Assembly: GCA_020072585.1 (NCBI GenBank)
Contig: JAIQGL010000042.1
Coordinates: 1 to 42,153, forward strand
Reading direction: 5' to 3'
Source of the DNA: Terriglobia bacterium
GTDB lineage: Bacteria > Acidobacteriota > Terriglobia > Terriglobales > Acidobacteriaceae
Length of the DNA stretch: 42,153 bases
Shown here one piece after another: positions 1 through 42,153 of the stretch (the stretch's first letter is position 1; the number at the start of each line of letters is the position of its first letter). The position numbers and the translations under genes were made by a program. The notes beneath the pieces were generated by a model, which saw only the letters and a list, made by a program, of their open reading frames with translations, was not told the DNA's origin and made no database searches.

Positions 1-1
1 G

Positions 2-61
2 ACCGGGAACGATTCTCCGGGCCACCCAACGAGCAAGATTCCTGACCCGTTCAACTGGTAG
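2..61 (+). CDS. C-terminal end of an upstream gene (partial)
   Basis: Nineteen codons are open to a TAG at 59-61 and end in the residues IPDPFNW. An intrinsic terminator starts 11 nt after the stop, which is the reason to believe this is a real gene end. The rest of the gene lies outside the window and the product cannot be recognised from this tail. Confidence 0.35.
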   Translation, partial: TGNDSPGHPTSKIPDPFNW

Positions 62-71
62 ACCCCACGGA

Positions 72-97
72 GCCCGCCTTACAAAAGGCGGGCTTTT
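72..97 (+). terminator. Rho-independent terminator
   Basis: A perfect 9-bp stem (GCCCGCCTT at 72-80 with AAGGCGGGC at 85-93) has a 4-nt loop and is followed by TTTT. It sits right after the stop codon at 59-61 and fits termination of that rightward gene. Confidence 0.85.
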
Positions 98-123
98 AGA
101 TGTTGGCACGAGACCGTTTGGGA

Positions 124-268
124 AGAACTCCCTGATACGGCATGGATGATGGAATCGGTCTCGGGATCCTTCCACTCCCACTCACTCGCCTGCCCTTCGC
201 AAGCTCAGGGTCAGGGTCGCTCGTAGTCGGTCAGGAAGACAGAGGGAAACGGTGTCGCGCAGCGCCGG
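124..268. repeat. Dispersed repeat, diverged copy 1
   Basis: This stretch shares an ordered set of blocks with 674-790: AGAACTCCCTGA, CGGCATGG, a GGTCCTTCGACTC-like block (here GGATCCTTCCACTC), CTTCGC..CTCAGG, GACAGAG and CGCCGG near the end. The copy is longer and more diverged than copy 2. The shared core resembles short dispersed repeats found between genes in acidobacterial genomes (recalled, not searched). I see no gene in it. Confidence 0.6.
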
Positions 269-369
269 TTTTGTCAAGATGTACTGATTCGTACTTGATT
301 CGCCATACGAAAACAGGCTAGGATGGGCTGCGCCCGAGGGTGTGAAGCAGTATCAGGTCTTTGAAAAGA

Positions 370-401
370 AGCAATTAGCAGCTAGCAATTAGCAAATAGC
401 C
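370..401. repeat. 7-bp tandem repeat, unit AGCAATT
   Basis: Four imperfect units run head to tail: AGCAATT, AGCAGCT, AGCAATT, AGCAAAT, then AGC. It is a short A/T-rich tandem array in a noncoding stretch with no coding or regulatory context I can identify. Confidence 0.7.
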
Positions 402-451
402 AAACCAGTTTCTTCGCTGCTCCGCTTGTGACCCTCTGCCGAGCTTAGTTG

Positions 452-535
452 GGGATTGGGATTGGGATTGGGTCACCCAAGGGTCACCCTTGGGTCACGC
501 AAGGGTCACCCAAGCGTCATGCAAGGGTGTCCTAA
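452..535. repeat. GGGATT hexamer run joined to six 11-bp units
   Basis: Three exact GGGATT units (452-469) pass directly into six 11-bp units starting at 470, 481, 492, 503, 514 and 525. The consensus is GGGTCACCCAA; the first and fourth are exact, the others differ at one to several positions. Each unit contains GGGTCACCC, itself nearly palindromic. Eleven bp is close to one helical turn, so all units would face the same side of the DNA. No gene overlaps it convincingly. Confidence 0.85.
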
Positions 536-673
536 GCGACGATTTGCGGAAGTGCTTTGTTTGCAATGAAGCTCGAGAAAAGGCCGGGTGGGGGTTGGCT
601 GAAGGACACAGGCAGAGGGTTGCAAGAGATCAGGTTTATTGGGTGATCGGAAAAGCAGAAAAAGTGTTTCGGT

Positions 674-790
674 AGAACTCCCTGAATCGGCATGGTCACA
701 ACCGGCTGCACCGGGGTCCTTCGACTCGCGCGCGCGTTCACGCGCACTTCGCTCAGGATGACAGAGAGTGAGGGTATCGCCGTTCGCCGG
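674..790. repeat. Dispersed repeat, copy 2
   Basis: Second copy of the element at 124-268. It carries AGAACTCCCTGA, CGGCATGG, GGTCCTTCGACTCGCGCG, CTTCGCTCAGGATGACAGAG and GGTATCGC in the same order. The central GCGCGCGTTCACGCGC part can fold back on itself. The core is the type of short mobile-like repeat that I recall as common between acidobacterial genes. Confidence 0.65.
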
Positions 791-837
791 AATCGCGCGT
801 GATCAGAAAAGCAAAACCCCGATGGCGCAGAAATAGA

Positions 838-867
838 AAACGGCAGCCCAGGTTCGAGCTGCCGTTT
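838..867 (-). terminator. Hairpin terminator for leftward transcription
   Basis: A perfect 10-bp stem (838-847 with 858-867, arm AAACGGCAGC on the top strand) encloses a 10-nt loop. Read on the minus strand the 3' arm runs into TTTTCTATTTC, a U-rich tract, so it fits termination of leftward transcripts. It lies 43 nt past the stop codon of the minus-strand gene remnant at 911-1048. Confidence 0.7.
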
Positions 868-910
868 CCCTGACGAAGGAGCGCCCTCAGGACACTATGG
901 AGAAAATCAT

Positions 911-1048
911 CTATTGCACATTTATGTTCTCTGTAAGCCGGTAGAGCTTGCCGGCCGTGTCCCATGCCTGGACCACCACGATATGCGTGCCAATGGAGGC
1001 GTGCCATTGCTCCATCACGGCACGGGTTTCAACCTGATGCCAAATCTT
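911..1048 (-). pseudogene. C-terminal remnant of an Ig-like secreted protein
   Basis: On the minus strand an open frame bounded by TAG codons encodes about 45 residues, including IWHQVETRAVMEQW, then GTHIVVVQAWDTAGKLYRL, and ends in INVQ. The 'GtH.vvVqAwDsaGk.y' pattern is typical of the last strands of Ig-like or bacterial surface domains in acidobacterial secreted proteins (family knowledge, not searched). The frame is closed upstream at 1049-1051 beside the fabZ promoter, so the rest of the gene is missing. The only Met (1013-1015) would give a 34-residue peptide. A minus-strand terminator follows at 838-867. I read it as a decayed gene end rather than a working small gene. Confidence 0.5.
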
Positions 1049-1055
1049 CTATAAT
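1027..1055 (+). promoter_or_regulatory. Sigma-70-like promoter of fabZ-lpxA
   Basis: TTTCAA at 1027-1032 and a perfect TATAAT at 1050-1055 are separated by 17 bp. Transcription would start near 1062, only about 5-6 nt before the fabZ ATG at 1068, leaving no room for a Shine-Dalgarno sequence. Confidence 0.6.
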
Positions 1056-1067
1056 TCGCGCTTCAGA

Positions 1068-1616
1068 ATGAACGACACTACCAATGTGAATGCTACTGAT
1101 TCCCCGGCAACGTTGGGGCCATCCCTTCCGCTGGATATCAACCAGATCCAGGCTATTCTGCCGCACCGCTACCCATTTCTGCTGATTGACCGGGTTGTGG
1201 AGATGGAGCGCAAGAAAAGGATTGTTGCCCTGAAGAACGTAACCATCAATGAGCCCTTTTTCGTTGGGCACTTTCCCCGCTTTCCCATCATGCCGGGGGT
1301 GCTCATCGTTGAGGCCATGGCCCAGACCGGTGGCGTACTTCTGCTTACGGAAATTGAGGACCGCGACAACAAGCTGATCGTCTTCACCGGCATTGAAAAG
1401 GCGCGCTTCCGCCGGCCGGTGGTGCCCGGTGACCAGCTCCGCATTGAAGTGGATGTATTGAGCTGGCGGCCTGCCTCTTCGCGTATTATCGTCCGCATGG
1501 ACGGAAGGGCGTTCGTGAACGGGAAGCTGGTATGCGACGGCACTGTCAGCGCCCAGCTGGTATCGATGAATCGCGGAGGGATCGCTTCAGAATCCCCGAC
1601 AGAAACAAAGGAATGA
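1068..1616 (+). CDS. fabZ: 3-hydroxyacyl-ACP dehydratase FabZ
   Basis: Single hotdog-fold enzyme of cytoplasmic type II fatty acid synthesis; it removes water from (3R)-hydroxyacyl-ACP and competes with LpxA for 3-hydroxyacyl-ACP. The family signature LPHRYPFLLIDRV (residues 31-43) is followed by GHFPRFPIMPGVLIVEAMAQ with catalytic His68 and Glu82. At 182 aa it is about 30 residues longer than the E. coli enzyme, with an extra ~20-residue N-terminus and a charged C-terminal tail. The ATG at 1068 has no visible Shine-Dalgarno; a TATAAT 12 nt upstream suggests a nearly leaderless mRNA, so the extension could be real or the start could be further in. The stop codon overlaps the lpxA start (ATGA at 1613-1616), indicating translational coupling. 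Confidence 0.95.
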   Translation: MNDTTNVNATDSPATLGPSLPLDINQIQAILPHRYPFLLIDRVVEMERKKRIVALKNVTINEPFFVGHFPRFPIMPGVLIVEAMAQTGGVLLLTEIEDRDNKLIVFTGIEKARFRRPVVPGDQLRIEVDVLSWRPASSRIIVRMDGRAFVNGKLVCDGTVSAQLVSMNRGGIASESPTETKE

Positions 1617-2386
1617 TCCACCCCACAGCAGTCATTGATCCCAGGGCAAGCGTTGATTCAACCTGCTCGATTGGACCGTACTGCATTCTGGGCGCCGATG
1701 TGGAACTGGGTGAGCACTGCGAGCTAATGTCGCATGTCGCCATCCATGGACCAGCAAAAATTGGACCGCATAACCGCTTCTTTCCTTTTTGCGTGATTGG
1801 CGGTGAGCCCCAGGACACCAGCTTTAAAGGTGAAAATACCCGGCTGGAAATGGGCAGCCACAACGTGATTCGCGAATACGTTACGATGAACCGGGGCACA
1901 ACCAAGGGCGGCGGGCTGACCAGGATCGGAAGCCATACGCTGATCATGGCTTATGCCCATGTGGGCCACGATTCTGTAGTTGGCGACCACGCCATGCTGG
2001 TGAATGCCGCCACGCTGGCCGGACACGTCACGGTGGAAGAATGGGCGGTGGTAGGGGCCCTTTGCGCTGTGCACCAGTTCACCCGCATTGGCGCGCATGC
2101 TTATGTCGGTGGAGGCACCATTGTTACAAAGGATGTTCTGCCCTTCTCCAAATGTGTTGCCCCGCGAGAGACCCGGACCTATGGCGTGAATGCAGTAGGT
2201 CTTGAGCGCCGCGGTTTCAGCAAGGATCGCATCCGCAGGATCCAGCACGCTTTCCGCGTGCTGCTGAATTCCAAGCTGAATACCACGCAGGCCCTGGAAA
2301 AATTGAAGTTGGAAACCGACCGCGGAGAAGATGTGGACATGCTGCTGAAGTTCATCGAGGAATCAGAACGTGGAGTGATTAAGTAG
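1613..2386 (+). CDS. lpxA: UDP-N-acetylglucosamine acyltransferase LpxA
   Basis: First enzyme of lipid A synthesis: transfers a 3-hydroxyacyl chain from ACP to the 3-OH of UDP-GlcNAc in the cytoplasm. The protein is 257 aa, close to the usual ~260. It starts with the family-typical MIHPTAVIDPRA and shows left-handed beta-helix hexapeptide repeats through about residue 190, then an alpha-helical C-terminus. The catalytic His is His119 in YAHVGHDSVVG (equivalent to E. coli His125), and the segment GGEPQDTSFKGE (64-75) matches the substrate-binding stretch of the family. The frame is open 27 codons further upstream inside fabZ, but the MIHP start within ATGA is clearly the conserved one. It is cotranscribed and translationally coupled with fabZ. 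Confidence 0.96.
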   Translation: MIHPTAVIDPRASVDSTCSIGPYCILGADVELGEHCELMSHVAIHGPAKIGPHNRFFPFCVIGGEPQDTSFKGENTRLEMGSHNVIREYVTMNRGTTKGGGLTRIGSHTLIMAYAHVGHDSVVGDHAMLVNAATLAGHVTVEEWAVVGALCAVHQFTRIGAHAYVGGGTIVTKDVLPFSKCVAPRETRTYGVNAVGLERRGFSKDRIRRIQHAFRVLLNSKLNTTQALEKLKLETDRGEDVDMLLKFIEESERGVIK

Positions 2387-2407
2387 CAGGCGCGATTGCC
2401 AAACCTC

Positions 2408-2710
2408 TCAGGCAGCCTCGTCCGTTGTGTTCTTCTGATGGCCGGGCATTTCAGTAACTTTGCTTTCTTCGGAGTTGGAAGAAGCATCCTCTAGTGGCCC
2501 AAGATCCGGGTCAGGCACACTTTTAAGGAGAATGTCAGCATAACCAACGTAGTGGCGAATGAAGCGCTGCTCTTCAGGGCTCAGATCATGGTCTACCTGA
2601 TCCATCGAATGGTCTTCGTTCTCTCCCGTCATACCTGGGATGCTATAAGGGCCGCGGCGTTTCTTAAATGGCACCAGATTCTTGCTGTGTAGTTGCTCAG
2701 TTATCCTCAA
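2408..2710 (-). CDS. Small hypothetical protein between lpxA and lpxI
   Basis: A 100-codon minus-strand frame that opens at a TTG (2708-2710), with internal ATGs that could also serve as starts, for example at the MTGENED and MDQVDHD segments. The product would be acidic and polar with no membrane segment; the best-ordered part is around LSPEEQRFIRHYVGYADILL, which looks helical, followed by a Ser/Glu-rich tail. I recognise no family. It does not overlap another gene and separates two lipid A genes in the opposite direction. A weak AAAGAG lies about 10 nt before the TTG. It may be a real lineage-specific gene or a chance frame. Confidence 0.4.
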   Translation of the reverse strand: MRITEQLHSKNLVPFKKRRGPYSIPGMTGENEDHSMDQVDHDLSPEEQRFIRHYVGYADILLKSVPDPDLGPLEDASSNSEESKVTEMPGHQKNTTDEAA

Positions 2711-2806
2711 GATGTTTACTCTTTGGTTATGATGCTGACACCTGATAGTGAGGTGCTCTTATGGCTCTGGATTTAGGCACTTATACAAATTGGTACACTA
2801 ATCCGA

Positions 2807-3658
2807 GTGGCGGAACAGCAAAAAATTGGTTTGATCGCCGGTAATGGCAGCTTTCCCTTGCTGCTGCTGGACGCGGCACGCGCGCAGGGCGCGCAGGTAG
2901 TGGTGGCAGCCATCAAAGAGGAGACCTCTCCTCTCATCGAAAACCGTGGCGCCTCTGCGGTGCACTGGATGTCTCTGGGCGAGCTGAGCAAACTCATTGA
3001 AACCTTCAAGCGCGAAGGCGTGACCACCGCGATCATGGCCGGCCAGGTCAAGCACAAGCAGATCTTCTCCGCCATACGTCCAGATTGGAAGCTGGCCAAG
3101 GTGCTTCTCTCTCTGGGGACGCGCAACACTGATTCGCTGATCGGCGCCGTCGCCAAGGTGCTGGAAGAAGAAGGCATTCACCTGATCAGCTCCACTTCCT
3201 ATCTTGAACCGTTGCTGGCCCAGCCAGGAGTGCTTTCGCGTCGTCCACCGACCGAGGCGGAGCAGAAGGACATGGAGTATGGCCGCCTCGTGGCCCGTCA
3301 GCTGGCCCAATATGACATTGGACAAACCGTGGTGATTGCGGAAGCTGCCTGTGTTGCGGTGGAAGCCATGGAAGGCACGGACGCAACCATCCTGCGCGCC
3401 GGAGAGATCATGAAAAGCACGGGCCATGACGGCGACTCCATGCTCAGCCGGAGCTTGACAGTGGTAAAAGTGGCCAAGCCAAACCAGGACATGCGCTTTG
3501 ACGTTCCGGTGATCGGCCTCAAGACCATTGAGACCATGGTGCGTGCCGGTGCAACTTGCCTGGCGATTGATGCTGGCAAGTGCTTGTTTCTCGATGGAGA
3601 GAAGATCGTTCAGGCCGCGGATGAGGCGGGCATCGCGATTGTGGCGGGAGAGGGCTGA
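2807..3658 (+). CDS. lpxI: UDP-2,3-diacylglucosamine pyrophosphatase LpxI
   Basis: LpxI (DUF1009) hydrolyses UDP-2,3-diacylglucosamine to 2,3-diacylglucosamine 1-phosphate, the lipid A step done by LpxH in E. coli. The 283-aa protein begins IGLIAGNGSFPLLLLDAA, the nucleotide-binding start of the family, has MAGQVKH in the middle and ends with the conserved C-terminal domain. The Asp in MRFDVPVIGLKTIETM lies where the catalytic Asp of the Caulobacter enzyme is placed; then follow AGATCLAIDAGKCLFLD. It starts with GTG at 2807; an ATG at 2761 is in another frame. No Shine-Dalgarno is visible, and TACACT lies 7 nt before the GTG, so a leaderless transcript is possible. It is separated from fabZ-lpxA by about 420 bp and an opposing ORF, so it probably has its own promoter. 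Confidence 0.95.
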   Translation: MAEQQKIGLIAGNGSFPLLLLDAARAQGAQVVVAAIKEETSPLIENRGASAVHWMSLGELSKLIETFKREGVTTAIMAGQVKHKQIFSAIRPDWKLAKVLLSLGTRNTDSLIGAVAKVLEEEGIHLISSTSYLEPLLAQPGVLSRRPPTEAEQKDMEYGRLVARQLAQYDIGQTVVIAEAACVAVEAMEGTDATILRAGEIMKSTGHDGDSMLSRSLTVVKVAKPNQDMRFDVPVIGLKTIETMVRAGATCLAIDAGKCLFLDGEKIVQAADEAGIAIVAGEG

Positions 3659-3660
3659 TT

Positions 3661-3687
3661 CACCGCAAAGGACGCGAAGGACGCAAA
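3661..3687. repeat. Dispersed short repeat CACCGCAAAGGACGCGAAGG
   Basis: Just after the lpxI stop lies CACCGCAAAGGACGC-GAAGGACGC-AAA, which contains two GGACGC-(G/A)AAGG-type units in tandem. I recall this sequence type as a common short intergenic repeat in many soil bacterial genomes, including acidobacteria. Only one copy is in the window. Confidence 0.5.
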
Positions 3688-3736
3688 ATAAATATTATTT
3701 GTCCGCAATATTTCTTTAGACATATCATTTCTGCCT

Positions 3737-4354
3737 ATGGAAAGCGTCGACCAGCAATTGCGGCAGCTGAAAGAAGACTACACGCGCATGACGGAAGGAG
3801 AGCTTGCCGCCATCGCCGAGAGGGCCTACGACCTTACGGAGATCGCCCGCGAAGCGTTGCAGGCCGTCATCACGGAGAAAGTCATTGCTGTTCGACTCAC
3901 GTTGGAACCTCCGGGCGCCGTGCCGCCCGAGGACCTTGTGATCTTCAGCTGGCCGAAGAGTTACGAGGAAATCGGACACACAACAAAGACCCTGGCCGCA
4001 GCCGGGATTCCGTCTTTCATCTGCCTGGAGGTCCGGGCGGATGATGAGAAACGCGCCCATGCCGCATTGGAGCGCGCCATCGACGCTGAAATCGAAGAAG
4101 ATGATCCCGAAGAGAAGAAGGAGTTCGCCATCCTGTGCCCAAAGTGCCGCTCCCCGAAGGTGGTACTGGAAGGACGGGACACAGATGATCTGGCGAAGTC
4201 CCCTCCCAGGGACAAGCTCCAGTGGAGTTGCGATGCCTGCGGCCATCAGTGGGTGGACGATGGCATCCTGCAGGAAGTTGCCGGCGGCCAGTCTTGGCCG
4301 GGAGAAGAGTTTCCCTCCCGTGACAAGGGCTCTTCTGAGCGGGACCCGAAATGA
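3737..4354 (+). CDS. Acidobacterial zinc-ribbon protein, function unknown
   Basis: A 205-aa soluble protein in three parts. Residues 15-48 hold an MTEGELAAIAERAYDLTEIAREAL helical motif which I recall from the N-termini of many acidobacterial proteins of unknown role. Residues about 64-118 resemble the DUF2007 (GlnB-like) fold: VIFSWPKSYEEIGHTTKTLAAAGIPSFI, i.e. a strand, a helix and a strand. Residues 134-168 form a zinc ribbon with Cys134-x2-Cys137 and Cys165-x2-Cys168, followed by GHQW. No membrane segment. There is no Shine-Dalgarno before the ATG; TATCAT ends 8 nt upstream (3723-3728) with TTGTCC at 3699-3704 (18-bp spacer), so a leaderless message is plausible. The function is not known. 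Confidence 0.8.
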   Translation: MESVDQQLRQLKEDYTRMTEGELAAIAERAYDLTEIAREALQAVITEKVIAVRLTLEPPGAVPPEDLVIFSWPKSYEEIGHTTKTLAAAGIPSFICLEVRADDEKRAHAALERAIDAEIEEDDPEEKKEFAILCPKCRSPKVVLEGRDTDDLAKSPPRDKLQWSCDACGHQWVDDGILQEVAGGQSWPGEEFPSRDKGSSERDPK

Positions 4355-4366
4355 CGACGACCTGTC

Positions 4367-5083
4367 CTAGGCGGTTTCGCTGAAATCCTCTTCGTTTCCC
4401 GGTTCGGGCTTCCTGCCCAGCATCTCCTCGATCACCTTGGCCAGCCGCCTTGCCCGCGACTCAGGCGTGCGGTAATAAAAGATTGCCAATAAGTGCGCTC
4501 GGCGGTGTGACGGCGATAGTTGCTCCCATCTTTCGCGTGCACGCGGATTCTGACGCAGAGCCAATTGGATCATCGGCGGCAGGTCTTTCTCAGCTTCCAT
4601 TGTCTCCATCAGAAGTTCGGCGATCTGCCGGGCGCGACGGACACGTGCCTCTGGACTTTTAGGGTCGGCAACCATTTTTGTGAACCAGTTCCTGACGGAA
4701 TTGCTCAGAGATTCAAAAATCTTCAGCAGCCGCTTGGATTGTCCAAGCTCCCGCAGCAACTCTTTCGGGGGAGCAACCTCGCGAGGCGCGGTGTCCGGCT
4801 GCATGCGAAATTTCGCGCCCAGCCCCGGTGCTGCCTTTCCGCCTTTTTGCATTTTTTTATTGACCAGCAGAAAGTGTCCTCCCTCGCCGTTGGGAAAAAG
4901 AGTGCTGCTGAAGCTGAAACTGTTGATATCGCCCTGGACCCTCAACTGCCCGCGTTTACCCCATACTTTGGCGCTGTCAAAGGGTATGCGGACAATCACC
5001 CAACCAAGTTGGTTGTCCATGCGTTCCAGCATAGCTGTAAACGTTTTTGTAACAGTCTTTGTAGCAGACCTGGCTGCGGACAT
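4367..5083 (-). CDS. YdeI/OmpD-associated protein with DUF1905 domain
   Basis: A 238-aa two-domain protein. The N-terminal DUF1905 part (about residues 10-95) is a small beta barrel: LGWVIVRIPFDSAKVWGKRG, then LFPNGEGGHFLLVNKKMQ. The C-terminal part (about 110-225) is the YdeI/OmpD-associated helical domain with LLREL and the repeated YYRTPESRARRLAKVIEEML pattern. The family is named after E. coli YdeI, linked to bacteriocin and peptide resistance, but its biochemical role is unclear. I chose ATG at 5081-5083 because the longer frame begins at a TTG and would overlap the divergent regulator. It is transcribed away from the ArsR gene; about 100 bp of shared upstream DNA lies between the chosen starts. 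Confidence 0.85.
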   Translation of the reverse strand: MSAARSATKTVTKTFTAMLERMDNQLGWVIVRIPFDSAKVWGKRGQLRVQGDINSFSFSSTLFPNGEGGHFLLVNKKMQKGGKAAPGLGAKFRMQPDTAPREVAPPKELLRELGQSKRLLKIFESLSNSVRNWFTKMVADPKSPEARVRRARQIAELLMETMEAEKDLPPMIQLALRQNPRARERWEQLSPSHRRAHLLAIFYYRTPESRARRLAKVIEEMLGRKPEPGNEEDFSETA

Positions 5084-5187
5084 GAGCGATAGTCTAGCAA
5101 GTCCCGGCGGACCGGAGCTACCGCATGCAGGCAAGAGAGCGCCATGGCGCGCTTAAGAGTCTTCTTCTGGTCCCCGATGGCGGCGTG

Positions 5188-5523
5188 ATGAATGGACATT
5201 TGATTGAGGTCCGGCGTACCTTGGAGAGGATGGCAATTTCCCAAGGTGGCCGCCTTACGGACCGGCAGTTTGCACGCATTTCCCGGGCCCTGGCCGAACC
5301 GAGACGATACCAGATTCTCAAGGAGATCGGGACGTGTAGCGACCCGACGCCCTGTACCAAACTGCATAAGATCCATCGTGTGAGTGCCGCGACCCTTTCC
5401 CATCACGTAAAGGAGCTGGAGACGGCTGGTCTGATCAAGATTGTTCGTGAAGGCAAGTTCGCCAACCTCACCCTCCAGCGCGGCGTTCTGCGCGCTTACC
5501 TGGAACGACTCGCAAAAATTTAA
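5188..5523 (+). CDS. ArsR-family winged-helix transcriptional regulator
   Basis: A small DNA-binding protein (111 aa from this start) with one winged helix: [21 protein letters not shown] forms the first helices, [19 protein letters not shown] is the recognition helix region, and [13 protein letters not shown] the wing. Two Cys (in [12 protein letters not shown]) lie before the recognition helix; whether they sense metal or redox is unknown. Start choice is uncertain: ATGs at 5125, 5188 and 5230 are all in frame, and homologous domains usually begin near LTDRQFARI, so 5230 is also possible. The next gene is an SDR dehydrogenase 93 bp downstream, and a perfect 10-bp inverted repeat lies between them, a good candidate operator. 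It probably controls the SDR gene and perhaps itself. Confidence 0.88.
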
Positions 5524-5559
5524 CCCTGCCCGGGCTGAACCCAAAGGACTTTCCAGAGC

Positions 5560-5593
5560 ATCAATTAGACGTTTCGATAATCATCTAATTGAT
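5560..5593. promoter_or_regulatory. Inverted-repeat operator candidate upstream of SDR
   Basis: ATCAATTAGA (5560-5569) and TCTAATTGAT (5584-5593) are exact reverse complements separated by 14 bp, 24 bp centre to centre. The right arm contains TCTAAT, which could be a -10 element. A Shine-Dalgarno AGGAGA follows before the SDR start at 5617. Its position between an ArsR-type regulator and its neighbour suggests it is the regulator's binding site. Confidence 0.6.
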
Positions 5594-5616
5594 AACCAGG
5601 ACAGGAGAATCCAGAA

Positions 5617-6366
5617 ATGAGCGATTTGACAGGTAAAGTAGCTGTTGTAACGGGGGCATCGAAGGGAATTGGCGCGGCAATTGCAAAGGGCCTGGGAGCT
5701 GCCGGGGCCGCGGTAGTGGTGAATTACGGCTCCAGCAAAGAGGGAGCCGACCGCGTGGTTGCGGAGATCACCCGCAAGGGCGGCAAGGCGGTTGCCGTCC
5801 AGGGCGATGTGTCAAAGGCAGCCGATGTGCAGCGTCTGTTCAAGGAGACCAAGAAAGCTTTCGGTTCTCTGGACGTGCTGGTGAATAACGCTGGAATTTA
5901 TAAATTCGAACCGATCGAGGCCGTGGTCGAGGCAGAGTTTCATCGGGAGTTCAACACGAACGTCCTTGGGTTGATTCTGGCGACGCAGGAGGCAGTGAAG
6001 CATTTTGGTCCCGAAGGCGGAAGCGTGATCAACATTGGCTCAGTCGCCAGTGTAAAGACGCCACCCATGTCCGTGGTTTACTCCGCCACCAAAGGCGCTG
6101 TAGATGCAGTGACACGGGTACTGGCAAAAGAATTGGGGCCGAAGAAAATACGGGTCAATTCCATCAATCCAGGTGGCGTAGAAACCGAAGGCGCACACCA
6201 GGGTGGAATCGTGGGCAGCGACTTTCAGAAACAAATGATAGCGGAGACACCACTGGGAAGATTTGGGCAGCCTGAAGACATTGCGCCGATAGCCGTATTT
6301 CTGGCTTCCGCAGCTTCTGGATGGATGACAGGCGAAACCATTCTGGCGTCCGGCGGCCTTCGATAA
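5617..6366 (+). CDS. SDR-family NAD(P)-dependent oxidoreductase
   Basis: Classical short-chain dehydrogenase of 249 aa, the usual length, with a Rossmann fold. The cofactor motif TGASKGIG is at residues 12-19, NNAG at 90-93, the catalytic Ser in the segment INIGSVAS (about 142), Tyr155 and Lys159 in YSATK, and the conserved PGG-type loop in INPGGVETEG. A cofactor preference cannot be fixed: the first beta strand ends in VNYGSSKEGAD, without the acidic residue of strict NAD enzymes, so NADP is plausible. It resembles glucose/3-oxoacyl-ACP reductase-like SDRs; the substrate is unknown. AGGAGA precedes the ATG. The upstream ArsR regulator and inverted repeat suggest inducible control. A hairpin after the stop probably ends both this and the converging glmU transcript. 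Confidence 0.93.
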   Translation: MSDLTGKVAVVTGASKGIGAAIAKGLGAAGAAVVVNYGSSKEGADRVVAEITRKGGKAVAVQGDVSKAADVQRLFKETKKAFGSLDVLVNNAGIYKFEPIEAVVEAEFHREFNTNVLGLILATQEAVKHFGPEGGSVINIGSVASVKTPPMSVVYSATKGAVDAVTRVLAKELGPKKIRVNSINPGGVETEGAHQGGIVGSDFQKQMIAETPLGRFGQPEDIAPIAVFLASAASGWMTGETILASGGLR

Positions 6367-6382
6367 GACCGGCATGAGCGTA

Positions 6383-6416
6383 CGCCCTCTGTCAATGAAT
6401 CAAAATGCAGAGGGCG
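6383..6416. terminator. Hairpin between converging SDR and glmU genes
   Basis: CGCCCTCTG (6383-6391) and CAGAGGGCG (6408-6416) form a perfect 9-bp GC-rich stem with a 16-nt loop in the 94-bp gap between convergent genes. Neither strand has a clear U tract, so it may act with Rho or as a 3'-end stabiliser rather than as a classical terminator. Confidence 0.5.
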
Positions 6417-6460
6417 GATTGCCTTCAATTTCAAGACAGCTTGCCTATAAACCCAGATGT

Positions 6461-7885
6461 TTATTTTCCGGGCTTGGCGCGCTCTTCCCGGCGTTCCGCA
6501 GCCCAGCCCTCTTTGGTGATCTGGCGTGTACGGCCCAGGGCCAGAGCGTCAGCAGGAACGGGATCGGTGATGGTTGATCCAGCAGCCACATAAGCGCCTT
6601 TGCCGATGCGTACCGGCGCCACCAGCGTGGAATCACTCCCGATGAAAGCTCCATCTTCAATCACAGTCACATGCTTGTTCACGCCATCGTAATTGCAGGT
6701 GATAGTTCCAGCGCCAACGTTGACTCCAGAGCCGATCTCGGAATCGCCAAGGTAGGTGAGGTGATTGGCTTTGGAACCGCGGCCGAGCCGGGTCTTCTTG
6801 GTCTCAACAAAGTTCCCCACATGAGCGCCTTCGCCGATCTCGCTCCCCGGACGAATGTGAGAATAGGGACCCAGCTGCGCTCCTGCGGCAATGCTGGATT
6901 GATCAATAATGCATCCCGGCCTGATCAGGACATTGTCGGCGATCTGTGAATCACTGATGACGCTGAACGATCGTATGCGGCAATCTGAGCCGATGCATGT
7001 CCGGCCAAGCAACTGGACGAATGGCTCAAGAATGGTGTCCGCGCCAATCTCAACATCGGGATCAATCACACAAGTTTCCGGACGATAGATGCTCACGCCC
7101 GCAGCCATCAGGTCATTGCATTTTCGCGCGCGCAAAGTGGCATCAAGAGAAGACAGCTCAGCCAGTGTGTTTGCGCCCAGGACTTCTGCCGCGTCAGCGG
7201 CTTTCAGTGCTATCACTTTGGTCTTGCTCTTGACCAGCAGTGCGGCCATATCAGTGAGATATAGCTCGCCATGGACATTGGCTGTGGTAAGGCGGTCAAT
7301 ATTGGCGAACAGAGGCCGTGTGGCAAAAGCGTAAATGCCGGAGTTGATCTCGCGTTCTTTTTGCTGCGATTTGCTGAGCGCCTTCTGCTCCACAATGGCC
7401 TTTACGCGATCACTGTCTGCGCTGGTGCGGATGACACGGCCGTAACCAAAGGGATCGGGCGGTTCGGCGGTAAGAATCGTCATGGCCGCTTTTTTAGCCA
7501 GATGAAAGTCGCGCAAACGGGCAATGGTTTCCGGCCGGATCAATGGTACGTCACCGGAAAGCACCAGAATATTTTGGTATCCAGCCACCTGTTCGCGGGC
7601 GCACATGATCGCGTGCCCTGTGCCGCGCTGGTCGGCTTGCAGGACAAATTTCACGCCCATGGGTTCCACGGCGGCGCGCACGTTCTCAGTCTGGTGGCCG
7701 GTGATTACGTGGATATTCTCAGCCGGTACAATCTGCTGCGCTGCCCGGATCACATGCGCCAGCAGCGGCTGTCCGGCGATTTCATGCAGCACCTTGGCGC
7801 GTTTTGATTTCAGGCGAGTGCCCTTGCCTGCCGCCATGATCACAATGGCAAAATCGCTGGCGCCAGTCATTGCTTGCTTATCCAT
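6461..7885 (-). CDS. glmU: Bifunctional GlmU (uridyltransferase/acetyltransferase)
   Basis: GlmU acetylates glucosamine-1-phosphate and then couples it to UTP, giving UDP-GlcNAc for peptidoglycan and lipid A. The 474-aa protein has the N-terminal nucleotidyltransferase domain with AAGKGTRLKSKRAKVLH (about residues 18-34), LSGDVPLI and the conserved NVHGELYLTD segment, and a C-terminal left-handed beta helix with GNFVETKKTRLGRGSKANHLTYLGD (acetyltransferase active site with the catalytic His) and NVGAGTITCNYDG. Start at 7885 is ATG with no clear Shine-Dalgarno; an in-frame ATG five codons later is an alternative. It is the last gene of a leftward operon, 44 bp after yvcK. Confidence 0.96.
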   Translation of the reverse strand: MDKQAMTGASDFAIVIMAAGKGTRLKSKRAKVLHEIAGQPLLAHVIRAAQQIVPAENIHVITGHQTENVRAAVEPMGVKFVLQADQRGTGHAIMCAREQVAGYQNILVLSGDVPLIRPETIARLRDFHLAKKAAMTILTAEPPDPFGYGRVIRTSADSDRVKAIVEQKALSKSQQKEREINSGIYAFATRPLFANIDRLTTANVHGELYLTDMAALLVKSKTKVIALKAADAAEVLGANTLAELSSLDATLRARKCNDLMAAGVSIYRPETCVIDPDVEIGADTILEPFVQLLGRTCIGSDCRIRSFSVISDSQIADNVLIRPGCIIDQSSIAAGAQLGPYSHIRPGSEIGEGAHVGNFVETKKTRLGRGSKANHLTYLGDSEIGSGVNVGAGTITCNYDGVNKHVTVIEDGAFIGSDSTLVAPVRIGKGAYVAAGSTITDPVPADALALGRTRQITKEGWAAERREERAKPGK

Positions 7886-7929
7886 GTTTGTTGAGCCGAT
7901 GTTGGTTTGGGCGTATTAGGCATGAAGCA

Positions 7930-8991
7930 TCATCTTAAAGCTTGCGGGGCCAAATCGGGAGTGCGGTCCTTCGAATTTGCCAGACGCATAATCTCCTGGC
8001 AGAGCAGCTCCGTGGCATGGCGGGCAAAGTGGCTTTCCAGGATAAAGTTCCCGGCAATGCACTTTACGCCGAGTTTTTCAATGGCGGGAATGTCCGCTTC
8101 CACCTGTTCGGCGTGCTCTCCCGCATAGCGTTCTCTCATGCTGGCTGAAACGGGCGCAGAATTCACCAGAGCGTAGTCAAAAATCTTGCGCGGGGAATGG
8201 TCATTGATCGCCTTGATGTGATCAGAGGCCTTCATGTTGAGGCTCTCATTCGCTTCCGTCATCAGGTTGCAGATAAAAACTTTTACGGCGCGCGAGTCAG
8301 CAATCGTTTCAGGAATGCCGCGCACGAGCAAATTAGTGACCAGGCTGGTGAAGAGTGAACCCGGCCCTATGGTGATAACGTCGGCTGCGGCAATGGCAGC
8401 AAGCGCCTGCGGCAGCGGCTCAGGATTGGCGGGCACCATGTGGAGTTCGATGATCCGCCGCTGGCTGGCATTGATATTGGTTTCACCCAGCACATGTGAG
8501 CCGTCGTCCATGATGGCTTCAAGCTGGACGTTGGCCGAAGTAGCAGGGAGTATGTGGCCGCGTGTGGCCAGGATTTCTGAGGCTTCCTTTACGGCGACGG
8601 CAAAGTCACCGGTCATGGCCGTGAGCGCAGCCAGAAATAAATTGCCGAAGTTATGTCCCTCAAGATCGCCGGAGCTGGAAAAACGGAATTGAAAGAGTTT
8701 GGAGATCAGGTTCTCATCTTCAGAGAGTGCAACCAGGCAGTTGCGGACATCGCCCGGCGGAAGCATTCCAAGTTCGCGCCGCAGGCGCCCGCTGGAACCG
8801 CCATCGTCACTCACGGTGACCAGCGCTGTAAGGTCAGAGATAAACGGGCCCGCTGGCGGCTCTTCACCGGCGCGCACGGTGTACTGCTTCAGGCCCTTGA
8901 GAAGAGTGGACAAGCCAGTGCCGCCACCGATGGCGACGACACGAATTCCCCTGGCTGAGCGGCCACGGTTCTGCTCTGCTGGGGACGGCAT
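7930..8991 (-). CDS. YvcK-family gluconeogenesis/envelope factor
   Basis: A 353-aa CofD-like Rossmann protein of the YvcK family. B. subtilis YvcK is needed for growth on gluconeogenic carbon and for normal cell shape, and members bind UDP-sugars such as UDP-GlcNAc. Visible motifs: IGGGTGLSTLLKGLK at about 22-36, VSDDGGSSGRLR, LPPGDVRNCLVAL, GHNFGNLFLAALT and IGPGSLFTSL. No membrane segment. It starts 9 nt after the stop of the TPR gene and ends 44 nt before glmU, so the putative UDP-GlcNAc sensor and the UDP-GlcNAc producer are cotranscribed. RapZ and WhiA, its usual neighbours in Firmicutes, are not here. Confidence 0.93.
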   Translation of the reverse strand: MPSPAEQNRGRSARGIRVVAIGGGTGLSTLLKGLKQYTVRAGEEPPAGPFISDLTALVTVSDDGGSSGRLRRELGMLPPGDVRNCLVALSEDENLISKLFQFRFSSSGDLEGHNFGNLFLAALTAMTGDFAVAVKEASEILATRGHILPATSANVQLEAIMDDGSHVLGETNINASQRRIIELHMVPANPEPLPQALAAIAAADVITIGPGSLFTSLVTNLLVRGIPETIADSRAVKVFICNLMTEANESLNMKASDHIKAINDHSPRKIFDYALVNSAPVSASMRERYAGEHAEQVEADIPAIEKLGVKCIAGNFILESHFARHATELLCQEIMRLANSKDRTPDLAPQALR

Positions 8992-9000
8992 GTGCTTGGC

Positions 9001-9654
9001 TTAGCGTTTCCTTTGTTCAGAACTTGATGGGGGCGGATCTGTAGGCTCAGGATACAGCAATTCAGTGAATCGCGGATCGTCAGCCATATTCTGGAAGTCT
9101 GAGTCATTTCGCGCCTGGAAGCGGTTCTGCGGATTCAGACGAATGGCTTCACCAAGGTTCTTCAATGAGCTTTCCACCTGGCCGGTGAGGCAATCAACCA
9201 CGGCCATGCCGTAGTAAGCAAAGTCAGCCTTGGCATTCTGTTTAAGTATCTTCTCCATGTGGCCGCGTGACTGATCGAACTGGCCGGAATTCATGAGAGA
9301 CACGGCATAGTCAAAATGCTCTTCGTGCGTTTTGAAGCTGGTGGAAGCGCCGGCAAGCTGCTGGTTGCACAGGTTCAGATGGACGCGGGCACGGTCAATC
9401 AGCGCTGTTTGAGCGCCGGCAATGATCTTTTCCAGCAGACCCTTGGCTTTCTCGAATTTATGCTCCTGCATGGCCCTCAGAGCGGTCTCATAGTTTTGCA
9501 CAGCCTGTGCAAAACCAGGGTCTTCCTTAAAAGTCGGCTTGGGCTGCGGGGCAGGTGGTTTCTTCCCAGACATCGTCGTTCTATTCCTAATCGCTTGTGT
9601 TTCCTGAGGTTTAGCAGGCGAACGTTTAAGACTTCCTGCCGTTTTTTTCTTCAT
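9001..9654 (-). CDS. TPR-repeat protein, first gene of the glmU operon
   Basis: A 217-aa soluble protein with a Lys/Pro-rich N-terminus (residues 1-45), then helical pairs typical of tetratricopeptide repeats: AVQNYETALRAMQEHKFEKAKGLLEKI, HFDYAVSLMNSGQFDQSRGHMEKI and DFAYYGMAVVDCLTGQVESSLKNL, plus LGEAIRLNPQNRFQARND. No signal peptide or membrane segment. The ATG at 9652-9654 has AAGGAA 10 nt upstream; an in-frame ATG at residue 28 is an alternative. A strong promoter (9762-9790) lies about 100 nt upstream. It probably acts as a protein-interaction scaffold; its role beside yvcK and glmU is unknown. Confidence 0.85.
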   Translation of the reverse strand: MKKKTAGSLKRSPAKPQETQAIRNRTTMSGKKPPAPQPKPTFKEDPGFAQAVQNYETALRAMQEHKFEKAKGLLEKIIAGAQTALIDRARVHLNLCNQQLAGASTSFKTHEEHFDYAVSLMNSGQFDQSRGHMEKILKQNAKADFAYYGMAVVDCLTGQVESSLKNLGEAIRLNPQNRFQARNDSDFQNMADDPRFTELLYPEPTDPPPSSSEQRKR

Positions 9655-9738
9655 TCTATTGTTTCCTTGCGGCCCGAGTCGGAATAGCGATGAATACAGG
9701 CTGTGGAAATCGGAAGATCAGCTATCCCGCCAGCGACA

Positions 9739-9761
9739 GGGCTGCTTAAGGGGTGCAGCCC
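9739..9761. other. 7-bp hairpin at the 5' end of the TPR-yvcK-glmU mRNA
   Basis: GGGCTGC (9739-9745) and GCAGCCC (9755-9761) pair perfectly around a 9-nt loop. It starts next to the predicted transcription start of the leftward operon, so it would form the very 5' end of the leader and could stabilise the mRNA. It also lies downstream of the gene at 9811-10257, but has no U tract in that direction. Confidence 0.45.
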
Positions 9762-9790
9762 TTTATACGCAGAAATTCTGGACGCGTCAA
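9762..9790 (-). promoter_or_regulatory. Sigma-70 promoter of the TPR-yvcK-glmU operon
   Basis: On the minus strand TTGACG (9790-9785) and TATAAA (9767-9762) are 17 bp apart, each matching the consensus at 5 of 6 positions. The start of transcription would be near 9755, giving a leader of about 100 nt to the ATG at 9654. Confidence 0.75.
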
Positions 9791-9810
9791 CTGCACCAAA
9801 TTTTGTGCAA

Positions 9811-10257
9811 CTAATTTATCGGAGGGACGTTCTGAAGGTCAACCAACTTATAGTCGCCATGGATGATGCCGTCACGGATCATCTTGGCTGACCAGCCCTT
9901 CTTTGACTGCCGATAAGAATAGAGAGCTTCCTGAATGCAGGTACCGCAGTAAGCGCCGTGCGTGCTTTCAAAGCAGCTGCGCAGACTTGAGTGGCCGTGG
10001 CTGCGGTCACAATAGCAATAGCACGGCATCTGGTACAGAATTGAGGAGACTTTGGCGGCAGCTTTGTATGATTCCGTCTGGGCCGGTGCAATCAGGCCCT
10101 GAGGCGTGAGGTCCTTCTGCGTGACCAAGGGCGGTAGCTTGGTAGCTGCGGATGGAGCCGCGGGATGGAATGCTGGAACAGCCGGCTGCTGGTTCAATTG
10201 CGCATGAGTCATGGCAGCAGCAAGAAGAATCGCGAGCACACCCAGAAAATGCTTCAT
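9811..10257 (-). CDS. Secreted PCYCGC-motif-like protein
   Basis: A 148-aa exported protein: signal peptide at residues 1-20 (MKHFLGVLAILLAAAMTHAQ), a Pro/Ala-rich linker to about 60, then a Cys-rich domain with PCYCYCDR (78-85; Cys79, 81 and 83), a His-containing SHGHSSLRSC segment (Cys95) and YCGTC (Cys104, Cys107). The layout resembles the PCYCGC-motif family of bacterial secreted or lipoproteins, whose role is unknown; clustered Cys and His suggest metal binding. Start is supported by TAGGAG 6 nt upstream. It is divergent from lepB with about 100 bp between the starts; lepB's -10 element TATAAT (10324-10329) sits in this gap. Confidence 0.85.
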   Translation of the reverse strand: MKHFLGVLAILLAAAMTHAQLNQQPAVPAFHPAAPSAATKLPPLVTQKDLTPQGLIAPAQTESYKAAAKVSSILYQMPCYCYCDRSHGHSSLRSCFESTHGAYCGTCIQEALYSYRQSKKGWSAKMIRDGIIHGDYKLVDLQNVPPIN

Positions 10258-10357
10258 ATCGCTCCTATTTTACTCCAGAACAGGCATACTCTGAAATGGA
10301 AACCATGCCGCCTTTAAACTACGTATAATCTAGGAGTACCGATTCGGGAGAGAGTGA

Positions 10358-10939
10358 ATGGAGATGCCCGACCAACCTACGACGCAGGTCCAGCCAGAGG
10401 CGGCGCCTCCGGCATCCGAACCTGATTATCTACGCACGTTGCGTACATGGATGCGCGACCTCTTCTTCTGTATCGTCGTTTCATTTTTCATTATTCTATT
10501 TGTGTATCAGCCAGTGAGGGTAGAAGGCGGCAGCATGGAGCCCGGCCTGGAAGACCAGGAGCGGATCTTCATCAACAAACTCGTGTATCGCCTGGAGAGC
10601 ATTGAACGCGGCGACATTATTGTTTTTCGCTATCCGCGGGACACGCATAAAAGTTTCATCAAACGTGTGATCGGCCTGCCCGGGGACCATATTTATATCG
10701 CATCTGGCCACGTGTTCGTAAACGGCAACCAACTATTGGAGCCCTACGTCCCTTCTGATTACCAGGATGCGAGATCGTTTGCAGAAATCGTAGTGCCCAA
10801 CAGTGCCTATTTTGTTCTGGGCGATCATCGCTCCATGTCCAATGACAGCCGCGAGTTTGGCCCGGTAATGCACGGTTACATTTATGGCAAGGCCGTCTTT
10901 GGCTATTGGCCCATGGAGAAACTGGGAATTCTTCACTAA
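10358..10939 (+). CDS. lepB: Signal peptidase I
   Basis: Type I leader peptidase that cleaves signal peptides of exported proteins at the outer face of the inner membrane. The 193-aa protein has one N-terminal membrane helix (about 33-51, FFCIVVSFFIILFVYQPV) and the Ser/Lys dyad: Ser59 in EGGSMEP and Lys102 in FIKRVIGLPGD. The later boxes GDHRSMSNDSREFG (155-168) and GKAVFGYWP are present. GGGAGAG precedes the ATG with a normal spacing, and TATAAT lies at 10324-10329, though no good -35 is visible. A second in-frame ATG is at codon 3. Only 7 nt separate its stop from the downstream CMD-family gene. Confidence 0.95.
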   Translation: MEMPDQPTTQVQPEAAPPASEPDYLRTLRTWMRDLFFCIVVSFFIILFVYQPVRVEGGSMEPGLEDQERIFINKLVYRLESIERGDIIVFRYPRDTHKSFIKRVIGLPGDHIYIASGHVFVNGNQLLEPYVPSDYQDARSFAEIVVPNSAYFVLGDHRSMSNDSREFGPVMHGYIYGKAVFGYWPMEKLGILH

Positions 10940-10946
10940 ACAAACG

Positions 10947-11465
10947 ATGCTTACGAAGCTCAAGGTTTTTCTGATCCGCAAACTGGCCAGAAAACGGCTG
11001 GGAAAAGATATCGCGCCACTGAACACCATCGCCACCAATCCTGACGTTCTGGTGGCTTACGCCAGGTTCGGTATGGCCCTGGACAAGACCACCTTTGTCC
11101 CGGCGAAGTTAAAAGTGCTGGGGCAGATACGCGCGGCCAAACTGGTAGAGTGCCCTTTTTGAATTGACATCAACTCTGCCGGGGGCAGACGCACGGGCAT
11201 CAGCGACGATCAGATCAGGAACTTGAACTGGTATCCGGAGAGCGATCTGTTTACGTCCGATGAAAAACTGGTACTGGAACTGGCGGACGCCATCACCGCT
11301 ACACCTGCAAAAGTTACACCGGAGTTGCGTGAGCGCTTGCAGAAGCGATTTTCAACGCCGCAACTGGTAGAACTGGCCGCAGCCATTGCGTGGGAGAATT
11401 ACCGGGCCCGTTCCAACCGGGTCTTTGGCTTCGGTAGTGAAGGGTTCTATAAGCCAGCAGGCTAG
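10947..11465 (+). CDS. CMD/AhpD-like selenoprotein candidate (CxxU)
   Basis: One continuous reading frame of 173 codons interrupted only by an in-frame TGA at 11160-11162 (codon 72). Before it the protein reads AKLKVLGQIRAAKLVECPF and directly after it IDINSAGGRRTGISDDQIR, then TSDEKLVLELADAITA, which is the carboxymuconolactone decarboxylase/AhpD-like fold. In this family the motif is CPFC followed by ID; here the second Cys is TGA, so C69-P-F-U72 with selenocysteine is the simplest reading. A hairpin fitting a bacterial SECIS lies at 11175-11189. AhpD relatives are thiol-based peroxidase partners, and CxxU members of this fold are known in bacteria. The start 7 nt after lepB lacks a clear Shine-Dalgarno and may be translationally coupled. 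Its stop overlaps the stop of the converging DUF2442 gene (CTAG). Alternative: a nonsense mutation or base error in a TGC/TGT Cys codon. Confidence 0.75.
11175..11189 (+). promoter_or_regulatory. SECIS-like hairpin after the in-frame UGA
   Basis: TCTGCC (11175-11180) and GGCAGA (11184-11189) form a perfect 6-bp stem with a GGG loop, or a 5-bp stem with a CGGGG loop. The apical Gs lie about 19-21 nt after the UGA, within the range known for bacterial SECIS elements, which need a G at the start of the apical loop for SelB binding. The arms use the codons GGG and AGA, unusual choices for a GC-rich gene that would be explained by pairing. Confidence 0.6.
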
Positions 11466-11875
11466 CCTTTAGCAACTTTCTTAGGTCTTCCGCCCAGTTT
11501 TCCGTTTGCCCTCGAAGCCGCCTTCTTGGCAGCGCTCCGGGACTGGCCGCCGGTTTGACCAAGTCTTGATGCCATCCACTTTCTGGAGCCAAGAAGGCCT
11601 TCCAAGAGGCCCGGCACGTAGAGATCCGCATCCAGTTTGGGAAAATGGATGCCAAAGCCGGATGGGGTAATCTCAATTTCCTCGAGCTGAGATGGTCTGG
11701 CATTTTCGAAACCCTGAGCGTCCTGTGGTGAAAGACTTAGAGTCAGTTTTGAGCTTAGATTTATTACAATGCGCCCGCTCCTGCGATCATAATGCGCAGA
11801 GACAGCCCGGGGATTCGATGCCTGCAGGTTCTTAGCACGCTGGTTTGCTATTTTGAAATCATCACGCGATGCCAT
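11462..11875 (-). CDS. DUF2442 domain protein
   Basis: A 137-aa protein. The central part (about residues 24-105) fits DUF2442: SAHYDRRSGRIVINLSSKLTLSLSPQDAQGFENARPSQLEEIEITPSGFGIHFPKLDADLYVPGLLEGLLG, a small beta-rich domain. The C-terminus is a basic tail rich in Lys, Arg, Ala and Gly that could bind nucleic acid. A strong Shine-Dalgarno (GGGAGGAA) lies before the ATG inside the end of the DUF4160 gene, which overlaps by 14 bp, so the two are one coupled unit. DUF4160/DUF2442 pairs are common and have been suggested as toxin-antitoxin-like modules; which would be the antitoxin is not established. Confidence 0.85.
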   Translation of the reverse strand: MASRDDFKIANQRAKNLQASNPRAVSAHYDRRSGRIVINLSSKLTLSLSPQDAQGFENARPSQLEEIEITPSGFGIHFPKLDADLYVPGLLEGLLGSRKWMASRLGQTGGQSRSAAKKAASRANGKLGGRPKKVAKG

Positions 11876-12110
11876 GAATTTCCTCCCATGACCGGCAAAG
11901 CTCTTCCAGATGCTTTGTCAAAACGGTTTGAATGTGCGAAAGTTCCCGCCTGGAAAAGCCATAGTTCTCACGCAGTTCCGCCGGTCCAGCCGCACAGTTC
12001 AGATTGAATACTGCCTCAGAGCCGCGTCCGATCACATGCACGTGGGCCGGCCGGTGATCGTTCAAATAGATCACCACACGCAGTCCACTAAATCTGAGGA
12101 CCGTTGGCAT
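11862..12110 (-). CDS. DUF4160 domain protein
   Basis: An 82-aa protein covering the whole DUF4160 domain: MPTVLRFSGLRVVIYLNDHRPAHVHV (first strands with the HxHV signature at 23-26), then EAVFNLN, then two helices in SRRELSHIQTVLTKHLEELCRSWEEIHG. The HxH with nearby Arg could be a metal or catalytic site, but no activity is established for the family. It is the first gene of the pair with DUF2442. The ATG has no Shine-Dalgarno; TACAAT lies 7 nt upstream on the minus strand, so the message may be leaderless. A long inverted repeat (12123-12152) covers the promoter region. Confidence 0.85.
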   Translation of the reverse strand: MPTVLRFSGLRVVIYLNDHRPAHVHVIGRGSEAVFNLNCAAGPAELRENYGFSRRELSHIQTVLTKHLEELCRSWEEIHGIA

Positions 12111-12122
12111 TTCATTGATTGT

Positions 12123-12152
12123 ATAATAAACCTAAACGGTTGGGTTTATTAT
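12123..12152. promoter_or_regulatory. Inverted repeat over the DUF4160 promoter
   Basis: ATAATAAACC (12123-12132) and GGTTTATTAT (12143-12152) are exact reverse complements with a 10-bp spacer, so the arms are 20 bp (about two helical turns) apart centre to centre. It lies 13 to 42 bp upstream of the DUF4160 ATG, between that gene and the end of the ADOP gene. The placement fits an operator for autoregulation of the DUF4160/DUF2442 pair; it lacks a U tract for termination. Confidence 0.6.
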
Positions 12153-12173
12153 TGCAGGCATTAAAAAGGCTGT

Positions 12174-14642
12174 TTATTCGCTGCGCAGCGAGATCATGGG
12201 GTCAATGCGGGCCGCACGACGAGCGGGAACGTAACTGGCGAACAAAGCTACCGCCACGAGCAGAATGGCAATAGTTGCGTATGTTATGGGGTCCGTAGCG
12301 GCCACGCCAAACAGGAACACGCTTACTACACGACTGAAGGCAAAGGCAGCCAGCAGGCCTGTCACTACACCAAACAAGGCCAGCACCAGTCCCTGCCGGA
12401 CCACCAGCCGCAGGACGCCGCGCTGCGTTGCGCCCAGCGCCATACGAATGCCGATTTCGCGTGTCCCCTGGCTGACCAGATAGGACATTACGCCGTAAAT
12501 TCCGATCGTCGCCAGAGACAGCGCCAGGCCGGCAAAAACGCCCAATAGGACCGTGGAGAAGCGCCGCCGTGCCAGAGAGCCGGCAATGCGCTGCTCCATG
12601 GTGAGCACGCGGAACATGGGTAGGTCGCGATCGAGTTCGCGCAATTCGTGATTGACTGCGGGCGCAAGCATGGCGGGATCCGTGCTGCTGCGCAGGACCA
12701 CATTCATCGCGTGGCTGATGAACTGGCTTTGCGGCATGTAGAGGGCGATGCGCGAATCGGAATCAAGAGCATCCTGCTTGATGCGGCCCACAACACCCAC
12801 CACGGTGGCCCATTGCGGCTTGGATGCAAGATCGCCAAAGCTGATGCGTTTGCCCAGAGGGTCCTGATTGGGCCAGAGCTGCTGGGCCATGAATTCATCC
12901 ACCAGGAGCACGCGAGGCTTGTCCGCCGTGTCCTGATCATTGAAGAGACGGCCTTTTAGCAGCGGAATCTGCATGGCTTCAAAATAATGTCCGCTGGCAA
13001 TCCGTTCATCGGCATTGATGAAGGTTTCACCCGGCGGAAGAACGCGGCCTTCCACGGTAATCGGCCCCCAGGCAAACATTTCGCTGAGCGGCAGTGAGGA
13101 GATGCCGCCCGCTGCTGTGACTCCCGGCAGACGTTCCAGGCGCTCCCATAGCTGGCGATAGGTAGCGCGCACCAGTTCCGGATCTTTATATTTGTCGCTG
13201 CTCATGGCGAGCTCAAGGGTGAGCACGTTGCTGGGATTGAACCCGGGCGAGACATTTTGCAGGCGTATGAAGCTGCGGAGAAGCAGTCCGGCAACAATCA
13301 GCACGACCACGGAGATGGCGAGTTCAGTGACTACCAGAAGCCGGCGCAGATTGTTGCCGCGTCCCCACATAGCACTGGCGCCCGCGGAGCCGCGATCAGA
13401 ATCTTTCAACACCATATGCAGGTCAGGCCGCGCAACGCGCAAAGCCGGCGCCAATCCAAACAATATCCCCGAGACAACGGAAATCAGCAAGGTAAACAAA
13501 AGTGCGTCACCGCGGACACCGACCTCGCTGAGACGGGGGACGCTTTTGGGGCCAAGGACATGGGTCCAGTGAATGGACACGATCGCCAGCAGGATACCCA
13601 AAATGCCGCCGCCGATTGCCAGCAGAACGCTTTCCGTGAGCAGCTGGCGAATGATGCGTCCGGCGCTGGCGCCAACGGCGGTGCGCACCGCAATTTCTCT
13701 CTGCCTGCCCACAGCGCGAGAGAGAAGAAGATTGGCCACGTTGACGCAGGCAATCAACAGGACGCACGCTACAGCGGCCAGCAGAAGCCATAACGTGTGG
13801 CGCACATTGCCCACTACCTGCTCCAGCAGCGGCAGTATCACAAAAGTAAGTCCGCCATTGGCGGGATAAACTTCCGGATGCGACTGGCGCAGACGCGCTG
13901 TGATGGTGGCCATTTCAGCGCGGGCCTGCTGCAGTGTGACTCCGGGCCGCAGCTTGGCCATGATGTTGTAATCCTCATGCCCCCGTACCTCCTCGGCTCC
14001 AGCAGCGAGCGGCATGGGGATCAGGATGTCCGCCTGGTCTGCGCCATCGAGCGTGGGCAGGACTTCATGCGGCAGGGAATAACTCTTGGGCAGGATTCCA
14101 ACTACTTCATAAAGGTGAGAGTTCACCGTAATCTGGCGGCCCACCATCTGGGGATTGGAGCCATAGCGTCGCGCCCACATGCCATAGCTCAAAACCGCCA
14201 CGTTGGGGCTGCCGAAATGGTCTTCCTCCGGAGTGAAGAGCCTTCCATACAGGGCCTTTGCCCCGGTCATGGACAGCAAATTGCTCGAAACTCTTACCAC
14301 GCCCACGCGTTCGGGCTCGCCATCACCCGTGAGATTGTAGTTGCCGCCAATGGCGAGCGCGACCTGCTCAAATCCATGATGGCCGTTCTTGATGTCAAAA
14401 TACTGTGCCGTGGAAAACCAGTCCTGCGTAATGCCCAGGCCGGGCGAGGTATTCCAGAGAATCACCAAACGGTCAGCGTCTTTATAAGGCAGAGGGTGCA
14501 ATAGCAGCGCGCTGGTGATGCTAAAAATGGCGGTATTCGCGCCAATGCCAATCGCCAGCGACAATACAGCCGCCAGAGTGAATCCGGGGCTCTTCGCGAA
14601 TGCCCGTAGGGCATATCTAAGATCTCGAACGAGCGTTGGCAT
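12174..14642 (-). CDS. ADOP-type duplicated orphan ABC permease
   Basis: An 822-aa inner-membrane protein built from two MacB-PCD/FtsX halves. Each half has a long membrane helix, a large periplasmic domain and then an FtsX helix cluster: [23 protein letters not shown] (about 19-41), a cluster from about 280 to 405 including [25 protein letters not shown], the second half start [19 protein letters not shown] (about 434), and a C-terminal cluster ending in [18 protein letters not shown]. The sequence [26 protein letters not shown] is the MacB-like coupling region. These acidobacterial duplicated permeases occur in many copies without a fused or adjacent ATPase; substrates are unknown. This copy lacks the N-terminal ~60-residue helical domain of the second ADOP here. 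No padR gene precedes it, and GATAAT lies 11 nt before the ATG without a Shine-Dalgarno. Confidence 0.93.
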
Positions 14643-14711
14643 GGCAACGGGAAATTATCCTACCATGCACTGTTGCCTCCCGCCCATCACGTGTTTCCCT
14701 TATGAAATGTG

Positions 14712-14783
14712 TTATTCGTAACGCAATGCAATCATTGGGTCCACCTTCATGGCGCGGCGCGCAGGCAGAGAACATGCCACCGG
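14712..14783 (-). pseudogene. C-terminal remnant of another ADOP permease
   Basis: Minus-strand codons before a TAA at 14714-14712 read VACSLPARRAMKVDPMIALRYE, matching the C-termini of the two complete ADOPs here ([18 protein letters not shown] and FPARRATRVDPLVALRHE). Similarity stops after about 23 codons and no longer frame continues. It lies 70 bp upstream of the intact ADOP start, so it is a leftover of a former neighbouring copy. Confidence 0.8.
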
Positions 14784-14851
14784 CTCGCATGGAGACTTTG
14801 TAGAAGTGCAAGGGGAAGGCTTGCGCCCAGTCATTTCATCCCAGCCTTGAT

Positions 14852-17218
14852 CTACCAGCCTTGTGCGATGGCGGCGATGATCCGCGACAGGGCCTCCACG
14901 TCGCGCACGTCAACCACCTCTGCCGGTGAGTGTGAATAGCGCAGAGGCCAGCCCAATGCGACATCTGTGGCGCCATAGAGCAGAAATGCCGCGCCGTCAT
15001 TTCCGCCGCCTGTTACGCCGTACTGTGCGGGAATGGAGGCAGTTTTGGCCATGGAGACCACGCGTTCCGCCAGGCTGCGCGGGACAACGTTGGAGTTATC
15101 GACAGCGCGCACGACAAAGCCCTGGCCGAGAATGCCATCACCGAAGCGCTTGGATTCCAGAGGCGAATCGGCGCTCACGAATGTATCGACGGCAAAAACA
15201 TAGTCCGGGGTTCTGCCTAGTGCAGCCAGATGTTTGGCTGCGGCTGCGGCGCCTTCCAATCCAAGCTCCTCACTGGTGGACCAGATAAAGGTAACGTCAC
15301 GGCCTTTCAGCTCGGGACCAAGGGCCCACGTAGCCGCTACCAGAGCTGTGCATCCGACGCGGTCATCAAACGCGCGCGCCGCCGCGCGGCGGCCCATCAG
15401 CTTGTGATACTGCTTGGCAACCGTGACGAAGTCGCCGGTCTTGATGTGCATTGCGGCAACATCTTCAGGATTGCGCGCCCCGATATCCATGTGAAACATC
15501 TGGCGTGGATTGCGCGACCACTGAAAATCAGGCTTGTCCCAGCCTTCAGGGAGTTCGAGCACGCCGGGCCAGATGCGCTGCCCGGAATGGACCATCGCCA
15601 CATGGCCAAGGAAGTACGCCAGCACGCCTCCACCTTTGGGTTCAAGCTCAAGACGGCCATCCGGCAGGATGGCATGAACTTCATAGCCGATCTCATCCAT
15701 GTGCGCGACCACGGCAATGCTGGGATTCTTGGTGTTGGCGTTTTTCATGCCCGGCGATTTATCGCCCGTATTTCCCGCGGTTCCGTTCCAGTGCAGGATG
15801 AGGTTGCCGGCGTCGTCAGCTTCAGGCTTGGCCCAGGCGGGTAGCAGCGCGGCCACAGTGTCACGCATGTTTTGTTCGTGACCGCCGCTCACGCCGTAGG
15901 TTTCAATTAGCTTTTTGAGTATGGCCTCCGTTGCGGGTGCAGTGGCGGGACGGTCCGGTGCGCCGGGTTCCGCGTAAGCGCCTGTCTCGGCGAGAGGCTT
16001 CTGCGTGGAGCCCTCAAGGTATTGCTCCAGCACCGCAATAAGCGCATTGAGATCGCTGGCATCGATAATCTCGGCCGGTGTTGAAGGAAAGTTCGTCGCA
16101 ATGGAGAGGTGGACGGTGCGCTCCGGAAGTTTAGCCTGGGCCATATACCCGCCGCGCGGGAGAAGCGGCGCGGAGAGATCAATGCCCATGGAGACATTGA
16201 TTTGTCCGGCGATCTGCTTGAACTCAGCCGCAAAGCCGCTGAGATCAGCATCCGGCTTTTCCGCAGCGATCACAATACCGCTGCCCGGCGCTTGCTTAAA
16301 GCTGGGAGCAGCTTCGCGCTGGGCATTGGAATTACCTCCGGCCGCGCTGGATCTGGAGCCGCCTTGCGTGTTGGCTGCAGCAGGCGGAGCGGGCGGACGC
16401 ATGAGACGCCCAACATAGATCATTTCGTCAGGATTGAGCTGATAGAGAACTTTTTGCAGACCACGCGCGCCGAGCCATTGCTGGGTGACGAAAGCAACGG
16501 TGAGAGTGCCCTTGAGTTTGCCGGCATCAAAAGTGCGCAGCAGCTCAAGCAGTGCGGCTGCGCCAAAGCGGTCGCCAATCGCGGGTGAGGTGAATTTCCT
16601 TCCCAGATCGAGCCAGTAAAAATGGCGGTCAATAGCAAGCGGGCTGAGCACATCAGCGCCGCCGGCGCGCGCCTGGTCCGCTGAAGTTGCTCCCACGTCA
16701 ACATACATATTATCGAGATCAGCCATGCTCGGAGGATGCTGCCGCTGCGGCTGTAGATGGATGGAAACCCCACCCATTGCACCGTTGATCCACGTGCCTT
16801 TGGCGGTTTGCAGCTTCACCGGCTGCGCGGCATAGAGTTCATTGAACAATGGCAGATTACCGCCTTGCGGAAGGCGTTGCAGCGTGAGGTATCCGTCCGG
16901 CGTGATGCCGCTCACGACGTAACCAGGTTCATCGATAGGCGCAACCAACAGCCGTTTGGGTGATCCGGAGCCCAGAGTGACGGTAACGTTGCCCAGATTG
17001 TCCGTTACCGGCTTGTAGTGCTGCGGCATGGCCAGCAGACGCGTACTAATGATCTTGCCAACACTCTGCTCATAGCCGGAGACAGCAGGTGTCTGGACCA
17101 GTTCAGCCAGCGCCGCTGCAATGGATTGTGATCCCGGCGGGTTGGACTGTGCGTTTCCAGGCAAAGCAGCGATGAAGAACATGGCGACAAGAGCAAGACG
17201 GAGCAAAAATGCGGTCAT
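14852..17218 (-). CDS. Secreted tandem M42 peptidase, inactive N-terminal half
   Basis: A 788-aa exported protein with a signal peptide (1-23, ending GNAQ) and two M42 aminopeptidase domains (about 30-405 and 427-788). The second has all metal and catalytic residues of the family: His506 and Asp508 in AHMDEIGY, Asp618 in FDDRVG, Glu650/651 in STSEELGLEGA, Asp678 in AVDTF and His763 in YSHSPAEVVD. The first domain aligns along its length (APIDEPGY, IGDRFGAAALLELL, VTQQWLGARGL, STPAEIID) but has Pro94 for His, Gly215 for Asp, Gln246/247 for Glu-Glu, Gly270 for Asp and Ser379 for His, keeping only Asp96. It should not bind the metal pair. An internal Ser/Gly/Asn-rich insert lies at about 275-305. 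AGAGG precedes the ATG. Role: periplasmic or secreted peptide degradation; the dead half may shape the substrate or oligomer. Confidence 0.9.
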   Translation of the reverse strand: MTAFLLRLALVAMFFIAALPGNAQSNPPGSQSIAAALAELVQTPAVSGYEQSVGKIISTRLLAMPQHYKPVTDNLGNVTVTLGSGSPKRLLVAPIDEPGYVVSGITPDGYLTLQRLPQGGNLPLFNELYAAQPVKLQTAKGTWINGAMGGVSIHLQPQRQHPPSMADLDNMYVDVGATSADQARAGGADVLSPLAIDRHFYWLDLGRKFTSPAIGDRFGAAALLELLRTFDAGKLKGTLTVAFVTQQWLGARGLQKVLYQLNPDEMIYVGRLMRPPAPPAAANTQGGSRSSAAGGNSNAQREAAPSFKQAPGSGIVIAAEKPDADLSGFAAEFKQIAGQINVSMGIDLSAPLLPRGGYMAQAKLPERTVHLSIATNFPSTPAEIIDASDLNALIAVLEQYLEGSTQKPLAETGAYAEPGAPDRPATAPATEAILKKLIETYGVSGGHEQNMRDTVAALLPAWAKPEADDAGNLILHWNGTAGNTGDKSPGMKNANTKNPSIAVVAHMDEIGYEVHAILPDGRLELEPKGGGVLAYFLGHVAMVHSGQRIWPGVLELPEGWDKPDFQWSRNPRQMFHMDIGARNPEDVAAMHIKTGDFVTVAKQYHKLMGRRAAARAFDDRVGCTALVAATWALGPELKGRDVTFIWSTSEELGLEGAAAAAKHLAALGRTPDYVFAVDTFVSADSPLESKRFGDGILGQGFVVRAVDNSNVVPRSLAERVVSMAKTASIPAQYGVTGGGNDGAAFLLYGATDVALGWPLRYSHSPAEVVDVRDVEALSRIIAAIAQGW

Positions 17219-17333
17219 GGGAGCCTCTGTTTAAGAGCGATATATCCAGGCGAGAAAGAGTAAATGAGAGGGGAAGGGAAAGAAAGGGCTGAACGGACCA
17301 GCAGTCAATCTCTCCATCGCTTCCTCTGCGGTC

Positions 17334-17362
17334 TTGCCATATTCAAGCCTTATTCCTAGAAT
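17334..17362 (+). promoter_or_regulatory. Sigma-70 promoter of the esterase gene
   Basis: TTGCCA (17334-17339) and TAGAAT (17357-17362) are 17 bp apart, each 5 of 6 to consensus. The start would be near 17369, 27 nt before the ATG, with GGGAGG as Shine-Dalgarno in between. Confidence 0.7.
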
Positions 17363-17395
17363 TCATCGGGCAGTAATCGCAAGGGAGGTAGTGGC

Positions 17396-18188
17396 ATGGC
17401 ACGTGGTTCCGGAATTTTACTTTTCATGACGTTGCTGACTGTTACAGCGCCTGTGGCCGTGGCGCAGACAACCATGACCTGGACCATCGACGGAATCCAG
17501 CGGCAAGCTCTGGTGTTTGCGCCTATGCCAGCAACCAACGCCCACAAAATCCCACTGGTATTTGCTTTTCATGGACATGGCGGCACCATGCAGAGCGCCG
17601 CACAGGGGATGCACCTGGAGACGCTCTGGCCCGGAGCGGTCATTGTGTATCCACAGGGGCTAAAGACGCCGAGCCGCGTTGATCCGCAGGGAAAGAACTT
17701 TGGCTGGCAGGTGCAGGCCGGCCAGGCGGGGCTCGATAATCGCGACCTGAAGTTTTTTGATGCGATGGTGGTCACGATGCACGAGAAATTTCCCGTGGAT
17801 GATGCGCGCATCTATGCCACTGGGTTTTCCAACGGCGCAATCTTCAGTTATCTGCTGTGGGCGGAGCGCGGCAAAACCCTGGCAGCCTTTGGAATTGTTG
17901 CGGGAAGACTTGATCCGGCTGAGCATCTTACCTTGCCGCGGGCCGTGGTGGTCATTGGGGGGACGAACGATAACATTCTGCCATTTGCTTTACAGCAACA
18001 GACGATCAATCTTGACCGCCCAAATCAATAGCGCTTCCGGTGCTGGCCAGTCATGCGGGCCTATTTGTACGTTCTATCCTTCCACAACGCAGACTCCAGT
18101 GGTGACTCGGATTCATGACGGCGGCCACTTCTATCCACCCTGGGCAGGGTCGGCGATTGTGGCATTTCTCAAGCTGCATAAGCTGTGA
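17396..18188 (+). pseudogene. PHB depolymerase/LpqC-type esterase, frameshifted
   Basis: A secreted alpha/beta-hydrolase split over two frames. The first frame has a signal peptide (1-23), the oxyanion motif FAFHGHGGT, the nucleophile in ATGFSNGAIF (Ser145) and the acid region VIGGTNDNILPF, then ends at TAG 18029-18031. The family continues in the +1 frame as QINSASGAGQSCG, FYPSTTQTPVVTRI and HDGGHFYPPWA (catalytic His), stopping at 18188. Removing one C from the CCC run at 18019-18021 joins them as LDR-QINSAS, so a single inserted base explains the break. Promoter and a strong Shine-Dalgarno (GGGAGG) are intact, so the damage is recent or is a sequence error. Related enzymes hydrolyse polyhydroxyalkanoates, feruloyl or acetyl esters. 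Confidence 0.85.
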
Positions 18189-18269
18189 AACTTTTATGTG
18201 CGTTGTGACAAGAGCCCGTTTCGCTGGCAACGGGGCTTCAGAGGTTCTGTGCGTGATCGCCGCGGAGAT

Positions 18270-18995
18270 TTACTGCACGGGGAAAGGGCCCTTTCTCCCC
18301 GGCTTCTCGGCAGCGATTCTCTCAAATACCGCCTTCACGACCCGGTCACAACGCACGGCGTGGAACTGGTAGAGGTCGGTAGCGCGGCCCTTGGCGCGGG
18401 CATAAAGGTCCTTGCGCAACATGGCATGGGCACGGTGCAGCCGGGTCTTGACCACTGCGTCACTCACGCCAAGGCTCTCGGCGGTTTCCGCCACGCTCAT
18501 CTCTTCCACTTCACGCAGTACCACCACGGTCCGGTAGGCTTCCGGTAGATGGTTAATCGCCTGTTCCAGCAGTTCACGAGCTTCAGCGGTTGCGGTGCCG
18601 GCTTCCGGGTTGGGCGCTGAAGATTTCATCATTGGCATGAATTCTCCGTTTGCGGGGAGGGCGTCAAGTTCATCCATCCGGCCGCGGCGCCGTTTGCGCG
18701 CCAGCGCTTCATGGATGGCAATGCGGGTCAGCCAGGTGGAAAATGCCGCTTTGCCTGCAAACTGGTCCAGGTGCTCATAGGCGCGCACGTATGCATCCTG
18801 CATCACGTCTTCGGCCTCGCCATCATCACGCAGGATCGAGCGCGAAACCCGGTACAGCCGCTGATTGTAGCGGCGCATCAGGATCTCAAACAGCGCGGTT
18901 TCACCGGCGAGCACACGGCTCACCACTTCCTCGTCTTGCAGTTCGCTTTGTACGGTTACCGGGACCACCATGGTACTCACCTGGTTTCCCTCCAT
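18270..18995 (-). CDS. ECF-type RNA polymerase sigma factor
   Basis: A 241-aa sigma-70 family factor of ECF layout. Region 2 (about 25-105) includes FEILMRRYNQRLYRVSRSIL, DAEDV-like EAEDVMQDAYVRAYEHLDQF and FSTWLTRIAIHEALARKRRR. Region 4 (about 145-205) includes INHLPEAYRTVVVLREVEEMSVAETAESLGVSDAVVKTRLHRA, the helix-turn-helix for the -35 element. A short Cys-containing tail (FHAVRCDRVVKAVFERI) follows; such tails occur in ECF factors from soil bacteria and may bind a metal or sense redox. No anti-sigma gene is adjacent. It is divergent from the beta-propeller gene at 19059 (63 bp apart). An in-frame ATG at codon 9 is an alternative start. Confidence 0.93.
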   Translation of the reverse strand: MEGNQVSTMVVPVTVQSELQDEEVVSRVLAGETALFEILMRRYNQRLYRVSRSILRDDGEAEDVMQDAYVRAYEHLDQFAGKAAFSTWLTRIAIHEALARKRRRGRMDELDALPANGEFMPMMKSSAPNPEAGTATAEARELLEQAINHLPEAYRTVVVLREVEEMSVAETAESLGVSDAVVKTRLHRAHAMLRKDLYARAKGRATDLYQFHAVRCDRVVKAVFERIAAEKPGRKGPFPVQ

Positions 18996-19058
18996 GCCTG
19001 AATAGAGTCAGCGTGGGAGCTAAAGGTTACAATCTCTAAGTCCTTTAGGAGCATAGAA

Positions 19059-20087
19059 ATGCGGAGACTTGCCATCCTTTTAATTATATTCCTGATGTCT
19101 GGGCTGGCGTGGAGCCAATGGCAGCCGCAAAATAGCGGGACAGACGTTCAACTCCGCGGCATCAGCGCTGTTTCCGACAAAGTGGCGTGGGCCAGTGGGG
19201 CCGGCGGAACGGTGTTGCGCACCGTCGACAGCGGTGCGACGTGGCAGCGCGTGGAAGTTGTTGGCGCCAGCGCTCTCGATTTTCGCGACATCCAGGCCTT
19301 CGACCAGAACACGGCGTTCGTGCTCAGCATCGGGCCGGGCGAGCAGTCTCGTATTTACAAAACCAGCGACGGCGGCAAAATCTGGCAGCTTCAATTCACC
19401 AACAAAGATCCCAAAGCGTTCTACGATTGCTTTGCTTTCTGGGACAGTACGCACGGTATCGCCCTCAGTGACTCCGTAGACGGCAAGTTCCCGCTGATCT
19501 CCACATCGGACGGCGCGACCTGGAATCCAGTAGCGGTGAAGAAAATGCCGGCGGCTTTGCCGAATGAAGGAGCGTTCGCTGCGAGCGGCACCTGCATTGC
19601 GACGTTCGGTAAAAAAGACGTCTGGTTCGGCACCGGCGGCCCCGCGGCGCGCGTGTTTCATTCTTCTGATCGCGGACAAACCTGGACTGTGGCCGAGACG
19701 CCGATCATTCATGGAGCCGCTACACAAGGCGTTTTCTCTCTGGCGTTCTGGACCAGCCAAGATGGAGTTGCTGTTGGCGGTGATTACAAAGAACCGGAGC
19801 GGAGCGAGAAAACCGCGGCATTTACGCATGACGGTGGCAAAACATGGAAGCTGTCCGCTCATCCTCCATCCGGCTATCGTTCAGCCGTGGCGATTCAATA
19901 CTACGAACGAGCTCCCCTCGTGGTTGCGGTTGGAACCAGTGGAGAAGACGCGTCTTCTGACGGAAACGCCTGGAATTTTCGCCGGCATGGCGATTACAAC
20001 GCCGTGAGCTTTGCCTCGCTCGAAATCGGGTGGGCTGTGGGGCCCCATGGACTGATTATGCGTCTGCCCGCTTTTAATATCGACTGA
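19059..20087 (+). CDS. Secreted YCF48/BNR-repeat beta-propeller protein
   Basis: A 342-aa exported protein: signal peptide (1-19, FLMSGLAWSQ) and a string of sialidase-like BNR/YCF48 repeats. Asp-box-like motifs recur: TVDSGATWQRV (about 55-65), TSDGGKIWQLQ, STSDGATWNPV, SSDRGQTWTVA and THDGGKTWKLS, so about six blades. Related proteins (YCF48, Hcf136) help assemble photosystem II in phototrophs, but in heterotrophic soil bacteria the role of such propellers is unknown; sialidase catalytic residues are not evident. AGGAG lies 7 nt before the ATG, with TACAAT at 19028-19033 as a -10 candidate. The next gene starts 7 nt after its stop and may be cotranscribed. Confidence 0.9.
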   Translation: MRRLAILLIIFLMSGLAWSQWQPQNSGTDVQLRGISAVSDKVAWASGAGGTVLRTVDSGATWQRVEVVGASALDFRDIQAFDQNTAFVLSIGPGEQSRIYKTSDGGKIWQLQFTNKDPKAFYDCFAFWDSTHGIALSDSVDGKFPLISTSDGATWNPVAVKKMPAALPNEGAFAASGTCIATFGKKDVWFGTGGPAARVFHSSDRGQTWTVAETPIIHGAATQGVFSLAFWTSQDGVAVGGDYKEPERSEKTAAFTHDGGKTWKLSAHPPSGYRSAVAIQYYERAPLVVAVGTSGEDASSDGNAWNFRRHGDYNAVSFASLEIGWAVGPHGLIMRLPAFNID

Positions 20088-20093
20088 TTCGCC

Positions 20094-20823
20094 ATGTCCC
20101 CACGCAGATCGCAATCGCTGCCCGTCATCTTCCTCATCTGCATTATTGTTGGGCTATTTCTGTTTCGTTATTTACGTCATCCTCCGCCTCCGGTATTTAC
20201 CTGCGGGGCACACTGCGGGGCCGAGCGCTGGCGAATCAAGACAGTGTTTGATAGTGACGCGAAGAACATCAACTTCTCGCCGCGGCACAACCAGCATTGC
20301 TGAACTGGTAGCTTTGCGCGCCCCTGAGGTGCTCAGTCATGAACGCTCCAGCGCGGAGAAGCAGGTCTTTTCAGTTGAAGCGGTATTACTCGGGTGGAAG
20401 CAGGAGGCAGGCGAGCACGGCGATCACGACTTCCACCTGGCGCTGGCCGATCCCAATGATGTCAGCCGCACCATGATCGCAGAGGTTCCTGCCGTTGAAT
20501 GCCGCGGCGCGTGCAGCTCTTTGCAGGCACAGCACTTTGTAGAGGTGCGCCAGGCGCTCACCGCCCAACTGGCGGAGCCGCAAGCCCATTTTCGCCGGTT
20601 CACTCCGGCATGGGTGGTGCGCGTGGAAGGCGTGGGCTTTTTTGATGTCTTTCACGGCCAGATTGGTGTGGCGGAAAACTGCATGGAGTTGCACCCGCTA
20701 TTAAAGGTCGAATTCGTCCGTCAGCTCAGCCCGGAATTCCCGCTGCCCCGCCGTATTGAACCGCCGGCCGAACATCATTGTGGGCGGCTGGATCGCGACG
20801 GACGTTTTGCAGATGAGGAATAG
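20094..20823 (+). pseudogene. Membrane-anchored conserved protein, frameshifted
   Basis: First frame (20094-20303): a membrane helix (SLPVIFLICIIVGLFLFRYL, about 8-27), then FTCGAHCGAERWRIKTVFDSD and NINFSPR before TGA. The conserved continuation is in the +1 frame from about 20287: TTSIAELVALRAPEVL, then DFHLALADPNDVSRTMIAEVP, RFTPAWVVRVEGVGFFDVFHGQ and GVAENCMELHPLLKVEFV, stopping at 20823. I recognise the family pattern (CGxHCGxERW..KT..D, then DFH.v.aDP...TMI.E.P, then GVGFFD..HGQ.GVA.NG.ELHP), a widespread conserved hypothetical family. One extra base near 20286 explains the break. Function unknown. It follows the BNR gene closely. Confidence 0.75.
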
Positions 20824-20927
20824 GCGCCGCTTATGTGCGGCCAAAAATGCTCCAACGACTCATTCGCAGCGAATGGCGTTCCGGCGGTCAACCTTCCCGG
20901 CGTTTTCACGGACCAGGAAACCCAGAT

Positions 20928-21401
20928 TCAAAGCCACGGTGCGTTTCGCGCGCGGATATCATCGGACAAGCTGGTGCGGAGCTCTCGTGCCGCCACGAGG
21001 ATTTTTTCCAGTCGCGGTCTATGTATCGGTTTTGTGTGGTCCTGTTGCAGCAGCTTGTCGTCCAGCACCTCCTGCATCAATGACTTCAGGTTAAAGTAAG
21101 GGCGACGGCTTGACCGCGAAAGGTAGATACCGCCCTCAGCGAAGTACCAATCGCGCATATCGCCGGAGACGGCCTTGATAACGTCAAAGGTCACGGGCGC
21201 TTCAGGCGAAAACTCCGCCAGAGGTTTGGTCTTTGGCCAAAGCTCCTTGTAGAGTTCAAGCCTTTTTTTGCGAAGGTCTTTATCGTACTCGACCGTCAAA
21301 TCCAGACGAATCTTGGATCGTGTGCTGAAGTAGGTGAGGGCCGAAGACAGAATTCCGCTGACCAAACCCGTGATCACCGAGGACATGGAAACATCGCCCA
21401 T
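20928..21401 (-). CDS. Hypothetical membrane-anchored protein
   Basis: A 157-aa protein with one N-terminal membrane segment (about 7-26, SVITGLVSGILSSALTYF) followed by a basic stretch (STRSKIRLDLTVEYDKDLRKKRLELYKELWP), giving a likely cytoplasmic helical domain. The middle (GDMRDWYFAEGGIYLSRSSRRPYFNLKSLMQEVL) looks ordered. The pattern 'DxxLRxxRxExYKxLW' occurs in several uncharacterised bacterial membrane-anchored proteins, but I cannot assign a function. An in-frame Met at codon 6 is an alternative start. It converges with the broken gene at 20094-20823, with a 104-bp gap. Confidence 0.7.
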   Translation of the reverse strand: MGDVSMSSVITGLVSGILSSALTYFSTRSKIRLDLTVEYDKDLRKKRLELYKELWPKTKPLAEFSPEAPVTFDVIKAVSGDMRDWYFAEGGIYLSRSSRRPYFNLKSLMQEVLDDKLLQQDHTKPIHRPRLEKILVAARELRTSLSDDIRARNAPWL

Positions 21402-21610
21402 GGAGCACCATTCCTTGGATACTGCAGTTGAGCAGCATACCTTGACGGTTTGGGAAAGTCGACAACACTTGAATCCGCGCCAAACCGCACACTTTGTTAC
21501 GCCAATGGCCGGACAATTTTGCGGAGCAGGAATGATGGCCGCTTTGCGGATACGGAATAAAGAGGCTGCTCGACGAGCCGCAGGAGCTTTCGGAATGAAC
21601 CCTTCTGTGT

Positions 21611-21640
21611 TTGACCCATCTCTCCTTTGCTCATTAGAAT
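21611..21640 (+). promoter_or_regulatory. Sigma-70 promoter of the PNGase A-like gene
   Basis: TTGACC (21611-21616) and TAGAAT (21635-21640), each 5 of 6 to consensus, are 18 bp apart. The transcript would start near 21647 and contain the GGAGG Shine-Dalgarno before the ATG at 21665. Confidence 0.7.
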
Positions 21641-21664
21641 TTGGCCCTCACCATGGAGGTAGTA

Positions 21665-23407
21665 ATGAACGTCTTCTGTGCTACCAAGCGCGTATCCATC
21701 TCTTACTTAACGGCAAAAATATTCATGGCCGCAGGTCTTTTGCTCGCGGCCAGTACACTCTCTGCTCAGCCAATTCCACCGCCGGGTCTGGTGATCGGTT
21801 CCGGAAATACCGCAACAGCTGATCCATCCTTGTCCCGTCCTAACACAACGCCTTGCGTTGTTACCTTGTTTAACAATTTTGCTTTTGCAGATTTTTCTCC
21901 CAAGCCATTTTCCTTCACTCCTCCCGCGGGATGTCCGGGGCCGTGGGCGAAAGTAGTATTGAACGCGGATTTTTCCATTCAGGCCGGAAGGCAGTTTGAC
22001 CGCACGGCGGAAATCTGGATTGGCGGCGTGAACGTCTATTTCGGCACCACTTCTGAGCCTTCAGGAGCGGTGGCGCGTTCCTGGCACATTGAGCGCGATC
22101 TCACTGACTATTCTGCGCTGCTCAATACCACACAGAACGGCCGCGTCGATCTGGGCAACCTGGTGAACTCAACCTTCACCAGCACTTTGTTTGGGACAGC
22201 CACGCTGGAGTTCTATCCTCTGGCGCACCATCAGGAGGCTCCGCGCACGGCCGATCTGATTTTGCCGCTGGCCTCCGATCCAACAGGTGGAACAGCGTTT
22301 CTCTCCACTTCCAACAGCACGCTGGCCAAAACATTTACGCTCCCCAAAAATGTTGAGCAGGCATTTCTTGACATAGTCGCTGAAAGCCAGGCTGGCGACG
22401 AGTTCTGGTACACCTGCGTGCCGGACGACGTGGCCAACGAGCTGCAAAGCTGCGGTGGCGCCGCATTCCGTGAAAGCCAGGTTTCCATCGACGGAACACC
22501 AGCGGGCGTTGCGCCTGTCTATCCGTGGATTTACACCGGTGGAATCGATCCGCTGCTGTGGCGTCCGATTCCCGGAGTTCAGACACTCAATTTTGCTCCT
22601 TACCGGGTTGATCTCACGCCTTTCGCGGGTCTGCTCAGCAACGGACAACCGCACCAGGTTTCCGTGAGCGTGTTTGGCGCCAACAATGGGTTTTCCACCA
22701 CGGCCACTCTGCTGGTATTTCAGGACCATGGATCGCAACAGGTGACCGGTGAAGTTACGCGCAATACGATTGGCGTTCCGAATCCTAACGTGGTTGAAAA
22801 TCTGACTACCGCGGCGGATGGGAGCATTACAGGTTCAGTCACGGTAAGTTCTTCACGCAACTTCCGCGTGGAAGGGTTCGCAAGGACCTCGCATGGGCGC
22901 GTGGAAACCAATGTACGGCAGAACATTCAATTCTCCAGCCGTCAGGATTTCAACATCACGAACACGGCCTTTGTGCAGAGCATCAAGCAACGCACTTCCA
23001 TTTCTTCTGAAACCCGGACGAATGGCCATGGCGGCGGGAAATCGGCACAGCGCTTTGAATGGCCTCTGGACCTGACTTTCAGCTTCAATGTAAATGCAGA
23101 TGGCTCCGGTGGATCGCAGACCACCACGATCCGGCAGCAATTGCTGAGCGCGGCCACGCAACATGGCGAGGATGGCCGTGATTCATTCAGCGTGGTATCC
23201 AACACGGTTACACCCAGTGACACGTTGCTGTTCGATGCAAACTTCAACATCACCGGCAGCCGCGGCCAGCAAAGCGCGCAGGAGTTTTTCTCCAATGACT
23301 CTTCCAGCGGATGCTTCAGCCGGAAGATCACAGCTTCTGCGGGCCTGTTGACAACGATTACTGATGGCGCTCTCTGCAAGAAACATGACAAAGACGGAGA
23401 TAGATAA
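21665..23407 (+). CDS. Secreted peptide-N-glycosidase A-like (PNGase A) protein
   Basis: A 580-aa exported protein related to peptide-N4-(N-acetyl-beta-glucosaminyl)asparagine amidase A, which releases N-glycans from glycoproteins, best known from plants and fungi and also present in acidobacteria. Signal peptide is about 1-35 (ending STLSAQ). The N-terminal half shows the family pattern: FSPKPFSFTPP, WAKVVLNADFSIQAGRQFDRTAEIWIGGVNVYFGTTSEPSG, then WHIERDLTDYSALL (about 75-155). The C-terminal half is beta-rich with NFRVEGFARTSHGRVETNVRQNI and SQTTTIRQ segments and Cys pairs. GGAGG lies 6-7 nt before the ATG at 21665; the frame is open eight codons further upstream without support. A perfect 10-bp hairpin follows the stop. 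Likely role: deglycosylating plant or fungal glycoproteins for nutrition. Confidence 0.85.
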   Translation: MNVFCATKRVSISYLTAKIFMAAGLLLAASTLSAQPIPPPGLVIGSGNTATADPSLSRPNTTPCVVTLFNNFAFADFSPKPFSFTPPAGCPGPWAKVVLNADFSIQAGRQFDRTAEIWIGGVNVYFGTTSEPSGAVARSWHIERDLTDYSALLNTTQNGRVDLGNLVNSTFTSTLFGTATLEFYPLAHHQEAPRTADLILPLASDPTGGTAFLSTSNSTLAKTFTLPKNVEQAFLDIVAESQAGDEFWYTCVPDDVANELQSCGGAAFRESQVSIDGTPAGVAPVYPWIYTGGIDPLLWRPIPGVQTLNFAPYRVDLTPFAGLLSNGQPHQVSVSVFGANNGFSTTATLLVFQDHGSQQVTGEVTRNTIGVPNPNVVENLTTAADGSITGSVTVSSSRNFRVEGFARTSHGRVETNVRQNIQFSSRQDFNITNTAFVQSIKQRTSISSETRTNGHGGGKSAQRFEWPLDLTFSFNVNADGSGGSQTTTIRQQLLSAATQHGEDGRDSFSVVSNTVTPSDTLLFDANFNITGSRGQQSAQEFFSNDSSSGCFSRKITASAGLLTTITDGALCKKHDKDGDR

Positions 23408-23421
23408 GAAAACGGTGTGAA

Positions 23422-23447
23422 GGGCGCGGACAAATGAGTCCGCGCCC
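23422..23447 (+). terminator. GC-rich hairpin after the PNGase A-like gene
   Basis: GGGCGCGGAC (23422-23431) and GTCCGCGCCC (23438-23447) form a perfect 10-bp stem with a 6-nt loop, 15 nt past the stop codon. No U tract follows, so efficiency as an intrinsic terminator is uncertain. Confidence 0.6.
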
Positions 23448-23514
23448 AACTGCCGCCAGCTGCAAAGCCACTACCGATTTTTGCCGCTGAAGAAATAAAG
23501 CGCGGTATGATTTG

Positions 23515-23528
23515 CTTGATCAATCAAG
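23515..23528. promoter_or_regulatory. Palindrome at the Kdo hydroxylase promoter
   Basis: CTTGAT-CA-ATCAAG is a perfect 14-bp palindrome just before the Shine-Dalgarno AGAGGTGG of the gene at 23541 and just after a TATGAT (23506-23511). A TTGCCG lies 19 bp before that -10, a long spacer. The palindrome would cover the transcription start and could be an operator. Confidence 0.35.
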
Positions 23529-23540
23529 AGGTGGATTTTC

Positions 23541-24443
23541 ATGGCGCCGTCATCTGGCACAGCAATCGTGGATGTAACCAACTACGATCTCAAACAGGCT
23601 CCCTGGCACTGCGACCAATTGGAGCGGGGTAAGGTGCTGTTCTTCAGCCATGTGCCTTTCGAGTTTCCAGATGCTGACCGTGAATTCCTGCTCTCCCAGA
23701 AACAGACCGGTTCGCGCTTCCACAAGAACATTTCCTACCGCCCGGCAAAGGACATCCTGAAAGGTGTAGACGACAACTCACCGGATCGCGAGCGCATGAA
23801 CGCCATTATGCGTAACTTCTCCGTTGCGGTGACGAGGTTTATTGCGCAGTTCCTGTCGCCGTATGCTGGCAAGATGAAGCTGGATTTTGCCAGTTTCCGT
23901 CCGCTGGAAGAACAAGGCCGCGACCTGCCACTGCATAAACGCAATGACCTGCTGCATGTTGACGCGTTCCCCACGCGGCCCACGCATGGCGCACGCATCC
24001 TGCGCGTCTTTGCGAACATCAATCCGTCGGTTGGGCGCGTTTGGAACGTGGGAGAGCCGTTTCATGATTTTCTTCCCAAGCTGATGAAGGTGAAAAGAAT
24101 CGGGCCTTCCACCAGCGGCGTGGGCCGCGCTCTTGCACACATGGCCAGCAAGATCGGCCTGCCGGTCCCCGACCGTTCGCCCTACGACGAGTTCATGCTC
24201 TACCTGCATGACTGGCTCAAGGAAAATTCTGATTTCCAGAAGAACGCGCCGAAACAGGAGCTGGTTTTTCCTCCAGGCAGCGCGTGGATGGTCTATACCG
24301 ACGGCGTTCCTCACGCCGCCATGTCAGGACAATACGCATTGGAGCAGACCTTTATTGTTCCCAGAGAAGCGCTGGTCACGCCGCAGGTGGCGCCGTGTCA
24401 GGTGTTGGAAGACGGCAATTACGTGCCGCGAGTTGCTGTCTAA
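23541..24443 (+). CDS. Kdo hydroxylase (KdoO-like)
   Basis: A 300-aa member of the Kdo hydroxylase family (DUF2843), Fe(II)/2-oxoglutarate/O2-dependent enzymes that hydroxylate position 3 of Kdo in the lipid A inner core, converting it to Ko. The iron triad is visible as His139-x-Asp141 in NDLLHVDAFPTRPTHGARIL and the distal His258 in VYTDGVPHAAMSGQYALEQTF; the FANINPSVGRVW segment (157-168) is typical of the family. No signal peptide, consistent with a cytoplasmic or membrane-surface enzyme. A good Shine-Dalgarno (AGAGGTGG) precedes the ATG. It adds to the lipid A theme of the window, although it stands alone here. Outer-core acidity and antibiotic sensitivity are the expected phenotypes. 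Confidence 0.9.
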   Translation: MAPSSGTAIVDVTNYDLKQAPWHCDQLERGKVLFFSHVPFEFPDADREFLLSQKQTGSRFHKNISYRPAKDILKGVDDNSPDRERMNAIMRNFSVAVTRFIAQFLSPYAGKMKLDFASFRPLEEQGRDLPLHKRNDLLHVDAFPTRPTHGARILRVFANINPSVGRVWNVGEPFHDFLPKLMKVKRIGPSTSGVGRALAHMASKIGLPVPDRSPYDEFMLYLHDWLKENSDFQKNAPKQELVFPPGSAWMVYTDGVPHAAMSGQYALEQTFIVPREALVTPQVAPCQVLEDGNYVPRVAV

Positions 24444-24507
24444 CTGTTTGAACTATCGCCGCAAATTCTAAAACGCAGGACCGGTCATTCGATACAATGC
24501 CCTGTTT

Positions 24508-25731
24508 ATGAAACTAATCAGACTGTCCCTCTTCTTCATCATTTCCTCTGTCGTTGTGGCGGCCCAAAACGCGCCCGTCGTCATCCGCGCCGGAACCTTG
24601 CTGGATGGCAAAGGCCACGTGCTGCACAATGTTTTGATCGTGGTGGAGGATGGCAAGATCGTGCGCGCGGAGCCGAATGCGAAAGACCAGCGGTCGCAGG
24701 AATCGGTTTTTTACGATCTCAGCAGAATGACGGTGATGCCGGGCTGGATTGATCTGCACGATCACATTACCTGGCACTTTGGCCCCAATGGCCACATGGA
24801 AGACAAGAGTGAAACGCCATCGCAGGCTGCGCTTGCTGCCGCAGGCAATGCATACACTACGCTGATGGCCGGGTTTACTACTGTCCAAAGCGTGGGCTCG
24901 CCGGAAGACAGGGATTTACGGGCGGCCATCCGTAGCGGCGCAGTACCAGGCCCACGGCTGTTGACCTCATTGGAGCCGATTGAAGATTCCAAGCTAACGC
25001 CAGAGCAGATTCGCGAAGCGGTGCGCAAACTCAAGGCCGAGGGCGCCGATCTGGTAAAGATCTTTGCTTCGCGCAGCATCCGCCAGGGTGGCGGTCAGAC
25101 GCTCACCGATGAACAGCTTCAAGCCGCATGTTCTGAAGCGAAGGCACAAGGCCTGCGCACGCTGGTGCATGCGTATCGCGCGGCGGTGCGGGCAGCGGCA
25201 AATGCCGGCTGCACCGAGGTAGAGCATGGGACTTTCGCCACGCAGGAAGACCTGGACGCGATGGCGCAACACGGAACCTTCTTTGATCCGCAGGTGGGGC
25301 TGGTGATCCACAACTATCTGGATAACAAAGATAAGTTCCTTGGCGCAGGCTCCTACACTGAAGAAGGTTTTACCAAGATGCAGGAGGCCCTGCCCATCAT
25401 TGCTGAGATGTTCAAGCACGCGCTGGCGACAAAAAACCTGAAGATCGTTTTCGGCACGGACGCCGTTGCGGGAGCGCATGGGCGCAACGCGGAAGAATTT
25501 ATCGATCGGGTGCAGGCGGGGGAAGATCCCATGGACGCGCTGGTCGCAGCCAATTCGCGCGCGGCGGAGTCACTGAACATGCAGAATCAGATCGGCGCGA
25601 TTGCGCCGGGCATGCAGGCTGACATCATTGCCGTGGATGGTAATCCCCTGAAAGACATCACTGCCGTGCGACGCGTTGCGTTCGTGATGAAGGGTGGGAG
25701 AGTGTATAAAAACCAGGCTGCCAGCCACTAG
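24508..25731 (+). CDS. Secreted metal-dependent amidohydrolase
   Basis: A 407-aa exported amidohydrolase with a TIM barrel and the small beta domain at both ends. Signal peptide 1-19. Metal residues are all present: His84 and His86 in DLHDHITWH, a carboxylated-Lys candidate Lys184 in DLVKIFAS, His221 in LVHAYR, His240 in EVEHGTF and Asp318 in FGTDAV. The closing segment GAIAPGMQADIIAVDGNPLKDI is typical of Xaa-Pro dipeptidase/imidazolonepropionase-like amidohydrolases of soil bacteria, many of which cleave carboxy-terminal or prolyl dipeptides; the substrate is unknown. The ATG has no Shine-Dalgarno; TACAAT ends 9 nt upstream (24493-24498), so transcription could start at or near the start codon. 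Confidence 0.93.
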   Translation: MKLIRLSLFFIISSVVVAAQNAPVVIRAGTLLDGKGHVLHNVLIVVEDGKIVRAEPNAKDQRSQESVFYDLSRMTVMPGWIDLHDHITWHFGPNGHMEDKSETPSQAALAAAGNAYTTLMAGFTTVQSVGSPEDRDLRAAIRSGAVPGPRLLTSLEPIEDSKLTPEQIREAVRKLKAEGADLVKIFASRSIRQGGGQTLTDEQLQAACSEAKAQGLRTLVHAYRAAVRAAANAGCTEVEHGTFATQEDLDAMAQHGTFFDPQVGLVIHNYLDNKDKFLGAGSYTEEGFTKMQEALPIIAEMFKHALATKNLKIVFGTDAVAGAHGRNAEEFIDRVQAGEDPMDALVAANSRAAESLNMQNQIGAIAPGMQADIIAVDGNPLKDITAVRRVAFVMKGGRVYKNQAASH

Positions 25732-25846
25732 CCGTTCGCAGAAGACCCACCAGCAGATGGAAAAAGTAAAGGAAATGTTGAGCGGTTAAGCAGGTTCTGC
25801 CTAGATGTCGAGGGGAGCGCAAAGGGCATTACTCAGGGCAAAAAAA

Positions 25847-26602
25847 TTAGATGAGCTCGAATTCGCCTTTTTCCCCGCCGATACGGGCACGCAGGAGCGG
25901 TTTCTTGCCTGGGGTTGTATTGAAGTCAAGGTCCAGTTTGCGGGCGTCATCTGCCACTTGTTTGGGCGAGGGAGACTCCGCAGAAAACTGCAGCAGCTTG
26001 CAGCCGGAAGGCGCATCCTGCGCGGGATGGACTGAGCTGCGGTCCCACTCAATGAAGAACGGGAGCAACCCATCGCGGTCGTCTTTGAGGCCAAATGATT
26101 TCCAGCGCAGCACCTTGCCGTCAGGCCGCGCGCGGGAACCATCTCTCACCGCTTCCATGGCGATTCCTGCAGCAGTGGCTTTTTTTGTAATAGCGGCCAG
26201 GTCATCGGTATGTGCTGCCCAGCCGATGAGACGGGGCTCGTGAAATGGGTTCAGCCGGGCGGCCCAGAATTCCCGGCTTGCAGGCGAGCCTACCTGCTGC
26301 GGATCGGGCGCAATGATCTCCAGATAACGGCGCGGCCCGAGTGCCAGCAGCGCATTGCAGGTGCCGCGTCCGGGGTGCACTCCGCCGAACACAGCGCGCA
26401 CGCCGCTGCGCTCTTCCATCCAGGCAATGCCGTGGTCGAGATCGCTCACGCCGAGAAGTATGTGGTCGAGATCAGCCGGCACGCAGGATATCTTAAACGG
26501 AATAGCCAATGAATGGCGTGCCATGAGGGCGGCTGCGGCGAGCGCGAGAAATCGGCGGCGAGGAATGGGAGTGGACACGTTCGGCTCTGGGGGATTGTAC
26601 AC
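25847..26602 (-). CDS. Exported VOC (glyoxalase-like) protein
   Basis: A 251-aa protein with an N-terminal RRRFLALAAAALMA segment resembling a twin-arginine signal, then a glyoxalase-like (VOC) fold: DLDHILLGVSDLDHGIAWMEERSGVRAVFGGVHPGRGTCNALLALGPRRYLEIIAP (about 45-100) and IGWAAHTDDLAAITKKATAAGI. His-containing first strands (DLDHIL, GVHPGRGT) and the Glu in YLEIIAP could bind metal. The role is unknown. The frame opens at GTG (26600-26602); a second GTG at 26576-26578 (VSTPIPRRRF) would give a more typical Tat peptide. It converges with the amidohydrolase; 25732-25846 between them holds nothing I recognise. Confidence 0.85.
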   Translation of the reverse strand: MYNPPEPNVSTPIPRRRFLALAAAALMARHSLAIPFKISCVPADLDHILLGVSDLDHGIAWMEERSGVRAVFGGVHPGRGTCNALLALGPRRYLEIIAPDPQQVGSPASREFWAARLNPFHEPRLIGWAAHTDDLAAITKKATAAGIAMEAVRDGSRARPDGKVLRWKSFGLKDDRDGLLPFFIEWDRSSVHPAQDAPSGCKLLQFSAESPSPKQVADDARKLDLDFNTTPGKKPLLRARIGGEKGEFELI

Positions 26603-26707
26603 CGCAGGATACGGGACGGGGCGCTAGCGAACGCCACTATCGGAGCGCAGCGCAATCTAAGGTCGTGAACTTGTTCCAACTGCGGCGGTCTATGCGGAGA
26701 CGCTCTC

Positions 26708-27415
26708 TCAACGTCCGTTCTTGGCGTACTGTGAGCGTACGACGAAGAGCTTTTCCAACTCGCGGCTGTCGAGCGAGCGAGCGCACCCAAGTTGCCGGGT
26801 GGCCAGCACGATTTTGGCATAGTGCTCCACGGCTTCCATTCTCATATAAGCGCGGCAAAGATCTTCACCATAGGTCACGACTCCATGGTTTGCCATGAGG
26901 ATGGCGTCATGGAAGGGGATGAAGGGACGCAGGGAGTCGCTCAACTCCGTGGTGCCAGTGGTGGCGTAAGGCGCAAGCGGAACGGCCCCAAGGGTGATTA
27001 CGATTTCCGAGCACAATGGTTCATCAAGAGCGATGCCGGCCGAGGCAAAGCCGGTGGCGGTACAGGGATGTGCGTGCACCACGGCGCCCACGTCAGGGCG
27101 CATGCGGTAGATGGTGAGGTGCATTACGATTTCGCTCGATGGGTTATAGTCGCCGCTTAGCTTCTTGCCGTGCGAATCCACCACAACCATGTCTTCCGGC
27201 TGCATCATGCCTTTGCTGAAGCCGGTGGGCGTAACCAGAAAACGCTTGTCGTCCAGCCGGACGGAAAGGTTCCCGTCTGTGGCGGCGACAAAGCCCAGGC
27301 TGTGGAGCATCTTACCGAAACGGGCAAGGTCACTGCGCAACGCGCGCTCCCTGGCGGCGAGCTTGCCGCGAAATGGTGTTGCGGTCGATTTGATCAGTTC
27401 CCTGAGATAACTCAT
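26708..27415 (-). CDS. Class II aldolase/adducin family protein
   Basis: A 235-aa zinc-dependent aldolase-family protein, relative of fuculose-1-phosphate and ribulose-5-phosphate aldolases/epimerases. Motifs: FVAATDGNLSVRL (substrate loop), VTPTGFSKGMM, SSEIVMHLTIYRMRPDVGAVVHAHP (catalytic Glu in SSE and the zinc HxH) and ILMANHGVVTYGEDLCRAY (third zinc His). The start at 27415 has GGAAGG 7 nt upstream; the frame is open 20 codons further but without such support. Its start lies 22 nt after the stop of the radical SAM gene, so they form an operon. The substrate is unknown; proteins of this type also act in methylthioribulose-1-phosphate dehydration and sugar catabolism. Confidence 0.92.
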   Translation of the reverse strand: MSYLRELIKSTATPFRGKLAARERALRSDLARFGKMLHSLGFVAATDGNLSVRLDDKRFLVTPTGFSKGMMQPEDMVVVDSHGKKLSGDYNPSSEIVMHLTIYRMRPDVGAVVHAHPCTATGFASAGIALDEPLCSEIVITLGAVPLAPYATTGTTELSDSLRPFIPFHDAILMANHGVVTYGEDLCRAYMRMEAVEHYAKIVLATRQLGCARSLDSRELEKLFVVRSQYAKNGR

Positions 27416-27437
27416 CACTGCACCTTCCAAGTTGGTT

Positions 27438-28412
27438 CTAAGCTGCGCGCTTCTTTCGTTGCAGTACCTTGCCAAGAGACGTTGACACCCGATAAATTTG
27501 GCCTGCGGTCAAGCCCAGCGCCACTTTATGATTGCCCACGGCCGCAAGCGCCATGGAAGCTATACATCCGCATTGGGAGCAGTCAGGATTTCCGCCGAAC
27601 TGGCAGGGCGTAATCCTGCTCTTCAGATCAGCAGAAATCGTGTGCGTTGTCTGTGCAAAAATGCACTCTTCCGGCGATTCCGGCGGATGCAGAAATTCAT
27701 GGATCAGACCTTCCGGCATGTCCAGCTTGGGAAAGAGCCGGCGTAGCCGGAACAGTTCCGCCGCAGCCTGGGCGCGTTCGTCCTTTGTAAGGATCTCCGG
27801 ATCGGTGGCGCCGATCTGGGGTGTGAACATGCTCATCCAGATTTTCTTGATCTCGGGTTTGGCGCTCCAGAACCTGACGAACTCCTCCAGGTATGTTGCA
27901 CACTTCATCATTTGTCCGGTGATGGTGCAATGGGCAATCACCTGGTGACCGCGAATGCTTTCCAGAATGCGCGCATAAGTAGCCGGTTTGCGGCGCTGGT
28001 CGTGCTCCGGTTGAAGACCGTCGATTGAAACCACAACGTTCAGCCGGTTGATCTGTGCCCACTCCGCAGGGATAGGCCTGAAAGCGCTGGTTACAACCTG
28101 GACATAAATACCCCGGGCATTGAGCTGTGGAAGCAGTTCAGTGACCTCACGATAGCGCACCAGCGGATCACCGCCAACAATGGAGAGATGCAATGGGCGG
28201 TGCTCATCCACCAGGGCGAGCACACCCTTCACCAGCTCGTTGCCGCGTTTATCTTGAAGCTGCCGCAGATTTAGGCCCCCGACATGCCCTTCTTCGTATG
28301 CGTAACATCCCGGACAACGCAACGGACACTCCCGCGTGATCTCAATTGCAAGAGATGGCCGTCTGCCGCTCAGGATGCTTTTCCATGCCTGAATGACTTC
28401 ACTCGTTTTCAT
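27438..28412 (-). CDS. Radical SAM protein with C-terminal Cys cluster
   Basis: A 324-aa radical S-adenosylmethionine enzyme. The Fe-S motif is CPLRCPGC (Cys29, Cys33, Cys36) in the first strand of the barrel, with LSIVGGDPLVR as the GGE-like SAM-binding stretch and VVSIDGLQPEHDQRR further on. The C-terminus has EECIFAQ, ITPCQFGGNPDCSQCGC, a Cys-rich segment like the SPASM/twitch regions that bind extra clusters. Start at 28412 is backed by AAGGAA 5 nt upstream; the frame is open nine codons further. The downstream class II aldolase is probably cotranscribed. SPASM-like enzymes modify peptides, proteins or small molecules; the substrate here is unknown and no precursor peptide gene is obvious nearby. 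Confidence 0.92.
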   Translation of the reverse strand: MKTSEVIQAWKSILSGRRPSLAIEITRECPLRCPGCYAYEEGHVGGLNLRQLQDKRGNELVKGVLALVDEHRPLHLSIVGGDPLVRYREVTELLPQLNARGIYVQVVTSAFRPIPAEWAQINRLNVVVSIDGLQPEHDQRRKPATYARILESIRGHQVIAHCTITGQMMKCATYLEEFVRFWSAKPEIKKIWMSMFTPQIGATDPEILTKDERAQAAAELFRLRRLFPKLDMPEGLIHEFLHPPESPEECIFAQTTHTISADLKSRITPCQFGGNPDCSQCGCIASMALAAVGNHKVALGLTAGQIYRVSTSLGKVLQRKKRAA

Positions 28413-28536
28413 TAGTTTCCTTGCTTGGCCAGCAATCAACTCGAAATCCGCGGCTAAGTGGTTAGAGACCTAATGATGGCTATGGTCTGTAGGTGCCAGA
28501 TAGGCGCGAAGGACTGTTGCACTAGTCAAAAAGAAA

Positions 28537-28794
28537 CTAACAAAGCCTGACGCAGATCATGTTGAGAACATCACCGTGCGGCTTGGCAATCCATTCAATA
28601 AGACGGAAACGCACCAAAAATGTGAGAAAGAACAAACCTAAAAAAGCGTGCGTTACTAGGATGAAATGACTGAGTGCGGATTTACCTGAATAAGTTGCGT
28701 CCACTTCCGGTAGCGGTGAAATCAGCACATAAAGGATGCCGAACACGACCGCGAGCGAAATAACGAACTTGAGGCGGGTGGACACGCCAGTCAT
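28537..28794 (-). CDS. Small two-helix membrane protein
   Basis: An 85-aa protein with two predicted membrane helices (FVISLAVVFGILYVLISPL, about 10-28, and HFILVTHAFLGLFFLTFLV, about 43-61), a loop with EVDATYSGKSAL between them and a tail with two Cys (ICVRLC). No recognised domain. It lies 124 bp upstream of the radical SAM gene in the same direction and could belong to its transcription unit. The ATG at 28792-28794 has no clear Shine-Dalgarno. Hydrophobic pattern and clean start make it likely real. Confidence 0.65.
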   Translation of the reverse strand: MTGVSTRLKFVISLAVVFGILYVLISPLPEVDATYSGKSALSHFILVTHAFLGLFFLTFLVRFRLIEWIAKPHGDVLNMICVRLC

Positions 28795-29170
28795 ATTATC
28801 CGATTTTCAGGACTCTTAAAAGCATTTAACAGAGCTGCCGCATCCGTTTGACACAGTGTTTTCCAGCATGGACTGCCAGCCTATGGATTTTCCTGGCGCT
28901 TTACATTTCTTTGCAAACCATAGAAAAGATAAATGCTTATGCGCATTCGGAAAGTGCAATAAAAGTTATCATTTATGCAAAGGAAAGGGGGCGCGATCTC
29001 AAGGTCGCCGGTTCTGCTGGTGGCAAACACTGTCTTGGGAAAGGCTGTAATTTAACGATAACTTCAGTGAAATCGAAGAGTTGTACCAACTTCTACAAGA
29101 GCAATTGCATCGATTAAGCAGTGGATGGAAAGCTTTTCGGCAGGTTCATTCTCTCAAGTACAAAACCTGA
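28795..29170. other. A/T-richer noncoding stretch
   Basis: This 376-bp gap between divergent small genes is A/T-richer than its surroundings. Frames within it (for example from TTG 28848 or GTG 28854 on the plus strand) lack Shine-Dalgarno sequences and do not resemble a protein family I know. It must contain the promoters of the flanking genes; TACAAA at 29159-29164 lies 6 nt before the ATG at 29171. I see no RNA gene. Confidence 0.4.
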
Positions 29171-29422
29171 ATGGCTCAACTTTACAAAAGCTCGGATACC
29201 ATCCCTGTAAGCGGAGTCTATCAGGTCATTCATGCGCAACATCGTCTGCCGCATGAGGTTACGCTGATCGACGGGCAGACTTTCCCTCCCTGCGCCGGGT
29301 GTCATGAAGCGGTCCGGTTTCAGCTGGTTCGTGAACTGCCCGGCCTGGCGCGCGAACGGCGCGGCAACGTTTCACTGTACAGCCTGCCCGTGCTTGATGA
29401 CGAAGACGACGCGGCCTCCTGA
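29171..29422 (+). CDS. Small conserved CxxC protein
   Basis: An 83-aa soluble protein: VSGVYQVIHAQHRLPHEVTLIDGQTFPPCAGCHEAVRFQLVREL in the middle, with Cys41-x2-Cys44 as a zinc-knuckle-like pair, and an acidic end (LDDEDDAAS). The layout 'sGvY.v.H..hR.pHevtl..G..FP.C..C...v.F.l' is one I recall from small conserved proteins in acidobacteria and other soil bacteria, function unknown. The ATG has no Shine-Dalgarno, while TACAAA ends 6 nt upstream. It converges with the ADOP gene 19 bp downstream. Confidence 0.75.
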   Translation: MAQLYKSSDTIPVSGVYQVIHAQHRLPHEVTLIDGQTFPPCAGCHEAVRFQLVRELPGLARERRGNVSLYSLPVLDDEDDAAS

Positions 29423-29441
29423 GATAAGCCCATCTTCTTTG

Positions 29442-32075
29442 CTATTCATGCCGCAACGCCACCAGAGGGTCCACGCGCGTGGCCCGGCGTGCGGGAAAGT
29501 AGCAAGCCATCAACGCAATCAAGAGCATCAGTATCGCGGCGCCAGCCAGCGTAGCCGGATCAGTTGGCTTAATGCTGAACAGATGACTCTTCAACAGGCG
29601 CGTGAGCGCTATCGATCCCAGCATTCCGGTAATAGCGCCGGCCATGGCCAAACGAACTCCCTGGTTCAGCACCAGCCGCAACACGTTGCCCCGTTGGGCG
29701 CCAAGGGCCACTCGAATTCCGATCTCCCTGGTGCGCTGGCCCGCCATGTAGGAAACCACTCCATAGATACCTACAAGAGTCAGCGTCAACCCAGCGGCCG
29801 CAAAGACCCCGAGCAGCCAGGTGCGGAAGCGGGGTTCAGCGACTGATTTGGAAATCACTTCTGTCAGACTTTGTATATGGCTCACAGGCTGGTCCTTGTC
29901 GAGGCTCCAGATTACTTTCCGCATCTCTGTAGTCATAAGGAGGGGATCGTTGCTGGTCCGAATAAACAGATGAACAGAAGCTCCTGCACTCTGTAGAAGA
30001 CAAAAGTAGACCTGGGGGCGGGGCGCCTCTCTTAGATGGACGTCGCGGGTGTCAGTCACCACCCCAATAATCTGGCTCTGACCACTGGCTTCATTACCAA
30101 ATCGTAGGGGCTTGCCCAGAGGGTTCTGTCCGGAAAAATATCGCCGGGCCAAAGCCTCATTGATAATGGCCACTTTCGGAGCGCCCTTAACATCAGTTTC
30201 TGTAAATGCCCGTCCGGATACAAGTCCAATGCGTAATGTTTCAAAGAATCCTGGAGCTACGGTCCTCATTTCCAGGGTTGTGGTCTTGTCGCCCTCGCCC
30301 AGTGTGCCGGCATCGAACATCATCGCCGTAAGGCTGGCATCCAAGGCAGGAGAATCGCTCAACGCGGCGTCCTTGAGTTGTGCGTGGGCATGCAGAGCAT
30401 CAAGCAACCTCCGGACAAAAATCTGGCGCGACTCTGGCGTGGGGTAATGAGAGGCAGGCAGGTTCAATTCGGCAGTCAGCAGATGGTCGGTGCGGAACCC
30501 TGCATCCACCTGAAGCATGCGCACCATGCTCTGCACCATCAGCGCCGAGCCATCCAGCAGAACCAGCGCTAGAGCGACTTCAACCACCACCAACGTTCCA
30601 CGCAGAGAGAAACGCCTGGATGAACGTGCGGTGCCGCTGGAGAGCCGCTCCTTCAATGCCAGATTCAGATCCGGGCGGGACGTATGAAGCGCCGGCGCCA
30701 GCCCGCACAAAATGCCTGCGACTGACGATAAAGCCAGGGCGATCCATGCGATTGTGAGGTCCGCGTGCAATTCATTGAGCCGGGGCACGTTTGACGGCGC
30801 AAAAGCGCGGTACGCTTGCACCCCGTAAACCGCAAGCAGCATGCCTGCCGCCCCGCCTATGCAGGAGAGCAGAAGGCTTTCAATCAGGAGCTGGCGTAAA
30901 ATCCGCATGCGGCTTGCGCCCAGAGCCGCGCGGATAGCGATCTCACTCTGCCGTTGCACGCCACGAGAGAGAATCAGATTGCTCACATTGGCGCAGGCAA
31001 TCAGAAGAAGAAATCCAACCGCACCCAGCAGCAGCATCAGCCCGGATTTAACGTCGCCAGCCACTTCCTCTTGCAATGGCGTGAGCTTAAACCGGATACC
31101 AGCATTTTCCTTCGGATGTTCACGGGTAAGCCTCACCGCAAGACTGTCCAATTCTGTTCTGGCTTCCTGAATACGCAGGTTGGGCCGCAACTTTGCCACG
31201 ACCCCAAAGAACCAGTTTCCGCGCTTGCTTTCTTCCGCCGTTAACACCAGCGGCGTCCACAGGTCGGCGCTCTCCCGCAAAAACTCAAAATCTGACGGCA
31301 TCACGCCGATCACCGTGTAAGGCTTTTGTTCCACCGTGACTGTTTGTCCCACAACGCTGGGATCGGCCGCAAACCGTGCTTGCCACAAACGGTGGCTCAG
31401 CAACGCAACGTCACCATTTTTCCGCTGTTCATCGTCTGGCTGGAACCCGCGGCCTAATGTGGGAGAAACGCCCATCAGGGGAAGAAACTCCGCAGAAATG
31501 TTTGCCACAGCGATTTGCTCTGGCTCTCCCGGAGCAGTCAGATTGGCTGCCCGTTCCCGAAAAATCGCCGTGGCTTCAAAGGAGTGGGTACTGGACTTAA
31601 TGTCATCGTAGTCTGGCTTTGATTCGCCCAGTTGAAATTCCGGGAACATGGCAGAGATGGTTGCAATTCTTACCAGCCTGTTCGAATCCTTGTAAGGCAA
31701 AGGACGAATCAGCACAGTGTTGACCACGCTGAAGATGGCCGTGGTTGCTCCGATTCCCAGAGCAAGAGTAATGGCCGCCACTGCGGTAAAGCCGGGAGAT
31801 TTACGCAGTCCGCGCAGGCCATAACGGATGTCCTGAAGCAAGCTCTCCAGGAATGGAAAGCCCCAGCTCAGACGGCTTTCTTCTTCCATCCGTGTCAGGT
31901 TGCCAAGCTGGCGTTGTGCCGTGAAGCGGGCTTCTTCCTGGGACATGCCGGCCTCAACGTTTTGCCGGGTCTTCAGTTCCACATGCAGGCGTATTTCTTC
32001 CGCTAGTTCGCGGTCCATTTTGCTGCGCCGAAAAGAAAAGACGCTGCGTCGCCAGAATTCGCCTAACTTTGCCAT
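29442..32075 (-). CDS. ADOP-type duplicated orphan ABC permease with PadR
   Basis: An 877-aa inner-membrane permease of the acidobacterial duplicated orphan type. It has an extra N-terminal helical domain (about 1-75; MDRELAEEIRLHVELKTRQNVEAGMSQEEARFTAQRQLGN) common in ADOPs, then the first MacB/FtsX half starting with SPGFTAVAAITLALGIGATTAIF, a helix cluster including LLLLGAVGFLLLIACANVSNLILSRG, the second half starting with TLVVVEVALALVLLDG, and the C-terminal cluster ending in FPARRATRVDPLVALRHE. No ATPase gene is adjacent. Its ATG lies 10 nt after the padR stop with AAGGAG as Shine-Dalgarno, so both are cotranscribed under PadR control. Substrate unknown. Confidence 0.94.
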   Translation of the reverse strand: MAKLGEFWRRSVFSFRRSKMDRELAEEIRLHVELKTRQNVEAGMSQEEARFTAQRQLGNLTRMEEESRLSWGFPFLESLLQDIRYGLRGLRKSPGFTAVAAITLALGIGATTAIFSVVNTVLIRPLPYKDSNRLVRIATISAMFPEFQLGESKPDYDDIKSSTHSFEATAIFRERAANLTAPGEPEQIAVANISAEFLPLMGVSPTLGRGFQPDDEQRKNGDVALLSHRLWQARFAADPSVVGQTVTVEQKPYTVIGVMPSDFEFLRESADLWTPLVLTAEESKRGNWFFGVVAKLRPNLRIQEARTELDSLAVRLTREHPKENAGIRFKLTPLQEEVAGDVKSGLMLLLGAVGFLLLIACANVSNLILSRGVQRQSEIAIRAALGASRMRILRQLLIESLLLSCIGGAAGMLLAVYGVQAYRAFAPSNVPRLNELHADLTIAWIALALSSVAGILCGLAPALHTSRPDLNLALKERLSSGTARSSRRFSLRGTLVVVEVALALVLLDGSALMVQSMVRMLQVDAGFRTDHLLTAELNLPASHYPTPESRQIFVRRLLDALHAHAQLKDAALSDSPALDASLTAMMFDAGTLGEGDKTTTLEMRTVAPGFFETLRIGLVSGRAFTETDVKGAPKVAIINEALARRYFSGQNPLGKPLRFGNEASGQSQIIGVVTDTRDVHLREAPRPQVYFCLLQSAGASVHLFIRTSNDPLLMTTEMRKVIWSLDKDQPVSHIQSLTEVISKSVAEPRFRTWLLGVFAAAGLTLTLVGIYGVVSYMAGQRTREIGIRVALGAQRGNVLRLVLNQGVRLAMAGAITGMLGSIALTRLLKSHLFSIKPTDPATLAGAAILMLLIALMACYFPARRATRVDPLVALRHE

Positions 32076-32085
32076 GGCTGTCTCC

Positions 32086-32424
32086 TTATGCCGTCTGCAT
32101 TACTCGGGCAATGGCGTGCACCATGCGGCGGAAGTTTTCCGCTTCCGTGCCCAGCTGTTTTTTGCCGGCGCTGGTAACGGTGTAGTAACGCGCGCGCCGG
32201 TTGTTTTCTGATGTTCCCCACTCCGCTTTCACCCAGCCCTTCACCAGCAGGCGCTGTAGCGCGGGATAGAGGGAGCCTTCCTCCACCTGGAGCACTTCGT
32301 CAGAGATTTCCTGGATTTTTTGTGCGATTCCGTATCCATGCATCGCGCCGCGGGTGAGCGTATGCAGGATCAGCATGTCCAGCGTTCCGGGAAGCAGTTC
32401 ATTTTTCGTCGCAGTGCGTACCAT
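32086..32424 (-). CDS. PadR-family transcriptional regulator
   Basis: A 112-aa winged-helix regulator of the short PadR type. LLPGTLDMLILHTLTRGAMHGYGIAQKIQEIS and LQVEEGSLYPALQRLLVKGWV are the hallmark PadR helices, followed by the wing RRARYYTVTSAGKKQL and a dimerisation helix. AAGGAA precedes the ATG. In acidobacteria PadR genes commonly precede ADOP permease genes as here. The promoter TTGACC-N17-TCTAAT and a palindrome with an added half-site around the start suggest autorepression. Effector unknown. Confidence 0.95.
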   Translation of the reverse strand: MVRTATKNELLPGTLDMLILHTLTRGAMHGYGIAQKIQEISDEVLQVEEGSLYPALQRLLVKGWVKAEWGTSENNRRARYYTVTSAGKKQLGTEAENFRRMVHAIARVMQTA

Positions 32425-32450
32425 AGATTTCCTTCATAGATAGTCTATGG
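32421..32450. promoter_or_regulatory. PadR operator candidate
   Basis: CATAGA-TAG-TCTATG (32435-32449) is a perfect palindrome that sits over the predicted padR transcription start. A further half-site CCATAGA (32421-32427) overlaps the padR start codon, and TCTATGG ends at 32450, so three matching half-sites lie within 30 bp. The spacing and AT-rich sequence fit PadR binding and autorepression of padR-ADOP. Confidence 0.65.
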
Positions 32451-32453
32451 GAG

Positions 32454-32482
32454 ATTAGACCGGACGGCTGGAAAAAGGTCAA
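32454..32482 (-). promoter_or_regulatory. Sigma-70 promoter of padR-ADOP
   Basis: On the minus strand TTGACC (32482-32477) and TCTAAT (32459-32454), both 5 of 6 to consensus, are separated by 17 bp. Transcription would begin near 32447, within the palindrome at 32435-32449. Confidence 0.75.
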
Positions 32483-32674
32483 CCTTGAATTTTCGGGAGT
32501 CAGATTGCGAAGGGACGCCCGATCCCTTTGCTTAAATATGGAGTGCGGACGCTGAAAGGATGCCGAAGGCAGCACGGGGAAACTGTACAGAAGTGCGCAT
32601 ATAAATTATTTCTAAAGTTATTGGTCTAGCGGCCAAGCTATACGAAAATTCTTACACCTGGCACAAATGATTTT

Positions 32675-32683
32675 TGCTAATAT
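32675..32683 (+). promoter_or_regulatory. Extended -10 element upstream of crp/fnr-type gene
   Basis: TGC-TAATAT is an extended -10 element (TGn plus TAATAT) 31 nt before the ATG at 32715. It lies in an A/T-rich tract. A TTACAC at 32652-32657 is 20 bp upstream, too far for a good -35, which fits an extended -10 promoter. Confidence 0.45.
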
Positions 32684-32714
32684 ATTTTTCCGTCTTTGAC
32701 CAATTTTAAGAAAC

Positions 32715-33377
32715 ATGAAGCGCAGAAGCAGAAAGAGCAGTAATTTTGATTCAGAAGCCTTCCTCAGGCAAATCGACGCTGGCAAGATACTGACGCCGTT
32801 GCGGAAGAAACAGGTCATTTTCTCTCAAGGCGATCCCGCGGACTCGGTTTACTACATTAAGAAAGGGAAGGTGCGGCTTTCCATCGTATCCAAGAGCGGC
32901 AAAGAGGCTACGCTCGCTCTGATGGGAGCAGGAGATTTTGTGGGTGAAGAGTGCGTGGCTGCGTCCCACCCTTACCGCTTCACCACGGCGACCACGATTT
33001 CCGAGGCCGTCGTGATCAGGATCAAGAAGCGGACCATGATCGCGCTGCTTAAAAACGAGCACTCATGGTCTGAGATGTTTGTTTCTTTCCTGCTGGCCCG
33101 CAATGCCCGCTTTCAGGAAGATCTTACTGACCAGCTATTCAATTCCAGCGAAAAGCGGCTCGCCCGTGCACTTCTGCAGCTTTCACAGGTTGGCAAGGAG
33201 ACGGAACCAGAGACGTTGGTCCCCAAAGTCACCCAGGAGATGCTGGCGGAGATGGTTGGCACCACCCGCGCCCGTGTAAGCTTCTTTATGAACCGGTTCC
33301 GCAAGATGGGATTCATCGACTACAACGGCGGGTTGCAGGTCCATAGCTCGCTTATGAATGTGGTCCTGCACGATTGA
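32715..33377 (+). CDS. Crp/Fnr-family transcriptional regulator
   Basis: A 220-aa regulator with an N-terminal cyclic-nucleotide-binding-like barrel (about 25-125: FSQGDPADSVYYIKKGKVRLSIVSKSGKEATLALMGAGDFVGEECV) and a C-terminal helix-turn-helix (about 160-205: VPKVTQEMLAEMVGTTRARVSFFMNRFRKMGFIDYNGGLQVHSS). The linker helix contains SEKRLARALLQLSQ. It has no N-terminal Cys cluster as in FNR, and the cAMP pocket residues are not clearly conserved, so the signal is unknown. This Crp subgroup is frequent in acidobacteria and other soil bacteria. Start at ATG 32715 with an A-rich but poor Shine-Dalgarno (TAAGAA). It converges with the TonB-domain gene. Confidence 0.93.
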   Translation: MKRRSRKSSNFDSEAFLRQIDAGKILTPLRKKQVIFSQGDPADSVYYIKKGKVRLSIVSKSGKEATLALMGAGDFVGEECVAASHPYRFTTATTISEAVVIRIKKRTMIALLKNEHSWSEMFVSFLLARNARFQEDLTDQLFNSSEKRLARALLQLSQVGKETEPETLVPKVTQEMLAEMVGTTRARVSFFMNRFRKMGFIDYNGGLQVHSSLMNVVLHD

Positions 33378-33423
33378 GCTTCTCAATCTGGAGTGAACAA
33401 GCCTCAGTTCCGCGCGATTGACT

Positions 33424-33454
33424 TCAGAAGAGATACGAATGCCCGAGCTTCTGA
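33424..33454. terminator. Weak hairpin between converging genes
   Basis: TCAGAAG (33424-33430) and CTTCTGA (33448-33454) form a 7-bp stem with a 17-nt loop in the 90-bp gap between the crp-type gene and the converging TonB-domain gene. It has no U tract; a terminator role is only suggested by position. Confidence 0.3.
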
Positions 33455-33467
33455 CTACAGCGCGTTT

Positions 33468-34778
33468 TTACCGAACCTGAAAAGTCACATCAGCGTAAAA
33501 CCGGTCTGGCTTGCCTTTGCTCACATAAGGACGGAAGCGCCACTGTTTTAGCGCCGCCGAGCCGGAGGAATAAAACGCGGGTGCCGCGTTCTTTGGGTTC
33601 TGTACACTCTGCACCTTCCCGCTCTCATCGACTGAAGCCCGAAGCGTGAACGTTGTTCCTTTTCGTGCTTTGCCTGTCGGCCCCAGCGGCTCCACGATGC
33701 GAGTGGCCTGCTTACGGGCTGCTGCATCACTCAGTACTGGAACCGGATTCTCAATGCGGGTGGAGAATGCAAGCGTGAGCACGGCTTCCATCTGGGAAGG
33801 CCCATCATTTGTGTAGGGCTTGTACTGCCAGTGCAGCAGTTGCTCGCGAGCGGCTTTTTCCAGCTCAGGATTGTCCGAAGCTACCGGCCAGACTTCACGA
33901 ACGTGCCCATCACGATCATTGGAGATATACAAACTTAGCAGCCCAGAGGTCTTGCCTTCCCGCACAGCAGGCCACACCACGTCTGGGGTCTTCAGCGCCA
34001 GGACGCGCGCGGAATCCTCTCCAACCTGGCTGGTTTTCATCTGCTCTGCCGCAGGTGTCGGACTTTCCACGGCAAACAAGTTTTCATCCGCGCGAGTGAG
34101 TTCAGCAAGCTCCGTGAGCTTTGCCGCGATGGTAATGCCGGGCGCGAAGTCCGCCGTGATGGTCCGCGCAACCAGTTTGTTTTGGAACGCCTGATAGTCG
34201 GCAAACCGGGCCCGATAGGCAGGCGTAAGCACCGCTTGCAGCAATCCTTTCTGGCCGGTAAAGCAAAATACGAAAGCCACGTTGTTCTGAACTGGGGCGA
34301 TCCCCACTCTGGACTGCATATTCAGGCACGAGTTCGATTGGGCGGAATCTTCCGGAATCACCAGTTGCGCCTGCATCCGCTTCAGTTGATCAGCCATGGG
34401 CAGTGGATCAAAGATGGCGGTGACCAGATCATGCAGCCAGAATGGATAGTAGTCGCCGGTAAGTTTTTCAGAAACCTTACCGTCATTTGTGATCAGGGTT
34501 TGGGAGAAACCTGCGGACTCAACCGTGCGCCGCCATTTGCCCGGCGCAACCCAATACTCTTCCACGTTGGCTGTGTACTCCGGTCTTGAGCGGCCGGTGG
34601 CCGCAATATGCGCTTTCAGATGGAATGGAGCGCCACCAGCCACGGCCAGCTTGCTTTGCTGTACCGCATGCTCAGCAGCTTCACCCAGTGACATTGTTCT
34701 GCCCTGGTCTTCCTGGGCAGGCACTCTGGCGGAGAGCAGCGCAAGAAGTGTGATACACAGCAGACGCCCGCGTCTCAT
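33468..34778 (-). CDS. Secreted protein with two TonB C-terminal-like domains
   Basis: A 436-aa exported protein: signal peptide (1-21), an N-terminal domain (about 40-250) with LKAHIAATGRSRPEYTANVEEYWVAPGKWRR, resembling outer-membrane lipoprotein-like beta sheets, and two copies of a TonB C-terminal-like domain (about 265-345 and 350-436). The repeats share the same pattern: GLLSLYISNDRDGHVREVWPVAS, then AAREQLLHWQYKPYTNDGPSQMEA; and TFTLRASVDESGKVQSVQNPKN, then GSAALKQWRFRPYVSKGKPDRFYADVTF. No N-terminal TonB membrane anchor or Pro-rich spanner is present, so it is not a classical energy transducer. Its start overlaps the stop of the upstream dehydrogenase gene (ATGA). Confidence 0.85.
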   Translation of the reverse strand: MRRGRLLCITLLALLSARVPAQEDQGRTMSLGEAAEHAVQQSKLAVAGGAPFHLKAHIAATGRSRPEYTANVEEYWVAPGKWRRTVESAGFSQTLITNDGKVSEKLTGDYYPFWLHDLVTAIFDPLPMADQLKRMQAQLVIPEDSAQSNSCLNMQSRVGIAPVQNNVAFVFCFTGQKGLLQAVLTPAYRARFADYQAFQNKLVARTITADFAPGITIAAKLTELAELTRADENLFAVESPTPAAEQMKTSQVGEDSARVLALKTPDVVWPAVREGKTSGLLSLYISNDRDGHVREVWPVASDNPELEKAAREQLLHWQYKPYTNDGPSQMEAVLTLAFSTRIENPVPVLSDAAARKQATRIVEPLGPTGKARKGTTFTLRASVDESGKVQSVQNPKNAAPAFYSSGSAALKQWRFRPYVSKGKPDRFYADVTFQVR

Positions 34779-35416
34779 GCTCTCTTTGCTTCAAGGTCCA
34801 AAAGAAATTGCCGCGCTTCGCGCGCGGTGTAGGTTTTGTTGTAGATAGGCGAGTTGGGCTCCTGCATCCGCCCGCCTTCGCGCAAAGAACCAGTATCTAC
34901 CGGAGCAAAACCTATTTCCTCAATCAGATGTGCGACTACTTTTTTTGCCTCGGCGTCATCACCGGCGACATAGATAGTGTGCCGGTCTTCAAGGGGCAGA
35001 TCGTTTCTCCCTCGGCTGGCCAGATGCACGTAGTAAATGGTGTTAAAAGCTTTTACCAGCCGGGCCCCGGGAACGCGCTTAAGCACTTCTTCAGAAGACG
35101 TGGACCCTTCCAGGTCATAGAATCCGCCATCGGGGCGATAAGGATTCATGGCATCGATCACGATCTTGTTGCGCAGCAACTCGGGTTGCGGCAGCGCTTC
35201 CGGAGAGCGCCAGGGAACAGCCAGCAGAACAACTTCACCAAAGCGGGCGGCATCGGCGATTGTCATGGCGTGCGCCTGGGGACCAAGCTCCCTGATCAGT
35301 TCGCGCAACGTTTCCGGCCCGCGTGAATTGCTGACGGCTACGTCATGTCCGGCGGCGACGAACAGCCGGGCCGCCGCGGCGCCTATATTACCCGCTCCCA
35401 GAATACCGATCTTCAT
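34775..35416 (-). CDS. NADPH:F420 oxidoreductase-like (NPD-type) dehydrogenase
   Basis: A 213-aa Rossmann protein that covers the NADP-binding domain of F420-dependent NADP reductases. The cofactor motif GILGAGNIGAAAARLFVAAGHDVAVSNSRGPETL (4-37) has a Ser-Arg after strand two, suited to NADP. AVPWRSPEALP and VIDAMNPYRPDGGFYDLEG are typical, and the product of the latter is followed by VPGARLVKAFNTIY. The C-terminal part fits the same family. Whether it uses F420 is not shown; many such proteins have other roles. GGAG precedes the ATG by 6 nt. Its stop overlaps the TonB-domain gene start (4 nt), so they are coupled. Confidence 0.9.
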   Translation of the reverse strand: MKIGILGAGNIGAAAARLFVAAGHDVAVSNSRGPETLRELIRELGPQAHAMTIADAARFGEVVLLAVPWRSPEALPQPELLRNKIVIDAMNPYRPDGGFYDLEGSTSSEEVLKRVPGARLVKAFNTIYYVHLASRGRNDLPLEDRHTIYVAGDDAEAKKVVAHLIEEIGFAPVDTGSLREGGRMQEPNSPIYNKTYTAREARQFLLDLEAKRA

Positions 35417-35690
35417 TGCGCGCTCCGTGAAATCTGCCTGCTTTCTACTGAACTTGCTTTCTGCTCCAGCGCCTGCGTCTCAGCTACCTTACCCAATTTG
35501 CGCAACACCCGCAGGTGTTCCTGAAGAACCACTTGACAGCATGCTACTTTTGGCCATATGTGCAGCATTATATATGCAGAAAAGAACGTCTCTTCTCAGC
35601 CTTCCCCACTACGTAACCGACTAGAAACATTATATTTTTTAGAGATTTGGCTTAGCTCTTCCTGCGTCTTTACAATTCTTAATTTTTTTC

Positions 35691-35718
35691 TTGGCAATAC
35701 TATTCTTCCGCGTATAAT
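35691..35718 (+). promoter_or_regulatory. Strong sigma-70 promoter of the asnB-GT39 operon
   Basis: TTGGCA (35691-35696) and TATAAT (35713-35718) are 16 bp apart, matching 5 of 6 and 6 of 6. It lies in an A/T-rich stretch (35620-35720). The start would be near 35725, giving a leader of about 148 nt before the asnB ATG. Confidence 0.8.
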
Positions 35719-35771
35719 CACGGCAACGTTTTTAGCCATGTGGGGAAAAACTGCGTGAGTGTGGCTTGATG

Positions 35772-35800
35772 TGACCGCAGGACACGCTCCGGGGCGGTCA
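35772..35800 (+). other. Leader hairpin upstream of the asnB-like gene
   Basis: TGACCGC (35772-35778) and GCGGTCA (35794-35800) form a perfect 7-bp stem with a 15-nt loop inside the long untranslated leader. No known riboswitch was recognised. It may affect mRNA stability or translation. Confidence 0.4.
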
Positions 35801-35872
35801 ATCAGATCACAGGCGTGCGTCCGTCGGAGCGGTAGACTCTCACATTCTCTGCCCGAAGAAAGCGACACTTCT

Positions 35873-37795
35873 ATGTGTGGCATCCTCGGGTATACGCACG
35901 TTCACAAACGCCTGCCGCGTGGCGTGGTGGAGACGGCGCTTAAGTCCCTCACGCACCGTGGACCGGACCAGCAAGGCCGTTTCACCACGGAATGGATCTC
36001 ATTGGGCGCCACCCGCCTGCGCATTCTTGACCTGGAGAGCGGTGACCAGCCTCTGATCAGCCCTGATGGTGACGTGATCGTCGTCTTCAACGGCGAAATT
36101 TTTAATCACCATGAACTGCGCCATGAACTGGAAGCCCACGGGGCCTGCTTTGAGACCCGCTGCGATACGGAAGTCATTCTGCACGCCTTTCTGCGCTGGG
36201 GCAGCGAATGCTTTTCCCGTCTCCGCGGTATGTTTGCCATTGGCATCTGGGTGCAATCAGAGCGGCGGCTTGTTCTTGCGCGTGACCGCATGGGCATCAA
36301 ACCGCTCTATTACGCGCAGCAGGATGGCGAACTTTGTTTTGGTTCAGAGCTGAAATGCATTTTTGCGCATCCCGGTGTCCCGCGAAATATCTGCATGGCG
36401 GGCCTGAATTGCTATCTCAGCCTGAACTATGTGCCGGCGCCTCATACGCTGGTGGAGGGCATCTACAAGCTCCTGCCGGGACATGTGCTGGATTGGCACA
36501 ACCACAGCCTGAACGTACGTTCATATGTGCGTCAGGAAGAGCAGGCGCGCTCTCCGCGTTCGATCCACGAGGCCACGGAAGAGCTCGACGATTTGCTCAA
36601 TAAGTCAGTGCGCGAACAGCTGGTTTCTGATGTGCCGGTAGGCATCTGGCTCAGCGGCGGACTGGACTCTTCCACCATACTTCGCTACGCCGCGAATGCG
36701 GGCAGCGCGCGATTGCGCACATTTTCCATCACCTTCAAAGGCCGCTCTTTCGACGAGAGTGCCTCCATCGGAGAGATTTCCCGCCACTTTGGCAGCCAGC
36801 ACACAGAGCTTGATCTGGATGAAAGCACGGACCTTGAAGGCGCGATCCAGAAAATGGCTTACTACTCAGACGAGCCCAGCGCAGATGCCGGCGCTCTTCC
36901 CGCATGGTTTCTGGCGCAGATGAGCAGCCAGCAGGTGACAGTAGTCCTGACCGGCGAAGGAGCGGACGAGCTTTTTGCCGGCTATCTCACCTACAAGGCG
37001 GACCGTTATTCCGCCGCGGCACGCAGAGTTCCCGCGATCGTGCGCAGGGCAGCGCTCCAGTGCGCCGGACTTCTGCCTGTCTCCGACGACAAGATCAGCT
37101 TTGAATACAAGCTGAAACGCTTTCTGCGTGGATCACTGCTGACGCCAGAGATGGCGCACGTTTACTGGAACGGAACTTTTACTGAAGCGGAGAAGCGGGA
37201 GTTTTTCCACTTTGCCGACGCTGATCCACTCGCCGCGGTGCTGGGCAATATGGGAGCGGGCCGGGGCCTGCAGCGCTATCTCGATTTCGACCAGCGTTAT
37301 TACCTGGCGGACGACATTCTTTACAAGGTCGACCGCATGACGATGGCGCACTCGCTGGAGGCGCGGCCGCCGTTTCTTGATCCGCGCATTGTGGATTTTT
37401 CCGCACGTCTGCCGGAACACTTCAAGCTGCATGGAGCAAAATCAAAATATGTGCTGCGCCGTCTGATGCAGGAGAAGCTGCCTGCGAACGTGCTGCGGGG
37501 ACCCAAAATTGGTTTTGATATTCCCGTCCATGACTGGTTCCGCAGTGTGCTGCAACCGATGTTGCTGGACACGCTCTCTGAGGAAGCCGTCCGCGCGAGC
37601 GAATTATTTAGCTGGAGCGCCGTAGACCGGCTGGTCCGCAACCATCTGGAGCGAAAAGCGAATCTGGGGTACCACCTATGGGGTTTGATGGTGTTGTTGT
37701 TATGGATGAAGCAGTGGAACATATTGCCGGGGAGCGGGGAGCCGGCGAAGAGCGAAGCCATTCCCGTCGCGTTCGACCAGGTTGGATCGTTGTAG
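35873..37795 (+). CDS. Glutamine-hydrolysing asparagine synthase-like protein
   Basis: A 640-aa AsnB-type enzyme. The N-terminal glutaminase domain begins with Cys2 (MCGILGY), the nucleophile after Met removal, and contains LTHRGPDQQG (27-36), VFNGEIFNH and RCDTEVILHAF. The synthetase domain has the ATP-pyrophosphatase loop SGGLDSS (261-267) and the downstream GEGADELFAGY. AsnB-type enzymes within glycan clusters often amidate uronic acids or other acids rather than Asp, so the acceptor is uncertain. The frame is open 38 codons further upstream but the MCGI start is required for activity. It has a near-consensus promoter and a 148-nt leader, and the downstream glycosyltransferase gene overlaps its end by about 118 nt. 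Confidence 0.93.
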   Translation: MCGILGYTHVHKRLPRGVVETALKSLTHRGPDQQGRFTTEWISLGATRLRILDLESGDQPLISPDGDVIVVFNGEIFNHHELRHELEAHGACFETRCDTEVILHAFLRWGSECFSRLRGMFAIGIWVQSERRLVLARDRMGIKPLYYAQQDGELCFGSELKCIFAHPGVPRNICMAGLNCYLSLNYVPAPHTLVEGIYKLLPGHVLDWHNHSLNVRSYVRQEEQARSPRSIHEATEELDDLLNKSVREQLVSDVPVGIWLSGGLDSSTILRYAANAGSARLRTFSITFKGRSFDESASIGEISRHFGSQHTELDLDESTDLEGAIQKMAYYSDEPSADAGALPAWFLAQMSSQQVTVVLTGEGADELFAGYLTYKADRYSAAARRVPAIVRRAALQCAGLLPVSDDKISFEYKLKRFLRGSLLTPEMAHVYWNGTFTEAEKREFFHFADADPLAAVLGNMGAGRGLQRYLDFDQRYYLADDILYKVDRMTMAHSLEARPPFLDPRIVDFSARLPEHFKLHGAKSKYVLRRLMQEKLPANVLRGPKIGFDIPVHDWFRSVLQPMLLDTLSEEAVRASELFSWSAVDRLVRNHLERKANLGYHLWGLMVLLLWMKQWNILPGSGEPAKSEAIPVAFDQVGSL

Positions 37796-39558
37796 CCGCA
37801 GCGTGCTTCGTTTTCCTTATTAATATCGCCAGCCCGCCGCGCCTCATGGACGATGTGGACGCCGTGCAGGCGCAGATCGCCCGCAACATGCTCGTCTCCG
37901 GCGACTGGGTCACGGCGCGTCTGGATGGCGTTGCCTATCTGGAGAAATCGCCTTTGGTGTACTGGGTGATGGCGGCTTCATACCGCGTGTTCGGTGTGCA
38001 TGATTGGGCGGCGCGTCTGCCTTTGGCGCTGGCTGTGGTGCTTCTCTGCTGGGTCGCTTACCGCATGGGAAGGTGGGCCTTTGATGAAGAAGCGGGCATG
38101 TTCGCCGGAACCATTCTTGCAACTTCGGCGGGACTGTTTCTCTTTACGCGCATTCTGATCCCTGACGCCATGCTCACCCTTGCCATCACTGGCGCGATCT
38201 GGGCCTGGCTGCGCCTGCTGGAAGCTGACGAGCAACACCCACATCGCTGGGCGGCGATCATGGGTTTGTGCTTCGGCATGGGACTGCTGCTGAAAGGCCT
38301 GATAGCCGTTGTGTTTCCCATCATGGCGGGCTTGGCCTACATGGCCCTCACGCGCCAGTTATTTTCGCTGGCAGCATGGAAAAAACTCGATCTCTGGCTT
38401 GTGGCGGCCGTTGCTTTGCTCATCGCCGCGCCATGGCACATCGCGGCTGCGGTCCGCAACCCGCCCGTGTTCGCTTTTTCCATGCATAGCGGTCCCGGCG
38501 AATATCGCGGCTTCTTCTGGTTTTACTTTTTCAACGAACATCTTCTGCGCTTCCTGAACATGCGCTACCCGCGCGACTACAACACTGTTCCGCGAATGTG
38601 GTTCTGGCTGCTGAATCTGGTTTGGCTGTTTCCCTGGTCTGCGTATCTGGCAGCGGCGGTGAAGCAGCCCTATGGATCGGCTTCCCGCGCCAGCCGTGCG
38701 CGGCTGATGGCGGCCTGCTGGATTGGAGTGGTCATGGTGTTCTTCACCTTTTCCACCACGCAGGAGTATTACTCCATGCCGATCTATCCGGCATTGGCCT
38801 TGCTGCTTGGGTCGGCGCTGGCCTCAGGCACGCAGCGATTACGCACGGGCACATGGACGCTGCAAGCTGTTGCGGTTTTGATTTTTACTGCCCTGGCAAT
38901 CGTTCTGGTGATGGTGTGGAAGCTGCCGGCAAGCGGAGACATTTCCCAGGCGCTCAGCCAGCATCCGGAACTCTACACGCTGTCACTGGGTCACATGGGC
39001 GATCTTACGATCAGCGCCTTCGCCTATCTGAAGCTGCCGCTTGCGCTGGCGGCGATTGCTTTTGCTGGAATCGCGCTGGCACTTGCCGTCTGGCGCAACA
39101 ATATGGGAAGAGCGGTCCTGGCGGTTGCTGCTGGAATGGTTATTTTCTTTCAGGCGGCGCGGCTTGCTCTGGTCCGCTTTGATGCTTATCTTGGCTCATA
39201 TCCGCTGGCGCAAAGCCTCATGCATTCGCCGCCGGGACAATTGATTGAAGCCAATGCGTATTACGCATTCTCCTCAGTCTTTTTTTATACCGGGCGCACC
39301 GCGCTGCTGTTAAACGGACGCAGCAACAACCTTGAATATGGATCCTATGCGCCGGGTGCGCCTAATGTGTTCATTGATGATGCGCAGTTCACCAAGCTGT
39401 GGCAGGCTCCGCAGCGCTGTTATCTGCTGGCTTACGGAAGCGAGACCGCGCGGCTCGAACAGATTGTGGGTCGCGCCAATCTTTACGTAGTAGCAGAAAA
39501 CGCCGGCAATTTTCTTTTCACCAACCAAACGCTTCCTGAGGTCATGCAAGCGAAATGA
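37678..39558 (+). CDS. GT39/ArnT-like membrane glycosyltransferase
   Basis: A 626-aa integral membrane protein of the GT39 (PMT/ArnT) superfamily, which use polyprenyl-phosphate sugars on the periplasmic side. After the first helix (WIVVAAACFVFLINIAS) comes LMDDVDAVQAQIARNMLVSGDWVTARLDGVAYLEKSPLVYWVMAA, the family active-site loop with the DD/E-like acidic pair (about 56-100). Many helices follow and a periplasmic C-terminal domain (about 510-626, GQLIEANAYYAFSSVFFYTGRT). ArnT adds aminoarabinose to lipid A; others glycosylate proteins. Its start is uncertain: ATGs at 37678 and 37702 both lie inside asnB, and no strong Shine-Dalgarno is visible. Its stop overlaps the permease start (ATGA). 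Confidence 0.88.
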   Translation: MGFDGVVVMDEAVEHIAGERGAGEERSHSRRVRPGWIVVAAACFVFLINIASPPRLMDDVDAVQAQIARNMLVSGDWVTARLDGVAYLEKSPLVYWVMAASYRVFGVHDWAARLPLALAVVLLCWVAYRMGRWAFDEEAGMFAGTILATSAGLFLFTRILIPDAMLTLAITGAIWAWLRLLEADEQHPHRWAAIMGLCFGMGLLLKGLIAVVFPIMAGLAYMALTRQLFSLAAWKKLDLWLVAAVALLIAAPWHIAAAVRNPPVFAFSMHSGPGEYRGFFWFYFFNEHLLRFLNMRYPRDYNTVPRMWFWLLNLVWLFPWSAYLAAAVKQPYGSASRASRARLMAACWIGVVMVFFTFSTTQEYYSMPIYPALALLLGSALASGTQRLRTGTWTLQAVAVLIFTALAIVLVMVWKLPASGDISQALSQHPELYTLSLGHMGDLTISAFAYLKLPLALAAIAFAGIALALAVWRNNMGRAVLAVAAGMVIFFQAARLALVRFDAYLGSYPLAQSLMHSPPGQLIEANAYYAFSSVFFYTGRTALLLNGRSNNLEYGSYAPGAPNVFIDDAQFTKLWQAPQRCYLLAYGSETARLEQIVGRANLYVVAENAGNFLFTNQTLPEVMQAK

Positions 39559-40754
39559 TGCATTGGGAAGAAAGCGTACGGCTTGCACTGAACGCGCTTG
39601 GCGTGGACAAGGTGAAGGCGTTCCTGACCATGCTGGGGGTGATGATCGGCAGCGCGTCGATCGTGCTGGTGGTGACGATCGCCTCGACGGGAAAAGCCTA
39701 TGTGGTGGGCCAGATTGAAGGCATTGGAGCAAACCTGGCGTATGCTGCGCTTGACCGCAATGGCGTGCCAACCGTGCCCGACGACGAACTCTCTCCCGGC
39801 GATCTGGCCGCAGTCCGCCAGTCTCTTTCCATGGTGAGCTTCGCTGCCGGAACGTATGACATACCATTCGATTTCAAGCTACGCGGCAAGATGGTGCGTG
39901 CGCGCCTGGTTGGAGTAACGGAAGAGTTCCAAAAGATCCGGAACTTGCTGATGGTTTCAGGACGATATTTTGATGCCGAGGACTTTGTTTCGCGCGCTAA
40001 GGTTTGTCTGGTGACCGAACACATTGCGCGCAACGTCTTTGGCCATGAACCCGCCACCGGCCACCCATTGCAACTGGAGCACCTGCGCTGCACCGTGATC
40101 GGCGTGTTCAAAGAAGGCGTTCCGACGTTTGGGCAGTCAGAGATACAGAATGAGACCGTGCTGGTGCCGTTCCCGCTCATCAAGACCATCACCGGCGAAG
40201 ATTTTTTCCAGGTCCTCTACGCCCAGGCGGCGTCCTCAGATGAAGTGCCTGTGATGACCGCGGAGATGGACCACATTCTCCACGCCCGCCATCGAAAAGT
40301 AGCGCGCTACAACGTGCAAAATCTCGCGTCAGTCCTGGAGACGGTACACAGCGTTTCCCTGGGCATGAGCCTGGTGCTGGTGGCCGTGGCCGTGCTGACA
40401 CTGATTACCGCGGGCACGGGCATCATGAACATTATGTTCGTGAATGTGGCCCAGCGGACGCATGAGATTGGCATCCGTAAGGCGCTGGGCGCGCGCACGG
40501 CGGAGATCCGGCTGCAATTTGTGCTGGAGGCGGGGTTCATCAGCCTGGCCGGGGCGGTCATTGGCGTGGCCATTGCGCTGGGGTTGATCTGGTTTGCCAC
40601 CGGTCTGGTGGAGGGCGGCATCCCGCTCACGGTTTCCTGGATCGCGGTTTTTCTGGCGCTGCTGCTTTCCACCGGAGTGGGCGTGTTGTTTGGATACCGC
40701 CCGGCCAATGCAGCCGCACGCATGAATCCGGTGCAAGCGCTGAAGGTGGAATAG
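39555..40754 (+). CDS. Single MacB/FtsX-type permease
   Basis: A 399-aa, non-duplicated MacB-type permease: one N-terminal membrane helix (about 22-45, FLTMLGVMIGSASIVLVVTIAS), a periplasmic MacB-PCD domain (about 50-260) and three FtsX helices at the end. QRTHEIGIRKALGARTAEIRLQFVLEAGFISLAGAVIG is the coupling region, and FGYRPANAAARMNPVQALKVE is the usual terminus. The ATGATG start overlaps the glycosyltransferase stop; either Met may be used. No ABC ATPase is encoded next to it, so a partner must be elsewhere. Being the third gene of a glycosylation operon, it may export or move a glycan or lipid product, by inference only. Confidence 0.92.
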   Translation: MMHWEESVRLALNALGVDKVKAFLTMLGVMIGSASIVLVVTIASTGKAYVVGQIEGIGANLAYAALDRNGVPTVPDDELSPGDLAAVRQSLSMVSFAAGTYDIPFDFKLRGKMVRARLVGVTEEFQKIRNLLMVSGRYFDAEDFVSRAKVCLVTEHIARNVFGHEPATGHPLQLEHLRCTVIGVFKEGVPTFGQSEIQNETVLVPFPLIKTITGEDFFQVLYAQAASSDEVPVMTAEMDHILHARHRKVARYNVQNLASVLETVHSVSLGMSLVLVAVAVLTLITAGTGIMNIMFVNVAQRTHEIGIRKALGARTAEIRLQFVLEAGFISLAGAVIGVAIALGLIWFATGLVEGGIPLTVSWIAVFLALLLSTGVGVLFGYRPANAAARMNPVQALKVE

Positions 40755-40768
40755 CTCTTCCAGCATTC

Positions 40769-41932
40769 TCACGCTGCCTGTCCGGCGCTGAACCCTGACG
40801 CCCAGGCCCACTGGAAGTTGAAGCCGCCCAGATGGCCGGTCACGTCCACCACTTCGCCGATGAAATACAGTCCCGGCACTTTGCGGCTCTCCATGGTCCT
40901 GGCGGAAAGTTCATTCGTATCCACGCCACCAGCGGTGACCTCGGCTTTTGCGTAGCCTTCAGTGCCAGCAGGAGTGATTTGCCAGTTGTGAACGTGGCGC
41001 TCAAGCTCATCCAGCGCATGATTGCTCCAGCCCTCTGGCGGATGAACGTCAAGCCAGCGGTCAGCCAACCGGTTGGCGAGTGCCGTGCGGAATGCGGCTT
41101 TTGCGGAAGCCAGATCGCGCTTTGCTGTGGGGTCACGAAGCGCTGCGGTAAGTTCTTGCTGCGGAGCCAGGTCCAGCGTGATGGGCTGTGACGGCTTCCA
41201 GTAAGAAGAAATCTGAAGAATGGCCGGACCGCTCAGGCCACGGTGCGTGATCAGCATCTTTTCGCGAAAGCGCTGCGCGCCAATCGATGCGACTACATCC
41301 GCGGAGACGCCGGCGAGGTCACAGAAATGAGCAGAGTCGTCTTTATTCAATGTCAGAGGAACAAGCGCCGGCCGCGGCTCCACGATTTTCAATCCAAACT
41401 GCCGCGCCAGATCATAACCAAAGCCCGTGGCGCCCATTTTGGGGATGGAGAGGCCACCGGTGGCGACCACCAGCGATGCGGCATGCAATTCTTCATCGTT
41501 CACGCGAAGCAGAAAATCATTCTCGCGCACTACCTCTTTCACGTTCATGTTTGTCAGGATTTCAACATTGGCCTCGCGGCACTCCTTCTCCAGCATGGTC
41601 ACGACCTGCTGCGCCGGGCCATCACAGAAAAGCTGTCCCAGAGTTTTTTCGTGGTAGGCGATGCCATGCTTTTCGACCAGAGCGATAAAGTCGGCGGGCG
41701 TGTAGCGCGCCAGCGCGGACTTGGCGAAGTGTGGATTAGCGGAAAGAAAGTTTTCCGGACGGCAGTGCAGGTTGGTGAAGTTGCAGCGTCCGCCGCCAGA
41801 GATCAGTATCTTCTTACCGATACGCTCCGCGCGCTCCAGCACGGCCACGCGCCGCCCGCGCCTGCCGGCCTCGGTGGCACACATCAGGCCGGCAGCTCCA
41901 GCGCCGAGAATGATTACATCATAGCTTTGCAT
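40769..41932 (-). CDS. BaiN/HI0933-family flavoprotein
   Basis: A 387-aa FAD-dependent oxidoreductase of the HI0933/BaiN type. It has the dinucleotide motif DVIILGAGAAGLMCATEAGRRGRRVAVLE (5-33), the signature KILISGGGRCNFTN (41-54), a middle domain with THRGLSGPAILQISSYW, VTAGGVDTNEL, and the closing GLYFIGEVVDVTGHLGGFNFQWAWASG that binds FAD again. BaiN is a bile-acid reductase in clostridia, but the wide family has unknown substrates; names like aminoacetone oxidase are not reliable. It converges with the permease gene with a 14-bp gap. The ATG at 41930-41932 is the natural start. Confidence 0.95.
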   Translation of the reverse strand: MQSYDVIILGAGAAGLMCATEAGRRGRRVAVLERAERIGKKILISGGGRCNFTNLHCRPENFLSANPHFAKSALARYTPADFIALVEKHGIAYHEKTLGQLFCDGPAQQVVTMLEKECREANVEILTNMNVKEVVRENDFLLRVNDEELHAASLVVATGGLSIPKMGATGFGYDLARQFGLKIVEPRPALVPLTLNKDDSAHFCDLAGVSADVVASIGAQRFREKMLITHRGLSGPAILQISSYWKPSQPITLDLAPQQELTAALRDPTAKRDLASAKAAFRTALANRLADRWLDVHPPEGWSNHALDELERHVHNWQITPAGTEGYAKAEVTAGGVDTNELSARTMESRKVPGLYFIGEVVDVTGHLGGFNFQWAWASGFSAGQAA

Positions 41933-41964
41933 AGTGAGCGGGCAACAGTTTTATGATTAAAAAC

Positions 41965-42014
41965 CTCGGTGGCTGAAGCCGAGCCATTAAAAGCATCCAA
42001 CCGCAGGCCTAAAG
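41965..42014. repeat. Dispersed repeat CTCGGTGGCTGAAGCCGAG, interrupted
   Basis: CTCGG-TGGCTGAAG-CCGAG forms a hairpin at 41965-41983, followed by CCATTAAAAGCATCC and then GCAGGCCTAAAGG. This order (a 'GGCTGAAGCC' hairpin, a spacer, then a second 'GGCCTAAAGGCC' hairpin) is a form of intergenic repeat I recall from acidobacteria. The second hairpin seems cut short right where an IS-like end begins at about 42015. Confidence 0.5.
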
Positions 42015-42153
42015 GTGTAAAGTTCCACGACATCCCTTACAAAGCGTTCCGAGACATCCTTTACACTTGGGTCATATTTTTGCAGCCCTCGATTGTGCAC
42101 CGCAGAGGTTCGAGCGTGGCTGGGTGGGATCGATTTCTGCGATGAGCGTTCGC
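42015..42153 (+). mobile_element. Left end of a probable insertion sequence (partial)
   Basis: GTGTAAAG (42015-42022) and CTTTACAC (42059-42066) are inverted; inside are two direct 13-mers, GACATCCCTTACA (42029-42041) and GACATCCTTTACA (42053-42065), 24 bp apart. Such tandem GACATCC blocks are typical of ends bound by a transposase. A reading frame follows (GTG 42124, ATG 42142) beginning VGSISAMSVR, which resembles the start of IS481/IS3-type transposases (...MSLRxEFV). The window ends after the 4th codon from the ATG, so the rest is not visible. Confidence 0.5.

What the first reader, a model, noticed from the sequence alone, without database searches (positions are those of the whole stretch)
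10947..11465. In-frame TGA in the CxxC motif of a CMD/AhpD-like gene: a CxxU selenoprotein
The frame before and after the TGA (11160-11162) is the same, the protein family continues smoothly through it (VECPF-U-IDINSAGG), and the stop falls exactly at the second Cys of the CPFC redox motif. If random, a nonsense change would be unlikely to hit a position where Cys-to-Sec replacement is expected. AhpD-like CxxU proteins are a known kind of bacterial selenoprotein. Ordinary gene finders would report two truncated pieces here. Its place directly after lepB is also notable.
Basis: partly seen in the sequence, partly recalled or inferred. Interest (0 to 1): 0.85.

Follow-up and report, generated by a model that had tools for sequence, protein, structure and literature searches.

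The report
CPFU selenoprotein gene in an acidobacterium
A soil-type acidobacterium carries a small redox-protein gene in which a 'stop' codon is almost certainly read as the rare amino acid selenocysteine; the protein belongs to a selenoprotein kind that is already catalogued, although its branch lacks the usual catalytic helpers of the best-studied relatives.

Summary
TGA 11160-11162 lies in frame in a 172-residue CMD-family gene (10947-11465), at the second position of a CPF-U motif. The selenoprotein reading is strongly supported. The genome has tRNA-Sec, SelA, SelB and a SelD that itself carries a TGA. All 24 close homologous places found in 150 genomes of the same family have one TGA; in the 22 fetched it aligns with this one. 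Among the 80 nearest relatives from named records, 73 have TGA, 6 Cys, 1 Ser. After the UGA, at the offset of the E. coli fdhF loop, 88 of 88 distinct Sec copies form 5-6 of 6 pairs of one hairpin; 6 Cys copies form 1-3. Codons there are skewed to build the stem. CMD-like and AhpD-like CxxU selenoproteins are already catalogued (passages), so this is a new member of a known kind. Two corrections: the AhpD proton relay is not conserved, so 'AhpD-like' describes fold family and motif, not mechanism; and the lepB neighbour was found only in the genus and nearest relatives. Enzymatic function is inferred.

The parts
10947..11465 (+). CMD-family selenoprotein gene, 172 aa with Sec72; CPFU motif at residues 69-72
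   Evidence: Translation; Pfam CMD 25.3 bits; NCBIfam NF053654 'YciW-related (seleno)protein' 91.4 bits, below its 310-bit cut-off; 24 close places in 22 of 150 genomes
11160..11162 (+). UGA codon, inferred to be read as selenocysteine (Sec72)
   Evidence: In frame; TGA at the aligned codon in 22 of 22 fetched close loci and 73 of 80 further loci
11175..11189 (+). SECIS-like hairpin: arms 11175-11180 (TCTGCC) and 11184-11189 (GGCAGA), loop 11181-11183 (GGG), at +13 to +27 after the UGA
   Evidence: 5 or 6 of 6 pairs in 88 of 88 distinct Sec copies, 1-3 pairs in 6 of 6 Cys copies; loop begins at +19, as in E. coli fdhF
10358..10939 (+). lepB, signal peptidase I, 7 nt upstream; neighbour, probably not functionally linked
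   Evidence: Pfam Peptidase_S26 158.7 bits; found beside the gene only in the genus and nearest relatives

Best explanation
The gene encodes a selenoprotein of the CMD superfamily. SelB carrying Sec-tRNA-Sec binds the hairpin 13-27 nt after UGA 11160 and inserts selenocysteine at codon 72, giving a Cys-Pro-Phe-Sec redox pair in a protein of the AhpD-type fold family. The pair most likely works as a reductase or peroxidase centre: Sec attacks the oxidised substrate, and Cys69 resolves the intermediate as a selenylsulfide that cellular thiols reduce again. The coding evidence (UGA, machinery, hairpin, conservation) is shown from sequence. Sec insertion itself is inferred with high confidence. 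The redox chemistry is inferred from the CxxU motif and fold family, and the substrate is unknown. The AhpD proton relay is not conserved, so the catalytic details probably differ from AhpD.
For: Machinery in the same genome: tRNA-Sec 73.9 bits, confirmed by ARAGORN with anticodon tca; SelA 542.7 bits; SelB 385.2 bits; SelD 371.5 bits with one TGA, in the context EQVKAAG-U-ASK. The same family searches pass their cut-offs in 5, 1, 2 and 2 of 14 control genomes for tRNA-Sec, SelA, SelB and SelD. Conservation: 24 of 24 close places in 150 genomes have one TGA, aligned at CPF-U (21) or CLF-U (1) in 22 of 22 fetched; 73 TGA, 6 Cys, 1 Ser among 80 further loci; 11 of 13 places at 110 bits or more in 297 genomes of the phylum have a TGA. 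Hairpin: 499 of 528 pair cells formed in 88 distinct Sec copies, against 202-253 of 528 when the partner is slid by 1-2 nt and 14 of 36 in the Cys copies; loop base +19 is G in 86 of 88. Codons: Ser at codon +5 is TCT in 82 of 86 (6% of Ser elsewhere in these genes); Arg at codon +9 is AGA in 66 of 82 (2% elsewhere). The folding minimum of 21-nt windows lies at +7 to +33 in Sec copies only. Co-occurrence: 21 of 22 genomes with the gene have SelA over the cut-off, against 71 of the other 128 (Fisher p = 2e-4); the exception G120 has a tRNA-Sec.
Against: For the window's own gene taken alone, the hairpin is no stronger than synonymous shuffles (p = 0.25); in the set of 88, 13 are at p 0.05 or under. 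Its weight comes from homologues, and the stem tested was defined from the Sec consensus. Not every part pairs: the innermost pair forms in 63 of 88, and offsets +10/+30 and +11/+29 form in 12 and 21 of 88. The protein scores 91 bits against NF053654's 310-bit cut-off. SelA was not found in one draft genome that has the gene (G120). No expression or mass-spectrometry data are at hand. The redox function is not tested, and AhpD relay residues are missing. The structure prediction never finished.
Confidence: 0.96

Rival explanations
1. A pseudogene, or a nonsense or sequencing error at the Cys codon: the gene is broken into two pieces.
For: Plain ORF listing gives two pieces (10884-11162 and 11223-11465). 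The hairpin of this one copy is not stronger than synonymous shuffles (p = 0.25).
Against: The same TGA stands in 22 of 22 fetched close loci and in 73 of 80 others. There is purifying selection on both sides and a conserved hairpin tied to the TGA.
Confidence: 0.01
2. UGA is reassigned or suppressed (for example read as Trp) rather than read as Sec.
For: The frame stays open through the TGA.
Against: Paralogues and Cys-form homologues have a redox Cys at the site. tRNA-Sec and SelA/B/D are present. TGA ends 9 of 23 large ORFs that I picked from the window and 9 of the 21 close homologous genes whose terminator was seen, so it still means stop elsewhere.
Confidence: 0.01
3. UGA is a true stop and a truncated protein of about 71 residues is the working product; the downstream part is a separate gene started at an internal codon.
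For: An internal TTG-started frame 11223-11465 exists.
Against: The CMD domain match spans the TGA. The stretch between the TGA and the TTG holds invariant residues (D74, S77, A78, G84 in the 20 sequences of A1), and both halves are under selection.
Confidence: 0.01
4. The protein is a true AhpD-type alkylhydroperoxidase using the canonical proton relay, with Sec in place of the second Cys.
For: CxxU motif and homology to AhpD-like structures (profile hit 2gmy, E = 2.9e-18).
Against: The relay Glu (15 before) and His (4 after) are not conserved: Glu in 10 of 87, His in 9 of 88, and Phe at -1 in 84 of 88, whereas PMC3141380 calls the two Cys and the last His invariant in the AhpD-like proteins it compares (passages).
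Confidence: 0.15

Closest known systems
CMD-like selenoprotein (Pfam PF02627, CxxU), reported from the Sargasso Sea (PMC1088965) and listed in PMC9312934 and PMC13188914 (passages seen)
   Same: CMD domain, CxxU motif with Sec second, hairpin downstream of the UGA
   Different: No sequence of those listed members was compared here, so identity of the subfamily is not shown; the window's copy is from an acidobacterium with a CPFU motif
NCBIfam NF053654 GroundWater_YciW, 'YciW-related (seleno)protein'
   Same: Matches 20 of 20 members of A1 (best E 9.8e-39); the window copy 91.4 bits over residues 32-169
   Different: Window copy far under the 310-bit cut-off, so not an equivalog of that family by its own rule
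AhpD-like / peroxidase-related proteins (TIGR01926, TIGR00778; PDB 2gmy, 2o4d)
   Same: Related by sequence, CxxC/CxxU pair
   Different: No conserved relay Glu and His; invariant Asp two after Sec
E. coli fdhF SECIS
   Same: Apical loop begins 19 nt after the UGA in both
   Different: Stem sequence and loop (GGG or GTG against GGTC) differ
The second paralogue in the same genome (C23, CEY-U)
   Same: CMD-family relative, in-frame TGA, hairpin after it
   Different: 34% identity; the nine fetched members of its group keep the relay Glu (8) and His (9)

Membership tests
Bacterial selenoproteins | In-frame UGA at a redox position held by Cys in homologues | tested here: met
   TGA in 22 of 22 close loci; Cys in 5 of 9 paralogues and in 6 of 80 further loci
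Bacterial selenoproteins | tRNA-Sec, SelA, SelB, SelD in the genome | tested here: met
Bacterial selenoproteins | SECIS hairpin just downstream of the UGA, loop with G | tested here: met
   88 of 88 distinct Sec copies with 5-6 of 6 pairs; loop base +19 G in 86 of 88; not significant for the window copy alone (p = 0.25)
Bacterial selenoproteins | Selenium incorporation shown by labelling or mass spectrometry | not testable with these tools
   Needs an experiment
CMD superfamily (PF02627) | Score over Pfam's gathering cut-off | tested here: met
   25.3 bits against 23
AhpD-like peroxidases | CxxC (or CxxU) pair | tested here: met
   C69 and U72; Cys at -3 in 88 of 88
AhpD-like peroxidases | Proton-relay His four residues after the second Cys, Glu fifteen before (PMC3141380, passages) | tested here: not met
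   +4 is G 50, N 27, H 9, S 2 of 88; -15 is mixed, E in 10 of 87; the window has N and V at these places
NF053654 GroundWater_YciW | Score over the curated cut-off | tested here: not met
   91.4 against 310 bits
gamma-carboxymuconolactone decarboxylases | CxxC motif absent (PMC3141380, passage) | tested here: not met
   CPFU present, so it does not look like that subfamily

The most novel reading that the evidence does not exclude
The CPFU branch is a distinct CMD subfamily in which Sec is the prevailing state (73 of the 80 nearest copies kept; record titles and tree name Acidobacteriota, Gemmatimonadota, Planctomycetota, Myxococcota, Actinomycetota and others). It lacks the AhpD proton relay and instead has an invariant Asp two residues after Sec, implying a selenium-dependent redox chemistry different from AhpD. 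In three of the four Actinomycetota Sec copies of the tree it sits directly after a gene with sigma-70 domains, suggesting a stress-regulated role.
Probability: 0.4. Interest if true: 0.5.

Novelty: new member of a known kind. Interest (0 to 1): 0.35.

Why it matters
It adds a well-supported selenoprotein to Acidobacteriota, a phylum where a few were already known (PMC1794560, PMC12013277; passages), in a gene that plain ORF listing splits in two. It also shows a redox family whose sampled near members mostly use Sec, and in which the hairpin seems to dictate both codons and residues (S-A-V/G-G/S-R) beside the active site. The missing AhpD relay makes it a useful case for asking what Sec does when the usual catalytic helpers are absent.

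Tried and rejected
A neighbour survey gave no partner conserved across the family. The largest cluster (37 loci) lay on the minus strand at varied distances; I judged it to be antisense artefacts and did not pursue it. One subclade (6 loci) shares an upstream amino-acid permease (Pfam on L057). lepB linkage was rejected as general: 4 of 22 loci (all same genus, flanks up to 1.5 kb); 8 loci, one of them (L053) identical over the gene to L021. Pfam scans of 10 upstream neighbours, picked from 72, found sigma-70 domains in 3 (L076, L100, L121); the fourth Actinomycetota neighbour scanned (L082) had no match. ECF41-group membership was not tested; the link of ECF41 with CMD genes is from PMC3426412 (passages).

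A promoter/terminator scan gave no more than chance. The direction of Sec/Cys change was not settled: the quick tree needs at least 5 changes of state within the group, and it left out the partial rows L038 and L039, as did A1. A search of plasmid records found only relatives under 60% identity (82 records).

Literature searches found the CMD-like CxxU class in print. In that library no paper joins selenoprotein, sigma factor and carboxymuconolactone (0 papers) or Angelobacter and selenocysteine (0 papers); most subscription papers are not in it.

Full report
Observation. The window reads in one frame from ATG 10947 to TAG 11465, with a single internal stop, TGA 11160-11162, in VECPF-U-IDINSAGG. 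lepB ends 7 nt upstream. The read-through product scores 25.3 bits against Pfam CMD (cut-off 23), and the match spans the TGA. NCBIfam's nearest model is NF053654, 'YciW-related (seleno)protein', 91.4 bits against a cut-off of 310.

Machinery. It holds a tRNA-Sec (73.9 bits; ARAGORN, anticodon tca), SelA (542.7 bits), SelB (385.2 bits) and SelD (371.5 bits). The tRNA-Sec model is not specific by itself: it passes its cut-off in 5 of 14 control genomes, and a second hit here over the cut-off is a tRNA-Ser, so ARAGORN's call matters. SelA, SelB and SelD pass in 1, 2 and 2 of 14 controls. SelD itself has one TGA, in EQVKAAG-U-ASK near its N-terminus; I recall that this is the usual Sec place of SelD.

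Conservation of the UGA. In 150 genomes of the same family, 59 have a match at E 1e-10 or better. The 24 places at 67.9 bits or more lie in 22 genomes and all hold exactly one TGA. Of the 44 weaker places, 20 have a TGA and 24 have no stop. The 22 close loci that were fetched all have TGA at the codon aligned with codon 72 (21 CPF-U, 1 CLF-U). Of nine fetched paralogues, four have TGA and five have Cys there. A scan of named genome records kept the best 80 of 129 relatives: 73 TGA, 6 Cys, 1 Ser. Those 80 are the nearest to the query, and one of the two scan patterns includes a Cys at the site; how that Cys was back-translated was not checked, so the ratio is not an unbiased rate. A profile search of 297 genomes of the phylum gave 13 places at 110 bits or more, 11 with a TGA; the other two were not inspected, and weaker places are mixed. 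The nearest named record that bears a genus name is Candidatus Angelobacter sp. Gp1-AA117 (75%); Acidobacteriaceae MAGs without a genus name reach 82-90%.

Selection. Among seven distinct copies from the genus and nearest named relatives, pN/pS is 0.25 before and 0.14 after the TGA; dS is saturated for some pairs. The downstream half therefore looks translated and constrained. TGA still ends 9 of 23 large ORFs that I picked from the window, so the code is not changed.

SECIS. Of 95 TGA loci, 88 are distinct around the site. Offsets +13 to +18 and +22 to +27 after the UGA pair in 499 of 528 cells (6 pairs in 59 copies, 5 in 29). Sliding the partner by 1 or 2 nt leaves 202-253 of 528. In the six Cys copies 14 of 36 cells pair. 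The stem was defined from the Sec consensus, which favours the Sec copies in this comparison. The innermost pair forms in 63 of 88; below the stem, +12/+28 pairs in 77 of 88 but +11/+29 and +10/+30 in only 21 and 12. Changes on both sides that keep pairing occur at +12/+28, +13/+27 and +15/+25. Loop base +19 is G in 86 of 88. Ser at codon +5 is TCT in 82 of 86, against 6% of Ser codons elsewhere in these genes; Arg at codon +9 is AGA in 66 of 82, against 2% elsewhere. The E. coli fdhF loop begins at the same +19. Mean folding energy of 21-nt windows is -6.8 and -7.65 at +7 to +27 and +13 to +33 in Sec copies, and between -1.1 and -4.7 in the other windows from -120 to +90; in the Cys set (6 plus 5 paralogues) it is -1.95 at +13 to +33 (values from offset 96 on in that table are spoiled by a contig end and are not used). 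Against synonymous shuffles the Sec set has mean z -1.12 (13 of 88 at p 0.05 or under), and the window copy alone p = 0.25. The amino acids themselves already favour the stem, so that test is weak for one gene.

Co-occurrence. SelA is over its cut-off in 92 of 150 genomes. Of 22 genomes with the CPFU gene, 21 are among them (71 of the other 128; Fisher p = 2e-4). The exception, G120, has a tRNA-Sec. For the weaker places, 19 of 20 genomes with a TGA copy have SelA, against 5 of 23 with a stop-free copy only; G021, which has both and has SelA, was left out of the latter (p = 1e-6). Relatedness was not corrected for.

What it does. By sequence profile the nearest solved structures are AhpD-like proteins (2gmy, E = 2.9e-18). 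PMC3141380 (passages) gives the relay of M. tuberculosis AhpD as Glu118, Cys130, His132, Cys133, His137, and calls the two Cys and the last His invariant among the AhpD-like proteins it compares. At the matching places the CPFU branch has a mixed residue (E in 10 of 87), Cys 88 of 88, Phe 84 of 88, Sec, and G/N/H/S (H in 9 of 88), with Asp two after Sec in 88 of 88. The nine fetched paralogues keep Glu (8), Tyr (9) and His (9). The best reading is a Cys/Sec redox centre on an AhpD-type fold with different proton transfer. This is inference; the structure job did not finish and no substrate is known.

Context. lepB adjoins the gene in 4 of 22 close loci, all of the same genus, and in named near relatives. 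I found no neighbour conserved across the family. In three Actinomycetota loci (L076, L100, L121) the upstream gene has sigma-70 domains; in a fourth (L082) it does not. CMD genes beside ECF41 sigma factors are known (PMC3426412, passages), but I did not test for that group.

Known or new. CxxU proteins of CMD type were reported from the Sargasso Sea (PMC1088965) and stand in the tables of PMC9312934 and PMC13188914; AhpD-like and distant AhpD forms, and four selenoproteins of Acidobacteria, are in the tables of PMC1794560 (passages). PMC1242214 lists a UGA-containing relative of a CMD protein in Geobacter sulfurreducens (one passage). So this is a new member of a known kind. The Sec-dominant CPFU branch without the relay may merit its own subfamily; I did not compare it with the members listed in those tables.

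Noticed in passing
Own genome C23:206954-207355 (L010): A second CMD/peroxidase-related gene with in-frame TGA (CEY-U) and its own hairpin after the TGA; unlike the window gene, its group keeps the AhpD relay Glu and His.
   Followed up: partly
Own genome C72:81590-82516 (L049): selD itself carries an in-frame TGA (AAG-U-ASK), so it is very likely a selenoprotein too.
   Followed up: partly
L130, codon after CPC: A Rokuibacteriota copy has CPCS in place of CPFU but keeps a SAVGR segment and much of the hairpin sequence; its sister in the tree, L099, has the TGA: looks like a recent loss of Sec.
   Followed up: partly
L076, L100, L121 upstream of the match: ORFs with sigma-70 region 2 and/or 4 domains directly upstream of the Sec gene in Actinomycetota.
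   Followed up: partly
L023, L029, L057, L059, L070, L078 upstream of the match: In this acidobacterial subclade an ORF cluster upstream of the Sec gene is shared by 6 loci; L057's member is an amino-acid permease by Pfam.
   Followed up: no
window 11462-12110, strand -: DUF2442 and DUF4160 genes in a row, convergent with and touching the end of the selenoprotein gene; resembles a small two-gene module.
   Followed up: no
window 9811-10257, strand -: Protein of the PCYCGC-motif family (PF13798), divergent from lepB; its motif reads PCYCYC.
   Followed up: no
window 17396-18188, strand +: PHB-depolymerase-like esterase frame (21.2 bits, just under cut-off) that seems to continue in another frame near 18010; possible frameshift. 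The second frame (17757-18188) had no Pfam match.
   Followed up: no
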